A stretch of 64,000 nucleotides of DNA from Niveispirillum lacus (GTDB lineage: Bacteria > Pseudomonadota > Alphaproteobacteria > Azospirillales > Azospirillaceae). Position 1 is the stretch's first letter, and the number at the start of each line of letters is the position of its first letter. Position numbers and translations under genes: made by a program. Under the pieces are notes generated by a model, which saw only the letters and a program-made list of their open reading frames with translations, did no database searches and had not been told where the DNA came from. The DNA is taken from NCBI RefSeq assembly GCF_002251795.1, contig NZ_NOXU01000031.1:558001-622000 (forward strand). Reading direction: 5' to 3'. Positions 1 to 64,000 of the stretch are shown in pieces.

Positions 1-2009
1 TGCAGCCGGGTGGCGGTTCCAATACCGGCTTCTATCTGCGCGGTGTCGGCACGCTGGGCCCTAATTCCTTTTCCGAAAATGCCATCGCCTTCAATTATGG
101 CGGCGTTTACATCGGCCGTCCCACGGCGCCGGTAGGTACATTCTTCGATCTCCAGCGAGTGGAGGTGCTGAAGGGTCCGCAGGGCACATTATACGGCCGC
201 AACGCCACCGGTGGTGCTGTCAATGTCATCCCCAATCGCCCCGATGCCAGTGGTACTGCCGGCGAGGCGGGGCTGGAGATTGGCAATTACAACCTGCGCA
301 AGGCTACAGGCATGTTCAATGCGCCGGTCAGCGACACGCTGAGCCTGCGTGTGGCCGGGCAGGTGGTGGATCGTGATGGTTACATGTCCGACGGCTATGA
401 TGACGAGGAAGGCCAGGCTGCCCGCGCCTCATTGCTCTGGGAGCCCGATGACCGGTTGAGCCTGCTGTTATCGGGTGATTATTTCCATCAAGGCGGCAAG
501 GGCACGGGCGGCGTTCTGGTGCCGGGTACCCTGACCCCGACGGCGCCGGCGGTGAAGGATCGGATTGGCGGATCAGAGGCCGTCAGCATTGCTGAACTGC
601 GTACCCGTTTCCCGGCACTGATCAATTCCGGCCTTGTTGTCCCGCCCAGAAATGACGGCTTCAATGACAGCACCTTCTGGGGCGTGACCGCGACACTGGA
701 TTACCAGTTTGACGCTGGCACCCTGACCGTGCTGCCCGCCTATCGCGACAGCCGTCCGGACTTTGTATTCTACAGTGTGGGCTTCCAGGGTACGATCCAG
801 GAAGTGTCGAAGCAGAGCTCTGTCGAGGTCCGCTTTGCGTCGGCCGAGGATAACCCGTTCCGTTATGTCGTCGGCGGCTTCTGGTTCCGCGACGAGGTGA
901 ATGCCTTCAACAATTTCTTCCAGGGCGGCCTGTCGACCACGACGTTCCGGCCAAACCAGGAAACGGTCAGCAAAGCGGTTTTCGGCCAGGGCACCTACGA
1001 TCTGGCCCCGGCCTTGCGCCTGGTGGCCGGTGTCCGCTACACGCATGAAAACAAGCAGCAGACGACACCTGTGCGCCAGAGCAGTGCTGCCAATCCCAAT
1101 CCGGCGTTCCTGATTGCCACCGGCGACGAGGATTTCAGCAGCGTAACGTGGAAGGGCGGCATTGAGTTTGATGCCGGTCCGCAATCCCTGCTCTATGCCA
1201 ATGTCGCCACAGGTTTCAAGGCCGGTGGCTTCTATCCAGCGGTCGTCAAGAACAGCTTCGATCCCGAGGAACTGACAGCCTATACGATCGGATCGAAGAA
1301 CCGCTTCCTGGATAACCGGTTGCAACTGAATGCCGAGGCGTTCTGGTGGGACTATAAGGACCAGCAGATCGGCTATATCGGCCCGGTCGAAGTCCGGCCG
1401 GGCGTCTATGGCCAGGCAGCGGTGACGGCCAATGTCGGTCAGGCCCGCATGTACGGCATGGAGGTTGAGGCGCAGTTCCTGGCCACCCGGAATGATGAAT
1501 TCGGCATCAACCTTCAATATATGGACACCAAGTATAAGAGCTTTGTCTACACCGCCATCTCGGCGGGCGGCGCGCCCTTGCCCAGCGGCTGCCGGGTTAC
1601 GCCCAACAGTTCCCTGCCCGTGGCGGCGCCCGCCCGGTTGTTCACGGTCGATTGCTCCGGCAAGTCGGCGGTGAATGCGCCGAAATGGTCGCTGAACCTC
1701 AGCTACAGCCACACATTTGAACTGTCGGCCGATCTGGATCTGGTTCTGGGCGCACGCAGCCGCATCGAAAGCGGACGCTTCCTGTCCATTGACTACCGGC
1801 CAGAGCAGTATCAAGACGGTTACATGACGGCGGATGCCTGGCTGACCCTGGAAGCACCGGGCCAGGGCTGGTCAGTGACGGGTTATGTCAATAACCTGAC
1901 GGATGAGGATGTCTATTCCACGTCCATCACACGGCCCATCCTGAATGTTGTCTATAACGGCCTGCGCCCGCCCCGTACCTACGGGCTGCGCGGATCGGTC
2001 AGCTTCTAA
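1..2009 (+). CDS. TonB-dependent outer-membrane receptor (5' end outside window)
   Basis: The reading frame is open from base 3 of the window, so the gene begins upstream and about 668 residues are visible. The first part is the plug domain, with the family motif VEVLKGPQGTLYGRNATGG near residues 52-70 of the visible part. The rest is a long 22-strand-type beta-barrel region rich in alternating aromatic and polar residues, ending in aromatic Phe (GLRGSVSF), as expected for BAM-dependent barrels. Such receptors import siderophores, vitamins or oligosaccharides across the outer membrane using TonB energy. An MFS transporter starts 12 bases downstream in the same direction, which suggests coupled uptake of one substrate. 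The substrate cannot be told from sequence. The signal peptide and TonB box lie outside the window. Confidence 0.93.
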   Translation, partial: QPGGGSNTGFYLRGVGTLGPNSFSENAIAFNYGGVYIGRPTAPVGTFFDLQRVEVLKGPQGTLYGRNATGGAVNVIPNRPDASGTAGEAGLEIGNYNLRKATGMFNAPVSDTLSLRVAGQVVDRDGYMSDGYDDEEGQAARASLLWEPDDRLSLLLSGDYFHQGGKGTGGVLVPGTLTPTAPAVKDRIGGSEAVSIAELRTRFPALINSGLVVPPRNDGFNDSTFWGVTATLDYQFDAGTLTVLPAYRDSRPDFVFYSVGFQGTIQEVSKQSSVEVRFASAEDNPFRYVVGGFWFRDEVNAFNNFFQGGLSTTTFRPNQETVSKAVFGQGTYDLAPALRLVAGVRYTHENKQQTTPVRQSSAANPNPAFLIATGDEDFSSVTWKGGIEFDAGPQSLLYANVATGFKAGGFYPAVVKNSFDPEELTAYTIGSKNRFLDNRLQLNAEAFWWDYKDQQIGYIGPVEVRPGVYGQAAVTANVGQARMYGMEVEAQFLATRNDEFGINLQYMDTKYKSFVYTAISAGGAPLPSGCRVTPNSSLPVAAPARLFTVDCSGKSAVNAPKWSLNLSYSHTFELSADLDLVLGARSRIESGRFLSIDYRPEQYQDGYMTADAWLTLEAPGQGWSVTGYVNNLTDEDVYSTSITRPILNVVYNGLRPPRTYGLRGSVSF

Positions 2010-2021
2010 GCGGGGATGGGT

Positions 2022-3191
2022 ATGGAACAGGGTGTGAAGGCGGGTTTTGCCCAGGGGTTGGCGCTGCTGTTGCCCGCCACCTCTGCCGTGATGGGTATTC
2101 TGCTGCTGGTGCCAGTGGCACCCCAGATGATGCAGGCCTTTGCCGATGTGCCGGGGGTTGAATTCCTGGTGCCGGTATTGTTGACCCTGCCGGGCCTGTG
2201 CATCGCCCTGTTCTCCCCCCTGGCGGGGATGCTGGGTGATCGGCTGGGGCGCAAGCGACTGCTGATCGGCGCCATGCTGGTCTATGGTTTGGCCGGCATG
2301 GTCCCGATGGTCCTGTCGGACATTTATCAGATCTTGGCCAGCCGGCTGGTGGTCGGGATTTGTGAGGCGCTGATCATGACACTCAGCACAACCTTGATCG
2401 GGGACCTGTTCACCGGGCAGGCACGAGAACGCTGGCTGTCATCGCAGACGGCGGTGGCGTCGGTCTCCGCCTTGGTGTTCCTGGCACTGGGCGGGCTTCT
2501 GGGGCGGGAGGGCTGGCAGGCACCGTTTGCCATCTATGGGCTGGCTTGGCCCATGGCACTGGGCGTGTTGCTGCTGGTCCGCGAACCGGCACGGGTGGAA
2601 CGGCAGGTGCCTGGCTGGTCGGCCTTGCCAGGGCGGCATGTGTTGCTGACCTCGGTCACCACCGTCTTGGCGGCCATCCTGTTCTATACAATCCAGATCA
2701 ATGTCAGCACCGTCCTGCCGGGCTTTGGTGTCACGGATCCGGCGAAGATTGGCTTGTTCTCCGCCATCGCCAGCATCGGCACGCCGTTGGGCAGCTTGAT
2801 CTTCTGGACCGTGGCAAAGCGGGATGTGCGCCTGCTGCTGGGTGTGGAATTTGCGCTCATGGCGGCCGCCTTCCTGGCGATGGCACAGGCTCCTGACTCC
2901 ACCTGGTTTATCGCGTCGGCCTTTGTCGGGCAGGTAGCGGCGGGCCTGCTGCTGCCCACGTTGCTGACCTGGGCCATGTCGGCTCTGGCGTTCGAGGTGC
3001 GGGGCCGGGGCATGGGCATCTGGCAATCCAGTTTTGCCATCGGACAGTTTCTGTCCGCCTTGGTCGTGCCTGCCCTGGCGGCGGCCACGGGCGGGACCAT
3101 TGATGCCTTCCCGGTCATCGCTGCCGGAGCACTTGTGGTCGGGCTGTTGTCGCTGCTTCTGCTGTTCCGGTCGGGTTGGAGAGCGGCATGA
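2022..3191 (+). CDS. MFS transporter
   Basis: A 389-residue inner-membrane protein with about 12 hydrophobic segments and the major-facilitator loop motif GDRLGRKR between segments 2 and 3. An in-frame ATG also lies 6 bases upstream, but the GGGGATGGG purine stretch is correctly spaced only for the ATG at 2022. The gene follows the TonB receptor after 12 bases and overlaps the cupin gene by 4 bases (ATGA), so the three form one transcription unit. It probably carries the compound imported by the receptor across the inner membrane. The family also includes drug exporters, so import is an inference from context. Confidence 0.88.
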   Translation: MEQGVKAGFAQGLALLLPATSAVMGILLLVPVAPQMMQAFADVPGVEFLVPVLLTLPGLCIALFSPLAGMLGDRLGRKRLLIGAMLVYGLAGMVPMVLSDIYQILASRLVVGICEALIMTLSTTLIGDLFTGQARERWLSSQTAVASVSALVFLALGGLLGREGWQAPFAIYGLAWPMALGVLLLVREPARVERQVPGWSALPGRHVLLTSVTTVLAAILFYTIQINVSTVLPGFGVTDPAKIGLFSAIASIGTPLGSLIFWTVAKRDVRLLLGVEFALMAAAFLAMAQAPDSTWFIASAFVGQVAAGLLLPTLLTWAMSALAFEVRGRGMGIWQSSFAIGQFLSALVVPALAAATGGTIDAFPVIAAGALVVGLLSLLLLFRSGWRAA

Positions 3192-3670
3192 CCTCGTCCT
3201 TTCGCCGCATTGTCACCGGCCATGACGAACAGGGCTTGTCCGTCATCCGGACCATCGACACGCTGACCCCCTGCCTGATCGACACGGGAGATGCAGCCTT
3301 TCAACTGGTCTGGGCCACGCCTACCGTACCGGTGGATCTGAATGCCGGGACCGACGGCCTGCTGTCGGCAGGCAAGACGTTGCAGGGTGGTTCCGTGATC
3401 CGCATCGTCGATATGCTGCCGGGTCGGGCCTCCCCGCTGCACCGGTCCTGGTCCATCGATTACGGCATCATCCTGTCCGGCGATCTGGAACTGGAGTTGG
3501 ATGACGGGTCGGTGACGGCGCTGTCGGTGGGTGATATCGTTGTCCAGCGGGCCACCAACCATCTGTGGCGAAACCCGTCGCCCGATCAGGTCTGCCGCAT
3601 TGCTTTCATCCTGATCGAAGCCAAACCGGTGATGGTGGGCGGGCGTATCCTGCCCGAAATCCACCCCTGA
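3188..3670 (+). CDS. Cupin-domain protein
   Basis: A 160-residue protein translationally coupled to the MFS gene through an ATGA overlap. GGAGA lies 5-10 bases upstream of the chosen ATG. A single cupin barrel is visible: the first motif is around HRSWSIDYGIILSGDLELEL and the second around GDIVVQRATNHLWRNPS, which supplies the second metal-type histidine. Small cupins next to transporters are often isomerases, dioxygenases or lactone-handling enzymes for the imported compound. No specific activity can be assigned. It converges with uxuA, leaving 9 bases between the stops. Confidence 0.75.
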   Translation: MTSSFRRIVTGHDEQGLSVIRTIDTLTPCLIDTGDAAFQLVWATPTVPVDLNAGTDGLLSAGKTLQGGSVIRIVDMLPGRASPLHRSWSIDYGIILSGDLELELDDGSVTALSVGDIVVQRATNHLWRNPSPDQVCRIAFILIEAKPVMVGGRILPEIHP

Positions 3671-3679
3671 TCGTTGTCC

Positions 3680-4855
3680 TTAGTGACGGTCGCGCGCGTA
3701 GCGGATGCCCCGTTCCAGTCCCCGCAATTCCGCCAGCCCGCGCATGCGGCCCAGCAGTGAATAGCCGGGATTGGTCACCTTATGCAGATCGTCCAGCATC
3801 TGATGACCATGGTCTGGCCGCATCGGGATGCTGCGCGCCTGACTGTCCGCAACATCGCACAGGGCAGCAACGATGGCCGCCATGTTGGCATCGCCCTCCA
3901 GATGGGCGGCTTCATGGAACGACACGCCATCCGCTTCGCGCTGTACCGAGCGCAGATGCACAAAACCGATCCGGTCTCCCAGCCGGCGGACCATGCCCGG
4001 CAAATCATTATCCGGCCGGGCGCCGAACGAACCCGCGCAAAAGCACAGGCCGTTGGCTGCACTGGGTACTTGCTGGAACAGGTGCGTAACATCCGCTTCA
4101 GTGCTGACCACGCGGGGCAGACCGAAGATGGGGAAGGGTGGGTCGTCGGGATGGACGACCAACCGCACCCCGGCCGCCTCCGCCGCCGGACACACCGCTT
4201 CCAGGAAACGGACATGGTTTCGGCGCAGCGTCGCGGCGCTGATGTCACGGTAAGTGTTGATCGCGGCCAGGAACTGGGTCGATGTGAAACTTTCTTCACT
4301 GCCTGGCAGGCCGGCGATGATGGTTCGTTCCAGGCTGCGCCGTTCAGCCGCTGTCAGCCTCTCATACAGCCGCAGGGCCCGCGCCCGGACATCGTGCGCA
4401 TAGTCCGCCGCCGCGCCCGGTCGTTGCAGAATATACTGGTCATAGGCGGCGACGGCGTCCCAATCAAACCGCAGCGCCAAGGCGCCGTCCGGCAGGGCAA
4501 AGGCCAGGTCGGTGCGGGTCCAGTCCAATAGCGGCATAAAATTGTATGTCACCACCCGGATGCCGCAATCTCCTAGATGGCGCAGGGTCTGACAGTAGCT
4601 GTCGATCAAGGCCGGCCAGTCGGGGCCAGCCTGCTTGATGCCTTCATGGACCGGAACGCTTTCCACCACCTCCCAGGTCAGGCCCGCTTGTTCGATCATC
4701 TGTTTGCGGGCCTGGATCGCATCGATTGTCCACACCGCCCCATTCGGCACTTCATGCAGGGCGGTCACGATGCCGGTGGCGCCGGCCTGCCGGATATCGA
4801 CAAGGCGCACCGGATCGGTGGGACCGAACCAGCGCATCGTTTGGGTCATCAACAT
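3680..4855 (-). CDS. uxuA: Mannonate dehydratase
   Basis: UxuA dehydrates D-mannonate to 2-keto-3-deoxygluconate (KDG) in the hexuronate (glucuronate) pathway, using Fe2+ or Mn2+ in the cytoplasm. The sequence begins MRWFGPTDPV after a few residues, has the family block VVHPDDPPFPIFGLPRVVS, and ends with MRPDHGHQM and YSLLGRMRGLAELRG. At 391 residues it matches the E. coli enzyme (394). ATG at 4855 is chosen because AGGATCG sits 6-12 bases upstream. ATG codons at 4849 and 4837 are alternatives. A FadR/UxuR-like palindrome lies about 96 bases upstream. No other uronate gene is in the window, although the convergent TonB-MFS-cupin unit could serve the same substrate. Confidence 0.95.
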   Translation of the reverse strand: MLMTQTMRWFGPTDPVRLVDIRQAGATGIVTALHEVPNGAVWTIDAIQARKQMIEQAGLTWEVVESVPVHEGIKQAGPDWPALIDSYCQTLRHLGDCGIRVVTYNFMPLLDWTRTDLAFALPDGALALRFDWDAVAAYDQYILQRPGAAADYAHDVRARALRLYERLTAAERRSLERTIIAGLPGSEESFTSTQFLAAINTYRDISAATLRRNHVRFLEAVCPAAEAAGVRLVVHPDDPPFPIFGLPRVVSTEADVTHLFQQVPSAANGLCFCAGSFGARPDNDLPGMVRRLGDRIGFVHLRSVQREADGVSFHEAAHLEGDANMAAIVAALCDVADSQARSIPMRPDHGHQMLDDLHKVTNPGYSLLGRMRGLAELRGLERGIRYARDRH

Positions 4856-5156
4856 AGCCACGATCCTCGTCACCGTCCCGTTTCCAACCGGCCAAGCATG
4901 CCATCCGCTGCAATGCCAAGGGTGATCATCCATATGGCCAGTATCATGGATATTGGTCAGGCCAATAGGGCGAAACAACCCTGGGGCATGCTTATGTTAG
5001 CGGTAATAGCCTGTGAGACAGGATTTGTGCCAGCGGAATCGTCGGGGCAGCGGGGCTCAGCCCAGGCTTTGTTGCCGTACTTTTTATGCAGCCAATGCAG
5101 ATATCGGCCTTTGATCGCTATTGGTAATGCCAGTGCGCGGCGATCGGATGCGGTGT
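4856..5156. other. Intergenic region upstream of uxuA
   Basis: About 300 bases between uxuA and the truncated-haemoglobin gene, both read leftwards. It holds the uxuA promoter region and the palindrome described separately at 4951-4967. I see no convincing small gene and no tRNA. An open frame on the plus strand here is a shadow continuing from inside uxuA. Confidence 0.6.
4951..4967. promoter_or_regulatory. Putative GntR/FadR-family (UxuR-like) operator
   Basis: TATTGGTCAGGCCAATA has outer arms TATTGG and CCAATA around TCAGG. It differs at one core position from the general FadR-subfamily form TTGGTCnGACCAA and resembles known UxuR/ExuR operators (TTGGTATACCAA core). It lies 96 bases upstream of the uxuA start, a normal place for a repressor site. 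The seen part is the palindrome; the regulator assignment is an inference from family knowledge. Confidence 0.5.
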
Positions 5157-5513
5157 TCAGGCAGCGATATGCTGAAGACCCAGTTGCAGGCTGCGGGCGA
5201 TGCGATCAGCGGTGGCACGGATGGCTGCTGCATCCTGGGGGGACAACACGTCTTTCGCCGTCTCGTCCCACAGGTTCAGCCAAAGAGCGAAAAGGGCGGG
5301 CGTCAGTCGTGCACGGTGACGCAGGTGGGCAGCCATCGGGTTGCCCTTATACTGCCCGCTGGCCAGCATGACCGACGACCAGAAATCGGTCAGCAGGTTC
5401 AGGTGATGATCCCAATCGCCAATGGCGTCGTTAAAAATCGGTCCCAGTGCTGGGTCCTGGCGAACCTTGGCATAGAACCTCTCAACCAGATGGGCCAGTT
5501 GTCTCTCGTCCAT
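5157..5513 (-). CDS. Group III truncated haemoglobin
   Basis: A 118-residue 2-on-2 globin. The group III signature is visible as RFYAKVRQDPALGPIF, a conserved HLNLLTDFWSSVMLASG segment and GNPMAAHLRHRARLTPALF carrying the proximal histidine. These proteins bind O2 or NO and are tied to nitrosative or microaerobic metabolism. ATG at 5513 is preceded by GGGGAGT at proper spacing. A longer frame starting at 5567 would begin inside the NsrR-like operator and is rejected. The gene stands alone, followed by uxuA after a 300-base gap. Confidence 0.9.
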   Translation of the reverse strand: MDERQLAHLVERFYAKVRQDPALGPIFNDAIGDWDHHLNLLTDFWSSVMLASGQYKGNPMAAHLRHRARLTPALFALWLNLWDETAKDVLSPQDAAAIRATADRIARSLQLGLQHIAA

Positions 5514-5545
5514 GGCGTCACTCCCCGTTCGGACCCCAAGGATGA

Positions 5546-5594
5546 GCGCACCGGAAATAAGATGCAAATAGAATGCAGCTTATTCCCGGTGCGC
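5546..5594. promoter_or_regulatory. NsrR-like operator inside an extended palindrome
   Basis: The core at 5559-5581 has half-sites AAGATGCAAAT and GAATGCAGCTT separated by one base. This is close to the known NsrR 11-1-11 operator (AAGATGCATTT and its complement), with two differences per half. The inverted repeat continues outwards with arms GCGCACCGGAAATAAG (5546-5561) and CTTATTCCCGGTGCGC (5579-5594), which differ at one position. It lies 45 bases upstream of the truncated-haemoglobin start, where a repressor would overlap the promoter. NsrR is an Rrf2-family [Fe-S] NO sensor whose regulons often include haemoglobins, so function and site agree. Confidence 0.7.
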
Positions 5595-5639
5595 AGATTG
5601 TCACGGGGCAGCGATGGGGGGATGGGCTGGCGGTCGCGT

Positions 5640-6410
5640 TCAGCCTGTATTCTTGTTCCGGCGCTTGGCCCGGTACATACCAGCATCAGCCCGACGGATC
5701 ACATCCTCTTCCAGGTCCGCGCCGGTGAAGGGATGCGTACCGAAACTGCCGCGCAGGGGCAGGCGGTTCATCTGCCACTGGCAGGCAGTGGCGTTGAAGG
5801 TGGTCGACAGCGTCTCAGCGCGCGCAAGGCCTTGGGTCGGATCCGTATGGGTCAGCAACACGGCGAATTCGTCGCCCCCGAACCGGGCCACAATGTCATG
5901 GGCGCGGACATTGTCTCTTAAGGCGCGCGCTGACTGTCGCAGATACCAATCACCGCACAGGTGGCCATAGGTATCATTGATCTGCTTGAACCCGTCCAGA
6001 TCGATGATCACCAGGACACCCCCCATACCTGTGCGCCGGACAGAGGCTAACTCACGCCGGAAAGCCTCAACAAAACCACGACGGTTCAACAGCCCGGTCA
6101 ACTCGTCCGTCATGGACAGTGTTTCGAGATGTTCGATTCGTTCCTTCTGCTCTGCGATTTTTGCTTCCGCCTCCCGCAGGCGCATGATCGTGTCCTGCAA
6201 CAGATACACATAGGTATCCGCATTGATCGACACCGGCCCCAGGTCGGGCGAGACGGTCCCTCCCAGACCGCCGACCACGGAGCGCGCCAGGGATTGCAGG
6301 CTGTTGACTGAACCTTGTGGTGCGGAGGGGGGCGTGGGGAAGGACAGGGCACGGTCCACACCCCTGGACATCGTCATGGGACGGGTCGGGACTGTATCGA
6401 ACGGGCTCAT
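5640..6410 (-). CDS. Diguanylate cyclase (GGDEF domain)
   Basis: A 256-residue protein that would make cyclic di-GMP from two GTP. An N-terminal low-complexity part (about residues 1-70) leads into a coiled-coil-like helix (LREAEAKIAEQKERIEHLETL) and then a complete GGDEF domain. The signature DELTGLLNRRGF, the active-site loop RFGGDEFAVLL and an inhibitory I-site RAHD five residues before GGDEF are all present, so it should be active and product-inhibited. No membrane segment is visible. ATG at 6410 has GGAGA upstream; a longer frame start is unsupported. Divergent from eipB. Confidence 0.92.
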   Translation of the reverse strand: MSPFDTVPTRPMTMSRGVDRALSFPTPPSAPQGSVNSLQSLARSVVGGLGGTVSPDLGPVSINADTYVYLLQDTIMRLREAEAKIAEQKERIEHLETLSMTDELTGLLNRRGFVEAFRRELASVRRTGMGGVLVIIDLDGFKQINDTYGHLCGDWYLRQSARALRDNVRAHDIVARFGGDEFAVLLTHTDPTQGLARAETLSTTFNATACQWQMNRLPLRGSFGTHPFTGADLEEDVIRRADAGMYRAKRRNKNTG

Positions 6411-6679
6411 GGTCTTCTCCCCCAAAGGGCTATTGCTCGTCGGGGAAACCAGCAATGAGCGTGCCACCGGGAAAGTTATTTAAAAACAGTGTGTTGTGTT
6501 GTTCTAGCCGGCACTGCTCCCCTGCCTGGCGGCAGTTCTTGCCGGGCGGGCGGACGCCGGTGGGGCAGATGCTGCCGCGCGGCAAAGCATGCCATCGTAT
6601 GGTGCGAATGGCCGTTGCGGTGCGACGCCGGGCGGCGCAAGATAGGGTTTCTTTGCCACGATTCAGGCTTGTGCCCGCC

Positions 6680-7516
6680 GTGACCGTTTCTGCCCCTCTC
6701 CGCCGATCCACCCGCCGCGTTACCGCTTTTGCGCTGGCCCTGCTGCTGGGCGGGGCGAGCATCGTGCCGGCCCAGGCGCGGTCCGCCATCGATATCGCAC
6801 CGCATAAGGCCACCTATCGGCTGACACTGGATCATGCACGGCTGCAAAGCGGTATCACGGATGTCAGTGGCCAGATGACCTTTTCCTGGAACGACGCCTG
6901 TGATGGTTGGACCATTGATCAGCGCTTCCAGGTCCGCTTCTCCTATGCCGAAGGGGAAGACATGAATCTGATCACCAATTATGCCACATGGGAGGCGAAG
7001 GACGGATCAGCCTATCGCTTTAATGTGCGCAAACTGGTCAATGGGGAAGTGGACGAGGAACTGTCTGGCGGGGCCACATTGGATGGACGCGACGGTGGCA
7101 ATGTCCGCTATGACAAACCGGAAAGCCGGACCATGCCGTTGAAGGCGGGCACCATGTTTCCCACCGCCCACACGTTGCGTGTCCTCAAACAGGCGGGTTC
7201 GCAGGAAAACCTTTTCTCCGTGCCGGTGTTTGACGGGGCCGAGGCCGAGGGTGCCAGCCCGGTCAATACCATCGTCGGCAAGCTGCGGTCGCCAGCCGCC
7301 ATGAAGGTCAAGGATGCCGATCTGCTGGCTGCAAAGGCCTGGCAGGTGTCGTTGGCCTTTTTCCCCATCAATCCGGGTGAGCCGCTGCCGGATTACGAGA
7401 CCAACATGGTTTTGCAGGAAAACGGCGTGGTTCGGTCGATGTTGGTCGATTACGGCGATTTCCGCGTCTCCATGGAACTGGAAACGCTGGAAAAGGCCAT
7501 CAAGCCACCCTGCTGA
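6680..7516 (+). CDS. eipB: EipB-like periplasmic cell-envelope integrity protein (DUF1849)
   Basis: An exported protein of about 278 residues with a signal peptide (RRVTAFALALLLGGASIVPAQA). The mature part matches the EipB/DUF1849 family, a periplasmic beta-spiral protein needed for envelope integrity in Brucella. Landmarks are APHKATYRLTLD, a TFSWNDACDGW segment and the C-terminal end KPPC. The two cysteines correspond to the conserved disulfide pair of the family, one early and one at the extreme C-terminus. Start is uncertain: GTG 6680 is used here, with GTG 6671 and TTG 6653 (AGGG upstream) also possible. A much longer open frame beginning at 6317 runs through the divergent promoter region and is not believed. 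It converges with the next gene, 9 bases apart. Confidence 0.85.
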   Translation: MTVSAPLRRSTRRVTAFALALLLGGASIVPAQARSAIDIAPHKATYRLTLDHARLQSGITDVSGQMTFSWNDACDGWTIDQRFQVRFSYAEGEDMNLITNYATWEAKDGSAYRFNVRKLVNGEVDEELSGGATLDGRDGGNVRYDKPESRTMPLKAGTMFPTAHTLRVLKQAGSQENLFSVPVFDGAEAEGASPVNTIVGKLRSPAAMKVKDADLLAAKAWQVSLAFFPINPGEPLPDYETNMVLQENGVVRSMLVDYGDFRVSMELETLEKAIKPPC

Positions 7517-7525
7517 CCAACGGCC

Positions 7526-8617
7526 TCAGGGTTCGCCCTTGAAAATGCCGATCACTGGCGGACCGCCCGCCACCTGACGGGCGCGGTACATGCCGGACGT
7601 ATTGAAGGACCAGGCCAACTGACCGTCGGGCGTGACGGCGACAACACCGCCATCACCCCCCAATGCCGTCAGCCGCGTCTGGATCACGTCGTCGGCGGCC
7701 TGCTGCAATGACAGGCCCTTCAGTTCGACCAGATCACAGATGGCGCGGGCCACACCCAGGCGAATGAAATATTCACCGGTACCGGTGGCTGACACGGCAC
7801 AGGATCGGTCATTGGCATAGGTGCCGGCGCCGATGATGGGCACATCGCCCACCCGACCCCACAGCTTGGCTGTGGTGCCGCCGGTCGAGGTGCCAGCCGC
7901 GACATGGCCGGCGCGGTCCAGCGCCACCACCCCAACAGTGCCATATTTGCGATCCTCGAACGGCATGTCGGCGGCGGCGACCGGTGAGGGTTCCGGCCCC
8001 ACACCCGCCGGTCGTGCCGGGATGGGCAGCCCCCGTTCGGTCAAGGTCTTCTTCAGGGACTGCCAGCGCCGTTCGGTAAAGAACCACGCGGCATCGGCCT
8101 GCTCCACCCCTGCCTGCTGCCCAAACTTTTCCGCGCCGGCCCCGATCAGCATCACATGGGGAGATTTCTCCATCACTGCACGGGCCAGGGTGATGGGGTT
8201 TTTGGTTCCCGTGATGCCGGCAACGGCTCCGGCCTTCAACGTGGCGCCCTCCATGATCGCGGCGTCCAGTTCGTTACGGCCATCGGCGGTGAAGACCGCG
8301 CCCTTGCCAGCGTTGAACTGCGGATCATCCTCCAGTCCGGTAACCACGGCGACCACGGCATCAAGCGCGGTTCCGCCCGTGTCCAGCACAGCGCGGCCTC
8401 GGTCCAGCGCGGCCTGGAGGGCGGCACGATAGGCAGCCTCCGTCTCCGGACCCATGGTTTCCCGATCCATTACCCCGGCCCCGCCATGGATGGCCAGTGC
8501 CCAGGCGGGGCGGGCGACCGGTTCTGTCGTTTGTGCGCGCGGTTGGCCAGCGCAGCCCGAAAGACCCAGCGCGGCCAGCAGCAGGGCAAGATGGACAGGG
8601 CGGGCCGGTCGCTTCAT
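7526..8617 (-). CDS. iaaA: Isoaspartyl peptidase / L-asparaginase (Ntn hydrolase), lipoprotein
   Basis: A 363-residue plant-type asparaginase precursor. It cleaves isoaspartyl dipeptides and asparagine after autoproteolysis into two subunits. Visible are LAIHGGAGV near the start, the autocleavage and nucleophile site KYGTVGVVALD (threonine at about residue 230), the substrate-binding GTSTGGTTAKLWGRVGDVPIIGAG block and GTGEYFIR. The N-terminus MKRPARPVHLALLLAALGLSGC ends in a lipobox (LSGC), so the enzyme is likely membrane-anchored and periplasmic. ATG 8617 is chosen with AAGGAG upstream; a TTG 18 bases earlier is less likely. xthA follows upstream on the same strand after 40 bases. Confidence 0.93.
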   Translation of the reverse strand: MKRPARPVHLALLLAALGLSGCAGQPRAQTTEPVARPAWALAIHGGAGVMDRETMGPETEAAYRAALQAALDRGRAVLDTGGTALDAVVAVVTGLEDDPQFNAGKGAVFTADGRNELDAAIMEGATLKAGAVAGITGTKNPITLARAVMEKSPHVMLIGAGAEKFGQQAGVEQADAAWFFTERRWQSLKKTLTERGLPIPARPAGVGPEPSPVAAADMPFEDRKYGTVGVVALDRAGHVAAGTSTGGTTAKLWGRVGDVPIIGAGTYANDRSCAVSATGTGEYFIRLGVARAICDLVELKGLSLQQAADDVIQTRLTALGGDGGVVAVTPDGQLAWSFNTSGMYRARQVAGGPPVIGIFKGEP

Positions 8618-8657
8618 GGCGGGCTTCTCCTTCAAGCGGAACAGTCGGGTTGGGCGA

Positions 8658-9431
8658 TCATTGGCCCAGCGTCAGGATGACCGGTGTATGGTCGGAGGCT
8701 TTTTCCTTGCCCCGCGGCCCCTTGTCGATCTCGCACGCCACAAGCCGGTCGGCGGCTTGCGGGGACAACAGGAAATGGTCGATGCGCAGGCCATTGTTTC
8801 GGGGCCAGGCACCGGCCTGATAGTCCCAGAAGCTGTAGGCGGGAATGAGGCCCGGATGCAGGGTGCGAAATGCCTCCGTGTAACCCAGCGCCAGGATCTC
8901 CTGGAACTTCAGTCGTGTTTCCTGCCGGAACAAGGCGTCGTCGCGCCAGCCGACGGGATCGTAAACATCCTCAGGCCCCGGAATGACATTGTAATCACCG
9001 CCCAGGACGACCGGCTGGCCGCCCCCCAACAAGTCCGCCGCGTGCTGACGCAGCCGATCCATCCAGCGCAGCTTGTAAGGGTATTTCTCGGTGTCCACCG
9101 GATTGCCATTGGGCAGATAAAGGCTGGCGATCCGCACGCCATTCACCGTGCCTTCAACATAACGGGCCTGCTCATCCTCCGGCTCGCCCGGCAAGCGCGT
9201 GATCAGGTCACTGACCGGCATTTTCGACAGGATGGCGACACCGTTATAGGCCTTTTGGCCCACGGCATGGACCTGGTAGCCCAGTTCTTCAAACGCTGCT
9301 GCCGGAAAGGCGGCCGTTTCACACTTGATCTCCTGGAACAGCACCACGTCGGGTGCGGCCTCAATCAGCCATTGCGTGGTGTTAGGCAGGCGGGCCTTGG
9401 CGGAATTCACGTTCCAGGTGGCGATCTTCAC
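8658..9431 (-). CDS. xthA: Exodeoxyribonuclease III (AP endonuclease)
   Basis: A 257-residue Mg2+-dependent endonuclease/exonuclease/phosphatase-fold enzyme that incises abasic sites in base-excision repair. Family motifs in order are KIATWNVNS at the N-terminus, FQEIK with the metal-binding glutamate, YNGVAILSK, GGDYNVIPGPEDV, YSFWDYQ, LRIDHFLLS and SDHTPVILTL with the catalytic histidine. The start codon is GTG at 9431. The gene is followed by the iaaA-like gene and preceded by erpA on the same strand. Confidence 0.95.
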   Translation of the reverse strand: MKIATWNVNSAKARLPNTTQWLIEAAPDVVLFQEIKCETAAFPAAAFEELGYQVHAVGQKAYNGVAILSKMPVSDLITRLPGEPEDEQARYVEGTVNGVRIASLYLPNGNPVDTEKYPYKLRWMDRLRQHAADLLGGGQPVVLGGDYNVIPGPEDVYDPVGWRDDALFRQETRLKFQEILALGYTEAFRTLHPGLIPAYSFWDYQAGAWPRNNGLRIDHFLLSPQAADRLVACEIDKGPRGKEKASDHTPVILTLGQ

Positions 9432-9514
9432 GATGCTGCTGCCTTATCCGTTGAGCTGCCGGACGGGGTCGTGCCCGGCGGTGGCAGCCGATGGGCGACC
9501 ACCGGTCAGGGTGA

Positions 9515-9895
9515 CTAAACCGAAAATGAGGTGCCGCAGCCGCATGAGGACGCGGCGTTGGGATTGATGACCTTGAAATAGCTGCCCATCAGATCCTCGA
9601 CGAAATCCAACTCGGCCCCGGCCAGCAGGTCGAGAGAGACATCGTCGACAACAAGTTTGGCCGTATCCTTGGCAAAGACGTGGTCATCATCGTTGGTGAC
9701 CGTGTCGAAGGTGAAACCGTACTGGAAACCCGAACAGCCGCCGCCAGAGACCGTCAGACGCAACATCTGGTCTGGATTGCCTTCCAACACCGCCAGCTTG
9801 GCGATGCGCCGGGCGGCACTGTCGGACAGGGTCATGGCGCGGGTGCTGGGCGGTGGGGTGCTGGTCTCGCCCGTGGTGGCCGATGGGATGGTCAT
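9515..9895 (-). CDS. erpA: Iron-sulfur cluster insertion protein ErpA/IscA family
   Basis: A 126-residue A-type carrier that delivers [Fe-S] clusters to apo-proteins. The three invariant cysteines are present: GGGCSGFQY in the middle and SSCGCGTSF at the C-terminus. The first 20 residues are a Thr/Ser/Pro-rich extension not typical of the core fold. ATG 9895 has AGGAACC upstream. It is divergent from the dGTPase-like gene with about 105 bases between the starts. Confidence 0.93.
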   Translation of the reverse strand: MTIPSATTGETSTPPPSTRAMTLSDSAARRIAKLAVLEGNPDQMLRLTVSGGGCSGFQYGFTFDTVTNDDDHVFAKDTAKLVVDDVSLDLLAGAELDFVEDLMGSYFKVINPNAASSCGCGTSFSV

Positions 9896-10000
9896 TGAAT
9901 GGTTCCTGCCTGCTAACGACTGGACAAACGCTTACACCCTATGTAAGCGGCGAAGGCGTGTCCGTCAAAGGCGGGCATGGCATGCGCTGGAGATACCGCG

Positions 10001-11323
10001 ATGATGCGTTGGCAGTCCCTGTTGTCCCGCAAACGTCTGGCCAAGGACGGATTGGCACCGGAACTGCCCTATCGCAGCGCCTTTGAGATCGATATTGACC
10101 GTATCACCTTCTCCACCAGCTTCCGACGCCTGTCGGACAAGCAGCAGGTGCATGGCATCGGGGGGTCGGATTATGTGCGCTCCCGTCTGACCCATTCGAT
10201 GGAGGCCGCCCGTGTTGGACGGTCGCTGGGCAGTTGGGCCGGTGCAGAGATCATCCAGCGCTATGGGCAGGATGCCGTCCCGGCCAGTGCCGCCGATATT
10301 GGCGATGTCGTGGCGGCGGGCGCCCTGGCCCATGATCTGGGAACGCCCTGCTTTGCCCATACCGGGGAGGATGTGATTTCGGACTGGTTCGCGGGCACCG
10401 CGCTGGGCCGCGAAATCCTGTCGGGTGTCGATGGGCAACAGGCGGCCGAATTGTCGAATTTCGAGGGCAATGCCCAGGGCTTCCGCGTCCTGTCCCGGCT
10501 TCAGGGCTGGCGCGCCCAGGGCGGGCTGCAGCTGACGGCGGCCACACTGGGTACCTATGGCAAATATCCCTGGGCCGCCCCGGCCTTCCCCGGCGAAGAA
10601 CGGCCCCATAAGCGCAAATATGGATTTCTGGGCAGCGAAACGGATCTGATGGCAGAGGTGGCGGGTCAACTAGGCCTGATCCCCACGGGGCGCGACGCCT
10701 GGTGCCGCCATCCGCTGGCCTATCTGGTGGAGGCGGCGGACGATGCCTGTTACTCCGTTGTGGATATCGAGGATGCGGTGAAGATGCGCATGCTATCCTT
10801 CGCCGATGCAGAGGAACTGTTGGAACCGCTGATTGATTGGGACCGGGCGGAGTATGAGGGGATCGAGGATGAGGATCGCCGCCTGATCTATCTGCGCGCC
10901 CGCGCCATTGACCGGTTGGTCACCGATGCCGCTGCCGCCTTCCTGGACAAGCTGCCCGACATTATGGACGGCAAGCCGGTGGGGCCGTTGCTGAAGATGA
11001 TTGAGCGGACCGATGCGCTGAAAGAAATCTCCGACGTCTCCTACACCCAGATTTACCGCGGGCAGCAACGCTGCGAGACCGATATCGTCGCTGCCCGCAC
11101 CGTCACCACCCTGCTGGATGCCTATGGCGAGGCCTTGCTGACGCGGGAGAAGGCGGGTCCGGGCGGAGAGCTGCCCCGGCGTTTTGCGTCGCTGCTGGAA
11201 ACTGTGCCCGGCATCCGGCAAATCCCCTATGACCGCGCCGGCTGGACGCGGTCCTTGATGGACTACATCGCCGGCATGACCGACCGTTTCGCCATCCGGC
11301 AGGCGCAGTTGATCGCGGGGTGA
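10001..11323 (+). CDS. dgt: dGTP triphosphohydrolase-like protein (HD superfamily)
   Basis: A 440-residue HD-domain protein that hydrolyses dNTPs to nucleosides and triphosphate. Metal-binding motifs are DYVRSRLTHSMEAARVGRSL with the first His, AHDLGTPCFAHTGE (HD pair) and a later EAADDACYSVVDIEDA with the closing aspartate. ATG at 10001 or 10004 is favoured because GGAGATACCGCG lies immediately upstream. An earlier ATG at 9977 would add eight residues. It converges with the peroxidase gene. Confidence 0.9.
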   Translation: MMRWQSLLSRKRLAKDGLAPELPYRSAFEIDIDRITFSTSFRRLSDKQQVHGIGGSDYVRSRLTHSMEAARVGRSLGSWAGAEIIQRYGQDAVPASAADIGDVVAAGALAHDLGTPCFAHTGEDVISDWFAGTALGREILSGVDGQQAAELSNFEGNAQGFRVLSRLQGWRAQGGLQLTAATLGTYGKYPWAAPAFPGEERPHKRKYGFLGSETDLMAEVAGQLGLIPTGRDAWCRHPLAYLVEAADDACYSVVDIEDAVKMRMLSFADAEELLEPLIDWDRAEYEGIEDEDRRLIYLRARAIDRLVTDAAAAFLDKLPDIMDGKPVGPLLKMIERTDALKEISDVSYTQIYRGQQRCETDIVAARTVTTLLDAYGEALLTREKAGPGGELPRRFASLLETVPGIRQIPYDRAGWTRSLMDYIAGMTDRFAIRQAQLIAG

Positions 11324-11328
11324 GGGGG

Positions 11329-11808
11329 TTACAATAGCCCTTCGATCGCTGCCTTCAGCGCCTCGGGCTTCGTGGTCGGGCCGTACCGTCCAACCACCTT
11401 GCCCGACCGGTCCGCCAGGAACTTCGTGAAGTTCCATTTGATCCGGCTGCTACCCAGGAAACCCCGCTTTTCCTTGGTGATCCACTGATAAAGCGGGTGG
11501 GCATTGTCGCCATTGACGTCGATCTTGGCGAACATCGGGAAGGTGACGTCATAGGTGAGCGAGCAGAAATTGGCGATTTCCGCCGCGTCACCCGGTTCCT
11601 GCTTGCCGAACTGGTTGCAGGGGAAGCCCAAGACCACCAAACCGCGCGCTGCATAATCCCGGTGTAACGCCTCCAGCCCCTGATATTGATAGGTGAAACC
11701 GCATTTCGACGCGGTATTCACAATCAGCATGACCTTGCCGCGCCAGTCACCCAGGGACACATTTTTGCCGTCAAGCGTTCTGGCGCTGAAGTCATAGAGG
11801 CTGGTCAT
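11329..11808 (-). CDS. Glutathione peroxidase family protein
   Basis: A 159-residue thioredoxin-fold peroxidase. The catalytic site NTASKCGFTYQYQGLE carries cysteine rather than selenocysteine. GFPCNQFGKQEPG (conserved Gln and resolving Cys region) and IKWNFTKFL (conserved Trp/Asn) complete the tetrad. Bacterial members usually reduce hydroperoxides with thioredoxin. ATG 11808 is preceded by AGGAG at 7 bases; a longer frame to 11865 lacks a ribosome site. Confidence 0.93.
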   Translation of the reverse strand: MTSLYDFSARTLDGKNVSLGDWRGKVMLIVNTASKCGFTYQYQGLEALHRDYAARGLVVLGFPCNQFGKQEPGDAAEIANFCSLTYDVTFPMFAKIDVNGDNAHPLYQWITKEKRGFLGSSRIKWNFTKFLADRSGKVVGRYGPTTKPEALKAAIEGLL

Positions 11809-11877
11809 CGACACACTCCTGTTGATCCGTGCGCGATGATGCGACGGGGCGGGGTCGGTTGGCAATGTGGGGCGGGG

Positions 11878-12756
11878 ATGGAATTCGATCTTTTCTTAGG
11901 CATCGACTGGACCGGGGCACAGCCGGCCCGCGCCGTGGCCGTGGCCGCCTGTGACAAGGCTGGCCTTGTCCGCCCGGTCTGGCCCTGTGATCGTTATTGG
12001 CGCCGGCAGAAGGTGGCCGACTGGATCGCCGCCGAAATTGCGTCGGGCCGCCGCATCCTGGCCGGGTTCGATTTTGGATTCGCCATGCCCTGGGTGGAGG
12101 GGGTGGGCTATCTGGATGGCCGCGTGCCGGATGTCACCGACATGTTCGCCCTGTGGGATCTGGTGGATCAGGCCAGCGGCGACGGGGACGATGATTTCGC
12201 CGGTGCCGCCGTACACGACCCACGCCTGTTCCCCAGTTTCTGGATTAATGGCCCGACGCCCGCCCATTGGGGCGATGGCGCCACCAAGCGGCGGCGGGTG
12301 GAGGTGGTGGCGGCAGAGACGGGGGCCGGCACGCCTGTGTCGCTGTTCAAGCTGGCCGCGGCGGCCAAGCAGGTGGGCAAGGCCTCGCTGGCGGGCATGC
12401 GCACCTTGAAGCGGCTGCGCACCCTGACCGGGGACAGGCTGGCGGTGTGGCCGGCCGAACAGCCAGCGCCGGGGCAAAGTGCGGTGGTGGAAATCTACCC
12501 CACCCTGTTTCGCAAACAGGCGCTGGGCGGGGTGCGTAAAATCACGGGTCGGGCAGCCATGGCCAACGCTGTGGCGCATTTCGACTGTACCTTGTCGCCG
12601 GATCTGCCGGAACAGTTTGACGATCATATCGGCGATGCCATCATCACGGCGGCGGGGCTGTCGCGGCTGGCGGGACAGGCATCGGCCTGGACGCCGGTGG
12701 GGATGACGCCCGACATCGCCCGGCGCGAGGGCTGGATTTTCGGGGTCGGCGCATGA
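11878..12756 (+). CDS. Hypothetical protein, possibly RNase H-like (DUF429-type)
   Basis: A 292-residue protein whose N-terminus FDLFLGIDWTGAQPARAVAVA resembles the first beta-hairpin of ribonuclease-H-fold proteins with an acidic residue in strand 1. AGFDFGFAMPW and the C-terminal DHIGDAIITAAGLSRLA could supply further acidic residues. I do not recognise a characterised homologue. ATG 11878 follows GGGGCGGGG. The gene overlaps fluC by 4 bases, so it is the first gene of a three-gene coupled unit with fluC and an rluC-family gene. The RNase H suggestion rests on motif likeness only. Confidence 0.6.
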   Translation: MEFDLFLGIDWTGAQPARAVAVAACDKAGLVRPVWPCDRYWRRQKVADWIAAEIASGRRILAGFDFGFAMPWVEGVGYLDGRVPDVTDMFALWDLVDQASGDGDDDFAGAAVHDPRLFPSFWINGPTPAHWGDGATKRRRVEVVAAETGAGTPVSLFKLAAAAKQVGKASLAGMRTLKRLRTLTGDRLAVWPAEQPAPGQSAVVEIYPTLFRKQALGGVRKITGRAAMANAVAHFDCTLSPDLPEQFDDHIGDAIITAAGLSRLAGQASAWTPVGMTPDIARREGWIFGVGA

Positions 12757-13133
12757 AGATGGTGTTCTATGTCGCAATCGGTGGTGCGTTCGGCTCCGTG
12801 GCGCGGTATCTGACAGGGCTGTGGTTCGGTCGGCTGTTTGGTGTTGGCTTTCCCTGGGCGACGCTGACGGTGAATATCGTTGGTTCCTTCGTCATGGGAT
12901 TGCTGGTCGCCCTGATGGCCCAGGCTTGGTCGCCCCCGGCGGAGGTTCGCGCCTTTCTGACGGTGGGCATCCTCGGCGGGTTCACGACCTTTTCCACCTT
13001 CTCCCTGGACGTGGCGATGATGCTCGAACGGGGGGAATTGGGTGGGGCGGCGGCCTATGTGCTGTCGTCCTTGATTATCGGCATCGGCGGGCTGTTCGCC
13101 GGGCTTTATCTGGTACGGATGGTGACGGCATGA
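12753..13133 (+). CDS. crcB: Fluoride ion channel FluC/CrcB
   Basis: A 126-residue four-helix membrane protein that exports fluoride as an antiparallel dimer. Conserved elements are GGAFGSVARYLTG in helix 1, the pore asparagine in TVNIVGSFVMG, and GILGGFTTFSTFSLD in helix 3 with the phenylalanine-box and Na+-site residues. It is coupled to its neighbours at both ends by 4-base overlaps (ATGA). No fluoride riboswitch is evident because the start is inside the previous gene. Confidence 0.95.
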   Translation: MKMVFYVAIGGAFGSVARYLTGLWFGRLFGVGFPWATLTVNIVGSFVMGLLVALMAQAWSPPAEVRAFLTVGILGGFTTFSTFSLDVAMMLERGELGGAAAYVLSSLIIGIGGLFAGLYLVRMVTA

Positions 13134-14164
13134 ACGATGCCGGTGAAGCGCGCGGTCCTGCAAAGATCGTAGAGACCAAACTGGTGGCCGAGGATGAGGC
13201 CGATATCCGCCTGGACCGCTGGTTCAAGCGGCATTACCCGCAGGTGGGCCATGGCGTGCTGCAAAAGCTGTTGCGCACGGGACAGGTGCGGGTGGATGGC
13301 AAGCGCGCCGACGCCAATACCCGCCTGATAACGGGCCAGACCGTCCGTATCCCGCCATTGCCCGACGTCGCCCCGGCACCGACAGAGGGGCATGAGGCGG
13401 CCGCAAAGCCCGCGAAGCCGCTGTTCAGTGACAAGGAAGTGGCAGCGTTGCGCGCGTGCGTCCTTTATCGCGATGCCGATGTTATCGTGTTGGACAAGCC
13501 GGCAGGCATGGCCGTGCAGGGCGGGACGGGGCAGGCCAAGCATCTGGACGCCATGCTGGACCTTTTAAAGTTCGATGCGCCGGGCCGGCCCAAACTGGTT
13601 CATCGGCTGGACAAGGATACCAGCGGTTGCCTGGTTCTGGCCCGTAACGCCTTTGCCGCCACACGCCTGACGGAGAGTTTCCGGGGCCGGGATGCGCGCA
13701 AGATCTACTGGGCCATCACGGTGGGCGTACCGGAACCGCACCAGGGCCGCATCGACCTGTCCATCGGCAAGGAGATGGCGGCGGGCGGCGAACGGATGAT
13801 GGTCGATGAACGCAACGGCCAGCGCGCCCAATCCTACTACACCGTTCTGGAACATGCTCACCGCAAGGCGGCTTTTGTGGCCCTGTGGCCCCGCACGGGC
13901 CGCACGCATCAGTTGCGCGTCCATATGAATGCCATCGGCACGCCCATTCTGGGCGATGGTAAATATGCTGGGCAGAAGGCTTTCATTGATGGGGCGGACA
14001 TGAAGCGGCAGATGCATCTGCATGCCCGCCGCATCATCATTCCGCATCCACGCGGTGGCACCATCGACGTAACCGCGCCCTTGCCGGAGCATATGAAAGG
14101 CGCCTGGGACTATTTCGGGTTCAGCGCCAATTTGAAGGAAGACCCTTTCCTGGCCCTGGATTGA
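13130..14164 (+). CDS. rluC: Pseudouridine synthase, RluC/RluD family
   Basis: A 344-residue enzyme that isomerises uridines in 23S rRNA. An S4 RNA-binding domain (LDRWFKRHYPQVGHGVLQKL, residues about 25-90) precedes a catalytic domain with the signature LVHRLDKDTSGCLVLARN, which carries the catalytic aspartate. LWPRTGRTHQLRVHM and GTPILGDGKYAG are also typical. The linker between the domains is longer than usual and Ala/Pro/Lys-rich. ATG 13130 overlaps the crcB stop by 4 bases. RluC versus RluD specificity is not certain from sequence. Confidence 0.92.
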   Translation: MNDAGEARGPAKIVETKLVAEDEADIRLDRWFKRHYPQVGHGVLQKLLRTGQVRVDGKRADANTRLITGQTVRIPPLPDVAPAPTEGHEAAAKPAKPLFSDKEVAALRACVLYRDADVIVLDKPAGMAVQGGTGQAKHLDAMLDLLKFDAPGRPKLVHRLDKDTSGCLVLARNAFAATRLTESFRGRDARKIYWAITVGVPEPHQGRIDLSIGKEMAAGGERMMVDERNGQRAQSYYTVLEHAHRKAAFVALWPRTGRTHQLRVHMNAIGTPILGDGKYAGQKAFIDGADMKRQMHLHARRIIIPHPRGGTIDVTAPLPEHMKGAWDYFGFSANLKEDPFLALD

Positions 14165-14219
14165 CGCTGCATCCGGATGGGTAGAACCGATCGGAACGGG
14201 GGAATGCCGCTGATATATG

Positions 14220-14245
14220 CCCGGTGATCGGTTCCGATCACGGGG
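14220..14245. terminator. Hairpin between convergent rluC-family and BMP genes
   Basis: CCCGGTGATCGG (14220-14231) and CCGATCACGGGG (14234-14245) form a 12-pair stem with one mismatch and a two-base spacer. It overlaps the last codons of the leftward BMP gene. No clear T-run follows, so use as a terminator is tentative. Confidence 0.4.
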
Positions 14246-15278
14246 ACGGGATGGAAGGACCCCCGTCGCTCCTGCCGCCAGAGGGTTCCGGTATGACCCC
14301 GTGCTGCTCGCAGGCGGGTTCCCGCGCAACCACCTTCAGACGGCCGGCGGTAATTTTGGCCTTTGCCGCCTCGATCGCGCTGATCTGCTGTTCGGACAGG
14401 AAACGGTCAGCACCGGTGCGGACCCAGTCCACACCACCTTCGGCAATCCCCATCTCGATATTGCCCGGTTTCCAGGTGCCGTCGATCAACTCCCGCAGGG
14501 CGACCGTGACGGCGACGTCGATCCGTTTCACGGCGGTGGTGACGATATGGCCGGGGGCCAAGTCTTCCTGGTCACTGTCGACACCGATCCCGTATTTGCC
14601 GGCCTGGGCAGCGGCCAGCAGGGCATCACGGCTGGCAAGGCCGGCGGCGGGAAATATCACGTCAGCCCCCTCTGCCAGCATGTCGGAGGCCACATTGCGG
14701 GCCAGACGCCGGTCCCGGAATCCGTCCATGTTGGTGGTCATGTACCGGGCAAGCACTGGCATAGGGCGTGCCTGCTTGACGCCTTGAATAAAGCCGCAGC
14801 CGAACCGTTGCACCGGCGGTGTGGCAACAGCACCGATGAAACCCACCCGTGCCGCACGGCTGGCATAGGCAGCCGCCATCCCGGCCAGAAACCCCGCTTC
14901 CTGTTCGCGAAAGCGGATAGCCCGGACATTGCTCGCTGTCACATTGCCATCAATGATGGTGAAACGGGCATGCGGGTAACGCGGCGCCATTTCCTGCAAT
15001 GCCTGTTCATGGATGAACCCAACCAGCACCAGGGTGGTGATCCCCCGTTCGACAAAGGCGCGGATGGCATCCGCACTGTCCTGCTGTTCAACTATGACCC
15101 GTTGGCGGAAATTCACCTTGTCCTGATATTCAAAGCGGCCGATGGCGCTGACCACCATCGAATTGAACACCCGGTCATCCTTCTGGCCACTATAGATAAC
15201 GCCGAAATCGGTGACGGCCCGAGCGGGCGACACCAGAAGGCAGCAGGCCAGAAGGAAGAGGCACAGGACAGACCGCAT
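14238..15278 (-). CDS. BMP-family substrate-binding protein (PnrA/Med-like)
   Basis: A 346-residue exported protein with signal peptide MRSVLCLFLLACCLLVSPARA. The fold is that of basic-membrane-protein/nucleoside-binding proteins: DFGVIYSGQKDDRVFN, a TTLVLVGFIHEQALQ segment, RFREQEAGFLAGMAAAYAS (family hallmark) and GADVIFPAAG. Family members bind nucleosides for ABC import, but no permease or ATPase gene is nearby, so it is an orphan here. It lacks the usual lipobox. ATG 15278 is chosen because it starts the signal peptide; an ATG at 15344 is possible but adds a non-signal-like stretch. Confidence 0.82.
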   Translation of the reverse strand: MRSVLCLFLLACCLLVSPARAVTDFGVIYSGQKDDRVFNSMVVSAIGRFEYQDKVNFRQRVIVEQQDSADAIRAFVERGITTLVLVGFIHEQALQEMAPRYPHARFTIIDGNVTASNVRAIRFREQEAGFLAGMAAAYASRAARVGFIGAVATPPVQRFGCGFIQGVKQARPMPVLARYMTTNMDGFRDRRLARNVASDMLAEGADVIFPAAGLASRDALLAAAQAGKYGIGVDSDQEDLAPGHIVTTAVKRIDVAVTVALRELIDGTWKPGNIEMGIAEGGVDWVRTGADRFLSEQQISAIEAAKAKITAGRLKVVAREPACEQHGVIPEPSGGRSDGGPSIPSP

Positions 15279-15469
15279 GCTCCGGTGGGCGTTTCCTGGG
15301 TAATCGCGCCAAAGGCTATGGGGCAATAGTTGACATTTCGACATTGGTCGCGGCCGTCATTGATCCGGTTCTGCCGACTGGCATGCGCCACATGCCTTGC
15401 TGCCTATCGACTCCGATATCAACAGGGAGTAGCACAGACGCTTCGGAAGCGCTCAGTGCATACGGATAG

Positions 15470-16141
15470 ATGTCGTTGAAACTCGCCCTGTTTGATTGTG
15501 ACGGCACGCTGGTGGATAGTCAGCACGCCATTGTGGCTGCCATGGAAGCCGGTTTCGCGGATCAGGGTCTGCCGCCGCCTGCGGCCCGTGATGTGCGGCG
15601 CGTGGTTGGGTTGCCCCTGGTCGATGCGGTGGCGCGGCTGGCGCCGACCTTGTCCGTGACGACGCACGAGGCGATCTCTGAAGCCTACAAGGCAGCCTTT
15701 TATCGCAACCGTCTGGCCGGTACCCATTCGGAACCATTGTTTGACGGTGTGGTTGCCGCGCTGGATGCGCTGGAAGCGGCGGGTTTCCTGCTTGGCATTG
15801 CCACTGGCAAAAGCCGTCGCGGATTGGACGCCACCTTGGCCCATCATGGGCTGGCCCACCGTTTCGTCACCCTGCAGACCAGCGACCGGGTCGCCGGTAA
15901 GCCCAGCCCCGACATGGTTTTTGCGGCCCTGGCCGAAAGCGGGGCGGATGCCGCAGGCACAGTGGTGATCGGTGATACCAGTTTCGATATCCTGATGGCC
16001 CGGAATGCCCGTGTCAGGTCCATCGGGGTTGCCTGGGGCTATCATGACGGTGCGGAATTGCTGGCGGCCGGTGCCGACCTTCTGGTGCAGGAATATGCTG
16101 CCCTTCCCGACGCGGTGAGGGGCCTGCTGGTCAGGGATTGA
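15470..16141 (+). CDS. HAD-superfamily phosphatase (phosphoglycolate-phosphatase-like)
   Basis: A 223-residue haloacid-dehalogenase-type hydrolase. Motif I is LFDCDGTLVDS with the nucleophile and acid aspartates, motif II GIATGKSRRG, motif III lysine in VAGKPSPDM and motif IV VIGDTSFDILMARNA. A helical cap sits between motifs I and II. The substrate is not fixed by sequence; homologues are annotated Gph. The stop is one base before the ATP12 gene start, so the two are co-transcribed. Confidence 0.9.
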   Translation: MSLKLALFDCDGTLVDSQHAIVAAMEAGFADQGLPPPAARDVRRVVGLPLVDAVARLAPTLSVTTHEAISEAYKAAFYRNRLAGTHSEPLFDGVVAALDALEAAGFLLGIATGKSRRGLDATLAHHGLAHRFVTLQTSDRVAGKPSPDMVFAALAESGADAAGTVVIGDTSFDILMARNARVRSIGVAWGYHDGAELLAAGADLLVQEYAALPDAVRGLLVRD

Positions 16142-16142
16142 G

Positions 16143-16838
16143 ATGATGAAGCGCTTTTACAAAACAGTGGAAACGGCGGCAGCAGAGGGGGGCTTTACCC
16201 TGACCCTGGATGGCAAACCAGTCTGTACGCCCGCCAAATTGCCACTGATTGTGCCCACCCAGGCGCTGGCTGATGCGATGGCCGCCGAATGGGCCGCGCA
16301 AGGGGACGAGGTAAAGCCCGCCACCATGCCGCTCACGCAATTGGCCAGTACCAGTATCGATGGCGTGCGTGACCGGCTGGATGCCGTGGCCGAAGCCTCT
16401 GCCGTCTATGGCGAAAGTGAACTGGTCTGCTATCGTGCGGTCGAGCCCGATGAACTGATTCAGCGGCAGGCGTCCTTGTGGAACCCGCTGCTGGACTGGG
16501 CAGCCCGTCGCTATGATGCGCATCTGCTGGTCACCAGCGGGATTATGCACAAGCCGCAACCGGCCGACGCCTTGAAGGCGCTGCGCGCAGCGGTGGACCA
16601 GTTGGATGAATGGCATTTGACTGCCCTGCAGAATGCGATCGGCATCACCGGATCCCTCCTGGTGTCCCTGGCCTTGGTGGACCGCCATGTTTCGGCCGAG
16701 CAGGCCTTCGAACTGGCGCAGTTGGACGAGAATTATCAGATCGAAAAATGGGGCGAGGATTGGGAAGCGGCCGACCGTCGGGCGGTGCAGCGCGCCGATC
16801 TGGCACACACCGTCCGGTTCCTGGATCTGTTGCGCTGA
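16143..16838 (+). CDS. ATP12-family F1-ATPase assembly chaperone
   Basis: A 231-residue homologue of mitochondrial Atp12, which binds free F1 alpha subunit until the alpha3-beta3 hexamer forms. KRFYKTVETAAAEGGFTLTLDGKPV at the start, MPLTQLASTSID, the AEWAAQG helix and ITGSLLVSLALVDRHVSAEQAFELAQLDE near the end are characteristic. It is found in alphaproteobacteria and mitochondria, which supports the taxonomic reading. Two adjacent ATG codons (16143 and 16146) are possible starts. Confidence 0.93.
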   Translation: MMKRFYKTVETAAAEGGFTLTLDGKPVCTPAKLPLIVPTQALADAMAAEWAAQGDEVKPATMPLTQLASTSIDGVRDRLDAVAEASAVYGESELVCYRAVEPDELIQRQASLWNPLLDWAARRYDAHLLVTSGIMHKPQPADALKALRAAVDQLDEWHLTALQNAIGITGSLLVSLALVDRHVSAEQAFELAQLDENYQIEKWGEDWEAADRRAVQRADLAHTVRFLDLLR

Positions 16839-16950
16839 AGCATAGATTGCTGCACTGCGCAAAAGGATGGGTAATATTTCCAGTCTGTCCAGAACCTGTT
16901 ACAAGCACTTTTGAACAAAATACATTCGGTTTCTGGGGGGATTGGTTAGG

Positions 16951-18564
16951 ATGGTGAATGATATTGGCCGTGTGGCATTGGCGCGTTTGGGCAATGTTGC
17001 AGATGCTGCTGTGAATGCTTTGCAGCGGCGGCTGGATGTTGACGGGTTGACTGCCGTTGATCTGCGCGCGCTGATCGAAGGTCGTTTGGACGCCGGCAAG
17101 CGCCAGCAACTGGCCGCTGCCTTCCACGCGTCCGGCAGGCCGGTGGCGGTTGCCGCTGCCGCCTTTGCCAGCACCCAGGCTGAATTGTCGGCGGCGCTGG
17201 TCGCGGCTTCCCGCTGGAGACATGCTGCTGCGGTGGAAGGCGTTCGGGCGTTGGGGGGCATGCTGTCCGATGCGGTGGCCGCCTTGCTGGAACCGGGTAC
17301 GGTGGGCGGCGCTGGCCCGACTGCTGACAGCAAAGGCACGACCACCTTCATTGCCAATCTTATGGATCGCACTGTTGATGTGGCGACCGCCATCAATGAT
17401 GCCTCGATCGCCAATGCGGAGATGGTTGGACAGTTACGGGCTGTCGACAGTCAGGCCCAGGCCATCGCGGCGGCAACCGAGGAAACTGTGGCCGGCGTCA
17501 ACGAGATTTCGGCCCGAAGCCAGGATGTGGCCCGTTTGGCCGCTGAAGCCCATGATGTCGCCGAGGGCGGGCGTGAAGCGGTGGCCCAGGCGGTTCGTGG
17601 CATGGATGCCATCGCCAATGCCGTGGCGCAGAGCGCCGCACGAGTGTCCGAACTGTCAGAAGCCTCCGACCGTATCCAGGATATCCTGGCCAGTATCGAG
17701 GCCATTGCCGCCCAGACCAACCTCCTGGCCTTGAATGCCACCATTGAGGCGGCGCGGGCCGGTGAAGCCGGAAAGGGTTTTGCCGTTGTCGCCTCGGAGG
17801 TGAAAAGCCTGGCCAACCAAACGGCTAAGGCCACCGAAGATATCCGCGCCCGGCTGGCGCATCTGCGTGCTGAAATGGGCACCATTGTCGGGGCGATGCA
17901 GCAGGGGACCCGTGCAGTGTCTGTGGGGCAGCAGCAGATGCGCGAGGTGTCCGCCCGTATCGACGACGTCTCTGACCGTGTCGACACTACCACAGAACGG
18001 ATGGCCGAGATTGCGGCGATCCTGCGCCAGCAGACGGAGGCTGCACAGGAAGTGGCCCGGGGCGTCACCGACATTGCCAGCCGTGCTGCTCGTAACAGCG
18101 TGTCCATTATGCGCAATGTGGACGCCACCAAGGGCGTGGAATCGCTGCTCGGCAAGCAGTTGTCCGACCTGATGAAGCAGGATATCCCCAACAAGATCGT
18201 GAAGATCGCCAAGGTTGACCACATCATGTGGAAGAAACGACTGGCCGATATGGTTGTGGGATTGCAGACCCTGAAGGCCGAAGAACTGGCCCGTCATGAT
18301 AGCTGCCGGCTGGGCAAATGGTATTATGGTGCCGGCTCGATGCCTTTCCGCAGCCACCCGGCCTTTGTCGCCCTGGAAGCCCCGCACCGTTCGGTGCATG
18401 AACATGGCATCCGCGCAGTGGAACTGTTCAATGCCGGCAACCTGGATGGGGCCATGGAAGAAATTGCCCAGGTGGAAGAGGCATCGGAACGGGTTGTGGC
18501 CCAATTGGATCGGTTGCAGCACGCACCGGCCCAGGCAACACAGCCACAGGCATCCGGTTTTTGA
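16951..18564 (+). CDS. Soluble methyl-accepting chemoreceptor with C-terminal CZB domain
   Basis: A 537-residue cytoplasmic chemoreceptor without any membrane segment. Residues to about 110 form an all-alpha N-terminal region of no recognised type. The long signalling coiled coil contains the kinase-contact tip [19 protein letters not shown] followed by [18 protein letters not shown]. The C-terminus is a chemoreceptor zinc-binding (CZB) domain: [28 protein letters not shown] and PHRSVHEHG supply the Cys and three His ligands. CZB domains sense zinc and, through it, oxidants such as HOCl. No che genes adjoin it. ATG 16951 follows GGGGGGATTGG. Confidence 0.92.
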
Positions 18565-18582
18565 CCCCGAACCAGGGCAATG

Positions 18583-20196
18583 TCACCTGCCCCCCCGCAG
18601 ATCCAGCACATAGGCCAATGTTACGCCAAGCCGTTCGACCCTGACGATTTCCGGACCCGCCGGGACAGGGCCGCAAGTGCTGCGCTTAAAGGCGATGTAG
18701 AAATCGGCCTCCCCTTGGCCATCGGCGGGGGCCTTCCAGGTGGGGGGCAGAAAGTGCAGGGCGCTGTCATGGGGGCCGCAGATGCGGACCCGATAGGGGC
18801 GGGCGATGGCACCACTGCCTTCCTGTGCAACGATGCGGTTGCGTAGCCTTTCGGCTGCCTCCGACAAGGGGCTACCCCAGTAATCCAGCTCGAACTTTCC
18901 TTGCGCACCCCGTACGCCGCCGGTCAGCGCATTGTACCAGATGGCCTCATACGGGTGCAGGCGGGCCATGGTCAGTCCCTGCCAGCCTATCCATAGGCAC
19001 AACAAGGCTGCCGCCACCCCTGCACCGTGTGAGAACCGCTCCCGAAAGGCCGGGGCGCCCAGCCGGGTCGCAAGCCGATCCAGCCCGATCCCGGCGGCAA
19101 CAGATAAAGGCGGCAGCAGGAACAGCAGGTGGCGGATCCCGTCATACAGCACGGCGCCCGTGACGATCACGATCAGGGGCGGCAGCAGGATGGCAGCGGT
19201 AAGCCCCACCCGTTCCGGGGGCAGGGATAAAGGCGCGCGTGTCGCGGCACGTATGGCCATGACCAACGCTACAGCCAGCCCCAGCAGCGTCACCTCTGGC
19301 AGTTTCACCCCAAATGCCACCGGCACATACCACCAGGGCAGATCGGTGGTGCTCAGGATCTGGCCGGCGAAGGGGAAGTTGAAGGATAAAGGGAAATGGG
19401 AAAAGCCGGCCAGCGCCTCCAGCGGGCGTGTCAGCGGGTCCAACTGCGCCCAAGGCCAGCAGGCCAGCATAATCAACCACGCCAGAATGAATGAAGCCAG
19501 CAACCGCACCGCCGCGATACACGCGTCACGCAGGGCCGTCGCCGTGGGCACCGTACGCAGATGCAGGGTCAGCCAGTACAGACATGCAATGACCAGTGGG
19601 CCGATCAGGACCACCCCGCCGACCCGGATGCCCAGGGCCGCGCCAAATGCCAGCCCGAAAGCCGCCAGACTGCCCCAACGCTGATGGGGAAGGGCACGGA
19701 TCAGCCTGATTTGCAGCAGGCCCATCCAGGCGGCGGCGGTGGCAAAGGGCACATCCTTGGGGTTGGCGAACGCCTGCCCCAGCCATTCCGGTGTCAACAG
19801 CAGCAGCAGCACGGCCAAGGCTCCGGCACGGGGGCCGGCGAGCATCCGCGCCTGTGCCCGCACGGCCACCAGCCCCACGACGCCGACCAAACCGCCGATC
19901 AGGCGGCGCGACTCATAGACATCAAAGGGCAGTATGGCCCCGGCCGCCGCTGTCAGCGTGTCGTACAGGGCGCCGTACAGATACAGATTCTGAAAGTCCA
20001 GCACCCGCTGGTCCGCGCCCAAGGACAAGTACCAGTCCAGCGCCCGCCAGCCATTTTCAAGGTGCAGCGGTTCGTCCCAGGTGATGCCGTAATTCTTGAA
20101 TGTGAAGGCCACAAAAAGCACGCTGATAGCCAGGGCCATCTGCGCGACACCATCCCAGAAGGACGATGTGGAGGCCGCGTCCGGTTGCGTGCCCAT
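18583..20196 (-). CDS. GT-C membrane glycosyltransferase (GT39/ArnT-like)
   Basis: A 537-residue protein with about ten hydrophobic helices and a periplasmic loop after helix 1 carrying YGITWDEPLHLENG; the Asp-Glu pair is the typical GT-C catalytic motif. PEWLGQAFANPKDVPFATAAAW resembles the second conserved loop. Such enzymes transfer a sugar from a polyprenyl-phosphate donor to lipid, glycan or protein in the periplasm. It begins 8 bases after a dolichyl-phosphate-mannose-synthase-like GT2, which would make that donor. The ATG at 20196 is used; the open frame extends upstream inside the GT2 gene but that part is a shadow. Confidence 0.85.
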   Translation of the reverse strand: MGTQPDAASTSSFWDGVAQMALAISVLFVAFTFKNYGITWDEPLHLENGWRALDWYLSLGADQRVLDFQNLYLYGALYDTLTAAAGAILPFDVYESRRLIGGLVGVVGLVAVRAQARMLAGPRAGALAVLLLLLTPEWLGQAFANPKDVPFATAAAWMGLLQIRLIRALPHQRWGSLAAFGLAFGAALGIRVGGVVLIGPLVIACLYWLTLHLRTVPTATALRDACIAAVRLLASFILAWLIMLACWPWAQLDPLTRPLEALAGFSHFPLSFNFPFAGQILSTTDLPWWYVPVAFGVKLPEVTLLGLAVALVMAIRAATRAPLSLPPERVGLTAAILLPPLIVIVTGAVLYDGIRHLLFLLPPLSVAAGIGLDRLATRLGAPAFRERFSHGAGVAAALLCLWIGWQGLTMARLHPYEAIWYNALTGGVRGAQGKFELDYWGSPLSEAAERLRNRIVAQEGSGAIARPYRVRICGPHDSALHFLPPTWKAPADGQGEADFYIAFKRSTCGPVPAGPEIVRVERLGVTLAYVLDLRGGR

Positions 20197-20204
20197 GGCG
20201 TGGG

Positions 20205-21290
20205 TCAGGTAAGGCCGCTGCTGCGCCGGTCGGGCAGGGCGGCTGGGGGGGCGGCGGCGGCATGACGATGGTCGGTGCGGCCATCCTCGACGGCGGTGCC
20301 GGTGGCAAAACCGACACTGTCGGCCACCAGGTACAGCGGCCGTCCTTTGACCTCCGTGAAGACCCGGCCCAGATAATCCCCCAGCACACCCAGGCAGATC
20401 AACTGCACCCCGCCCAGGAACAGGGTCGCCACCATCAGCGAAGCATAGCCCGGCAAATCCACGCCGAACAGCACAGTCTTCAGCACGATCACAGCACCAT
20501 AGATCACGGCTATGGCCGCCACTGCCAGACCCAGCCAGGACCAAACCCGCAGCGGCAGGGTAGAGAAGGAGACAATGCCGTCCAGGGCGAACCGAAACAG
20601 TTTCCAGGTGCTGAAGGTTGTGGTGCCGGCATGGCGTGGTGCCGTCTCGAACGGCAATGCCACCTGTCGAAATCCGACCCAGCTATACAATCCTTTCATG
20701 AAACGTGTGCGTTCCGCCATCAGGTTCAGCGCATCAACCACGGCACGATCCATCAGGCGGAAATCGCCGGCATCGCGGGGCAGGGGCACTTCCGACATGC
20801 TGTCCAGCATGCGGTAGAAACGACGGGTCAGAAAGCGACGCAGCGGTGGGTCGGTATCGCGCGAGCGGCGCACGCCATAGACCACCTGCGCGCCGGCTTG
20901 CCATTGGGCATAGAATTCTTCGATGACTTCCGGCGGATGTTGCAGGTCGCTGTCCATCAGGACCACGGCGCGGCCGCTGGCATGGCGTAACCCCGCCGTC
21001 ATCGCCATCTCTTTGCCGAAGTTTCGGCTGAACCGTACCAACCGAATACGCGGATTGTTGGTATGGGCAGCGACCAGCCGGGGCCAAGTATCGTCACGCG
21101 ACCCATCATCGACGCACACAACCTCATACGGTACGCCCAGACGCTCCAATACTGGTTGCAGGCGAGCGAACAGCGCGTCGATATTCTCCGCCTCATTATG
21201 CATAGGCAGCACCACGGACAGCACCGTGGCCTCATTCAAGGGGCGCAGAGGCGTGGGGTGCCGGGAAGGGTCGTGGGTGGGCGACGACAT
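20205..21290 (-). CDS. Family 2 glycosyltransferase (DPM1/ArnC/GtrB-like)
   Basis: A 361-residue polyprenyl-phosphate glycosyltransferase. The GT-A domain shows LSVVLPMHNEAENID, VCVDDGSRDDT, FSRNFGKEMAMTAGL, the metal-binding VLMDSDLQHPP and RDAGDFRLMDR. Two C-terminal transmembrane helices follow (about residues 235-265 and 275-305). These enzymes load a sugar onto undecaprenyl phosphate for the adjacent GT-C transferase. The C-terminal tail of about 40 residues is Ala/Pro/His-rich and of unknown role. AAGGA lies 8 bases before the ATG. Confidence 0.92.
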   Translation of the reverse strand: MSSPTHDPSRHPTPLRPLNEATVLSVVLPMHNEAENIDALFARLQPVLERLGVPYEVVCVDDGSRDDTWPRLVAAHTNNPRIRLVRFSRNFGKEMAMTAGLRHASGRAVVLMDSDLQHPPEVIEEFYAQWQAGAQVVYGVRRSRDTDPPLRRFLTRRFYRMLDSMSEVPLPRDAGDFRLMDRAVVDALNLMAERTRFMKGLYSWVGFRQVALPFETAPRHAGTTTFSTWKLFRFALDGIVSFSTLPLRVWSWLGLAVAAIAVIYGAVIVLKTVLFGVDLPGYASLMVATLFLGGVQLICLGVLGDYLGRVFTEVKGRPLYLVADSVGFATGTAVEDGRTDHRHAAAAPPAALPDRRSSGLT

Positions 21291-21728
21291 GACGTGTCCT
21301 TGGACGGGCGCGTGACAGGGTGGATGGCGCTGGCCGCCGGCTCTGTCGCTTCACCGCCGACACTAAGCCTTTGCCCTATGGGCCGCCACCCAACCGGACG
21401 GTTAGGCCCATACCGGTCATGTGGGTGCCCACCATGGTTCACCTGCCCGGTCGATATAGCGTATCCGCCCTGTTTTTCCAATGGTCGCACAGGGATGCAC
21501 CGGAAGGTCTATGCCGGTTGGTTCCACCGAAAGAGACTGGGGGGTAGCCTGGTGCTGCCACAATAATGACAATGTCATGGGAAAATCTGTTTAAATCAAT
21601 GCCCAAAACGGCGCATTGAGCGGTAAATATTGGCCTGTAATGCATGATTTTTTAATCGAATATCGGTCTAAACGCGATCATTTATCGGTAAATTCTCTCG
21701 AGATACCCCGCTGATGAAAGGAGTTGAT
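21291..21728. other. Intergenic region between glycosyltransferase and sigma-factor genes
   Basis: About 440 bases separating divergent genes. The left half is GC-rich and contains nested inverted repeats (21377-21412 and 21421-21432). The right half (about 21560-21710) turns clearly AT-rich for this genome and holds the perfect 13-base palindrome ATGACAATGTCAT at 21566-21578 and two copies of CGGTAAAT. It must hold promoters for both flanking genes. I see no believable protein gene; a small RNA is possible. Confidence 0.5.
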
Positions 21729-22262
21729 ATGGATACCAACCGGAAAAACGCCAATCAATCTTCCGTCAGTGCAGAGCTTGCGCGGCTGGTTGCTGATGAG
21801 CGCGCCTATCTGCGCCGCTATGCGCTGGGGTTGTGTCACGACATCAGTTTGGCGGATGATCTGGCCCAGGAATGCATGGAGCGCGCCCTGACCCGGCTGC
21901 ATCTATGGCAGAATGGCACGAACCTGCGGGCCTGGCTGTCCACCATGCTGCGAAACCTGCATATCAACGGCCTGCGCCGGCATCGCCATCATGTGAGGCT
22001 GGATGATTGTGACGGCGCCGATCTCGGGTCGGTGCCGGCCCGTCAGATCGGCCGAATGCAGATGCGTGATCTGCGCCGTGCCCTGTCCCGGTTGCCATCC
22101 GACCAGCGGGAGATGGTGGTAATGGTGGCGTTGCGCGGTGCCAGTTATGAACAGGCGGCGCGCAACGCCAAAATTTCGGTAGGCACGGTCAAATCCCGCC
22201 TCTCAAGGGCACGTGACACGTTGCGCCGCCTGATGGAGGGAGAGATGGAAGCCCGCGCCTGA
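21729..22262 (+). CDS. ECF sigma factor, EcfG-like
   Basis: A 177-residue extracytoplasmic-function sigma factor. Region 2 is visible as YALGLCHDISLADDLAQECMERAL then NLRAWLSTMLRNLHING; region 4 as LSRLPSDQREMVVMVALRG, ASYEQAARNAKISVGTVKSRLSRAR. These features fit the EcfG/general-stress group of alphaproteobacteria. However, the partner genes nepR and phyR are not adjacent. ATG 21729 is selected over ATG 21714 because AAAGGAG lies exactly before it and is spanned by the earlier frame. A small MucR-like gene converges, 6 bases away. Confidence 0.9.
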   Translation: MDTNRKNANQSSVSAELARLVADERAYLRRYALGLCHDISLADDLAQECMERALTRLHLWQNGTNLRAWLSTMLRNLHINGLRRHRHHVRLDDCDGADLGSVPARQIGRMQMRDLRRALSRLPSDQREMVVMVALRGASYEQAARNAKISVGTVKSRLSRARDTLRRLMEGEMEARA

Positions 22263-22268
22263 TGCCGA

Positions 22269-22472
22269 TCAGGACAAACGCGGGCGTCCGCGCCGCCGCT
22301 TCTTCACCGCGGCAGGCGCCGCGGGTGGCTGGTTGATGCAGCGATGGAGGCCCTGATAGGCTTGCTGGATCAGAACCGTCAGTTGTTCAGGCGCGACCGG
22401 GTTGCCCTGCGCGTAAGACTTTGCAATTTTCACGGCCAGCAAACGCAGGTGCTCGGTCGAAATATCTGTCAT
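22269..22472 (-). CDS. Small MucR/Ros-like N-terminal domain protein with AT-hook-like tail
   Basis: A 67-residue protein. Residues 1-45 (TEHLRLLAVKIAKSYAQGNP, then PEQLTVLIQQAYQGLHR) resemble the N-terminal oligomerisation domain of MucR/Ros regulators. The C2H2 zinc finger that follows in MucR is absent; instead there is an Ala/Pro linker and a basic tail VKKRRRGRPRLS holding an AT-hook-like RGRP core. ATG 22472 follows GGGGGGAAC. A longer frame to 22541 lacks support. The gene ends just before the convergent sigma gene, so it is not simply a MucR gene cut by frameshift. A nucleoid-binding or MucR-modulating role is an inference. Confidence 0.7.
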   Translation of the reverse strand: MTDISTEHLRLLAVKIAKSYAQGNPVAPEQLTVLIQQAYQGLHRCINQPPAAPAAVKKRRRGRPRLS

Positions 22473-22620
22473 CAGTTCCCCCCGCCCAATTGATTTTGGG
22501 CAGTGTGGAATCCAAAGCACTGCCAAGTCTATCCGACGCAATGTCTAGATGTACTAACGATCGACCTATATCCTTGGTCGGGTGTGGCGGATGGCGCAGG
22601 ACGCCACCCGCCGGTTCCGG

Positions 22621-24417
22621 TCAGAACTGGTCGTCCGACAGCCCCATCACCGCCCGATGGCCATTGGTCACGATCAGCAGCAGCCCGCGGGCCTGCGGCA
22701 GGATCTGATCCGCATAGAACCGACCGGTGATAATCTTGCCATCCAGGAAACGGGCATCCGCGCCGGGTTCCCGCAATTGGCTATTGGCAGCCATCATCGC
22801 CTTGGCCGTCAGATAACCGCCGATGGTCACGCCGAACATCCGCAGATAGTTGACGGCACCCGACGCAACGGCCGTCAGGTCGGCCTTGCCCGTGTCCAGA
22901 ACCCATTTTGTGGCCGTTTCGACCGCGTCAATGGCGTCGGCAAGGTTGGCGCCCATGGTGGCCATGTCGTCACCCGGTTGAGAGCCAATAGCGGCTGCCA
23001 CCGACCGCATTTCGGCGATCAGGGCGCTGGCGGCCTGTCCGCCGTCCCGAAGGACCTTGCGGAACACAAGGTCATTGGCCTGGATGCCGTTGGTCCCTTC
23101 ATAGATGGGGGCGATGCGGGCGTCCCGGTAATGCTGGGCGGCCCCGGTCTCCTCAATGAAGCCCATACCGCCGTGTATCTGCACCCCCAGACTGGTCAGT
23201 TCCACGCCCAGATCGGTACACCAGGCCTTGGTGATCGGGGTCAGCAGGTCATTCAAGGCGTTGGCGGCCTTCGCGGCTTCTGCATCTGGGTTGCGATGGG
23301 CGTCATCCAGGGCCGAGGCCGTGAAATAAACCAGGGCGCGGGCCGCTTCGATCTGTGACTTCATGGTCATCAGCATGCGGCGCACATCCGGATGCTTGAT
23401 GATGGCCACCGGGTTCGGGTCCTTGCCGGTCAGGGCGCGGCTTTGCACGCGGCCCTTGGCATATTCCACCGCCTGCTGATAGGCGCGTTCGGCAATTGCC
23501 ATGCCCTGAAGCCCAACGCCCAGACGGGCATTGTTCATCATGGTGAACATGTACTCGATGCCCCGATTTTCCTCGCCCACCATAAAGCCGACGGCACCGC
23601 CATTATCGCCATAGGCCATGACAGCGGTCGGGCTGGCATGGATGCCCATCTTATGCTCCAGGCCGGCGCAGCGCAGATCATTGCGCGCCCCCAGGCTGCC
23701 ATCATCATTCACCATGAATTTCGGCACGACAAACAGGCTGATGCCCTTCACGCCAGCCGGGGCCGTCGGCGTGCGGGCCAGTACCAGGTGGATGATATTG
23801 TCGGTAAAATCATGTTCACCATAGGTGATTAAGATCTTCTGCCCGGTAATCAGCCAGGTGCCATCCTCGTTCGGTACGGCCTTGGTACGGACGGCCCCCA
23901 CATCGGAGCCCGCACCCGGCTCTGTCAGGTTCATGGTGCCGGTCCATTCACCGCTGATCAGTTTTTCCAGATACAGCCGCTTCTGCTGTTCTGACCCGTG
24001 GGCCTGCAGCAGTTCCACGGCACCCTGGTTCAACATCGGGCACAACGAAAAGGACATGTTGGCCGAGGTCCACATTTCCTGGATCGGCAGGGCCAGCGTC
24101 CAGGGCAAGCCTTGACCGCCAAAATCCGGATCGAACGGTACCGCGTTCCAGCCACCCTCGGCATATTTCCAATAAGCGTCGCGAAAGCCGGGTGCGGTGG
24201 TGACCACGCCATTTTCCAGCTTGGCCCCGTTCTGATCACCCACCCAGTTCAGTGGCGCCAGCACATCGCGCGCCAGCTTGCCGGCTTCGTCCAGGACCTG
24301 ATCCACCAGATCGGGCGTCACGGCATCATATCCTGGCAGCCCTGCCACCTGGGGCAGGCCGACCACATGGTTCAGCGTGAAACGCATATCCTGGATGGGT
24401 GCATTATAAGCGGTCAT
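22621..24417 (-). CDS. Acyl-CoA dehydrogenase (DmdC/long AidB-like type)
   Basis: A 598-residue FAD-dependent dehydrogenase of the long subclass with an extra C-terminal domain. Motifs are GTMNLTEPGAGSDVGAVRTKA and ITGQKILITYGEHD in the middle domain, ARLGVGLQGMAIAERAYQQA, QIHGGMGFIEETGAAQHYRD and the catalytic-base segment APIYEGTNGIQANDL. Closest named types are methylmercaptopropionyl-CoA dehydrogenase (DmdC) and medium/long-chain enzymes; the exact acyl-CoA is unknown. GGAGGA lies at proper distance from the ATG. A perfect palindrome 139 bases upstream may be its operator. Confidence 0.92.
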   Translation of the reverse strand: MTAYNAPIQDMRFTLNHVVGLPQVAGLPGYDAVTPDLVDQVLDEAGKLARDVLAPLNWVGDQNGAKLENGVVTTAPGFRDAYWKYAEGGWNAVPFDPDFGGQGLPWTLALPIQEMWTSANMSFSLCPMLNQGAVELLQAHGSEQQKRLYLEKLISGEWTGTMNLTEPGAGSDVGAVRTKAVPNEDGTWLITGQKILITYGEHDFTDNIIHLVLARTPTAPAGVKGISLFVVPKFMVNDDGSLGARNDLRCAGLEHKMGIHASPTAVMAYGDNGGAVGFMVGEENRGIEYMFTMMNNARLGVGLQGMAIAERAYQQAVEYAKGRVQSRALTGKDPNPVAIIKHPDVRRMLMTMKSQIEAARALVYFTASALDDAHRNPDAEAAKAANALNDLLTPITKAWCTDLGVELTSLGVQIHGGMGFIEETGAAQHYRDARIAPIYEGTNGIQANDLVFRKVLRDGGQAASALIAEMRSVAAAIGSQPGDDMATMGANLADAIDAVETATKWVLDTGKADLTAVASGAVNYLRMFGVTIGGYLTAKAMMAANSQLREPGADARFLDGKIITGRFYADQILPQARGLLLIVTNGHRAVMGLSDDQF

Positions 24418-24555
24418 TTAGCCATGTCCTCCCGGCTTCATTGTCAGGGCGGGTTCCAGCGCACACCCTGTCCATCGTGGAAAGATTGCGCGAAGCCAAT
24501 CACCCGGCAAGCCCCACCGGGCGGATGGTCGCATATCGGAACTACGATTTACATC

Positions 24556-24569
24556 TTACGTTAACGTAA
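24556..24569. promoter_or_regulatory. Putative MerR-type (LiuR-like) operator TTACGTTAACGTAA
   Basis: A perfect 14-base palindrome, TTACGTTAACGTAA, upstream of the acyl-CoA dehydrogenase gene; a half-like TTTACGTGACG follows about 25 bases on. LiuR, a MerR-family regulator of branched-chain amino-acid and acyl-CoA catabolism in proteobacteria, uses sites of this general kind with ACGT repeats. Assignment to LiuR is from memory of the family motif. The divergent transglycosylase gene could also be the target. Confidence 0.45.
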
Positions 24570-24663
24570 AAGGCAGGTGCCTGTCATCAGCCTTTACGTG
24601 ACGCACCACTTGGCATGTCTATTGCTTTAGACCCTGCGCCATCCGTACCCGTGGAGCCGACCC

Positions 24664-25602
24664 GTGAACACCGACCTCACCCTCCTGAACCAGGGCAGCG
24701 CTGCTGAAACCAAGGGAAGCGCGCGCAACGCGCCGGTCCATGTCGTTCGTGCCGTGCAGCAGGCCAGTGACGCCACCGGGGTCGATTTTGCCTATCTGAT
24801 GGATAAGGCCGGGGTTGAAAGCGGCTATCGCACAGATGTCAAGGCATCGACCAGCAGTGCCACCGGCCTGTTCCAGTTCACTGAGGGAACCTGGCTGAAC
24901 ATGGTGGAACAGCACGGGGCCAAGTATGGATTGGGTGTTTATGCCGACAAGATCAATAATGGGTCAGTTTCCGACCCTCAGACCCGCCGCGAAATCCTCA
25001 ATCTGCGCAAGGACCCGCGCCTGTCGGCGATTTTTGCCGCCGAACTGGCCAATGACAACAAAACCCATCTGGAGAATGAACTGGGCCGTCCGGTGGGCAA
25101 TACGGAATTGTATATGGCGCATTTCCTGGGGGCAGGGGGGGCTGCCAAGTTCCTGAAGGCCTTGGACAAGAACCCCAACCAGCCGGCGGCCAGCCTGTTG
25201 CCTGATGCGGCCAAGGCCAATCTGAATGTCTTCTACGACGGCACGCGGCCGAAATCGGTCGGCCAGATCTTTGATAATTTTGCCGCCAAGTTCGATGGGG
25301 CGCCGGCACAATTTGCCGGGTCCACAAGCCTGGGCACGGTCCAGTCGGTCGATAATTCCTCACAACCCTGGCTGACCGGTAACCGCTCCGCCGCCAGCGG
25401 CAAGGAACCCATCTCCACATTCACCATCATGATGCTGGACAGTCTGGCCCTGCCATCCACGGATGAGGAGGAGAAGAAGCGCTCCACTGGTTCCGGCGCG
25501 CGCGACAGTGACGAAGGCGATGCCAGCAGCGGTAAGCCCAGTAACGGGTACGGCATGAAGGTTGGTCCCAACCTGTCGGCCGGGAGCCTGATCGCCGCGT
25601 AA
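24664..25602 (+). CDS. Lytic transglycosylase (SLT domain) family protein
   Basis: A 312-residue protein with an SLT/goose-lysozyme-like domain at about residues 25-150: YLMDKAGVESGYRTDVKAS carries the catalytic glutamate, followed by SSATGLFQFTEGTWL and ELYMAHFLGAGGAAKFL. No classical signal peptide is present. This arrangement is seen in alphaproteobacterial muramidases that open peptidoglycan for flagella or secretion. The C-terminal 100 residues are Ser/Gly/Glu-rich and probably disordered. The start codon is GTG with GGAG 8 bases upstream. Confidence 0.82.
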   Translation: MNTDLTLLNQGSAAETKGSARNAPVHVVRAVQQASDATGVDFAYLMDKAGVESGYRTDVKASTSSATGLFQFTEGTWLNMVEQHGAKYGLGVYADKINNGSVSDPQTRREILNLRKDPRLSAIFAAELANDNKTHLENELGRPVGNTELYMAHFLGAGGAAKFLKALDKNPNQPAASLLPDAAKANLNVFYDGTRPKSVGQIFDNFAAKFDGAPAQFAGSTSLGTVQSVDNSSQPWLTGNRSAASGKEPISTFTIMMLDSLALPSTDEEEKKRSTGSGARDSDEGDASSGKPSNGYGMKVGPNLSAGSLIAA

Positions 25603-25624
25603 CACCGTACCGGCCGGCTACAGC

Positions 25625-25661
25625 AAAAACCCCGTCGGAGCGATCTCCGACGGGGTTTTTT
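25625..25661. terminator. Strong bidirectional intrinsic terminator
   Basis: Arms ACCCCGTCGGAG and CTCCGACGGGGT close a CGAT loop; A5 precedes and T6 follows, so it works for both strands. It separates the transglycosylase gene from the leftward tRNA. Confidence 0.9.
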
Positions 25662-25662
25662 A

Positions 25663-25737
25663 TGGTGGCACCGGCGTGATTTGAACACGCGACCAAGGGC
25701 TTATGAGTCCCCTGCTCTACCGCTGAGCTACGGTGCC
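25663..25737 (-). tRNA. tRNA-Met (CAT), elongator
   Basis: On the minus strand the sequence starts GGCACCG and closes with CGGTGCC plus discriminator A and an encoded CCA. The D-arm (TAGCTCAGCGGTAGAGCA), the anticodon loop with CAT (plus-strand 25703-25705) and the T-arm GTTCAAATC are all in place. The first pair is G-C, unlike the C/A mismatch of initiator tRNA, so this is elongator tRNA-Met. Length is 75 bases with CCA. Confidence 0.95.
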
Positions 25738-25814
25738 GAAACTCGGTCCGTTCAGGTCGCCCCGAACGGGAGCCGCTATTTATGAAACTGCGCCCGGCCT
25801 GTCAACACCTGATT

Positions 25815-26189
25815 TTAAAAATCCTCGTCGTAGAGCAGGTGCCTTTTGAGCTGGGCCCTGTAGGACCCGATACGGGTCCCGTCATGGCCTGGCCAGCCGG
25901 CCCGCAGGGCAGACATTTCTGCTTCCCGTTCGTTCAGGGCCCAGCAGGACAGCTCCGTCTCGCGCCCGGCATTGTTGCGCCAGCGGAATATGAACAGCTT
26001 GGGCGACGGGGATGACATGGCTCGGGGCATCCGTTCCGATATGATCCGGCGGAGCAGCATGCGGTGCGTCTGGGGGTGCTGTCCACCCCATCCATTGATG
26101 GTGGTGTTGCGGCACATGCGCCACAAGACTTTGGGGGTGCCGCCGGGGTAGGATGCCCGATCTCTTGGCCTTACCGGTTCGTCTGCCAT
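25815..26189 (-). CDS. Hypothetical protein
   Basis: A 124-residue basic, Arg- and Trp-rich protein of no family I recognise. Third codon positions are G/C-biased as in neighbouring genes, and AAAAGG precedes the ATG at 7 bases. The later part (FIFRWRNNAGRETELSCWAL to HLLYDEDF) looks like a compact folded domain. A start at the internal MCRNTT is an alternative. The ATG overlaps, base for base on the opposite strand, the ATG of the divergent repeat-protein gene, so the true start of one of the two may be further inside. Confidence 0.5.
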   Translation of the reverse strand: MADEPVRPRDRASYPGGTPKVLWRMCRNTTINGWGGQHPQTHRMLLRRIISERMPRAMSSPSPKLFIFRWRNNAGRETELSCWALNEREAEMSALRAGWPGHDGTRIGSYRAQLKRHLLYDEDF

Positions 26190-27969
26190 GTTGCGCCTTT
26201 TGCTGACGCCGCTTCGCTGGTTTTTCCGTTTCCTGCTATATGCGGGTGTCATCCTGACATTGCTGGTGCTGGTGGCGCCCTTCGCCTTTGATATCCAGGG
26301 CCGGGCGGCGGCGGCCCTGGCCGCCATAAATGACGGGGGCCTGGCCGGGATCCGGGTGCAGGCTTTGCCGGAGTCGGTCAGCGGCTTTCCGCCGGAGTTG
26401 GAAATCCGTGACCTGCGGGTGCAGGTGACCGGCGGACCCAGACCAGCGACCGCCATGACGGCGGCCAAGGTCCGGGTTGGGGTCAATGTGATGGAAAGTG
26501 TGCTGCGGGGGCGTTTCATCCTGGTGGCCATGGTGGAAAACCCTGTCATCTACGCCAACCAGCCTCTGAATCTGGGGGCGATCGCCACCGCTATCGGCCT
26601 TGCCACCGGGTTGCAGACCCAGATCCAGTTAATCGGGGGCGAGGTCATCAATCCCGGCAGTCGTACCGTTGTGGCCTTGGGTGATGACACCCTGACCAAT
26701 ATCAATTCCCGATCCAGCGATGATCAGCAGGTGGCTGAAGTGGTCGCCCAGGATGATCGCGGGGCGTCAACCCTGGGGGGCGGTGGCGGTGGTGGTGCCG
26801 GTGCCACCGGCGCAACGGCAACCGCAGCAGGGGTCGGTGCCGGCGTTGTGCCTGGCGTTGTTGCCGGGGTCGCGGCTGGCGTCGGTGGCGTTGTCGCCGG
26901 CGGCGCCGGCGGCAGCGGCGGCAGGGGGCCGGGCGGCGGCACCGGCCCTGGCGGTGGCGGGACGGATCCGGGTGGCGGCGGCACCAACCCTGGTGGTGGT
27001 GGCACAAACCCCGGCGGTGGTGGAACTGATCCAGGCGGTGGCGGGACCAACCCCGGTGGTGGGGGGACCAATCCAGGCGGTGGTGGGACGACGCCAGGGG
27101 GCGGCGGCACCAACCCCGGTGGTGGGGGGACCAATCCGGGCGGTGGCGGGACGACACCTGGGGGAGGTGGGACCAACCCCGGTGGTGGTGGGACGACACC
27201 TGGGGGAGGTGGGATCAACCCCGGTGGTGGCGGGACGACGCCAGGCGGCGGCGGTGTCCTTGATCCCGGTGGCGGTATCATTCCCGGCGGTGGCGGCACA
27301 ATACCTGGCGGTGGCGGCACCACCCCCGGTGGTGGTGGGACGAACCCTGGTGGCGGTACCAACCCCGGCGGTGGGGGGACCAATCCGGGCGGCGGTGGGA
27401 CGACGCCAGGGGGCGGCGGCACCAACCCCGGTGGTGGTAGCACCAACCCTGGCGGCGGCACCAGCGACCCCGGTGGCGGCGGCACCAACCCTGGCGGTGG
27501 CGGCACCAGCGACCCCGGTGGCGGCGGCACCAACCCTGGCGGCGGTGGCACCAATCCCGGTGGCGGCGGCACCAATCCCGGTGGCGGTGGCACCAACCCC
27601 GGCGGCGGTGGCACCAATCCCGGCGGCGGTGGCACCAATCCCGGCGGCGGTGGCACCAACCCCGGTGGCGGTGGCACCAACCCCGGCGGCGGTGGCACCA
27701 ACCCCGGCGGTGGTGGCACCAACCCCGGCGGTGGTGGCACCAACCCTGGCGGTGGTGGCACCAACCCTGGCGGCGGTGGCACCAACCCTGGCGGCGGTGG
27801 CACCAATCCCGGCGGCGGTGGCACCAACCCCGGCGGCGGCGGGACCAACCCTGGCGGCGGCGGGACCAACCCTGGCGGCGGCGGGACCAACCCCGGTGGC
27901 GGTGGCACGAACCCTGGCGGTGGTGGCGGGACCAATCCACCTATGTGCACCTGTCCTTGCGGCTTCTGA
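26188..27969 (+). CDS. Membrane-anchored protein with giant GGGGTNP heptapeptide repeat
   Basis: A 593-residue protein in three parts. Residues 1-40 contain one strong membrane segment ([20 protein letters not shown]). Residues about 40-190 form a globular part of unknown family ([45 protein letters not shown]), loosely like AsmA-type beta-rich domains. After a Gly/Ala linker, about 47 near-perfect heptads of type GGGGTNP, with TTP, TDP and INP variants, run almost to the end. The protein closes with [10 protein letters not shown], a Cys-rich tip. Such Gly/Pro repeats would be extended and flexible, so a cell-surface or envelope-spanning stalk is plausible. The start is not backed by a clear ribosome site. 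Confidence 0.7.
26953..27945 (+). repeat. 21-base coding tandem repeat array (about 47 units)
   Basis: About one kilobase of tandem 21-base units encoding GGGGTNP and variants. The distal units (about 27540-27920) are nearly identical, differing mainly at third codon positions GGT/GGC, which indicates recent amplification. Proximal units are more varied, with TTP, TDP, INP and shortened hexads. All indels seen keep the frame. Confidence 0.9.
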
Positions 27970-28008
27970 TCAAGCCGTATCAGGCGCCTGTCGGTTGCAG
28001 CGGGTGGT

Positions 28009-29358
28009 TTAGGCCGCCTGCTGCCGCCGTGCCGCGCGGTCCAGGAACAGGCACAACGCCAGGACCGGGATACCAATGGCGGCCGTACCGGCGAAAAACA
28101 GGGCGTAGGCCCCCATTTGACCGGCGACCGGTTCCATTGCCTGCACCATCTGGCCGGAGAATCCTTTCAGAATCTTGCCCAGCAACGCATAGAAAGAGGA
28201 TAACAGCGCATATTGGGTCGCCGTGTAGCCGAGACTGGTCAAGCTGGACATATAGGCGGTGAGCGCCACGCCGGCAAAACCGGTTGAGATATTGTCGACA
28301 ATGATGGCTGCTGTGAACACGCCGATATCCGGCCCGCTAAGTGCCATCACCGAAAAGGCGAGGTTGGAGAAGGGCCCGAGGATGGCGCCTAGAATCAAGG
28401 TCCGGCGGAAGCCAAGCTTCACCGATGCCAGCCCGCCCAGCGCGATCCCGGCAATGGAGGCCCAAAGCCCGACGGACGCCCGAACGGTGCCGACCACTTC
28501 TTTGGTGAGCCCGAGATCAACATAAAAGGGGTTGATCATCGGGCCGATCATGAAATCCCCGAGACGGAAGGTGGCCACAACCAGCAGGATCAGGATCGAC
28601 AGCGTGCCATAGGTGCGCAGGAAGGCCAGGAACGGGCCAATGAAGGCATCGACCAGTCCTTCGATACGCCAGAGCGGTGTCGCCGCCGTTTCCCCTGCCG
28701 GCGCATGGCGGGCCGGCTCGCTGCCCAGCAGGGTGGCGACCAGACCCACGGCCATCACGGCCCCGGCTACGCCATAAGAAGCCTGCCAGCCAATCCCCGC
28801 CGCCAGCAACAGGATCAGGCTGTCGGTGGCCAGCATGGCAGCGCGATAGCCAGTCTGGTAGGCGGCGGACAGCAAACCCTGTTCTGCGCCGTCCTTTGCA
28901 CTTTCAATGCGCCAGGCGTCGATCACGATGTCCTGGGTCGCGGAGGCAAATGCCGCCAACAGGGCAAAGGCACCCAGCTTCCACAGGTTTGCCCCCTCCG
29001 GCCCCACGGCAGCCATGCCGAACAGCCCGCCGCCGATCAGCAATTGCGACAGCAGCATCCATCCCCGCCGCCGACCCAGCCGGCCCAGGACCGGGGCATC
29101 CAGCCGGTCCACCAGCGGTGCCCAGAATATTTTCAGCGAATAGACGATGCCAACCCAGGACAGGAAGCCGATCGTGGCCAGATCGGCCCCGCCCTCGCGC
29201 AGCCAGAAACCCAGCGTATTGCCGGTCAGCAGGAACGGCAGGCCCGAGGAAAAGCCCAACAGCAGCATGACCAGCACCTTGCGCTGGCGCAGCGAGCGCA
29301 GCACCTCGCGCCAGCCGATAGGCTTTTTCGGCTCCGGGGTTGCGGTGTCGACCGTCAT
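28009..29358 (-). CDS. ampG: AmpG-like MFS permease (anhydromuropeptide transporter)
   Basis: A 449-residue permease with 12 or more hydrophobic helices. [26 protein letters not shown], the segment [18 protein letters not shown] and the [13 protein letters not shown] block are characteristic of AmpG, which imports GlcNAc-anhydroMurNAc peptides for wall recycling. YAFFAGTAA-like helices close the protein. ATG 29358 is preferred because AGGACATGCCC gives a correctly spaced site; ATG 29364 is too close to it. Divergent from the DAHP synthase gene. Confidence 0.88.
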
Positions 29359-29603
29359 GGGCATGTCCTGTTCGGTAGGCGAAGAGTTGACGCCGGAGTA
29401 TAGGCAAGCACCGGCCGGCCCGCGCGGCCTATTTGCGCACGAACATTGCGCAGAATGCAGGTCGTTTGGACTGGAAAATACCAACCCTCTCCGCTTACAA
29501 AGTTTGACCCACCGGTGAAATCCGATGTTGGGTAAACCATATGCACATCCCGCCGCCGGGACGAGGCCGGTGCGGCGATGGCTGTAGAAGGAAGAGCAGG
29601 ATC

Positions 29604-31013
29604 ATGTCGACGGATACGCAGAAGGTGGGGACCGCTGGGCGCTGGACGCCGGACAGCTGGCGCGCCAAGCCGATCCGGCAGGTCCCGTCTTATCCCGACG
29701 AAACCCGGTTAAAGGCCGTCGAAGCCAAGCTGGCGGCCTATCCGCCGCTGGTTTTTGCGGGCGAGGCGCGACGGCTGAAGGATCATCTGGGCAAGGTGGC
29801 GCGCGGCGAGGCTTTCCTGCTGCAAGGCGGCGATTGCGCCGAAAGCTTTGCCGAATTCCACCCCAACAATATTCGTGACACCTTCCGCGTGCTGTTGCAG
29901 ATGGCGGTCGTGCTGACTTTCGGCGCCGCTACCCCGGTGGTCAAGGTCGGCCGTCTGGCCGGGCAGTTTGCCAAGCCGCGTTCGGCTGATACCGAAATCA
30001 TCGACGGCGTCGAACTGCCCAGCTATCGCGGCGACATCATCAACGGCTTCGACTTTACCCCTGACGCCCGTATTCCCGATCCGGAGCGGATGGTTCAGGC
30101 CTATAACCAGTCGGCCAGCACGCTGAACCTGCTGCGCGCCTTCGCCCAGGGCGGTTATGCCGACCTGCATAAGGTCCATCAGTGGAACCTGGGCTTTGTG
30201 GAGAAAAGCCCGCAGGGCGAGCGGTACCAGGACCTGGCCAACCGCCTGGACGAGACACTGTCCTTCATGGCTGCCTGCGGGATTACGGGAGAGACCACAC
30301 CGCAAATCCGAGAGACAGAACTCTTCACCAGCCATGAGGCGCTGCTGCTGCCCTATGAACAGGCGCTGACCCGCATCGACAGCACGACCGGCGATTGGTA
30401 CGACGTGTCGGCCCACATGCTGTGGATCGGCGACCGTACGCGCCAGCATGATGGTGCGCATGTGGAGTTCCTGCGCGGGGTGAAGAACCCGGTCGGCCTG
30501 AAATGCGGCCCGACGATGGACCCCGATGACCTGATCCGCCTGATCGACATCCTGAACCCGGCAGATGAGGCGGGTCGCCTGACCCTGATCGTGCGCATGG
30601 GCTCTGACAAGGTGGCGGACAAGCTGGCGCCGCTGGTGCGTAAGGTGCAGCGGGAAGGCCGTACCGTCGTCTGGTCTTGCGACCCGATGCATGGCAACAC
30701 CGTCAAGTCCTCCACCGGCTTCAAGACCCGACCCTTCGACCGGGTCCTGGGCGAGGTGCGTGGCTTCATGGAGGTCATCCGGTCCGAAGGTGCCCATCCC
30801 GGTGGTGTGCATTTCGAGATGACTGGTCAGGACGTGACCGAATGCACGGGCGGCGCCCAGGCCATCAGCGATCATGCGCTGGCCCTGCGCTATCACACGG
30901 CCTGCGACCCGCGCCTGAATGCCAGCCAGTCGCTGGAACTGGCCTTCTTGATCGCGGAAAGCCTGAAGGCTGTGCGGGATGGGCAGCCGCGTACCCGCGT
31001 GGCGGCGGAGTAA
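29604..31013 (+). CDS. aroF: 3-deoxy-7-phosphoheptulonate synthase, class II
   Basis: The first enzyme of the shikimate pathway, condensing phosphoenolpyruvate and erythrose-4-phosphate. This 469-residue protein is the plant/Mycobacterium-type class II form: [14 protein letters not shown] near the start, [59 protein letters not shown] and [18 protein letters not shown]. These supply the metal and PEP ligands. The symbol aroF (also used as aroG or aroH) marks function only. ATG 29604 follows GCAGGATC. A terminator hairpin follows at 31021. Confidence 0.95.
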
Positions 31014-31020
31014 GGTTCGA

Positions 31021-31054
31021 AGCCGGCGGCGGTGGGCTGCCACCGCCGTCGGCT
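31021..31054 (+). terminator. Terminator hairpin after DAHP synthase
   Basis: AGCCGGCGGCGGTGG and CCACCGCCGTCGGCT pair over 15 positions with one G-T wobble around a GCTG loop, followed by a T-containing stretch. It begins 7 bases after the stop codon. Confidence 0.75.
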
Positions 31055-31127
31055 CTTGTCTTGGTTGCTTATCTTTTCGGCACCCGCATGGTAACCCTGT
31101 TTGCAAAACAGCAATCCAGAGGTTTCC

Positions 31128-32417
31128 ATGCCGTTGCCTGCCACCGTTAAGAAGACGCTCGCCGCCATCCTGCTGTCCGCCACGGCCCTGTCCGCCCAGG
31201 CCGGAACCACCTATGTCCAGGCCGACCGCATGGTCGATGTCGTGTCGGGAAAAACGGTGGAGAAGCCTGCCCTGGTCATCACCGATGGCCGGATCACGAG
31301 CGTGGGGACGCAAGGGTCGCTGGCGGTGCCGGCGGGGGCGGAGCGGCTCGATCTCGCGGGCATGACCATTCTGCCGGGCCTGATCGACATGCATGTGCAT
31401 CTGACGGGCCGCCACGACATGCATGGTTATGAAGGGCTGGCGGAATCGACGGGTGATGAAACCATCAATGGTGTCATCCACGCGGAAAAGACCCTGATGG
31501 CCGGTTTTACAGCAGCGCGTAACCTGGGTGCCGCTGGTTATGCGGACGTTGCCCTGCGTCGCGCCTTGGCGGCCAACCGCCTGAACGGTCCCCGTCTTTA
31601 TGTTTCCGGCCCCTCCATTGGCGCGACGGGTGGCCATTGCGACAACAATCTGCTGCCGCCCGAGTATGACGCGCACAGCCAGGGTGCTGCCGACGGTCCC
31701 TGGGGTGTGGTCAAGAAAGTGCGCGAGGTAAAGAAATATGGCGCCGATCTCATCAAGATCTGCGCGACCGGCGGGGTGCTGTCCAAAGGCACACAGGTTG
31801 GTGCCCAGCAACTGGCCCAGGAAGAAATGGACGCCATCGTCGCGGAGGCCAAGCGCCTGGGCCTGAAGGTCGCCGCCCATGCCCATGGCACTGCCGGCAT
31901 CAAGGCCGCCATCCGTGCCGGGGTGGATACGGTTGAACATGCCAGCTTCATTGATGATGAAGGCATCAGACTGGCCAAGGAACGCGGCACCTACCTGTCC
32001 ATGGATATCTACAACACCGAATATATCCTCTCGGCGGGAGAGGCGGCGGGCTTCCTGCCTGAAAGCCTGGCCAAGGAACGGGTGGTGGGCAAGACCCAGC
32101 GGGAGAGCTTCAGCCGCGCCGTGAAGGCTGGTGTGAAGATGGTCTTCGGCTCCGACGCCGGCGTCTACCCCCATGGCGATAATGGCAAACAGTTCGCCCG
32201 CATGGTGCAGTTCGGCATGACACCGATGCAGGCCATCCAGGCCGCGACGGTGAACGCTGCCGACGCCTTGGGGGCATCTTCGGATATCGGTGCCTTGGCT
32301 GTTGGCCGCTATGGCGACTTGATTGCCGTGAAGGGCGATCCGCTGGCCGATATCTCGGTTCTGGAAAGGGTCGATGTGGTGGTGAAGGGGGGGAAGCTGG
32401 TGAAGGGCACGCTCTGA
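31128..32417 (+). CDS. Exported amidohydrolase (Xaa-Pro dipeptidase/imidazolonepropionase-like)
   Basis: A 429-residue metal-dependent hydrolase with signal peptide TVKKTLAAILLSATALSAQA, so it is periplasmic. Amidohydrolase motifs are complete: LPGLIDMHVHLTG (HxH), the carboxylated-lysine-type DLIKICATGG, VAAHAHG, VEHASFID and FGSDAGVYPHG. GPSIGATGGHCDNN is typical of the Sgx9260-like dipeptidase group. The likely substrates are dipeptides with a C-terminal amino acid such as proline or Arg; the exact one is unknown. ATG 31128 has AGAGG upstream. Confidence 0.9.
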   Translation: MPLPATVKKTLAAILLSATALSAQAGTTYVQADRMVDVVSGKTVEKPALVITDGRITSVGTQGSLAVPAGAERLDLAGMTILPGLIDMHVHLTGRHDMHGYEGLAESTGDETINGVIHAEKTLMAGFTAARNLGAAGYADVALRRALAANRLNGPRLYVSGPSIGATGGHCDNNLLPPEYDAHSQGAADGPWGVVKKVREVKKYGADLIKICATGGVLSKGTQVGAQQLAQEEMDAIVAEAKRLGLKVAAHAHGTAGIKAAIRAGVDTVEHASFIDDEGIRLAKERGTYLSMDIYNTEYILSAGEAAGFLPESLAKERVVGKTQRESFSRAVKAGVKMVFGSDAGVYPHGDNGKQFARMVQFGMTPMQAIQAATVNAADALGASSDIGALAVGRYGDLIAVKGDPLADISVLERVDVVVKGGKLVKGTL

Positions 32418-32515
32418 CGTTACAGGCCATTCACCCTTTCGACATTCGGGGGCAAAGCAGCGGCGGCATCTTGGTTGCCTGAGATCACGCGCCCCCGATA
32501 ACAGGATCTGTCGAT

Positions 32516-33028
32516 ATGCGTCTGACCACCGCCACCCTTCTTGCCAGCCTGGTTCTTGTCATCCCCGCCCATGCCGACGATGCGGCCATTAACCGGATCT
32601 ATGGTGATATGCGTGCCGCCTACACGACGCTGGATCTTAGCGTCATGGAACGAATTTACACGCCCGATGTCAGCTACCTGCAAGTAGGACCAGGCGAAGC
32701 GCAGTGGCAGGCGGGACGTGCCGACGTACTGGGCGGGTTCCGTCAGATGTTCGATGCGGCCCGGACCAATGGCGATGCGCTGGATATCCGCTTTCGCATT
32801 GTGCAGCGGACCATGCAGGGCGATGACGCTGCGGCCGATATCGGGCATTTCAAGCTGACGGTGACGCCAAAAGGCAAACCGGCACAGGTAATGGCCGGGA
32901 CCTTCATCACCATGCCGGTGAAAACGGCCAATGGCACCTGGGCGTTCGCCGCTGACAGTTGGGGGCCGGTCAAGGTTGACGCTTTTGACAAGGCGGTCAA
33001 AAGCCAGGGCCTGCGTTTTGATGATTAA
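32516..33028 (+). CDS. Exported SnoaL/NTF2-like protein
   Basis: A 170-residue protein with an N-terminal signal peptide (MRLTTATLLASLVLVIPAHA). The rest is an NTF2-like cone fold: INRIYGDMRAAYTTLDLSVMERIYTPDVSYL, then WQAGRADVLGGFRQMF, and a beta-sheet half ending in WAFAADSWGPV. Proteins of this kind are used as isomerases, binding domains or stress proteins; no function is assignable. It stands alone, 98 bases after the amidohydrolase gene. Confidence 0.75.
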   Translation: MRLTTATLLASLVLVIPAHADDAAINRIYGDMRAAYTTLDLSVMERIYTPDVSYLQVGPGEAQWQAGRADVLGGFRQMFDAARTNGDALDIRFRIVQRTMQGDDAAADIGHFKLTVTPKGKPAQVMAGTFITMPVKTANGTWAFAADSWGPVKVDAFDKAVKSQGLRFDD

Positions 33029-33045
33029 GGATTGTGGTCCGGATT

Positions 33046-34305
33046 TCACGCTGCTGTGACCAGGGCGGCGGCGCGGTGCCCGGACTGCACTGCCCCTTCA
33101 ATGGTGGCGGGCAGGCCGGTATCGGTCCAATCACCGACCAGAAACAGGTTGGGGCCATGGCGGATGCCGGGCCGCCGTCGATTCTGATCTGGAGTGGCGG
33201 CAAAACCCGCCCGCCTTTCCTTGATGAGGCGTCCCATGGCGGGGCGGTCAGGGTCCCGCCCCAGCGCCGCCGCCACATCCCGCCAGAGCAGCGCCAGCAG
33301 GTCATCGACAGGCCGGTTGATCAGGGTGTCGGCGGCGCTGACCGTCACCGACACCACATCCTCGCGCACGAACAGCCACTCCGCAATGCCACCCGTCAGC
33401 CCCAACAGGGGCAATCCGCCGGGCAGTTGCGCGGACTGATCCAGGCGATAATGGGCGTTGAGGATGCCATGGGAACGATCGGGTATGGATAATGTGGGCA
33501 GAAGGGCGCCCACCGTTTCGGCGGGAAGGGCGATCACGACGCGGTCGTCCGGGGTGAGCCGGATCATTTCTGTCCCGAAATCAAGCAGGTCGACGGCGCC
33601 GTTCGCCGACCGGTAAAGCGCCTTTAGCCGCTTGCCGAAACGAACATCCCCCCCCGCCTTGGCCAGAAAGTTCAGTGCTGGATCGACCAGGGCTGCGGAC
33701 AGCCCGCCGGGACCAGCAATGTACGGCCGGCAGGCTTCGGCGCCGCGCAGCAGGGTCTGCCGGAACACGGCCCAGAGCAGCCGGGCTGAACCCTCCTCAT
33801 AAGGGGTGTTCAGGATCGACACGGCCAACGGCTTCCACAATCTTGCCGTCAGCGGATGGGACTCCGGCAGCAGATCGATCACCCGCCGGTCGGGACCGGC
33901 AAAGGCCAAGGTCAGGACCCGCAGATAATCGACCAACCGGCTATCGGGCACGCGGCGGTGCGGATCGGCCAGCCACAGTGGCAGGGGGCCGAGGCCCGGC
34001 CGCAGCGCCCAGTTCTCTCCGGTTTGCAGATCCCTGAAGGGCAGACATACCGGATCAACGGTCTGTAAGCCATCCCTGCCACCGACGCGGTCCAGATAGG
34101 TCAGACATTCCCGGTTGGCACCCAGGATCAGATGGTTACCATTGTCGATGGTCCGGTCCAGCTTTGCGTCGTACCAGGACCGGCAGCGACCGCCCGCATG
34201 GTCCGTCGCCTCATACAGGGTCACCTGCTGGCCGGCCGCGACCAGGGCAGTGGCGCAGGCCAGACCCGCCAGACCGGCACCGACGACATGGGTAGTGCCC
34301 GTCAC
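33046..34305 (-). CDS. hpnE: Hydroxysqualene dehydroxylase
   Basis: A 419-residue FAD-dependent amine-oxidase-like enzyme that reduces hydroxysqualene to squalene, the last step of the HpnCDE route. The dinucleotide-binding motif VVGAGLAGLACATALVAAGQ is at the N-terminus, followed by GGRCRSWYDAKLDRTIDNGNH typical of HpnE. The FAD-closing motif FLVGDWTDTGLPATIEGAVQSG is at the end. The GTG start overlaps the stop of the hpnC-hpnD gene (GTGA), so it is translationally coupled. Earlier in-frame starts lie within that gene and are rejected. Confidence 0.93.
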   Translation of the reverse strand: MTGTTHVVGAGLAGLACATALVAAGQQVTLYEATDHAGGRCRSWYDAKLDRTIDNGNHLILGANRECLTYLDRVGGRDGLQTVDPVCLPFRDLQTGENWALRPGLGPLPLWLADPHRRVPDSRLVDYLRVLTLAFAGPDRRVIDLLPESHPLTARLWKPLAVSILNTPYEEGSARLLWAVFRQTLLRGAEACRPYIAGPGGLSAALVDPALNFLAKAGGDVRFGKRLKALYRSANGAVDLLDFGTEMIRLTPDDRVVIALPAETVGALLPTLSIPDRSHGILNAHYRLDQSAQLPGGLPLLGLTGGIAEWLFVREDVVSVTVSAADTLINRPVDDLLALLWRDVAAALGRDPDRPAMGRLIKERRAGFAATPDQNRRRPGIRHGPNLFLVGDWTDTGLPATIEGAVQSGHRAAALVTAA

Positions 34306-36056
34306 AGCCGGGGCGAACGGCCCAGGGCGCAGGACAGCGCAACGCTGATCTTTTCCCACTTGCCCAGGCGGGGGCGACGGGTCAGCGCATCGGGCGACCA
34401 ACCGCGCTGGCGCAGCCGCACCAGGATACGATGATACAGCACCATCATTGCAGCAGCAGGCCACAGCTTGCGGTGCGGCTGTTTCAGCAGGTTGTTGGCC
34501 TGATGGTAAGCAGCCTCTGCACGGTCCGCCAGCGCTTCACAGACCTGGGGCAGGGCCGGGTCGGTCAATAAGGCGACGGGGTCAGATTGAACTGCGTAAA
34601 TGTCGATCCCGGCTTCTTCTAGCATCTCCTCCGGCAGGTAGCAGCGGCCATCCCGCGCATCTTCCTCCACATCCCGTAGAATGTTGGTCAGCTGCAGTGC
34701 CTCACCCAAGGCCAGGGCAAAGGCGTCGGCGCTTGCATCGCCCTTGCCGAAAATCCGGACGGACAAAAGCCCGACGGCCCCGGCGACCCGCCGGCAATAT
34801 TGCGCCAGCATGCCCAGCGACGGGGCGCGGATCGGGCCATCAACATCCATCATCATGCCATCAATGACGGCCTGGAACTCTGCCTGGGGCAGATTGTAGC
34901 GGCGGACGGCAGCAGCCAGATCGCGCAGGCGCCCATGATGGCGCCCGGGACTGGGCATGCCATACATGGCATCAATTCGCCGCTGCCAATCGGTCAGGGC
35001 GCCCCGCTTGACCTCATTATTCTCGGTCCCATCAGCGATATCATCCACCGCCCGACAGAAGCCATAGATGGCGAACATGGCGCGACGCTTACGCTGACCC
35101 AGCAGGCGCAGCGGCCAGTAAAAGGTGGAGGTGCCGCAGCTTCCGGCCTTGGCCAGCCCGCTTTCCGGGGACAGGCGCGGCGGCCGGCGTGACATGCCAC
35201 GCAGCACACCCAGCAGCACGGCACCCACGCGGCTGAAGGCGGACAATTGGACCTTCCCGGCCAGCGGGTCGCGCCGACGCAACTGTTTTGACAAGGCAAC
35301 CGCCATTTCGATGATGACCGCCGATTCCAAGCGCAGGCCGGGGTTGGCGATCAGGCGGGGCAGGGCGCTGGCCCGGCGCAGCAGCGAATCGACATTGTCC
35401 AGGGTCCGGTCGATCACAGTCCGGACAGGCGGTGTTGCCTCCGTTTCCACCAGATGTTCGACCGAACCGCCGGCTTCCTTGAACCAGGCGGTGGGTAGGT
35501 AACAACGACCGAGTTCCACCCAGTCATGCCGGCAATCCTGAATATGATTGAGAATCTGCAAGGCCGTACACAGGGCATCGGAGGCCGGCGCCGCGTTTAT
35601 CCCTTCCCCATGCAGTTCCAGCAGGAAGCGGCCCACGGGATTGGCGGAATAACGACAATAAAGGACCAGATCCTGCCAGGTTTTGCAGTGGCTTCCCATG
35701 GCATCCCGGCGGAACGCCTGAAGTAACTGGCGCGCATGGATGCCCGACACGCCGGTCGCGGTCTGGGTGGCCTTCAAAGTCAGGGCGGGGGCCAGCCAGG
35801 GCTGGTTACCGATGCCACTGACCAGGGCCCGCTCCAGCGCATCCAACTGGGCAATTTTCATGTCAGGTTCGACATGGGGATCATCGGCAATATCATCCGC
35901 AAGCCGCGCAAAGGCATAAAAGGCCAGGACATGCGGCCGGTAGGGCGCCGGGATCAGCCGTGACGCGACCGGAAAATTCTCCGCCGCCGCACCCTTGCGG
36001 GCCGCGGGATCGCCCGGTTGGGCGGGGTTCTGTGTGGACAGGCGGAATTCAGCCAT
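34302..36056 (-). CDS. HpnC-HpnD fusion: hydroxysqualene synthase and presqualene diphosphate synthase
   Basis: One 584-residue polypeptide holding two complete trans-isoprenyl-diphosphate synthase domains. The first (about residues 20-300) is HpnC-like, with NFPVASRLIPAPYRPHVLAF, DDIADD near residue 53 and NHIQDCRHDWVELGRCYLP near 168. The second (about 320-584) is HpnD-like, with TSTFYWPLRLLGQRKRRAM, CRAVDDIADG near 336 and LTNILRDVEEDARDGRCYLP near 459. HpnD makes presqualene diphosphate from two farnesyl diphosphates and HpnC converts it to hydroxysqualene. These are normally separate genes. No stop or frameshift lies between the halves. The ATG at 36056 has a weak ribosome site. Confidence 0.9.
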   Translation of the reverse strand: MAEFRLSTQNPAQPGDPAARKGAAAENFPVASRLIPAPYRPHVLAFYAFARLADDIADDPHVEPDMKIAQLDALERALVSGIGNQPWLAPALTLKATQTATGVSGIHARQLLQAFRRDAMGSHCKTWQDLVLYCRYSANPVGRFLLELHGEGINAAPASDALCTALQILNHIQDCRHDWVELGRCYLPTAWFKEAGGSVEHLVETEATPPVRTVIDRTLDNVDSLLRRASALPRLIANPGLRLESAVIIEMAVALSKQLRRRDPLAGKVQLSAFSRVGAVLLGVLRGMSRRPPRLSPESGLAKAGSCGTSTFYWPLRLLGQRKRRAMFAIYGFCRAVDDIADGTENNEVKRGALTDWQRRIDAMYGMPSPGRHHGRLRDLAAAVRRYNLPQAEFQAVIDGMMMDVDGPIRAPSLGMLAQYCRRVAGAVGLLSVRIFGKGDASADAFALALGEALQLTNILRDVEEDARDGRCYLPEEMLEEAGIDIYAVQSDPVALLTDPALPQVCEALADRAEAAYHQANNLLKQPHRKLWPAAAMMVLYHRILVRLRQRGWSPDALTRRPRLGKWEKISVALSCALGRSPRL

Positions 36057-36156
36057 GGGTCGGGCGGGGGCTCTGTCGTCGGTCGGAAGCGCAGTTTGCC
36101 ACGACCGCCTGTCTTGTTGAAGGGGCGATAATGCGGCAGTGACACCCGTGGCGAAC

Positions 36157-36185
36157 AAACCCCGCCGGCGGGACCGGCGGGGTTT
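36157..36185 (-). terminator. Terminator hairpin between sodB and hpnC-hpnD
   Basis: AAACCCCGCCGG and CCGGCGGGGTTT form a perfect 12-pair stem around five bases. It lies 80 bases past the sodB stop and upstream of the hpnC-hpnD start, so it isolates the two leftward transcripts. Confidence 0.75.
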
Positions 36186-36267
36186 GGACAATATCAGGGC
36201 AGGAAGGCCGATCTTCCCGGATAAGAGTGGTCAGACCACCCCGCCTCCGGGACCGGGCTGCCGGCGA

Positions 36268-36894
36268 TCAGATCACCGCACCGGCTTTGATCTTGGCCAG
36301 GCGATCATTCACGGCATCCCAGCTCACGGTGTTCCACCAGGCGGCCAGATAATCGGCCCGGCGGTTCTGATACTTCAGGTAATAGGCGTGTTCCCACACG
36401 TCATTGCCGAACAGGACCGGCGTGCCGTTGAACAGCGGCGTATCCTGGTTCGGCTGGGCCACGATGGCCAGCTTGCCAGCCGTATCGGCGGTGACAAACA
36501 CCCAACCGGAACCGAACTGCTTCGTGCCGGCTTCGTTGAACTTCTTCTTGAAGTCCTCAAAGCTGCCGAAATCACGGGTGATGGCTGCACCGACATCGCC
36601 GGTCGGATCGCCACCGCCATTCGGGCCCATGATGGACCAGAACATCGAATGGTTGGCGTGACCGCCACCATTGTTGCGCACAGCGGTGCGAATGCTTTCC
36701 GGCAGTTCGCCCAGGCGCTTCAGCAGATCTTCCAGCGACAGGTCATGCAACTGGCTGTGATCGGCCAGGGCATTGTTCAGATTGGTGATATAGGTCTGAT
36801 GATGCTTGCCATGGTGAGTGGCCATGGTCAGCGCGTCGATATGCGGTTCCAGGGCCGCGGTGTCATAGGTCAGTGCCGGCAGGGTGAAGGCCAT
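36268..36894 (-). CDS. sodB: Superoxide dismutase (Fe/Mn family)
   Basis: A 208-residue dismutase. Metal ligands are visible in ATHHGKHHQTYITNLN (first His), GGGHANHSMFWSIM (second His), and VWEHAYYLKYQNRRADYL (Asp and His ligands around it). GSGWVFV and the sequence length fit the Fe-type SodB, but Fe versus Mn is not certain. AGGAG lies 6 bases before the ATG. It converts superoxide to O2 and H2O2 in the cytoplasm. Confidence 0.95.
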   Translation of the reverse strand: MAFTLPALTYDTAALEPHIDALTMATHHGKHHQTYITNLNNALADHSQLHDLSLEDLLKRLGELPESIRTAVRNNGGGHANHSMFWSIMGPNGGGDPTGDVGAAITRDFGSFEDFKKKFNEAGTKQFGSGWVFVTADTAGKLAIVAQPNQDTPLFNGTPVLFGNDVWEHAYYLKYQNRRADYLAAWWNTVSWDAVNDRLAKIKAGAVI

Positions 36895-37193
36895 GATGAT
36901 GGCTCCTGTTCATTCGGGGGTGGGTGTCGTCCCTGACGCGGGGACGACCGGACACGGGGTTGAGAGATACGACCGCCGGGCAGGCTGGTCAACCCGACGG
37001 TCTGATTAAATGTTCCCTCACGGCCGGGCGCGCGCCATCCGGCCGCGCGCCTGCACGCGCCAGGCCGGGCAGGCGGCCGATCCGTGGCCTCACCGGCATG
37101 CTGCCTGCTATGAATAATCACCGTCTCAACCAACTGGATCGCTTGGGCTTTGCGTTGCGACACGGAACGCCTATAAGGCGGGATCAATCTGGA

Positions 37194-38051
37194 ATGGATG
37201 ATTTCATGGCGCCGCCCGCCCTGTCCGCCTGCGCCGAGGCGGTCCGCAAGCATGATAATGACCGGTTCCTGACCGCCCTGTTCGCCCCGTCATCGGTGCG
37301 GGAGGATCTGTTTGCGCTTTATGCTTTCAACCATGAAGTGGCCAAGACACGGGAAGTCGTTACCGAACCCACCCTGGGCCAGATTCGCCTGCAATGGTGG
37401 CGGGAGAGTATCGAAGGCGCCTTTGAAGGGCAGCCCCGTCGGCATGAAGTGGTGGAACCGCTGGCCAATGCCATTACCCGTCATGGGCTGGACCGGACAC
37501 AGTTCGATCTTCTGATCGATGGGCGTGAAGCCGACCTGGATGATGAGGCGCCCGCCGATATGGAATGTCTGATCAATTACGCCCAGGTAACCGGCGCACC
37601 CCCGGTCCGGCTGGCCTGTCAGATATTGGGTGCGCGCGATCCGGCCAGTATGGAGGCGGCACGGCTGGTTGGTACGGCTTGGGCCCTGACAGGGATTCTG
37701 CGTGCGACCCCCTTCCTGGCGCGCGGCCACCGTTCCCGGTTGCCCCTGACCTTGATGACGGAACATCGGGTGACCGAGCCGGCCCTGTTTGACGGCAAGC
37801 CGGAGCCGGGTCTGGCCAGGGTGGCCGAGGCCGTCGCCGACATGGCCCGGTCGCTGCTGCAACAGGCTCGCACCCTGCGCGCACAGGTGCCCAAGCAGGC
37901 GCTGCCAGCGCTGCTGCCGGCCATTCTGGCCGACCATTATCTGAACCGCATGGAAAAGGCGGGGTATGATCTTCTGTCGCCGGTTCTGCTGCGCCCCACC
38001 GTTGGGCGGCCGCTGGCGGTGGGCTGGGCGGCCACCATCGGCCGCTGGTAA
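37194..38051 (+). CDS. Squalene/phytoene-synthase-like protein, NDUFAF6 type
   Basis: A protein of about 285 residues with the isoprenyl-synthase helical fold but without the Asp-rich DDxxD-type metal motifs. The block around FNHEVAKTREVVTEPTLGQI and RLQWWRESIEGAF is the hallmark of the NDUFAF6 group, which in mitochondria helps complex I assembly. It is therefore probably not an enzyme of squalene synthesis despite lying near hpn genes. ATG 37194 is chosen; an in-frame ATG at 37110 would add 28 residues, and the frame is open to 36924. It converges with recA. Confidence 0.8.
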   Translation: MDDFMAPPALSACAEAVRKHDNDRFLTALFAPSSVREDLFALYAFNHEVAKTREVVTEPTLGQIRLQWWRESIEGAFEGQPRRHEVVEPLANAITRHGLDRTQFDLLIDGREADLDDEAPADMECLINYAQVTGAPPVRLACQILGARDPASMEAARLVGTAWALTGILRATPFLARGHRSRLPLTLMTEHRVTEPALFDGKPEPGLARVAEAVADMARSLLQQARTLRAQVPKQALPALLPAILADHYLNRMEKAGYDLLSPVLLRPTVGRPLAVGWAATIGRW

Positions 38052-38080
38052 CCCGACAGGATGATCATCCCCTGAACTGA

Positions 38081-38113
38081 ATCCGCCCCGGAAAGTCACC
38101 TTCCGGGGCGGAT
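38081..38113. terminator. Hairpin between convergent NDUFAF6-like gene and recA
   Basis: ATCCGCCCCGGAA and TTCCGGGGCGGAT pair perfectly over 13 bases around AGTCACC. There is no T-tract, but the position between two convergent stops and the stem strength suggest a shared terminator. Confidence 0.65.
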
Positions 38114-38120
38114 GTCGGGG

Positions 38121-39197
38121 TTATTCCGGGCTGGACGCGTCGCCGTCGGTTTCTGGCGTGCCCATCATGGCACCGGCCACGATGCCGGCATTGGCCCGGA
38201 TCTTCTGCTCGATACTGTCGGCCACGGCCGGGTTGTTGCGCAGGAAGGTCTTGGCATTTTCACGCCCCTGGCCGATGCGCTGCCCGTCATAGGAGAACCA
38301 GGAGCCGGACTTGTCCACCACGCCGGCCTGGATGCCAAGGTCAAGCAGTTCGCCCACCTTGGACACGCCTTCGCCATACATGATGTCGAATTCGACGACG
38401 CGGAACGGCGGCGCCATTTTGTTCTTCACCACCTTCACGCGGGTCTGGTTGCCCGTGACAGTCTCCCTGTCCTTGATGGCGCCGATACGGCGGATGTCCA
38501 GGCGGACGGACGCGTAGAATTTCAACGCATTGCCACCTGTCGTCGTCTCCGGGTTGCCGAACATCACCCCGATCTTCAAGCGGATCTGGTTGATGAAGAT
38601 CACCAGACAGCGTGACTTGGAGATGGAACTGGTCAGCTTGCGCAGTGCCTGGCTCATCAACCTTGCATGCAGGCCGACATGGCTGTCGCCCATTTCGCCT
38701 TCCAGTTCGGCGCGTGGCACCAGGGCCGCCACCGAGTCCACCACCAGGACATCAATGGCACCGGAGCGCACCAGCGTATCAGCGATTTCAAGCGCCTGCT
38801 CGCCGGCATCGGGCTGTGAAATCAGCAATTCATCCACATCCACGCCCAGCTTGCGGGCATAGGATGGGTCCAGGGCATGTTCGGCATCGACGAAGGCGCA
38901 GACGCCGCCATTCTTCTGGGCCTGGGCGATGGCATGCAGGGCGAGTGTGGTCTTGCCCGAGCTTTCCGGCCCGTAGATTTCAATGATGCGGCCCCGTGGG
39001 AAACCGCCAATGCCCAGCGCGATATCGAGGCCGAGGGAGCCAGTGGAAACCACCTCCGTCTCCTGCGACGCCTCCTTGGCGCCCAGCTTCATGATCGAGC
39101 CCTTGCCGAACGCGCGTTCGATCTGGCCGAGGGCGGCATCCAGAGCTTTTTGTTTGTCCATGGGTGTTTCAACCAGACGGAGTGGAGCTGCCGACAT
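38121..39197 (-). CDS. recA: Recombinase RecA
   Basis: A 358-residue ATP-dependent strand-exchange protein and co-protease for LexA. Walker A is [14 protein letters not shown], Walker [20 protein letters not shown], the L2 loop region [20 protein letters not shown]. The C-terminal domain includes [22 protein letters not shown] 39197 has GGAAGGGGAC upstream; a start 33 bases earlier lacks a site. An SOS box lies 89 bases upstream (39286-39300), so SOS induction is expected. Confidence 0.98.
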
Positions 39198-39285
39198 TAT
39201 TGTCCCCTTCCTTCTCGCACGGATGAGCATGCGCGTTCAACTGAACCTGTTGTACCTTTTTCGTTCTCATCCGCCAAGGGGAAAT

Positions 39286-39300
39286 GTTCTTATTACGTTC
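39286..39300 (-). promoter_or_regulatory. LexA/SOS box of recA
   Basis: GTTC, seven bases, GTTC: exactly the direct-repeat SOS box known for alphaproteobacteria. It is placed 89-103 bases upstream of the recA start codon. Confidence 0.85.
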
Positions 39301-39390
39301 ACTTTTTTCAGTGCCGTTTCCAGGCGAATACGTCCCACCCTCGAAAAAATGAACAATGTTCAGATGCGATCCGGTGTAAAATCCTCTATC

Positions 39391-39774
39391 ATGATGGCTC
39401 CACTCCGGCCGATAGGTCCGCCAATGCCAATTTCTGGTGGGAATCACCGTTCTGTGAGCGGCCGTCTGATGCTGATGGCGCTGGCCTTCATTGCTGCTCC
39501 CTCGATCTTGGCGCAGACAGTGCCCCCCGGCCAAAAGCCGGTCGCCCGGAACGGCCCCGCCATGGAACAAGAGGTCATCGTCACAGGCCGCCGCGACGGC
39601 GAGCCGGACTTTCAGGAGCAGCAGGAATATCATTTTCAGGAATACCGGCGTCTGAAACAGATTTATGATCCCGACCCGTTGCCGGTCATCCGCAGCGACC
39701 GACTGGTCCGGATGCCGGAGGCCATCAGCAGCACGGTTCAGGGCAAACCGACCTTAACGGAAAAACAATGGTGA
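39391..39774 (+). CDS. Small exported hypothetical protein
   Basis: About 127 residues; the start is uncertain (ATG 39391, 39394 or 39424). A hydrophobic export segment GRLMLMALAFIAAPSILAQ is followed by a mature part with EQEVIVTGRRDGEPDFQEQQ and IYDPDPLPVIRSDRL. I know no family for it. Its stop codon overlaps the next gene start by 7 bases, so it appears coupled to the TPR/glycosyltransferase-like gene. Divergent from recA, whose SOS-controlled promoter region it shares. Confidence 0.55.
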   Translation: MMAPLRPIGPPMPISGGNHRSVSGRLMLMALAFIAAPSILAQTVPPGQKPVARNGPAMEQEVIVTGRRDGEPDFQEQQEYHFQEYRRLKQIYDPDPLPVIRSDRLVRMPEAISSTVQGKPTLTEKQW

Positions 39775-41108
39775 ACAGCGTCGGTGACATGGCCCGTGCC
39801 GCACAGGCGGCGATGCGGGGCGGGCAGGAGGGGACAGCCCTCCGCCTGTGGCAACAGATACTCTCGGTTGATCCCGACCATGCGGTGGCCTTGCTGGCCC
39901 TGGGGGACGCAGCGCGCCGAACCGGGCAGATCCAGGCCGCGCGGGACCTGCTGACCCGTGCGGTGGCATCGGCCCCCGACCTTGTGTCCGCCCGCTGCGC
40001 GTTGGCCAATCTGCTGCTGCATCAGGGGGAACTGGCGGCGGCATCGGCGCATCTGGCGGTGGCGGCAGAACGGGGACCAGCCATTGCCTATGTCTGGCGG
40101 GATATCGGGCTGCTGCGTCGGGTGGCCGGGGACCCGGCCGGGGCCCTGCTGGCTTTTGATCGTTGCCTGGAACTGGCGCCAGGGGACAGCGCCGCCTCCT
40201 TGGGCCGGTCACTGGCCCTGCTGCGTCTGGGCCGCTGGCGAGAGGGTTTTGAGCTTTATCACCATCGCTGGTCCGTTTCCGCCCGCCCGCCCCGCCACCA
40301 GATGATTGAGGCATGGCGGGGTCAGGCCCCCGCGGGCAAAACCATCCTGGTGTGGGATGAACAGGGCGCCGGTGACACTATCATGTGCGCGCGGCTGGTC
40401 CGGCCTCTTCTGGCCGCGGGCGCCCAGGTAATCCTCGAAGTGCCAGGCGCCCTGGTGCCGCTGTTCGCCGATGGGCGGCATGGGCAGGTGGTGGAACGGG
40501 GGGCTGCCCTACCGCCCGTTGACTATGCCGTGCCGCTGCTGGACCTGCCGGGCCTGCTGAAGGTGGATCCGGGCGCCATTCCCTGGTCCGGTCCCTATAT
40601 CATCGCGGACCCTGGGCGCACCACGGACTGGGGACGCCGGCTGCCACGACGGGGCAACCGGCCACGCATCGGTTTCAGTTGGGCCGGCAATCCCGCCCAT
40701 CCCGGTGATGCCTGGCGGACGCCCGGCCTGGTGGCGTTGCAGCCCCTGCTGACGCATATGGGGGCCGACTGGTACGCGATGCAGGTGGTCAGCGGTCGGG
40801 ACGCGCTAGGCGACCACCCCCTGCCGGACACTGTCACCGATCTGGGGGCGGAGATCGGCGGTTGGGCTGACACAGCCGCGATCCTGCCGCATCTGGATCT
40901 GCTGATCACGCCGGACAGTGCTTTGGCCCATCTTGCCGGCGCCATGGGGCGGCCGGTCTGGACCCTGATCGCCACCGACACGGACTGGCGGTGGCTCGAA
41001 GGATCGGCAAAGACCGGCTGGTACCCCAGCATGCGTCTGTTCCGGCAGCGTAAATGTGGTGACTGGGCGGGCCTGGTGACCCGCGTCGCCGCGGCGCTGC
41101 CGGCTTGA
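39768..41108 (+). CDS. TPR protein with glycosyltransferase-9-like C-terminal domain
   Basis: A 446-residue protein. Residues 1-180 are tetratricopeptide-like helical repeats (ARAAQAAMRGGQEGTALRLW, ALLALGDAARRTGQIQAARD, and so on). The C-terminal half resembles GT9-type/TPR-linked transferases: ILVWDEQGAGDTIMCARLV, RIGFSWAGNPAHPGDAWR and DLLITPDSALAHLAGAMGRPVWTL. Proteins of this build occur near flagellin or surface-glycan genes in alphaproteobacteria, but the acceptor is unknown. ATG 39768 overlaps the preceding gene. Confidence 0.8.
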   Translation: MVNSVGDMARAAQAAMRGGQEGTALRLWQQILSVDPDHAVALLALGDAARRTGQIQAARDLLTRAVASAPDLVSARCALANLLLHQGELAAASAHLAVAAERGPAIAYVWRDIGLLRRVAGDPAGALLAFDRCLELAPGDSAASLGRSLALLRLGRWREGFELYHHRWSVSARPPRHQMIEAWRGQAPAGKTILVWDEQGAGDTIMCARLVRPLLAAGAQVILEVPGALVPLFADGRHGQVVERGAALPPVDYAVPLLDLPGLLKVDPGAIPWSGPYIIADPGRTTDWGRRLPRRGNRPRIGFSWAGNPAHPGDAWRTPGLVALQPLLTHMGADWYAMQVVSGRDALGDHPLPDTVTDLGAEIGGWADTAAILPHLDLLITPDSALAHLAGAMGRPVWTLIATDTDWRWLEGSAKTGWYPSMRLFRQRKCGDWAGLVTRVAAALPA

Positions 41109-41166
41109 TCGGCGACCGGGGGCAGGGCACCATCGGGGCCGGCGCCGCCCGACCAAGGAGAGCATC

Positions 41167-43824
41167 GTGGACCTGGACAGCCTGACCACGGCCTTCGAGA
41201 TGCTGACCGACGGCGTGGCCTTGTTTGACGGGCAGGAACGGCTGGTCCTGGCCAATCCCGCCTTCAAGGCGCTGTTTCCGGTCACGGCCGCCCAGATGCA
41301 GCCGGGCGTGACATTTGAGACGCTGCTGCGGTTTGGCATTGATGCGGGTGATAATCCGCATGTCCAGGGCCAAGATGTGGAGGGCTATGTCGCCGAGCGT
41401 CTGAACCGTTTTCGTCAACCGACCGACCAGCCGGGCGAATTTCTGTTATCGGACGGGCGTTGGATACGGGTGCATGACCGGGCCCTCCCCCAGGGTGGTA
41501 CCCTTTGCTTGCGCACTGACATCACTGAACTGAAGCGCCGTCAGTCGGACCTGCGTGACAGCGAACAGCGTTACCGACAATTGGTGGATCTGTCGCCCGA
41601 TGGCATTGCGGTCCATGATGCCCAGGGGCGCGGCCGGTTTGTGAACCGGTCGGGTCGTGCCATCCTGGGCATCGGGGCCGAGGAGCCGGCGGCACGGTTC
41701 AATTTTCTGGACGCCACGGATGAGGAAACGCGGCCGCTGGCTGATCTGCTGTTACGCCGGGTGGTGACCGGAGAGCCGTTGCGGCAGATGCGCATCAACC
41801 TGCGCCGTCTCGACGGGCGCGGCATTACCGCTGAACTGTCGGCCGTACCGTTCCAGAGCGGGGGCGAGCGGCTGGTCATGTGCCTGTTCCGTGATGTCAC
41901 GCATGAGGCGGCATCCAGCTTGCGGTTGAGAGAGAGTGAAGCGCGTGCCCGCTCCATCCTGGATACTGCCCTCGACTGTATCATCTCCATTGATGAGGAT
42001 GGGCATATCCTGGAATTCAACCCGGCAGCGGAACGCACCTTCGGCTGGTCGCGGGCCGAAGCTGTGGGCCAGCGGTTGAGCGACCTGATCGTGCCGGCCC
42101 ATCACCGGCACCGCCATGACAGCGGCCTGACCCGCATGAAGTTAGGCGGCGCTGGCGCCATGTTGGGCCGCCGCGTCGAGATTGAGGCGCTGCGCCGTGA
42201 TGGCAGCCTGTTCCCCGTTGAACTGGCGGTGACCACGGTGCCGCTTGGTCCAGGTCAACGTTACACGGCCTATCTGCGCGACATTACCGAACGGCACCTT
42301 GCCGAACATGAGATCTGGGAAAAGACACGCATCCTGGACAGCATGATGGACAATGTCGGTATCGGCATTGAGGTCTATGACGCCGACGGTCATCTACTGG
42401 TCGCCAACCGCAGGGTGTCGGAACTGCTGGATATTCCGCCCGGCTTCATGAAACCAGGGCTGAAGGACCGCGATCTGGTCCGCTTGTTGGCCCAACAGGG
42501 TGAATATCCAGGCGAAACGGTCGAGGAAAGCCTCGCCGATTATGACCGTATCCGCCATGACGGCATCTATTTCAACGAGCGTCAGCGACCCAATGGCACG
42601 TGGCTGCAGGTCCGCCATTTCCCCCTGCCGGGGGGCGGTTTTGTGGTCCTGTTCGCCGATGTGACGGAACAGAAGAAGCTGGAGAGCCAGCTTCTGCAAG
42701 CGCAGAAGATGGAGGCGCTAGGGCAGTTGGCTGGCGGAATCGCCCATGATTTCAACAATATCCTGTCGGTCATCGGCGGGTATGCCAGCATGGCACAACA
42801 GGGGGTGCCGCGGGATGCACCGCAGGCCGGCTATCTGGCCAAGATCAGGCAGGGGGTGGATCGGGCTGCCGCCCTCACCCGTGAATTGCTCACCTTCTCC
42901 CGTCAGAAGGTGGCGCGGACAGAGGTGATCGACCTGGGCGCGGTGCTGCGCGGGCAGGAATTCCTGCTGAAACCGCTGCTGGGCGCGACCATCGACCTGT
43001 CCCTGCGGGTGCCGAACCATGCGGTCTGGGTGGCCATCGATCCGGATATGATAGCCCAGGCGCTGCTGAACTTGGCCATCAATGCCCGCGATGCGATGCC
43101 GGGTGGCGGGCCGCTGACGGTGCGGCTGGGCGTCGCGCAGGGTGAGGTGCCGCCGCCGGGCCTGGAACCGGGGGATTACGCTCTCCTGTCGGTCACCGAC
43201 CAGGGAACCGGCATGCCGGTGGACATGTTGGACCGCATCTTCGACCCTTTCTTCACCACCAAACCGCCGGGGCAGGGCACAGGGCTGGGGCTGGCCATGG
43301 TCTATGGGACGGTGAAACAGGCTGGTGGCATGATCCTGGTCAACAGCCAGCCGGGCCGGGGCACCTGCTTCACGATCTGGCTGCCCCTGTCCACCCCACC
43401 AACGGAACAACGGCGGACCGACTTGCCGTCCAACACCCAAACAGCCCCCTGTTCCGCCACCATCCTGGTTGCAGAGGATGAACCCGAACTGCTGACCTTG
43501 GTGACGGGCTTCCTGGAACGCGAAGGCCATATAGTACGCCAGGCGGCTGATGGGGTGGAGGCGCTGGCGCAGTTTGAACAGGGCGGCATCGATCTGCTGT
43601 TGACCGATCTGGTAATGCCGTCGCTGGGCGGTGTGCGGCTGGCCCATCTGGTGACGGCGCTGGACCCTTCGGTTGCAGTCCTGTTCATGACAGGCTATCC
43701 CGGACGCGAGCATGCAGAGGCTGAGGATTTGCCGCCCGATCTTCCTGTGCTTTACAAACCAGTGGAGCCAGAGACCCTGTGCCGCTCGGTGGCAGAGGCC
43801 CTGGCCAAGCGGAGAAACGCATGA
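41167..43824 (+). CDS. Multi-PAS hybrid sensor histidine kinase
   Basis: An 885-residue cytoplasmic kinase with no membrane helix. PAS-type sensory domains occur at about 1-115, 125-250, 258-380 (DCIISIDEDGHILEFNPAAE) and 390-510 (PAS-7-like, NVGIGIEVYDADGHLLVANR). The dimerisation domain GQLAGGIAHDFNNILSVIGG has the phospho-acceptor His at about 527, followed by an ATPase domain with NLAINARDAMPGGG and GQGTGLGLAMVYG. A C-terminal receiver has acceptor Asp at about 814 (LLLTDLVMPSLGG). AAGGAGAG precedes the GTG start. No cognate regulator adjoins it, so phosphotransfer is probably internal or to a distant partner. Confidence 0.93.
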   Translation: MDLDSLTTAFEMLTDGVALFDGQERLVLANPAFKALFPVTAAQMQPGVTFETLLRFGIDAGDNPHVQGQDVEGYVAERLNRFRQPTDQPGEFLLSDGRWIRVHDRALPQGGTLCLRTDITELKRRQSDLRDSEQRYRQLVDLSPDGIAVHDAQGRGRFVNRSGRAILGIGAEEPAARFNFLDATDEETRPLADLLLRRVVTGEPLRQMRINLRRLDGRGITAELSAVPFQSGGERLVMCLFRDVTHEAASSLRLRESEARARSILDTALDCIISIDEDGHILEFNPAAERTFGWSRAEAVGQRLSDLIVPAHHRHRHDSGLTRMKLGGAGAMLGRRVEIEALRRDGSLFPVELAVTTVPLGPGQRYTAYLRDITERHLAEHEIWEKTRILDSMMDNVGIGIEVYDADGHLLVANRRVSELLDIPPGFMKPGLKDRDLVRLLAQQGEYPGETVEESLADYDRIRHDGIYFNERQRPNGTWLQVRHFPLPGGGFVVLFADVTEQKKLESQLLQAQKMEALGQLAGGIAHDFNNILSVIGGYASMAQQGVPRDAPQAGYLAKIRQGVDRAAALTRELLTFSRQKVARTEVIDLGAVLRGQEFLLKPLLGATIDLSLRVPNHAVWVAIDPDMIAQALLNLAINARDAMPGGGPLTVRLGVAQGEVPPPGLEPGDYALLSVTDQGTGMPVDMLDRIFDPFFTTKPPGQGTGLGLAMVYGTVKQAGGMILVNSQPGRGTCFTIWLPLSTPPTEQRRTDLPSNTQTAPCSATILVAEDEPELLTLVTGFLEREGHIVRQAADGVEALAQFEQGGIDLLLTDLVMPSLGGVRLAHLVTALDPSVAVLFMTGYPGREHAEAEDLPPDLPVLYKPVEPETLCRSVAEALAKRRNA

Positions 43825-43906
43825 CCCGCCTGTCTATGCCCGAAGATACGATCAGGTCCCTGCACATCCTGGCTAGGAACAACCGATCGCGTATCGGGGG
43901 TGCCCC

Positions 43907-44662
43907 ATGAACCACAGCCGCAAGCCCCTGGGGCTGATCTGTGCCATTCCAGAGGAAACCGCCGCCCTGGCGGGCCATTTCCGTCGGGAGACGCAGCGGG
44001 AAATTGCTGGTTTCGTGTTTACGACGGGCTGGTTGGACGGGCACCCGCTGGTGATGGTCGAAGCAGGGATCGGCAAGGTGAACGCGGCCCTGGTGGGCAC
44101 GTTGCTGCTGCATGCGTTCGAAGTGCGGGGGCTGCTGTTCTCCGGTGTGGCGGGTGGGTTGGACCCGGCATTGGATGTTGGCGATGTCGTTATCGCTGAC
44201 CGGCTGATTCAGCATGATTACGGCGCCCTTTCTGATGGCAGGCTGACGCCCTATCAGCCGGGTGTGCCGCCGCTGCCCGGATTTGACAATGGCCACGGTT
44301 ATGGGCTGGCTGACGGCATGGCACCGCGCATTGCGGCCGCCCTGGAGGGTGTGACCCTGGCGGGTATGCCGGGCGGCACGCGGGTGCCGGTCTGGCGGTT
44401 CGGTACGGTGCTGACCGGGGATCATTTTTTGAACTGCGCTGAAACGCGCCATGCGTTGCATGTCCGGTTCAATGCCCAGGCGGTGGAGATGGAGGGGGCT
44501 GCCCTGGCGCAGGTGGCGGCGACATTCGGGGTGCCATTGGTCGTGGTGCGGGCGCTCTCCGACCTTGCGGGCAGCGACAGCCATCTGGATTTCCCCAGCT
44601 TTGCCCGCATTGCTGCTGCCAACGCGGCCGCCATTGTCCCGCGCATTGTCCCGCTGTTCTAA
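43907..44662 (+). CDS. mtnN: 5'-methylthioadenosine/S-adenosylhomocysteine nucleosidase-like
   Basis: A 251-residue nucleoside-phosphorylase-fold enzyme expected to release adenine from MTA and SAH. Visible are LICAIPEETAALAGHF with the active-site Glu, VEAGIGKVNAALVGTLLL, LFSGVAGGLDPALDVGDVVIA, the substrate Glu in AVEMEGAALAQVA and VRALSDLAGSDSH with the catalytic Asp. Compared with E. coli MtnN it carries an insertion before the GTVLTGDHF segment. It lies 82 bases after the hybrid kinase. Confidence 0.88.
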   Translation: MNHSRKPLGLICAIPEETAALAGHFRRETQREIAGFVFTTGWLDGHPLVMVEAGIGKVNAALVGTLLLHAFEVRGLLFSGVAGGLDPALDVGDVVIADRLIQHDYGALSDGRLTPYQPGVPPLPGFDNGHGYGLADGMAPRIAAALEGVTLAGMPGGTRVPVWRFGTVLTGDHFLNCAETRHALHVRFNAQAVEMEGAALAQVAATFGVPLVVVRALSDLAGSDSHLDFPSFARIAAANAAAIVPRIVPLF

Positions 44663-44754
44663 CTGTTGGGAAAAAAGCGCGGGCGCTCCGACAGGCCATG
44701 CCACACCCACCCGTTGAAGGGATGGGTCCGGCAAAACCCTGCAAGGAGCACCCC

Positions 44755-45321
44755 ATGAGTATCAGCAGCATCAGCGGCAGTATCTCTGCCTTAACCAGCA
44801 TTGGCCGCCCGCCGCAGGCACAGGAACGGTTTGAAGCCGCAGACACCGACAAGTCGGGCGGCTTGTCGCTGGAGGAATTTCAGGCGGCCGGTCCGAAGGA
44901 TGCGGACAAGACCGGTCGTACCGGCACCCGGCCCAGCGCCGAAGACATGTTCGCCAGGATGGACAGCGACGGCGACGGCGCCCTGACCCAAGGGGAGATG
45001 GAAACCGCGTTCCAGAGTATGCGCTCGGAGATGAAGGGCACCTTGCTGGCCGCCCAGGAAGCGGCATCGGGCACATCGCGCACTGGCAGTCGCCCGGCAG
45101 GCCCGCCGCCGGACGGCCCGCCGCCGGAGGGTGAGCAAACAAAAACCGCGTCTTCAGCCGCCAGTTCCAGCCCGGACATTGCCAGCCTGCTGTCGACAGG
45201 CAGCAGCACCGGCGACGATGACACGGTCAGCACCCTGATCAGCCAGTTGCAAAGCGCAATCGGCCTCTATTCTCAGAAAAACACCGGCAACAGATCGAAC
45301 ATCACCAGTCAGGCTGCCTGA
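44755..45321 (+). CDS. EF-hand calcium-binding protein
   Basis: A 188-residue protein with two canonical EF-hand loops: DTDKSGGLSLEEF at about residues 29-41 and DSDGDGALTQGEM at about 70-82, each with the standard 12-residue Ca2+ ligand pattern. The second half is Ser/Pro/Gly-rich and low-complexity. No signal peptide is obvious, so it is probably cytoplasmic, perhaps a calcium sensor or buffer. AAGGAG lies 7 bases before the ATG. Confidence 0.85.
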   Translation: MSISSISGSISALTSIGRPPQAQERFEAADTDKSGGLSLEEFQAAGPKDADKTGRTGTRPSAEDMFARMDSDGDGALTQGEMETAFQSMRSEMKGTLLAAQEAASGTSRTGSRPAGPPPDGPPPEGEQTKTASSAASSSPDIASLLSTGSSTGDDDTVSTLISQLQSAIGLYSQKNTGNRSNITSQAA

Positions 45322-45555
45322 CCGGAGACTGACCGTATTGGTCCGGCTGGAACTTCGCATGCCTTCAGCCGTGCCAGTCGGGGGTGGCAACACCGCCGCT
45401 ACTTTGGGGGATGGCCGTGGGCGCTGCACTGCGGCCTTTCGGCCTCCCCCATATTTTACAGAGGGTTATAGATCGATCCTCGCCTTGCTTCCCCTTGCCT
45501 TTGCCGTCAGACTGACCACCTGTTCTCAGTAAACGGTGACCAAAGAGGTGAGGAT

Positions 45556-46035
45556 ATGGCCAGCGCCCCCGCTATCAACATCGGCATTTCCGATGATAAC
45601 CGTGCCCGGATCGCGGAAGGTCTGTCCCGGCTTCTGGCCGACAGTTATACCCTGTATCTGAAGACCCATAATTTCCATTGGAACGTCACCGGTCCGATGT
45701 TCAATACGCTGCACACCATGTTCATGGCGCAGTATACAGAACTGCACACTGCGGTTGATGACATTGCCGAACGAATCCGCGCTCTGGGTTTTCATGCCCC
45801 CGGCAGCTACAGCCAGTTCGCCGCGTTGACCAGCGTGGCGGAAGAAACCGGTGTGCCCAAGGCGCAGGACATGATCCGCCAGTTGGTTGAGGGGCACGAG
45901 ACGGTGGCCCGCACGGCGCGGTCGCTGTTCCCCATCGTGGATGAGGCTGCGGACGAACCCTCGGCCGACCTTCTGACGCAACGCATGCAAGTCCATGAGA
46001 AGACCGCGTGGATGCTGCGTTCCCTGCTGGAATAG
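45556..46035 (+). CDS. dps: Dps-family ferritin-like DNA-protection protein
   Basis: A 159-residue dodecameric mini-ferritin that stores iron using H2O2 and shields DNA. The ferroxidase ligands sit in [22 protein letters not shown] and [15 protein letters not shown], followed by helix C with [26 protein letters not shown] precedes the ATG. A candidate general-stress promoter lies about 180 bases upstream (GGAAC, 16 bases, CGTG). DUF481 follows 18 bases downstream. Confidence 0.93.
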
Positions 46036-46053
46036 TCGGAGACCGACGTACCC

Positions 46054-46986
46054 ATGGCGATTTTCAAGACAGCGCCGCTCACTGCGGCACTGATGTCATG
46101 CTGTTGTGCCGCCGTCCCCGCCTTTGCACAGGAAACCGGTCTTCCTGCCGGTGTCGCGGCCATGTTGCGCGAGGCGGCGGGCCGGGACGATTCCGCACTG
46201 GACCTGGCCGAATCCCTGGCACTTGCGGCTTTTCCTGACCAAGGCCAGGCCATCGCAGCCTTGGCGGTTCGTCTGCGTAAAGACCGCAAGGACGCAGAGC
46301 ACGCGGTGAAGCGTGCTGCCGCTGCCCATCTGTTTGCCGGCTGGTCCGGCGATGCAGAATTAGGGGCAGCCCTGTCTACCGGCAACAGCGATGACAAGAC
46401 ATTGTCAGTGCGTGTTGATCTGGTGAAAGAGACCGTCAGATGGCGGCATCAGGTCACGGCTGGCGCCGATGTCCAACGCGCCGACGGCGAAAACTCCAAA
46501 GAACGGTTCGAGGCTGGTTATGAAGTGAATTTCTTCATAAACCCTCGTGTTTACACCGCCGCTGAACTGGCATGGGAGCGGGATATCTTCGCGGGATATC
46601 GCCATCGTCTGACGGAAACCGTCGGCGCGGGATATGTCATCCTGGATGCTGATGGACGGCGCCTGTCGGTGGAAGGCGGGCCGGGTGCCCGGCATGTGTT
46701 CCTCTATGACATTCCAGGTGAGCCGGCCACCGAGAATGAAGTCGTTCTCCGCGCTGCGGCCGACTTCACCCAGGACCTGTCCAACAGCGCCAAATTTGCC
46801 CAGACAGTGAAAAGCCTTGTGGGTGCAAAAAATACGACTCTGGAGGCCACAAGTACCCTGACGGCCCGGATCAATGCCTTGTTTTCCGCCCGCGTTGCGG
46901 TGACCATCCGGCATGAAACGGCACCGCCCGATGACCGCAAATCCACCGACACCTTGAGCAGGGCCACGCTGGTCTATACGTTCTAA
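46054..46986 (+). CDS. DUF481 outer-membrane protein (YdiY-like)
   Basis: A 310-residue exported protein with signal peptide MAIFKTAPLTAALMSCCCAAVPAFA. A helical segment (residues 30-95) precedes the DUF481 beta-barrel: GDAELGAALSTGNSDDKTLS, YTAAELAWERDIFAGYRHRLTE split over strands, and a C-terminal ALVYTF-like strand ending in phenylalanine. E. coli YdiY is salt-induced. Expression with dps is likely because only 18 bases separate them. Confidence 0.88.
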   Translation: MAIFKTAPLTAALMSCCCAAVPAFAQETGLPAGVAAMLREAAGRDDSALDLAESLALAAFPDQGQAIAALAVRLRKDRKDAEHAVKRAAAAHLFAGWSGDAELGAALSTGNSDDKTLSVRVDLVKETVRWRHQVTAGADVQRADGENSKERFEAGYEVNFFINPRVYTAAELAWERDIFAGYRHRLTETVGAGYVILDADGRRLSVEGGPGARHVFLYDIPGEPATENEVVLRAAADFTQDLSNSAKFAQTVKSLVGAKNTTLEATSTLTARINALFSARVAVTIRHETAPPDDRKSTDTLSRATLVYTF

Positions 46987-47019
46987 AGACTGTGTGATCA
47001 CGGCCGGAGCGGGGGGATA

Positions 47020-47886
47020 ATGTTGAAGCTGATCCTGATCCCACTGTTGCTTTGGTTGGTGTATGCAATCTGGTTCCGGCGGGCGCAGGAACGTATCTTG
47101 TTCCCGCCCGACCGCCGACCCCTGGTTCTAGCCGATGCCGGACTTGGCGATTTCCAGACTGTCTGGGTATCAAGCCGCGATGGTCTGTCCCTGGAAGGAT
47201 GGTATCGGCCTGCCCAGGGATTTACCAAACCAACCTTACTGATCTTGAACGGCCGTGACCGGCATCCTGGCGCATGTGGTCCGCTGGCGCGGCGGCTGGC
47301 TGATGCCGGGTTCGGGGTGCTGCTGGCGGGTTTGCGGGGGCAGGCGGGCAATCCTGGGGCTGGCGGGCAGGCGGGCTGGATTGATGATAGCCGTGCCTGG
47401 GCCGATTATCTGGTTCAGCATGGCATCTCCGGCGGTCGATTGATCCTTTATGGTCGGGGCTGCGGCGCTTTCCTGGCGGCGGGGCTGGCGGCGGAAAGAT
47501 CGGTTGCGCGCTTGGTGCTGGAAGCCCCATTCACCAGCATGACCGATCTGTTGAGACCGCGCCTGCCATTTCTGCCCCTGCGGTCGCTGCTGCGCCACCG
47601 GTTTGAGATCATACCCACCCTGGCGCATATCCAGGCCCCGGTGCTGATCCTTCATGCCGGTTCTGATCGGGAGGTGCCTGTGGCGTTGGGGCTGCCGTTG
47701 GATCGGCACTTTGTCAGCCCGCCACAGCACTACCGACCGGCCGGCGTGGCGGCGGCGGACCTGCTGTCCAATGGCGGTGACGCAGCGCTGATGGCCTTTT
47801 TGGAAGCGGTGCCGTCGGGACCCCGCGGCCCGACTCTGGACCAGGAAAAACCCGGTGGCGGCCGTGCTTTGGTGGTGCGTGAGTAA
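47020..47886 (+). CDS. Alpha/beta-hydrolase-fold protein lacking catalytic Ser and His (pseudoenzyme)
   Basis: A 288-residue homologue of the BEM46/ABHD13-type hydrolases, anchored by an N-terminal membrane helix (LKLILIPLLLWLVYAIW). The fold markers VSSRDGLSLEGWY, ARLVLEAPFTSMTDL and PVLILHAGSDREVP are intact. At the nucleophile elbow the sequence is YGRGCG (residues 144-149), with Gly in place of the serine of GxSxG. The place where the catalytic His should sit (GxGHxDL in relatives) reads AGVAAADL. Only the Asp at about 216 remains. Hydrolase activity is therefore doubtful; a scaffolding or binding role is inferred. Confidence 0.78.
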   Translation: MLKLILIPLLLWLVYAIWFRRAQERILFPPDRRPLVLADAGLGDFQTVWVSSRDGLSLEGWYRPAQGFTKPTLLILNGRDRHPGACGPLARRLADAGFGVLLAGLRGQAGNPGAGGQAGWIDDSRAWADYLVQHGISGGRLILYGRGCGAFLAAGLAAERSVARLVLEAPFTSMTDLLRPRLPFLPLRSLLRHRFEIIPTLAHIQAPVLILHAGSDREVPVALGLPLDRHFVSPPQHYRPAGVAAADLLSNGGDAALMAFLEAVPSGPRGPTLDQEKPGGGRALVVRE

Positions 47887-48004
47887 AGAAATCACCGGGT
47901 TCATGGCCGTATCCCTGTACCGGGCATGGACAGGGCGGCACTGGCCACGGTAAAACCCACACCCCATATTGTCGCGACCCACCCCGCTGTCAGGCCGTCA
48001 TCCC

Positions 48005-50680
48005 ATGTCCAAGAAGACCGTCAACGAAATCCGTTCCACCTTCCTCGACTATTTCGGCAAGAACGGCCACGCCATTGTCGACAGTTCGCCGCTGGTCCCG
48101 CGTAACGATCCAACGCTGATGTTCACGAACGCCGGCATGGTGCAGTTCAAGAACGTCTTCACGGGCCAGGAACTGCGCCCCTATAACCGCGCCACCACCT
48201 CGCAGAAATGCGTGCGCGCGGGCGGCAAGCATAATGACCTGGACAATGTCGGCTTCACGGCGCGTCACCACACGTTTTTTGAGATGCTTGGGAACTTCTC
48301 CTTCGGTGATTATTTCAAGGCCGACGCGATTGAGCTGGCCTGGAACCTGATCACCAAGGAATACGGCATCTCCCCGCACAAGCTGACCACCACCGTCTTC
48401 CATAATGATGACGAGGCGTTTGACCTGTGGAAGAAAATCGCCGGCCTGCCCGACGATCGCATCATCCGCATCCCGACATCGGACAATTTCTGGATGATGG
48501 GTGATACGGGCCCCTGTGGTCCCTGCTCGGAAATCTTCTACGATCACGGCGACCATATCGCCGGCGGCCCGCCGGGCAGCCCGGATCAGGATGGTGACCG
48601 CTTCATCGAGATCTGGAATCTCGTGTTCATGCAGTATGAACAACTGCCGTCGAAGGATGGCGGGTTCGAGCGTGTGCCGCTGCCCAAGCCGTCGATCGAC
48701 ACCGGCATGGGCATGGAACGCCTGGCCGCGGTCATGCAGGGCGTTCACGATAACTACGATATCGACCTGTTCCAGGGCTTGCTGGAGGCCTCGGCAGAGG
48801 CGACGGGCGCATCCCTGAAGGGGCCGCAAGCCACTTCACACCGTGTCATTGCCGACCATCTGCGCTCCTGCTCCTTCCTGATCGCCGATGGCGTCATGCC
48901 CTCGAACGAGGGGCGCGGCTATGTTCTGCGTCGCATTATGCGTCGCGCGATGCGTCACGCGCACATGCTGGGTGCCAAGGACCCGGTGATGCACCGTCTG
49001 GTGCCGGCCCTGGTGCGCGAGATGGGCGGCCATTATGCCGAACTGGTCCGCGCCCAGGCCCTGATCACCGAAACGCTGCGCCTGGAGGAAACCCGGTTCA
49101 AGCAAACGCTGGACCGTGGTTTGAAGCTGCTGGACGAAGCGGAAGCCCCCCTGGCCGCAGGCCAGGCACTGCCGGGCAATGTCGCCTTCACGCTTTATGA
49201 CACCTATGGCTTCCCGCTGGACCTGACCCAGGACGTGCTGCGTACCCGCAACCGTCCGGTCGATGTCGACGGCTTCAACGCCGCCATGGATGAACAGCGC
49301 AAGAAGGCGCGCGCCGCCTGGGCTGGCTCCGGTGAGGCCGCGACGGAACGTGTCTGGTTCGAACTCAAGGATGAGGTCGGGGCGACCGAGTTCCTGGGCT
49401 ACGATACCGAAGCCGCCGAGGGTGCGGTGACCGCCATCCTGGACAAGGAAGGCAACCGCCTGACCAGTGCTGCTGAAGGGGCCGAGGTCCTGGTTGTCGT
49501 CAACCAGACCCCGTTCTATGGTGAAAGCGGCGGTCAGGTCGGCGACGCCGGCACCATGATTTCCGCCAAGGGGGCCGAAGTCACCGTCCGTGATGTGCAG
49601 AAGAAGCTGGGTGCGGTTTTCGCCCATGTCGGCACGGTTACCAAGGGCACGCTGGCTGTTGGCGATGCGGTCGAACTGAAGGTCGATGGCAGCCGCCGGG
49701 GGGCCATCCGCGCCAACCACAGCGCCACCCACCTGCTGCATGAGGCCCTGCGCCGCCGCCTGGGTGACCATGTCACGCAGAAGGGATCGCTGGTTTCCGC
49801 CGACCGTCTGCGTTTCGACATTTCCCAGCCCACCCCGCTGGCCGCCAATGATGTGGCCGATGTTGAGGCGGCGGTGAATGCCCGTATCCGCGGCAATAGC
49901 GAGGTCACCACCCGCCTGATGACACCCGATGCCGCCATCGCCGTCGGCGCCATGGCCCTGTTCGGGGAGAAGTATGGCGAGGAGGTGCGCGTCGTCTCCA
50001 TGGGTGGTGTGGACGAGGCAGGGAATCAGGAATTCTCCGTCGAACTGTGCGGTGGCACCCATGTCCGCCGCACCGGCGATATCGGCCTGTTCAAGATCGT
50101 GTCCGAGGGCGCCGTCGCCGCCGGCATCCGCCGGATTGAGGCGCTGACCGGGGCCGGCGCGCTGGCCTATCTGGAACAACAGGAAGGCCGTCTGCTGGAC
50201 GCCGCCCAGGCGCTGAAGGTGCCGGCGGGCGAGGTGGTGGCCAAGGTCACCAGCCTGCTGGATGAACGCCGCAAGATGGAAAAGGAACTGGCCGACCTGC
50301 GCCGTCAGGTGGCGCTGGGCGGCGGTGGTTCCGGCGGTGCCTCGGAAGTGAAGCAGATCAACGGTTTGGGTTTCATCGGTCGCGTCGTCGCCGATCTGCC
50401 CGCTAAGGACCTGAAGCCCTTTGCCGATGAACTGAAGAAGCAGGTGGGCACCGGCGTCGTCGTCGCCATTGCCGTAGCCGACGGCAAGGCCTCCGTGGTG
50501 GTTGGCGTGACTGAGGATGCCGTGTCCAAGGCCAGCGCCGTCGATCTGGTCCGCGTCGCGGCAGCGGCCCTGGGCGGCAAGGGCGGCGGTGGCCGTCCTG
50601 ACATGGCCCAGGCCGGCGGCCCCGATGGGGACAAGGCGGCGGATGCCATCGCGGCGGTGGAAGCGGCGCTGGGGGCTTGA
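48005..50680 (+). CDS. alaS: Alanyl-tRNA synthetase
   Basis: An 891-residue class II synthetase with editing and C-Ala domains. The catalytic core starts [22 protein letters not shown]-like and contains [17 protein letters not shown] and [19 protein letters not shown] (motif 2). The editing site has [14 protein letters not shown] and the zinc-type [13 protein letters not shown]. The C-terminal part is Gly/Ala-rich and ends VEAALGA. ATG 48005 ([12 protein letters not shown]) is chosen; a GTG at 47969 is a poor alternative. A terminator follows at 50692. Confidence 0.97.
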
Positions 50681-50691
50681 TAGATAACAAT

Positions 50692-50717
50692 GGGCCGGGC
50701 GACAAACCCGGCCCTTT
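50692..50717 (+). terminator. Intrinsic terminator after alaS
   Basis: GGGCCGGG and CCCGGCCC pair perfectly around CGACAAA and are followed by TTT. It starts 11 bases after the alaS stop. Confidence 0.8.
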
Positions 50718-50786
50718 CGCATCTATCTCCGTTGGATAGTTTGGCGTACAATTTGGCCCAATTGAGCACCGGTTTGAGAGGCGGCC

Positions 50787-50987
50787 ATGGACAGTCAGAT
50801 GCCTACGCCCCAGGCGCTTATCGGTACATGGCGTCGGTTCGGGCCACTTGGCCCTGTCTATGAAATCCTCTCGGCAGGTGGCAAGCTGACCGGTGGCGAC
50901 CGCGCCATGCGTATTCGCGTCGTCGAAAGCGGCGAAGAGTTGGATTACCGCCTGTCTGAAATTCTGGAAGACCCGCGGGATCGTTGA
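50787..50987 (+). CDS. DUF5397-like small protein (putative antitoxin of VapD)
   Basis: A 66-residue protein (IGTWRRFGPLGPVYEILSAG, then GDRAMRIRVVESGEELDYRL) resembling the DUF5397 family that precedes vapD genes. Its TGA overlaps the vapD ATG by one base, so the two are coupled. The order small protein then VapD is that of a toxin-antitoxin operon, and this would be the antitoxin. Family assignment is from memory and pair organisation. Confidence 0.72.
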   Translation: MDSQMPTPQALIGTWRRFGPLGPVYEILSAGGKLTGGDRAMRIRVVESGEELDYRLSEILEDPRDR

Positions 50988-51268
50988 TGTTTGCGAATGC
51001 CTTTGATCTGGTGGTGGCAGAGACAGCGCAACGTCACCCGAAGGGCGTTTCCCAGGCTTATTCCGATATCGGTGCCTGTCTGGCGCGCTATGGTTTCGAC
51101 CGAGTCCAAGGCAGCCTCTACATTACCTCGCGTGATGATCTCGCCAATCTCTTCGCCGCGATACAAGGGCTCAAGGCGCTGCCTTGGTTACCCACCTGCG
51201 TTCGCGATATCAGGGCGTTTAAAGTGGACCATTGGTCGGATTTCACGGGCATTGTGAAATCTCCCTGA
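50987..51268 (+). CDS. vapD: VapD-family endoribonuclease (putative toxin)
   Basis: A 93-residue VapD homologue: MFANAFDLVVAETAQRHPKG, SQAYSDIGACLARYGFDRVQG, LYITSRDDLANLFAAIQGLK and ALPWLPTCVRDIRAFKVDHW match the family closely and cover its full length. VapD has a Cas2-like ferredoxin fold and cuts mRNA; in pathogens it is linked to persistence. The start overlaps the upstream stop (TGATG). It faces a small leftward gene, with the stops almost touching. Confidence 0.88.
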   Translation: MFANAFDLVVAETAQRHPKGVSQAYSDIGACLARYGFDRVQGSLYITSRDDLANLFAAIQGLKALPWLPTCVRDIRAFKVDHWSDFTGIVKSP

Positions 51269-51270
51269 TC

Positions 51271-51459
51271 TCACGCCCGCTCCACCTCATCCAGCGCCCA
51301 GTCAAAGGCCGCTACCTCTTCTTCCTCGTCCCCCGGCAGCGTCACATCCTCGTCCAGCGTCTCCAGCGTAATGCGCAGGCGCTGGCCCGGCTGGATGCCA
51401 AGCCGCAGCAGAATCTCGGGCAATTGTTCGGTTGTGACGTCGTTCAGTACCTGCCGCAT
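51271..51459 (-). CDS. Small antitoxin-like (AbrB/MazE-type?) protein
   Basis: A 62-residue acidic protein. VTTEQLPEILLRLGIQPGQRLRITLETLDED resembles the swapped-hairpin DNA-binding fold of AbrB/MazE-like antitoxins, and the tail is strongly acidic (DEEEEVAAFDWALDEVERA), as in antitoxins that wrap a toxin. GGAGG lies 8 bases before the ATG, so it is surely translated. No toxin gene follows on its strand; only the convergent vapD is adjacent. The fold assignment is tentative. Confidence 0.7.
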   Translation of the reverse strand: MRQVLNDVTTEQLPEILLRLGIQPGQRLRITLETLDEDVTLPGDEEEEVAAFDWALDEVERA

Positions 51460-51559
51460 GTTCAGGACCTCCGCATGACGATGTTTTCAGGGTAGCCATT
51501 CCGGACCGATCCGGCAATGATGCTGCACGGAACCATTGCCACAGCCACCAGCAGAGACC

Positions 51560-52408
51560 ATGACCCGTTTCCAAGGCACCCAGGATTACGTCGCCACCGA
51601 TGACCTTCGCGTTGCCGTGAATGCGGCGATTACCCTGCAGCGGCCACTTTTGGTAAAGGGCGAGCCTGGCACCGGCAAGACGGTGCTGGCGCAGGAAGTG
51701 GCGAAGGCGCTGGACCGACCGCTTCTGTCCTGGCATGTCAAATCCACGACCAAGGCGCAGCAAGGGCTCTACGAATATGACGCCGTCTCGCGCCTGCGCG
51801 ACAGCCAGTTGGGTGACCCGCGCGTCAAGGACATCAAGAATTATATCCGTAAAGGACCCCTCTGGAACGCGTTCGAGGCCGACGACCCGCCCGTCCTGCT
51901 GATTGATGAAATCGACAAGGCCGATATCGAGTTCCCCAACGACCTGTTGCAGGAGCTCGACCGGATGGAATTCTTCGTCTACGAGACGGGGGAGACCATC
52001 AAGGCGGCCAAGCGGCCCGTCGTGATCATCACGTCCAACAATGAGAAGGAACTGCCCGACGCCTTTCTGCGCCGCTGTTTCTTCCACTATATCCGCTTTC
52101 CCGATGCCGACACGATGGCCCGCATTGTCGAGGTGCATTTCCCCGACCTGAAGGCCGAGCTGCTGCGCGATGCGCTGACCCTGTTCTATGAGGTCCGCGA
52201 CGTACCCGGCCTGAAAAAGAAGCCCAGCACGTCCGAATTGCTGGACTGGATCCGCCTGCTGCTGGTGGAGGATGTGTCGCCGGAAACGCTGCGCCAGCGC
52301 GACCCGAAGAAGCTGATCCCGCCCCTGCATGGCGCCTTGCTGAAGAACGAACAGGATGTCCATCTGTTCGAACGCCTGGCCTTCCTGGCGCGGCGGAACA
52401 ACGGATAA
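51560..52408 (+). CDS. MoxR-family AAA+ ATPase
   Basis: A 282-residue ATPase. Walker A is VKGEPGTGKTVLAQEVA, Walker B VLLIDEIDKADIEFPNDLL, sensor 1 VVIITSNNEKELPDAFLRR with the arginine finger, and a helical lid with STSELLDWIRLLL. MoxR proteins act as chaperone-like remodelers, usually with a von Willebrand-A partner encoded next to them. Here the next gene is the convergent fliP, 16 bases away, so the partner must be elsewhere. ATG 51560 is selected; a frame start at 51536 is not supported. Confidence 0.93.
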   Translation: MTRFQGTQDYVATDDLRVAVNAAITLQRPLLVKGEPGTGKTVLAQEVAKALDRPLLSWHVKSTTKAQQGLYEYDAVSRLRDSQLGDPRVKDIKNYIRKGPLWNAFEADDPPVLLIDEIDKADIEFPNDLLQELDRMEFFVYETGETIKAAKRPVVIITSNNEKELPDAFLRRCFFHYIRFPDADTMARIVEVHFPDLKAELLRDALTLFYEVRDVPGLKKKPSTSELLDWIRLLLVEDVSPETLRQRDPKKLIPPLHGALLKNEQDVHLFERLAFLARRNNG

Positions 52409-52424
52409 GGGGGGGCGGGGAGCG

Positions 52425-53180
52425 CTATATCTCCCCGAAACTCTGAACCAGCGATCCGACGATCAGATACCAGCCATCAATCAGCACGAAGAAAATCAGT
52501 TTGAACGGCAGTGAGATCATCGCTGGTGGCAGCATCATCATGCCCATCGCCATCAGCACCGATGACACCACCATGTCGATCACCAGGAATGGCACAAAGA
52601 CCAGGAACCCGATCTCGAATGACCGCTTGAGTTCCGACAGCATAAACGCCGGGATCAGGACATGGATGGGGATGTCTTTCGGTTCCGCAACCGGTGCTGT
52701 TTTCGACATGTCCATGAACAGTTGCAGGTCACGTTCCCGAACATGGCGCATCATAAAAGCATGAAACGGTTCCACCGCACGCTTGAAGGCGGTGATTTCG
52801 TCCACCTCCTCATTGATCAAGGGCCGGATGCCGCGTTCATAGGAGGCCTGCAGCGTCGGTGCCATGATGAAAAAGGTCAGGAACATGGCCAGGCTGACCA
52901 GCACCTGATTGGGGGGGACCTGCATGGTTCCCAGGGCAGACCGCAGGAAACTCAGCACGATGGTGATGCGGACAAAGCAGGTCATCATGATCAGAATGCT
53001 GGGCGCCAGTGACAGCACCGTCAGCAGCATCACAAACTGGATGATACGCCCGGTGCCGCTGGCCCCCTGATCGCCCAGATCCAGGGACAGGCTTTGCGCG
53101 ACCGCCGGTTCGGCCAGCAGCAGACAGGTGAACAGAGCCGGGACAAGGCGGCCAACCCGGTTCATCAGATGTGCCCTCAT
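52425..53180 (-). CDS. fliP: Flagellar export gate protein FliP
   Basis: A 251-residue core component of the flagellar type III export gate (FliP5-FliQ4-FliR1). It has a cleavable signal peptide (RLVPALFTCLLLAEPAVA) and four hydrophobic helices, with VLSLAPSILIMMTCFVRITIVLSFLR, LGTMQVPPNQVLVSLAMFLTFF and IPAFMLSELKRSFEIGFLVFVPFLVID-type blocks that define the family. The ATG overlaps the fliO stop by 4 bases, which fixes the start. Confidence 0.97.
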   Translation of the reverse strand: MRAHLMNRVGRLVPALFTCLLLAEPAVAQSLSLDLGDQGASGTGRIIQFVMLLTVLSLAPSILIMMTCFVRITIVLSFLRSALGTMQVPPNQVLVSLAMFLTFFIMAPTLQASYERGIRPLINEEVDEITAFKRAVEPFHAFMMRHVRERDLQLFMDMSKTAPVAEPKDIPIHVLIPAFMLSELKRSFEIGFLVFVPFLVIDMVVSSVLMAMGMMMLPPAMISLPFKLIFFVLIDGWYLIVGSLVQSFGEI

Positions 53181-53497
53181 GATGTGGTCCCGGCCTTTTC
53201 TTGGCGATCCAGCGCCATCTTGAAATCCCCTGGCGGGGTGATGCCCGTTTCGATCACCCGGTCCTCCCCGATCCCCAGCAGCAGCAGATGTTCCACGCCG
53301 TCGCGGCGCACAAGCACCAGCCGCCGCCGCGCATCCAGGGCCATCACCTCTACCACGCCCAGCCTCTTATCGCCTTTTCGGCGTACGGCCAGACCGGCAA
53401 CCGGACCATAGCGGCGCAGCAGCAGGGCGAAAAGCCCGATCAGCGCCAGAACAAGTCCCAAGGCCAGGATCAGGCGCAGATAGTTGGCGGCATCCAT
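53177..53497 (-). CDS. fliO: Flagellar biosynthesis protein FliO
   Basis: A 106-residue protein with one N-terminal membrane helix (YLRLILALGLVLALIGLFALLL) and a small cytoplasmic domain (RLGVVEVMALDARRRLVLVR, GVEHLLLLG), the FliO pattern. FliO stabilises FliP during gate assembly. It begins immediately after the stop of the preceding gene and overlaps fliP by 4 bases. Confidence 0.9.
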   Translation of the reverse strand: MDAANYLRLILALGLVLALIGLFALLLRRYGPVAGLAVRRKGDKRLGVVEVMALDARRRLVLVRRDGVEHLLLLGIGEDRVIETGITPPGDFKMALDRQEKAGTTS

Positions 53498-53845
53498 TCA
53501 CATATCCTTGCCAGATCGGTAAGCCTGCGCAGCACGGATACGCGTGGCATGGGTCTCCCGTCCGCCAAGTTTGTCGCCATGCACCCGTTCCAAGGTGCCC
53601 GCCACCTTGTCCAGCGCCGCAAGCACCCGTTCAAGTTTGGGCAGCAACGCGCGGGCCTGTGGCGCGGGCAGGGCCAGGATCGCATCCAGGATGGGTTTGA
53701 TTTCCCGTTCCAGCCCATACAGGTCCACCATCTCCCCGGTGGCCAGCGTCTCCTCTCCACTGGTCAGGAGCGACAGCAGGCTTTCCAGCGTCTGGTCGAT
53801 ATCGGCCGGTGCAGCCAGTGTGGGGATGGTGCCGTGTTCGGTCAT
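53498..53845 (-). CDS. Hypothetical flagellar-operon protein (FlgN-like?)
   Basis: A 115-residue, mostly helical protein: IDQTLESLLSLLTSGEETLA, VDLYGLEREIKPILDAILAL and LLPKLERVLAALDKVAGTLE. The length, helix content and position fit an export chaperone like FlgN, which protects hook-associated proteins, but similarity is weak. Its ATG overlaps the upstream gene stop (ATGA) and its stop abuts the fliO ATG, so it belongs to the fliO-fliP unit. Confidence 0.65.
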   Translation of the reverse strand: MTEHGTIPTLAAPADIDQTLESLLSLLTSGEETLATGEMVDLYGLEREIKPILDAILALPAPQARALLPKLERVLAALDKVAGTLERVHGDKLGGRETHATRIRAAQAYRSGKDM

Positions 53846-54231
53846 GGTGTCGTCGGTCGATCCACTGGTTTCAGATTAAGTGCGCCTGCAGGTTCCGTGC
53901 CGCTGGCAGAGGCGCGCTCGTTCCAGGTGCCGTTTGCACGGTAGACATGGGCAAGGATTTCCGCCACGGCGGCGATCGCTTCAATGGGAATTTCGCTTTC
54001 CACATCGACGGCGGCAAGAATTTCCGCCAGGTCGGCGTCAGTACGTACCTTCACCCCATGGGCAAAGGCCAACTCCAGGATCTGTTCGGCCACTGCACCA
54101 TGTCCGCTGGCCACCACACGCGGCAGATTGGGGTCGCCGCGTTCATGCCGCAGGGCAACCGCCACCTGTCGGCGGGCGGGTGGGGGCGGAGGGCTGTCAG
54201 CGGGTGGTTGCAACGGCCTTTCCTCTGTCAT
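53842..54231 (-). CDS. Free-standing FlhB C-terminal-domain homologue
   Basis: A 129-residue protein with a Pro-rich N-terminus and then AVALRHERGDPNLPRVVASG, AVAEQILELAFAHGVKVRTD and ADLAEILAAVDVESEIP. This matches the cytoplasmic domain of FlhB/YscU (like the B. subtilis YlqH group), which controls export specificity. The NPTH autocleavage motif is absent. ATG 54231 is used; a GTG at 54249 is possible. It is the first gene of the leftward operon and coexists with full-length flhB at 56835. Confidence 0.85.
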   Translation of the reverse strand: MTEERPLQPPADSPPPPPARRQVAVALRHERGDPNLPRVVASGHGAVAEQILELAFAHGVKVRTDADLAEILAAVDVESEIPIEAIAAVAEILAHVYRANGTWNERASASGTEPAGALNLKPVDRPTTP

Positions 54232-54334
54232 GCGTGCCGTTACGGGCACGAAACCACCCTTGCGGCAAAAAGCATCCTAACAGATGCCTTGGCCGGGTGC
54301 GAGCCGACTTGCACGCTTGCGATTTCACGTTTCT

Positions 54335-54350
54335 TGGCGCCGGGTTTGCG
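54335..54350 (+). promoter_or_regulatory. Sigma-54-like promoter element (distal, flgB operon)
   Basis: TTGGCGCCGGGTTTGCG-like sequence with GG and GC separated by exactly 10 bases, the -24/-12 spacing of sigma-54 promoters (TGGC ... TTGC). It is 187 bases upstream of the flgB start. Confidence 0.5.
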
Positions 54351-54453
54351 CTATGTTGGGAATGAAAGCCGCTGGGTCGCCCCCGATCTCGGCGGCGCTG
54401 TCCTGCAAAAGGCAGGGCCGATGGATGGGTGTCCATCGGCAGTGATGGCCGAA

Positions 54454-54470
54454 TGGCGCAGAAATTGCAT
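54454..54470 (+). promoter_or_regulatory. Sigma-54-like promoter element (proximal, flgB operon)
   Basis: TGGCGCAGAAATTGCAT has the invariant GG and GC with 10 bases between, and TTGCA at the -12 element. It lies 67 bases upstream of the flgB start. Rod and export genes are sigma-54 dependent in several alphaproteobacteria, so this is the best promoter candidate. Confidence 0.65.
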
Positions 54471-54536
54471 TAATTTTGCTCTGAACGGCATGTCTTGCCG
54501 GGCATGCGGTTGGTCAAGGATGGAAGGGTTTTTGCC

Positions 54537-54941
54537 ATGGATCTGAAGGATAGCGGCATATTCCGCCTGATGTCGGACAAGATGGCCTGGCACAATCAGC
54601 GCCAAGAGGTGCTGTCGAAGAACATCTCCAATGCCGATACACCCAATTTCCGTCCCAATGATCTGGTGGAATTCGACTTTAAGAAACAACTGCGTGAAAC
54701 GGCCCGTATGCCGTTGGCCGCGTCGACGTCCGGCCACCTGCAGGGCACCATTGTGTCCAAGACCGGTTTCAAGGATGGGGAGGAACGCAGCCCCTATGAA
54801 ACCGCCCCGGCGGGCAATGCGGTGGTGCTGGAAGAACAGATGTTGAAGGTCGGCCAGAATTCCATGGAGTACCAGACCGTTACCAACCTGTACCGCAAGC
54901 AGGTGAGTATGCTGAAAACCGCGATGACGCCGCCGCGCTGA
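54537..54941 (+). CDS. flgB: Flagellar proximal rod protein FlgB
   Basis: A 134-residue rod subunit secreted by the flagellar export apparatus. KMAWHNQRQEVLSKNISNAD then TPNFRPNDLVEFDF is the family N-terminal motif, and VLEEQMLKVGQNSMEYQTV with LYRKQVSMLKTA the C-terminal coiled coil. ATG 54537 has GGAAGGG upstream; the longer frame to 54495 is not supported. First gene of flgB-flgC-fliE-fliQ-fliR-flhB-cckA. Confidence 0.96.
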   Translation: MDLKDSGIFRLMSDKMAWHNQRQEVLSKNISNADTPNFRPNDLVEFDFKKQLRETARMPLAASTSGHLQGTIVSKTGFKDGEERSPYETAPAGNAVVLEEQMLKVGQNSMEYQTVTNLYRKQVSMLKTAMTPPR

Positions 54942-54972
54942 GGTGGCCGCTAAGGTTTAGGGGGATCGCACT

Positions 54973-55386
54973 ATGGATCTGATGAATTCGTTGGCGGCAT
55001 CCGCGGCAGGCATGAAGGTGCAGGGCACCCGTCTGCGCGTCATCGCCGAAAACCTGGCCAACGCCAACTCCACCGCGCCGTCGCCCGGCGATCTGCCTTA
55101 CCGCCGCAAGGTGGTGCTGTTCCAGAATGCGCTGGACAAGGAGATGCAGACCGATCTGGTGAAGGTGAAGAAGATCGATGTGGATCGCAGCGACTTCCAG
55201 CGCCGCTGGGATCCAGGCCATCCGTCGGCTGATGCGGATGGGTACGTGCTGTTGCCCAACGTCAATTCGTTGGTCGAAAGCATGGATATGCGTGAGGCCC
55301 AGCGGTCCTACGAAGCCAATCTGAACACGCTGGATGCCACGCGACAGATGATCATGCGCACGGTCGATCTGCTGCGTTCCAACTGA
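54973..55386 (+). CDS. flgC: Flagellar proximal rod protein FlgC
   Basis: A 137-residue rod subunit. MDLMNSLAASAAGMKVQGTR at the start, VIAENLANANSTA, and the C-terminal VESMDMREAQRSYEANLNTL with RQMIMRTVDLLR are diagnostic. It follows flgB after 31 bases. No cleaved signal is expected, because export is through the type III gate. Confidence 0.96.
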   Translation: MDLMNSLAASAAGMKVQGTRLRVIAENLANANSTAPSPGDLPYRRKVVLFQNALDKEMQTDLVKVKKIDVDRSDFQRRWDPGHPSADADGYVLLPNVNSLVESMDMREAQRSYEANLNTLDATRQMIMRTVDLLRSN

Positions 55387-55420
55387 GTGATGCACCGTTC
55401 CGGACAGGAGAGACAGAGCC

Positions 55421-55729
55421 ATGGACATTCCCTTCAGCGGTGCCGCCGCCGCCTATGCCAGTGCTGCCACGCGCGGTCTTACCGCCGCGTCCAAACCGGC
55501 GCCGACGGAGGGACCGTCCTTTGGCGATATGCTGGAAACGGCGGTGGGCCAGTCAATCCAGTCCATGCACAAGGGCGAGGAGATGACGGCCAAGGGTGTC
55601 CTGGGCAAGGCTGATCTGGCCGATGTGGTGAACGCTGTCACCAATGCCGAGGTGACGTTGCAGGCGGTGGTCAATGTCCGTGACAAGGTGATTGCGGCCT
55701 ATCAGGAAATCCTGCGCATGCCGATGTAA
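55421..55729 (+). CDS. fliE: Flagellar hook-basal body protein FliE
   Basis: A 102-residue junction protein between the MS-ring/export gate and the rod. The N-terminus AAAAYASAATRGL is variable; GPSFGDMLETAVGQSIQSMH and the conserved KADLADVVNAVTNAEVTLQ then VVNVRDKVIAAYQEILRMPM identify it. Ribosome site GGAGAGACAGAG is upstream. Confidence 0.95.
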   Translation: MDIPFSGAAAAYASAATRGLTAASKPAPTEGPSFGDMLETAVGQSIQSMHKGEEMTAKGVLGKADLADVVNAVTNAEVTLQAVVNVRDKVIAAYQEILRMPM

Positions 55730-55752
55730 GGCCGGCGTCCGGGACAGAGATC

Positions 55753-56055
55753 ATGAACGAAGCCGAAGCCATTGAAATCGTGCGTGATGCGCTGTTCGTG
55801 ACGATCATTGTCAGCATGCCGCTGATGTTGATCGCGTTGGTGGTGGGGTTGGTGATTTCCCTCTTTCAGGCACTGACCCAATTGCAGGAACAGACCCTCA
55901 CCTTCGTGCCGAAGATCCTGATCATGTTCACGGCCATGGTGTTCCTGCTGCCCTTCATGAATGGCCATCTGAAAAGCTTCACCGAACGCATCATGGATCG
56001 CATCGTGGCGGTGGGAACCGGCGACGATAGTCAGGAACCGGGTGGTGGTGGCTGA
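55753..56055 (+). CDS. fliQ: Flagellar export gate protein FliQ
   Basis: A 100-residue protein with two hydrophobic hairpin helices (ALFVTIIVSMPLMLIALVVG and ILIMFTAMVFLLPFM) and the conserved ISLFQALTQLQEQTLTFVPK loop. The C-terminus has a short Gly-rich tail longer than usual (88-90 residues is typical). The stop overlaps the fliR start by one base (TGATG). Confidence 0.95.
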   Translation: MNEAEAIEIVRDALFVTIIVSMPLMLIALVVGLVISLFQALTQLQEQTLTFVPKILIMFTAMVFLLPFMNGHLKSFTERIMDRIVAVGTGDDSQEPGGGG

Positions 56056-56819
56056 TGTCGCTGGATGCCCTGCTTGGCGGGTCGGTATTTGCGTTCCTGA
56101 TGATTTTTGTGCGCCTGGGGTCGGCATTCTTGATTATGCCGGGGTTCGGCGAACAATTTGTGTCGGCCCGTATCCGGTTGCTGTTCGCGTTGGCGGTGTC
56201 GTTCCTGTTGTTGCCCATCCTTCTGCCCACCATGCCGCCGCCACCGCCCAGCCCGGCCGACCTGACGCTGCTGATTATTGCCGAGGCGTTGATTGGTATC
56301 TTCCTTGGAACGGTGACCCGTATGTTGATGGCGGCGTTGGAGACGGCCGGCATGCTGATCGCCAACCAGGTGGGGTTGGCTGCGGCGCAGGCGTTCAATC
56401 CGGCCATGTCGTCACCGGGTAACCCGATTTCGGCCATCCTGGGCGTTTTGGCCCTGATGCTGATCTTTGCCACCGACCTGCATCACCTGCTGCTGATGGC
56501 CATTGTTGACAGCTACAGTTTGTTTCAGCCGGGGCAATGGCTGCCCATCGGCGATGTGGCCCAGCACCTGACCCGTGTGATGGCTGACAGTTTTTTGATC
56601 GGCATGCAACTATCGGCGCCGTTCACGGTGATCGGTCTGCTGTTCTATCTGGGTCTGGGTCTGATTTCGCGTCTCGTGCCCCAGATCCAGGTGTTTTTTG
56701 TGGGTGTGCCCATTCAGATCATTTTCGGCTTGATCCTGCTGGGGTTAAGCCTCACGGCGTTGATGACCTTCTGGCTCGCCCGGTTCGAAGGGCAACTCGT
56801 CAATATCCTGCAGCTCTGA
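56055..56819 (+). CDS. fliR: Flagellar export gate protein FliR
   Basis: A 254-residue membrane protein with about six hydrophobic helices. FVRLGSAFLIMPGFGEQFVS, EALIGIFLGTVTRMLMAALE and AGMLIANQVGLAAAQAFNP are FliR hallmarks, and PQIQVFFVGVPIQIIFG lies near the end. It completes the FliPQR pore. It is joined to fliQ by a one-base overlap; flhB follows after 15 bases. Confidence 0.96.
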   Translation: MSLDALLGGSVFAFLMIFVRLGSAFLIMPGFGEQFVSARIRLLFALAVSFLLLPILLPTMPPPPPSPADLTLLIIAEALIGIFLGTVTRMLMAALETAGMLIANQVGLAAAQAFNPAMSSPGNPISAILGVLALMLIFATDLHHLLLMAIVDSYSLFQPGQWLPIGDVAQHLTRVMADSFLIGMQLSAPFTVIGLLFYLGLGLISRLVPQIQVFFVGVPIQIIFGLILLGLSLTALMTFWLARFEGQLVNILQL

Positions 56820-56834
56820 CGGGGGAGGGACCGA

Positions 56835-57914
56835 ATGGCTGAAGACCAGGATGAAGACAGCAAAACAGAAGAACCGACCGGTAAACGCCTCGCGGATGCC
56901 CGCGAGAAAGGTCAGGTGCCTAAGTCGCAGGAATTCTCCCATATCTTTGTTCTGGGTGCATCCCTGGTCCTGGTCATGATGGTGCTGCCCTGGTCGTTCG
57001 GGCGGATATCTGTCAGCCTGGTGCCGTTCATCGAACAGCCCCATGCGATCGTGATGGATGTCGGGACACTGTCCAATGTCTTCGGCGACCTGATCATCAG
57101 TGTGCTGATCGCCATGGCCGTGCCGCTGTTCATCCTGTTGGTGGCCACAATTGTCGCATCCGTGGTGCAGGTCGGATTCCTGGTGACCACCGAAAAGGTA
57201 TTCAAGCTCGACCTCAGCCGCTTAAATCCGCTGCCAGCGCTGGCCCAGAAATTCTCCGTCAAGAATCTGGTGGAATTTCTGAAGTCGTTGGCCAAGTTGA
57301 TCATCGTTTCCATCGTGGTCTATGTATTGTTACGACCACTCTGGGACTCGGTTGATCACTTCATTGCCATGTCGATGATCGATATTGTCAAGGAAACACA
57401 AATCCTTTCGGCAAAGATCATCTTTGCGGTTCTACTTGTCCTGCTGGCCCTGGGTGCAGCCGACTATGTTTATCAGCGCTATACCTTCATGAAGGAAATG
57501 CGCATGACAAAGCAGGAGGTGAAGGACGAATTCAAGCAGGCGGAAGGTGACCCGCTGATCAAGGGCAAGATCCGTCAGTTGCGTATGGAACGGGCGCGCA
57601 ACCGGATGATGGGTAACATCCCGACCGCTGATGTGGTGGTGACCAACCCTACCCACTATGCCGTCGCCCTGAAATATGATCCGGCGGTGATGGGTGCCCC
57701 AACCGTGGTGGCCAAGGGGGTGGACCATTTGGCCCTGCGTATCCGCGAAATCGCGGAGGAGAATGACGTGCCCTTGATCACCAATCCGGCTTTGGCGCGC
57801 GCGCTTTATGCCTCTGCCGAGGTGAATGAGGAAATTCCCGCCGATCATTACAAAGCTGTGGCCGAGATCATCTCCTACGTCTTCAAGATGAAGCGCAAGC
57901 CCTTGCCCCGCTGA
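56835..57914 (+). CDS. flhB: Flagellar export specificity switch protein FlhB
   Basis: A 359-residue protein: four N-terminal membrane helices after EDSKTEEPTGKRLADAREKG, and a cytoplasmic domain with the autocleavage motif VVTNPTHYAVALKYDP near residue 270. Cleavage at N-P switches export from rod/hook to filament proteins. The C-terminus continues with VAKGVDHLALRIREIAEEND and ADHYKAVAEIISYVFKM. A second, separate FlhB C-terminal domain gene is at 53842. Confidence 0.97.
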   Translation: MAEDQDEDSKTEEPTGKRLADAREKGQVPKSQEFSHIFVLGASLVLVMMVLPWSFGRISVSLVPFIEQPHAIVMDVGTLSNVFGDLIISVLIAMAVPLFILLVATIVASVVQVGFLVTTEKVFKLDLSRLNPLPALAQKFSVKNLVEFLKSLAKLIIVSIVVYVLLRPLWDSVDHFIAMSMIDIVKETQILSAKIIFAVLLVLLALGAADYVYQRYTFMKEMRMTKQEVKDEFKQAEGDPLIKGKIRQLRMERARNRMMGNIPTADVVVTNPTHYAVALKYDPAVMGAPTVVAKGVDHLALRIREIAEENDVPLITNPALARALYASAEVNEEIPADHYKAVAEIISYVFKMKRKPLPR

Positions 57915-57980
57915 GCGTTTCTGGCGTCGACCAATCTGTTGTAAACTGTCGGCCCTGCCGACGGACCGGACCCGTATCCC

Positions 57981-60167
57981 ATGCGCAAAAGCAGCCCTGT
58001 CGCCCGCCCAGGCCTGAATCCCACCGCCCGCGCCGCCGGCCTTTGGGCTTTGGCCCTGGTGGTGGTGGCTGTGTCGGCGATGATTTATCTTTCCCGCCTG
58101 GACGGACCGCCGCCGGTCGAATGGCCGGCCGGGCTGCGGGGTGGGGTCGTCGTGTGGCTGGCGGGCGGGCTGCTGGCGTTCGCTGGCATCATGCTGGTCC
58201 GCACGGTGGCTAATCGGGCGGGGGCGGTCGAAGAACGCCGGCATCTGTTGGCGCGCGGGCTGGAGGCTGCATCCGTTCCCATGGTGATTGTCGGGCCGGA
58301 GGGGCGGGCGGTGCATTACAACCCCGCCTTTCGCGATCTGGCGCAACCCGGTGCCCAGCCGCCCCTGTCGGCACTGGGTCGTGCCGCTGGCGCCGGCCTG
58401 GCGGCGCTGGAGATCAAACGTATGCTGGCGGCAGTGGAGCGCGGCATCGCCGCGGATACGGTGCTGGCCTTTGCCGACGGGCGGGAGTTTCGCCTCTCCG
58501 CCCGTCCCCTGGATGGGGCAACGGGTTACTCTATCTGGCAGGCAGAGGAAAGCGCGGTTCAGTCCGCCATGGCGGAGCCGACATCGGTGGCGTCCCTTCC
58601 ACCGGCCCCCGCTGACACAGAGGAGGTGGCGCGGCTGCGCCATGATCTGGCCCGGATGGAGGAGCGCTTCCGGCGTTTCTTTGATTACGCACCGATCGGC
58701 ATTGTCCTGGTGGACAGTGACATGCGGCTCGCGGAATGCAACGACACGGTTCTGGCGTTGACGGGGCTGTCTCGTGACGACGTGCAGGGTCGTCCCGTGA
58801 CCAACCTGTTCAAGCGGGACGGCCGTGCTGCCATTCAGCAGCGATTAATGGCCATCCGTGACGGGGCCGATGGCCATCCGGCGCATGAGGCACAGTTGCG
58901 GGGTACCCAAGGCCCCATCGTTCATCTCTACGCCCGCCGGGATGACGGGGCGCCGGGGGGTGGCATTGTTCTGCATCTGGTCGACATGACCAACCAGAAG
59001 AACCTGGAAGCCCAGTTCGTCCAGTCACAGAAGATGCAGGCCATCGGACAGTTGGCCGGCGGCGTCGCGCATGATTTCAACAATCTGCTGACCGCCATGA
59101 TCGGTTTCTGCGATCTGTTGCTGCTGCGGCACAAACCTGGGGACCATTCATTCACTGATATCATGCAGATCAAGCAGAACGCCAACCGCGCTGCCAATCT
59201 GGTGCGGCAACTGCTGGCCTTTTCCCGGCAGCAGACCTTACAGCCGCGCGTTCTGTCGGTTACCGATGTTTTGGCTGAACTGTCGAACCTGCTGCGTCGG
59301 CTGATCGGTGAGAATATCGATCTGAAAATGCTGCATGGCCGCGACCTGGGTCTGGTCAAGGTTGACCAGGGACAGTTGGAGCAGGTGATCATCAATCTCT
59401 GCGTCAATGCCCGCGACGCCATGGCGGAAACGGGCGGGCGGCTGACCATCGTCACCTCCAACCTGCATGTGACTGAGGCGGTGCAACGCGCCACAGAAAC
59501 CATGCCCCCCGGCGATTATGTGGTGGTGGAGGTCATTGATACCGGGGTGGGCATCCCTGCCGAAAACCTTCAGCGGATTTTCGAGCCCTTCTTTTCCACC
59601 AAGGAACTGGGGTCTGGAACCGGGCTGGGTTTGTCCACAGTTTATGGCATCGTGCGCCAGACAGGCGGTTTCGTTTTTGTCGACAGCGCACCCGGCGATG
59701 GCGCCAAATTCTCCATCTATCTGCCCCGTTATCAGGAAGATGGTGCTCAGGCAGTTAGCCTGGAGAAGGGGGAGAAGGCCAGCGCCGACCTGACCGGCAC
59801 CGGCCGCATCCTGCTGGTTGAAGATGAGGACGCCGTGCGCGTCTTTTCCGCCCGTGCGTTGCGCAACAAGGGCTATGAGGTGGTAGAAGCGAAAAGCGGG
59901 GAGGCGGCACTTGACCTGCTCCGGGCGCCGGATTGTCCGCAGATGGATCTGATCGTGACCGACGTGGTGATGCCGCAACTGGATGGCCCCGCGATGATCC
60001 GCGTGGTGCGTGAATTCATGCCCGACGTGAAGGTGATCTTCATTTCCGGCTATGCGGAGGAACGGTTCCGCAGTTCGGTGGGGGGCGGGGATGTGGTGGA
60101 GTTTCTGCCCAAACCCTTCAGCCTGAAACAACTTGCCAGCAAGGTGAAGGAGGTCATGGAGCGGTAG
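57981..60167 (+). CDS. cckA: Cell-cycle hybrid histidine kinase CckA
   Basis: A 728-residue membrane kinase that, with ChpT, controls the master regulator CtrA. Two N-terminal membrane helices (about 18-38 and 52-74) are followed by PAS domains (about 95-185 and 225-345; FDYAPIGIVLVDSDMRLAEC). The kinase core is KMQAIGQLAGGVAHDFNNLL with phospho-His at about 364, then an ATPase domain with NLCVNARDAMAETGG and GSGTGLGLSTVYGIV. The receiver has Asp at about 661 in LIVTDVVMPQLDG. The His-box and GENIDL regions match CckA closely. CckA phosphorylation can reverse, making it a c-di-GMP-responsive switch; a GGDEF gene is in this window at 5640. Confidence 0.92.
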   Translation: MRKSSPVARPGLNPTARAAGLWALALVVVAVSAMIYLSRLDGPPPVEWPAGLRGGVVVWLAGGLLAFAGIMLVRTVANRAGAVEERRHLLARGLEAASVPMVIVGPEGRAVHYNPAFRDLAQPGAQPPLSALGRAAGAGLAALEIKRMLAAVERGIAADTVLAFADGREFRLSARPLDGATGYSIWQAEESAVQSAMAEPTSVASLPPAPADTEEVARLRHDLARMEERFRRFFDYAPIGIVLVDSDMRLAECNDTVLALTGLSRDDVQGRPVTNLFKRDGRAAIQQRLMAIRDGADGHPAHEAQLRGTQGPIVHLYARRDDGAPGGGIVLHLVDMTNQKNLEAQFVQSQKMQAIGQLAGGVAHDFNNLLTAMIGFCDLLLLRHKPGDHSFTDIMQIKQNANRAANLVRQLLAFSRQQTLQPRVLSVTDVLAELSNLLRRLIGENIDLKMLHGRDLGLVKVDQGQLEQVIINLCVNARDAMAETGGRLTIVTSNLHVTEAVQRATETMPPGDYVVVEVIDTGVGIPAENLQRIFEPFFSTKELGSGTGLGLSTVYGIVRQTGGFVFVDSAPGDGAKFSIYLPRYQEDGAQAVSLEKGEKASADLTGTGRILLVEDEDAVRVFSARALRNKGYEVVEAKSGEAALDLLRAPDCPQMDLIVTDVVMPQLDGPAMIRVVREFMPDVKVIFISGYAEERFRSSVGGGDVVEFLPKPFSLKQLASKVKEVMER

Positions 60168-60537
60168 TGGCTGGTCGCCACGCCGCCCAGACCACAAAGG
60201 CCAGCGGCACCAGCGCCGCACTATCGACCAGCGCAACGGTGCGCAACGGACCATCGGGTAGGCCGGCTTGAAGGTAGATCAACAGAAAACCCACCACGCT
60301 GATACCGGCGCTGATGGTGCCAAGACGGCGTGACGCTGGATCGAAGGCTGCAAACAGGCAACTGGCCATGACCGTCAGGAACAGCGCACCTCGGTGGGTA
60401 ATAAGTGTAGCGATCGTGCCGTGTGGTTCAACGCCGTAAAGGCGGGTGGAGAGCTCCGGTGCCATCAGCACGGCGGCCGGTGGCATATGGATGATGGCCA
60501 GGATCATCCACGCCACCACAACCCAGCGTTTTTCCAT
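60154..60537 (-). CDS. Small four-helix membrane protein, hypothetical
   Basis: A 127-residue protein with about four hydrophobic segments (WVVVAWMILAIIHMPPAAVL, GALFLTVMASCLFAAF, LGTISAGISVVGFLLIYL, ALVPLAFVVWAAW). No family is recognised. GGGGAAG lies just before ATG 60537; two further upstream starts exist. Its 3' end overlaps the cckA 3' end by 14 bases in convergent orientation. Confidence 0.65.
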   Translation of the reverse strand: MEKRWVVVAWMILAIIHMPPAAVLMAPELSTRLYGVEPHGTIATLITHRGALFLTVMASCLFAAFDPASRRLGTISAGISVVGFLLIYLQAGLPDGPLRTVALVDSAALVPLAFVVWAAWRPATTAP

Positions 60538-60972
60538 GTTCTTCCCCATCAAGACTGTGCGGAACGAAGCATAGGCCGTTAAACCGGGCGCCTGCCATTA
60601 CCTGGGAGGTAATGGGTCGGAATGTGTGCAATCTCCGACTGGACCGTCCTTTTGTTGACCGGAATGACGCTCTTTCCCGTTACTGCCGTCAAATGCCGGT
60701 GCTGCATTTGCAGGGTGGCATGGCCCCGCAGGGGCAGCGCGGCGGCCGTCGCTGTCGGATCTGTTTCCGGTCTGTCGCAAACAGGCATCGCGCGCTTTTC
60801 CTTTGACTGCACGCCATGTCCATTGGGGTGTAAACAAGTTTATGTATGCGAGTATAATAATTTAATGCATTAATAATGTATAAGCGCGCATATTAACAAA
60901 TAAATATCAAGACAACAAATCATTATATCGGTATCAGGATATTACCAAAGCAACCTATGATAGGAATATACC
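60538..60972. other. Intergenic region with AT-rich leader of the lipase-like gene
   Basis: 435 bases. The left 290 bases have ordinary composition, with overlapping short frames that look spurious. From about 60830 to 60970 the sequence becomes strikingly AT-rich (stretches such as AATAATTTAATGCATTAATA and ATTAACAAATAAATATCAAG), unlike anything else in the window. It probably contains the promoter and leader of the gene at 60973. I see no tRNA. Confidence 0.6.
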
Positions 60973-62331
60973 ATGTCTTATGATCTCACACAGACTCTCT
61001 TCCTCCTATCTTTGGCCTCAAACCGCAGCAGCGTCGTGCAATCGGCGCCGGGACAAAACCCCAAGCCCGCAAACCCGTCCGACCTTCAGCAATTTTTCAG
61101 CCTGGCGCTCAACAATCCACAGAGCCAGACGCTCGACATTTATGTGAAGGGTGTGGAGATCAAGAACGCTCAAGTCTCCGGATTTTTTGACAATGTCAGC
61201 GGCCAACTCGCCGGTGGACAATGGGATGTGGTCTGGGGGCCGCAGGTTTTCAGCAATCCCAACAACAAAGATGACCTTGAGGCCGACAACGCTCTGTATG
61301 TCGCCCACAATGCCACATTGGACATGTGGGTGGTGGCGATTGCGGCGACCAACATGTCTTCGGCCTATGATTGGGAAGACGAGGATTTTGCCGTTCGAAA
61401 AATGGTCAACTTTCCCTTCGATCCGACCAAGGCGCTGGAGGTTGTATCGCCAGACGCCAGTGTGGCGCAGGTTACCCAGGGCACTGCGCTGGGCGTTTCC
61501 ATCCTGCTGTCGCAGATGCCCGACCCCAAGACGGGTGACAGCCTTGGCACCTTCCTGACCAACCTGATTGCAAACGACGTGGCAACTAGTGCGAGCAACC
61601 TGATCTTTACGGGCCATAGCTTGGCCGGTGCCTTGTCACCGACCACAGCCTTGCTTTTGCAGCCGGCACTGGCCGCCGCCGGTTGGAAAAACATCTATGT
61701 ACTGCCGACGGCCGGCGCCACGCCTGGCAATGCCGTTTTTGTCGACCAGTTCACCTCGACCTTCAAACCGACAGCAGCGACCGTTGTTGCGCCCAGCATC
61801 GCCCAGGCCAGCGGCAACATCGTCACCACACTCAACCAGCTTTATTGGAACCAGGATGACGTGGTTCCACGCGCATGGACACAACTGAGCAGCTACCTGA
61901 CCTACACGCCGGGCAAGGTTGTTGGCCATTACAACATCGCCCCCAACAATGAACTCATCGAGTTGCTGTTCGGCGCCGGCCTGAAGGTGGCGTTGACCAC
62001 AGCACAGTCCTGGGGCACCAGCAGCAACCTGCAGCAGCTCACCAACAACACCGCCTTCTCGGCCCACTTCCCAGTGACCTATTGGGACGGCAGAACAACA
62101 AGCTGGGCCGAATACACTCCACCGGCGGAGATCTTCGGCGTTGAGGGCTTGCTGGATATCATTGCGCAGGTTCACATCGGTCAGTATTTCCAACCGTTCA
62201 ACTTGGCGGTCAAGGCCTATGCGCCACCCTTGCCCACCACCAAGACACCGAATGACTTTGAGAAGCTGATCGCCCTGTTGAAGCGGCTGTTCGGTCTGGG
62301 GATCGCGCAGCATGAGGCGGCCAACGCCTGA
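60973..62331 (+). CDS. Class 3 lipase-like alpha/beta hydrolase
   Basis: A 452-residue protein without a signal peptide. The segment NLIFTGHSLAGALSPTTALLL (around residue 215) is the nucleophile elbow of fungal-type (class 3) lipases, which read GHSLGGAL; the last elbow glycine is alanine here. ALYVAHNATLDMWVVAIAAT upstream and a DDVVPRAW segment downstream agree with that family, where the Asp completes the triad and a His near VVGHYNIA may follow. AGGAAT precedes the ATG. Codons are less GC-biased than neighbours, and the leader is AT-rich, so acquisition from outside is possible. Substrate unknown. Confidence 0.75.
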   Translation: MSYDLTQTLFLLSLASNRSSVVQSAPGQNPKPANPSDLQQFFSLALNNPQSQTLDIYVKGVEIKNAQVSGFFDNVSGQLAGGQWDVVWGPQVFSNPNNKDDLEADNALYVAHNATLDMWVVAIAATNMSSAYDWEDEDFAVRKMVNFPFDPTKALEVVSPDASVAQVTQGTALGVSILLSQMPDPKTGDSLGTFLTNLIANDVATSASNLIFTGHSLAGALSPTTALLLQPALAAAGWKNIYVLPTAGATPGNAVFVDQFTSTFKPTAATVVAPSIAQASGNIVTTLNQLYWNQDDVVPRAWTQLSSYLTYTPGKVVGHYNIAPNNELIELLFGAGLKVALTTAQSWGTSSNLQQLTNNTAFSAHFPVTYWDGRTTSWAEYTPPAEIFGVEGLLDIIAQVHIGQYFQPFNLAVKAYAPPLPTTKTPNDFEKLIALLKRLFGLGIAQHEAANA

Positions 62332-62431
62332 GACGTGCGTAACATCAACAGCCCTTTGAGCGGAGGCATGTCGACGATCTGAATTCCTGACCGTCGGTAC
62401 CGCCATGATTATCGCCGCGCAGAGCCCCGGG

Positions 62432-62465
62432 AATCTCCCATGATCACAGGTGATCATGGGAGATT
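62432..62465. repeat. Perfect 16-base inverted repeat between convergent genes
   Basis: AATCTCCCATGATCAC and its exact complement GTGATCATGGGAGATT are separated only by AG. It sits between the lipase-like stop and the trmJ stop. There is no T-run, so it may be a bidirectional terminator, a cruciform or a remnant of a small mobile palindrome. Confidence 0.8.
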
Positions 62466-62529
62466 GGCATGAGCCAAATCATCCTGCGGTGTTCGATCAC
62501 TCAATCGTTTGCATGGTGCTGAAATCGCC

Positions 62530-63324
62530 TTACGGTTCCACAACCTTGCGCTGCTTCTTGCGTCCGGTCAGCGCCGCAATGATGCCGTGGAAGGTGCGCA
62601 CTTCTTGTTCGGTCATTCCGCAGCGTTGAAGCGTATTGCGGACATTACGGATCATGGATGGCCGCTTGTCCGGGTGGGTGTAGAAGCCGGACTGTTCCAG
62701 TTCGCCCTCCAGATGGTCGAACAGGTTTTGCAATTCCGCTTTGGTGGCCGGTTCGGACTGGCCGGTATGAAGGTAGCGGTCTTCCACCTCCACCCCCGTC
62801 ATCCACCATTCATACGCGATCAGCAGGACCGCCTGACCCAGGTTCAACGACGAGAAACCGGGATTCAGCGGTACGGAAATCAACGTATCGGATAAGGTAA
62901 TATCGTCATTGACCAAGCCGGTGCGTTCCGGTCCGAACATCAACCCGATCTTCCGCCCTGCTGACCAATGGCCGCGCATTTCATTGGCCGCCTCACGCGG
63001 GGTGACGACCGGCTTCACCAGATCGCGCACGCGGGCGGCAGTGGAGAAGACCTTGTGCAGGTCGGCGATGGCTGCTTCGGTGCTGTCGAACACCCGCACC
63101 CGGTCCAACACCAGGGTAGCGCCCGCAGACGCCGACACAGCCTTTTCATTGGGCCAGCCGTCGCGGGGACTGACAAGACGCAGATCGGTCAGGCCGCAAT
63201 TCAGCATGGCCCGGGCGCAGGCGCCGATATTTTCCCCCATCTGGGGCTGGATCAGGATGATGGCCGGGCCGTCCCCGTCTGCCTGCATCTTGGCCAGTTC
63301 GCGCTTGTTCGTCCCGCTCGACAT
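62530..63324 (-). CDS. trmJ: tRNA/rRNA 2'-O-methyltransferase, TrmJ-like (SPOUT)
   Basis: A 264-residue SPOUT methyltransferase expected to methylate ribose at position 32 of tRNAs using SAM. IILIQPQMGENIGACARAML, the segment GLMFGPERTGLVNDDITLSD and the trefoil-knot SAM loop IPLNPGFSSLNLGQAVLL-type sequence (SVPLNPGFSSLNLGQAVLLI) are all present. The helical C-terminal extension (ELQNLFDHLEGELEQSGFY) is TrmJ-specific. Divergence from rRNA methylases is judged by that tail. Confidence 0.92.
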   Translation of the reverse strand: MSSGTNKRELAKMQADGDGPAIILIQPQMGENIGACARAMLNCGLTDLRLVSPRDGWPNEKAVSASAGATLVLDRVRVFDSTEAAIADLHKVFSTAARVRDLVKPVVTPREAANEMRGHWSAGRKIGLMFGPERTGLVNDDITLSDTLISVPLNPGFSSLNLGQAVLLIAYEWWMTGVEVEDRYLHTGQSEPATKAELQNLFDHLEGELEQSGFYTHPDKRPSMIRNVRNTLQRCGMTEQEVRTFHGIIAALTGRKKQRKVVEP

Positions 63325-63363
63325 CGTTGTCCGACTTCTTGAAAACCCTAAACGGCCTGGATA

Positions 63364-64000
63364 TCAGGCTGCTTGGGCACTGTCGATAGCGGCACCAGAC
63401 CGGTAAAGGCAATAGGTGATGCTGTCGGAGAGCGCGTTGAAGCTGGCATCAATGACATTGGCGGAGACACCCACGGTGGCCCAGCGCTGTCCATGCCGGT
63501 CGGCCGTTTCGATCATGACGCGGGTGACAGCCTTGGTGCCATCCTGTGCATTCAAGATGCGCACCTTGTAATCGACCAGCCGCATGCCGTCGAGCGCTGG
63601 GTAGACGGGGATCAGGGCCTTGCGCAGCGCCTGATCCAGGGCGTTGACCGGGCCGTTGCCTTCCGCCACTGTCATCACATTGTCCGGGCCGTTGGGGCCG
63701 GGCACTTCCACCTTGGTGGTGGCTTCTGACAGGGTTACCAACTCGCCCTTGGCATTCCACCGGCGTTCATCCAGGACCCGAAAGGCGGCGAGACGGAAAT
63801 AATCCGGCACCTCGCCCAGGGCGCGGCGGGCCAGAAGCTCAAAGCTCGCCTCCGCGCCATCAAAGGCGAAACCTTCAAATTCCTTCTGTTTAACCAGATC
63901 GACCAGCACGCCGACGCGGTCATCCTTGGGATCGACATTCACGCCCACCTCACGCAGGCGGGCCAGGATGTTGGATCGACCGGCCTGATCGGAAACCAGA
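63364..64000 (-). CDS. cimA: Citramalate synthase CimA, C-terminal part (5' end outside window)
   Basis: The visible 211 residues are the C-terminal regulatory half of a citramalate/isopropylmalate-synthase-family protein. The frame is open to the window edge (SDQAGRSNILARL, then DPKDDRVGVLVDLVKQKEFE and FDGAEASFELLARR). These fit the longer CimA type that condenses pyruvate and acetyl-CoA for isoleucine synthesis by the threonine-independent route. The LeuA-dimer domain shows MRLVDYKVRILNAQDGTKAV and WATVGVSANVIDASFNAL. The catalytic barrel lies beyond base 64000, so CimA rather than LeuA is judged from this half only. Confidence 0.88.
   Translation of the reverse strand, partial: LVSDQAGRSNILARLREVGVNVDPKDDRVGVLVDLVKQKEFEGFAFDGAEASFELLARRALGEVPDYFRLAAFRVLDERRWNAKGELVTLSEATTKVEVPGPNGPDNVMTVAEGNGPVNALDQALRKALIPVYPALDGMRLVDYKVRILNAQDGTKAVTRVMIETADRHGQRWATVGVSANVIDASFNALSDSITYCLYRSGAAIDSAQAA

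Follow-up and report, generated by a model that had tools for sequence, protein, structure and literature searches.

We identified a 67-codon gene in the window, a 64,000-nucleotide stretch of the Niveispirillum lacus genome, whose product joins the N-terminal domain (NTD) of the MucR/Ros family to a basic, AT-hook-like tail and carries no zinc finger. This small locus recurs across the order (26 of 82 genomes) and is under purifying selection, which indicates a genuine gene and not a remnant. We see about an even chance that it encodes a finger-less MucR derivative whose tail binds the minor groove of AT-rich DNA and which modulates, or works beside, the two full MucR proteins of the same genome.

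RESULTS

A MucR-type N terminus without a zinc finger

The encoded protein, translated from 22472 to 22269 on the minus strand, has the sequence MTDISTEHLRLLAVKIAKSYAQGNPVAPEQLTVLIQQAYQGLHRCINQPPAAPAAVKKRRRGRPRLS. It begins with a two-helix domain, from which a linker of Pro and Ala leads to the basic C-terminal stretch KKRRRGRPRLS (Table 1). There is no zinc-finger half, nor a zinc-less equivalent of it, within the 67 residues, and the frame stops 6 bases from a convergent sigma factor gene. The initial annotation had described the protein as a MucR NTD with an AT-hook-like tail in place of the zinc finger, and the translation, the profile comparisons below, and the end of the frame all bear this out. 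Reading of the individual loci showed that the zinc finger is absent from all 26 members of the group.

Table 1. Features of the small gene, its surroundings, and two related loci. Positions refer to the window, or to the named region where a locus handle is given.
Feature	Positions	Strand	Basis
AT-rich sequence upstream of the sigma gene (GC 0.40)	21550..21749	.	GC count
ECF sigma factor gene, convergent (tail to tail), 6 bases from the small gene's stop	21714..22262	+	Pfam
Small gene, MucR-type NTD and basic AT-hook-like tail, without zinc finger, 67 codons	22269..22472	minus	translation of frame
Basic AT-hook-like tail KKRRRGRPRLS, residues 57-67	22272..22304	minus	sequence; orthologue tails compared
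Pro/Ala-rich linker, residues 48-56	22305..22331	minus	sequence; lower AlphaFold2 confidence
MucR-like NTD, residues 6-47, predicted helices 6-23 and 28-47	22332..22457	minus	AlphaFold2 on alignment A1; hhalign to MucR
Codon C45, invariant Cys closing helix 2	22338..22340	minus	alignment counts
Codon A38, opposite T39 of S. meliloti MucR3 and Val/Ile of ordinary MucR	22359..22361	minus	alignment
Codons L31 to I35 (L31, L34, and I35 are counterparts of Brucella MucR L36, L39, and I40)	22368..22382	minus	alignment counts
Element near GACnAAGGnCATAGGnCnA, 87-107 bases upstream of the start codon	22559..22579	minus	conserved by eye in close relatives
Acyl-CoA dehydrogenase gene, upstream on the same strand, its end 148 bases from the small gene's start	22621..24417	minus	Pfam
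Azospirillum-type MucR paralogue with basic ARRGRAKNVA arm, among the full MucRs nearest the short clade	L227 7812..8366		NTD tree
Mrr_N followed by three AT-hook-like repeats and a MucR NTD, with basic end and without zinc finger	L223 1498..2148	minus	Pfam; repeats by eye

The N-terminal domain is homologous to that of MucR

As a single sequence, residues 12 to 54 of the protein align with positions 5 to 47 of the 123-position Pfam profile ROS_MUCR (PF05443) at an E value of 0.0014, and the score of 19.1 bits falls under the cut-off of 25.4; NCBIfam and PHROGs gave no match to the 67-residue protein. The case becomes strong once relatives are included. All 21 members of alignment A1, which comprises 21 short proteins including that of the window, match ROS_MUCR when E values up to 10 are allowed (the best being 0.00013), and a profile-profile comparison of A1 with a MucR alignment (hhalign) gave a probability of 94.2 % and an E value of 1.2e-7 over residues 4 to 56. 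The similarity to MucR that the initial annotation had expected a profile search to reveal is thus present, and by these sequence comparisons the NTD is homologous to the MucR/Ros oligomerization domain. A search of solved structures returned no match to the NTD; MucR itself matched only the Ros DNA-binding domain 2jsp, together with weak chance matches.

When the A1 profile was run against 385 genomes of the class, it matched mainly MucR. We inspected 128 of the resulting loci, a count that sets apart the known members L054 and L055, and found a MucR zinc finger in 124, the others being one Azospirillales short protein (L056), one fusion (L166), and two partial matches. L056 was the exception among the first 28 loci (zinc finger in 27); among the further 100, 97 had a zinc finger and the others were L166, with a real NTD, and the partial matches L205 and L219, which cover 23 and 29 residues and gave no NTD in a scan limited to stretches of at least 36 residues. 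Five rows of the class search fall outside this inspection, and two of them are full-length-looking MucR matches of G068.

The predicted hairpin keeps a hydrophobic trio and changes other positions

AlphaFold2 run on A1 predicts two helices at residues 6 to 23 and 28 to 47 (mean pLDDT, 81.7; 94 to 97 in the blocks of ten from residue 11 to 40) and a tail of low confidence. The predicted hairpin agrees with the published MucR NTD, which has antiparallel helices at residues 3 to 28 and 33 to 55 (PMC11662661). Formation of oligomers by Brucella MucR needs Leu36, Leu39, and Ile40 (PMC6250670), and residues 17 to 47 of S. fredii MucR1 are given in a review as the minimal self-associating fragment. 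The counterparts of the Brucella trio, L31, L34, and I35, which were matched by hand through their conserved spacing, are hydrophobic in 26/26 short proteins.

Residue counts in the 26 short proteins and in 137 MucR NTDs set several other positions apart. A13 is invariant (26/26), and the MucR NTDs have Thr there in 105/137; K15 is found in 24/26, against Glu or Asp in 87/137; and A17 is found in 25/26, against Val in 118/137. A38 is kept in 25/26 with Thr in the remaining one, while 128/137 MucR NTDs have Val or Ile. C45 is again invariant (26/26) where MucR has Leu, Val, or Ile in 109/137, and a Cys anywhere in columns 42 to 48 occurs in just 2/137 MucR NTDs. R10 is present in 19/26 short proteins, compared with Leu in 95/137. 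It is possible that the invariant C45 forms a disulfide or serves as a redox switch.

Several of these positions have been studied in MucR proteins. The hairpin of Brucella MucR is packed by Val22 and Val26 (PMC11662661), with which A17 and A21 align. A38 aligns with Thr39 of S. meliloti MucR3 (from a reading of the two MucR genes on plasmid pSymA), the MucR3 numbering being counted from the start codon that fits Leu9 and Thr39. MucR2, which has Thr at the equivalent of A38, is a monomer in which Thr-to-Val restores assembly only together with a trimmed N-terminal extension, and MucR3 was made monomeric by Arg replacing Leu9 (PMC13297338). Whether R10 is comparable to that Leu9-to-Arg change is unsure: the alignment there is uncertain by one residue, and the window's L9/R10 pair with L9/R10 of MucR3, the Leu being kept. 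Because published NTD positions are changed, canonical MucR-type rings are neither to be assumed nor dismissed for the short protein; on these alignments, A38, A17, and A21 argue against such rings and possibly against joining them.

The conserved feature of the tail is basic and Gly-Arg rich

The stretch that follows the NTD is basic in 26/26 members (net +4 to +17). RGR or GRP is present in 23 of the 26 tails (RGR in 20, GRP in 13, and RGRP in 10), and 3/26 have neither. In 2,000 shuffles of the tails, which ignore relatedness, the mean number with RGR or GRP was 4.7 and the largest was 12. In a hand-picked set of 13 representatives, which only reduces the effect of kinship, RGR or GRP occurred in 10/13 against a shuffle mean of 2.0 and was reached in 0/5,000 shuffles, and GRP alone, seen in 5/13, was equaled in 19/5,000. 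A single tail could arise by chance, since 5 of the 495 stop-to-stop frames of at least 67 codons in the window also combine GRP or RGR with at least seven Lys or Arg in their last 20 residues; its recurrence in orthologues is not chance.

A GRP with basic flanks, which we take to be the core of an AT-hook, is found in RRRGRPRLS of the window protein and in about half of the clade. The longer g13 members (L115 to L118) have extended tails with GRGRPTW, SRGRPTW, or KPGRPPK, and Nitrospirillum-type members have two Gly-Arg patches each. The Pfam AT-hook model gave no match listed for the 21 A1 members, and we regard that scan as blind here because it also left unmatched the L223 protein, which has three AT-hook-like repeats (described below). 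Conservation of RGRP in close relatives, on which the first reading had laid weight, holds in part. Within the genus the basic Gly-Arg tail is kept (RGR or GRP in 10/11; RGR in 8/11), but RGRP as such is not fixed, as it occurs in only 5/11 and GRP in 7/11. By this comparison, what is conserved is a basic Gly-Arg tail, which resembles an AT-hook in roughly half of the group, and not a fixed RGRP.

Distribution, selection, and origin

A profile search of the order, here 82 genomes from 13 genera of a single family, combined with reading of the loci, found the gene in 26/82 genomes and 6/13 genera, so that the architecture that had been proposed for a search in relatives is indeed present there. 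Carriers make up 11/11 genomes of the window's genus, 7/7 of g11, and 5/5 of g13, plus single genomes of g6, g7, and g12; the relatives include Niveispirillum, Oleisolibacter, Aerophototrophica, Nitrospirillum, and some labeled Azospirillum, with g11 being mostly Nitrospirillum. BLAST alone found 21 genomes of the order and one false match, L025, which was dropped because its frame is interrupted and partly masked. A ROS_MUCR match above the cut-off is present in 82/82 genomes of the order, and the window's genome encodes two full MucRs. Reading of the weak rows of the order search covered four Azospirillum-type (g3) ones, L119 to L122, and each holds a full MucR.

For pairs with usable dS, dN/dS ranged from 0.01 to 0.37 in the NTD and from 0.11 to 0.55 in the tail; some pairs were saturated in dS and gave no ratio. 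Individual ratios are approximate because the counts are small, yet all point the same way. By these ratios, the small gene is under purifying selection.

In a tree of NTDs (163 rows, with L166 omitted because it duplicates L223), the short NTDs of Azospirillales, 25 of them distinct, formed one clade (100/97) on a long branch. The tree has 51 columns, its bootstrap had not settled, and long branches meet in it, so we limit the claim to one clade. Its nearest neighbor is a MucR paralogue, found in Azospirillum-type genomes, whose C terminus reads ARRGRAKNVA, and L134, a MucR from another family, likewise adjoins the clade on a long branch. The basic tail may have descended from the C-terminal arm of a MucR through loss of the zinc finger. 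We rejected the idea that the gene arose at its present locus from a full-length MucR, as the closest full MucRs (Azospirillum-type, L119 to L122) lie in other neighborhoods; the regions of L227 to L229 gave no sigma, acyl-CoA dehydrogenase, or DUF1328 match at E 1e-4. The MucR of L227 has a neighbor that by eye resembles a beta-glucosidase. Plasmid and phage collections, in which near records may be missed, gave no tblastn match at E 0.01, and an origin from either was rejected on that ground.

The neighborhood and the upstream region

The small gene lies tail to tail with an ECF sigma factor gene, as the initial annotation had it, but the label "EcfG-like" given to that sigma factor is doubtful, because no NepR was found in the genome and a different ORF stands in several relatives where the anti-sigma gene is expected. 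The sigma factor matches ECF regions 2 and 4 and PhyR_sigma2. NepR (PF18557) gave no match in the genome at E 0.01, with a positive Caulobacter control, and the ORF after the sigma gene has no Pfam match in L039, L046, L048, and L050. The proximity to AT-rich DNA that had also been remarked on applies to the sequence upstream of the sigma gene (Table 1) and not to that upstream of the small gene, where GC is 0.50 to 0.53.

An acyl-CoA dehydrogenase gene and a convergent ECF sigma gene occur near the small gene in 13/20 relative regions, while the seven g11 regions (16 kb) have neither. In distant relatives the intervening genes include a YjbH-type gene (Pfam, L039) and a weakly PepSY-like one (L042, below the cut-off), and DUF1328 lies beside the small gene by Pfam in L039 and by tblastn in L044, L046, L048, and L050. 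L230 (g13) keeps the YjbH neighbor and has no sigma or dehydrogenase match. In L039, the DUF1328 small protein gene and the ORF behind the ECF sigma gene lie at 8389-8550 and 8620-9084. In the window, the 6-base gap from the small gene to the sigma gene leaves no room for DUF1328 or an extra ORF, and because further genes separate the pair in more distant relatives, the tail-to-tail contact is probably a compacted form. Elsewhere in the window, a 21-base tandem repeat of about 47 copies (26932-27927) lies in an ORF at 26188..27969 (+) with a long Gly-rich GGGGTNP repeat.

The element upstream of the start codon (Table 1) may be a promoter or operator private to the small gene. The evidence for it is its conservation, not its site count: allowing three mismatches, the window holds 1 site versus 0.5 expected by chance. 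A shorter form has 1 exact site in the genome, and we rejected the element as a shared regulon signal on that count. Scans for sigma-70 promoters and terminators found nothing.

A second finger-less protein

A fusion protein (L223) in one genome of another alphaproteobacterial family also combines a MucR NTD with AT-hook-like motifs and no zinc finger; it differs from the short protein in its reversed order and in an added Mrr_N domain. Mrr_N was matched at an E value of 2.8e-12 and the MucR NTD at 4.7e-7, above the cut-off, and the repeats read KKPGRPPK, RRKPGRPPK, and RRKPGRPK. Its zinc finger was probably lost independently, since its NTD groups with MucR of its own family (99/95) in the NTD tree. 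In the other genome examined from the same family, the MucR recovered has a zinc finger.

DISCUSSION

The short protein shares its two-helix NTD and the Leu-Leu-Ile trio with Ros/MucR proteins (Brucella MucR, Mesorhizobium Ml5, and Sinorhizobium MucR1), and they too have a C-terminal basic arm, whose minor-groove contact is described as proposed or modeled. Unlike them, it has no zinc-finger domain, is changed at A13, K15, A17, A38, and C45, and is about half as long. S. meliloti MucR2 and MucR3 have also lost the ring-important Val/Ile, with Thr where the short protein has Ala (PMC13297338), but they keep the zinc-finger domain. A parallel in architecture is H-NST, a short H-NS relative from enterobacterial islands, which like the short protein keeps the oligomerization domain and has lost the main DNA-binding domain, though some residual DNA binding is reported for it (PMC7074111). 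H-NST lies on genomic islands, whereas the small gene has no plasmid or phage match and recurs in one neighborhood. The two are not homologous as far as we know. The AT-hook-like motif of Lsr2 reads the minor groove with an Arg-Gly-Arg type of contact, and this motif and that of H-NS sit within a folded domain, in contrast to the predicted flexible tail that bears the motif of the short protein. The Q/RGR loop of H-NS likewise reads the minor groove in the Arg-Gly-Arg manner proposed for that tail. The open-access papers searched do not describe any MucR in which an AT-hook-like tail takes the place of the zinc finger, passages of PMC9779718 and PMC8857273 mention none, and open-access papers gave no description of a MucR counterpart of H-NST or Hha.

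In the mechanism we favor, the first 47 residues are a MucR/Ros NTD, predicted to fold as a helical hairpin, and a flexible linker bears the basic Gly-Arg tail. The tail would insert into the A/T-rich minor groove as an AT-hook does, or in the manner of the C-terminal basic arm of MucR, and the hairpin would contact itself or the genome's two full MucRs. The short protein could in this way tune MucR-type silencing as H-NST-like short relatives tune H-NS. Since a number of NTD positions differ throughout the clade, we would expect the protein not simply to reproduce the MucR ring but to have a specificity unlike that of ordinary MucR rings, perhaps with weak self-assembly. Function as a silencer modulator or as a minimal silencer is plausible from sequence, and we infer that the most likely role is that of a DNA-binding modulator of MucR-type silencing, with an autonomous mini-silencer as the main rival. 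The neighboring genes (sigma, YjbH, and DUF1328) do not point to a target.

That rival has the protein acting as a minimal nucleoid protein insulated from MucR, in which the remodeled hairpin (Ala-rich interface, Lys15, and Cys45) self-associates and the AT-hook-like tails coat or bridge AT-rich DNA. We consider it rather unlikely. The clade-wide residues at positions 13, 15 (mostly acidic in MucR), 17, 38, and 45 would fit such insulation, as would the separate clade of short NTDs on its long branch and the paired Gly-Arg patches of Nitrospirillum-type members, but MucR2 and MucR3 of S. meliloti, which assemble poorly, have Thr at the position equivalent to A38 (PMC13297338).

The protein could instead be a pure antagonist, a finger-less subunit that enters MucR oligomers and breaks their bridging, with a tail that serves charge or solubility only. 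H-NST provides a natural precedent in the H-NS family (PMC7074111), and the packing trio of the NTD is kept. We nevertheless hold this to be improbable: the tail is selected by its dN/dS and retains Gly-Arg motifs far more often than shuffles do, and charge alone would not need them. The NTD changes may also prevent mixing with MucR.

Tails rich in Arg and Gly can bind RNA, and one could suppose that the tail contacts RNA, or a protein such as RNA polymerase or the neighboring sigma factor, and that this is not a chromatin protein at all. The convergence with an ECF sigma gene in 13/20 relative regions would suit such a role, but convergent genes do not form one operon, and seven g11 copies lie in 16-kb regions without that sigma gene. 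We give this reading a slim chance and favor a DNA-linked role because the MucR ancestry of the NTD and the fusion of such a domain with AT-hook-like repeats in L223 point to DNA. That the locus is a degenerate MucR remnant or a functionless chance frame, as the single-sequence Pfam score below the cut-off and the comparable tails in 5/495 window frames might suggest, is rejected as highly improbable on its conservation in 26 genomes, the purifying selection, the invariant residues, the recurring neighborhood, and the upstream element.

More broadly, we offer tentatively, as a possibility that we hold at less than even strength, that the NTD of MucR acts as a portable module for assembly, which has been freed from the zinc finger at least twice and joined to AT-hook-type readers. 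In Azospirillales the outcome would be a further nucleoid protein, smaller than MucR, whose interface is remodeled, which has an invariant, possibly redox-sensing Cys, and which tunes MucR-type silencing. MucR is described as the alphaproteobacterial counterpart of H-NS, and the interplay among MucR proteins is so far unknown according to the 2026 paper on MucR2 and MucR3 (PMC13297338). A natural finger-less relative with its own DNA-reading tail would allow a direct test of which part governs assembly and which governs DNA choice, and if the protein is a modulator, MucR would have its counterpart of H-NST or Hha.
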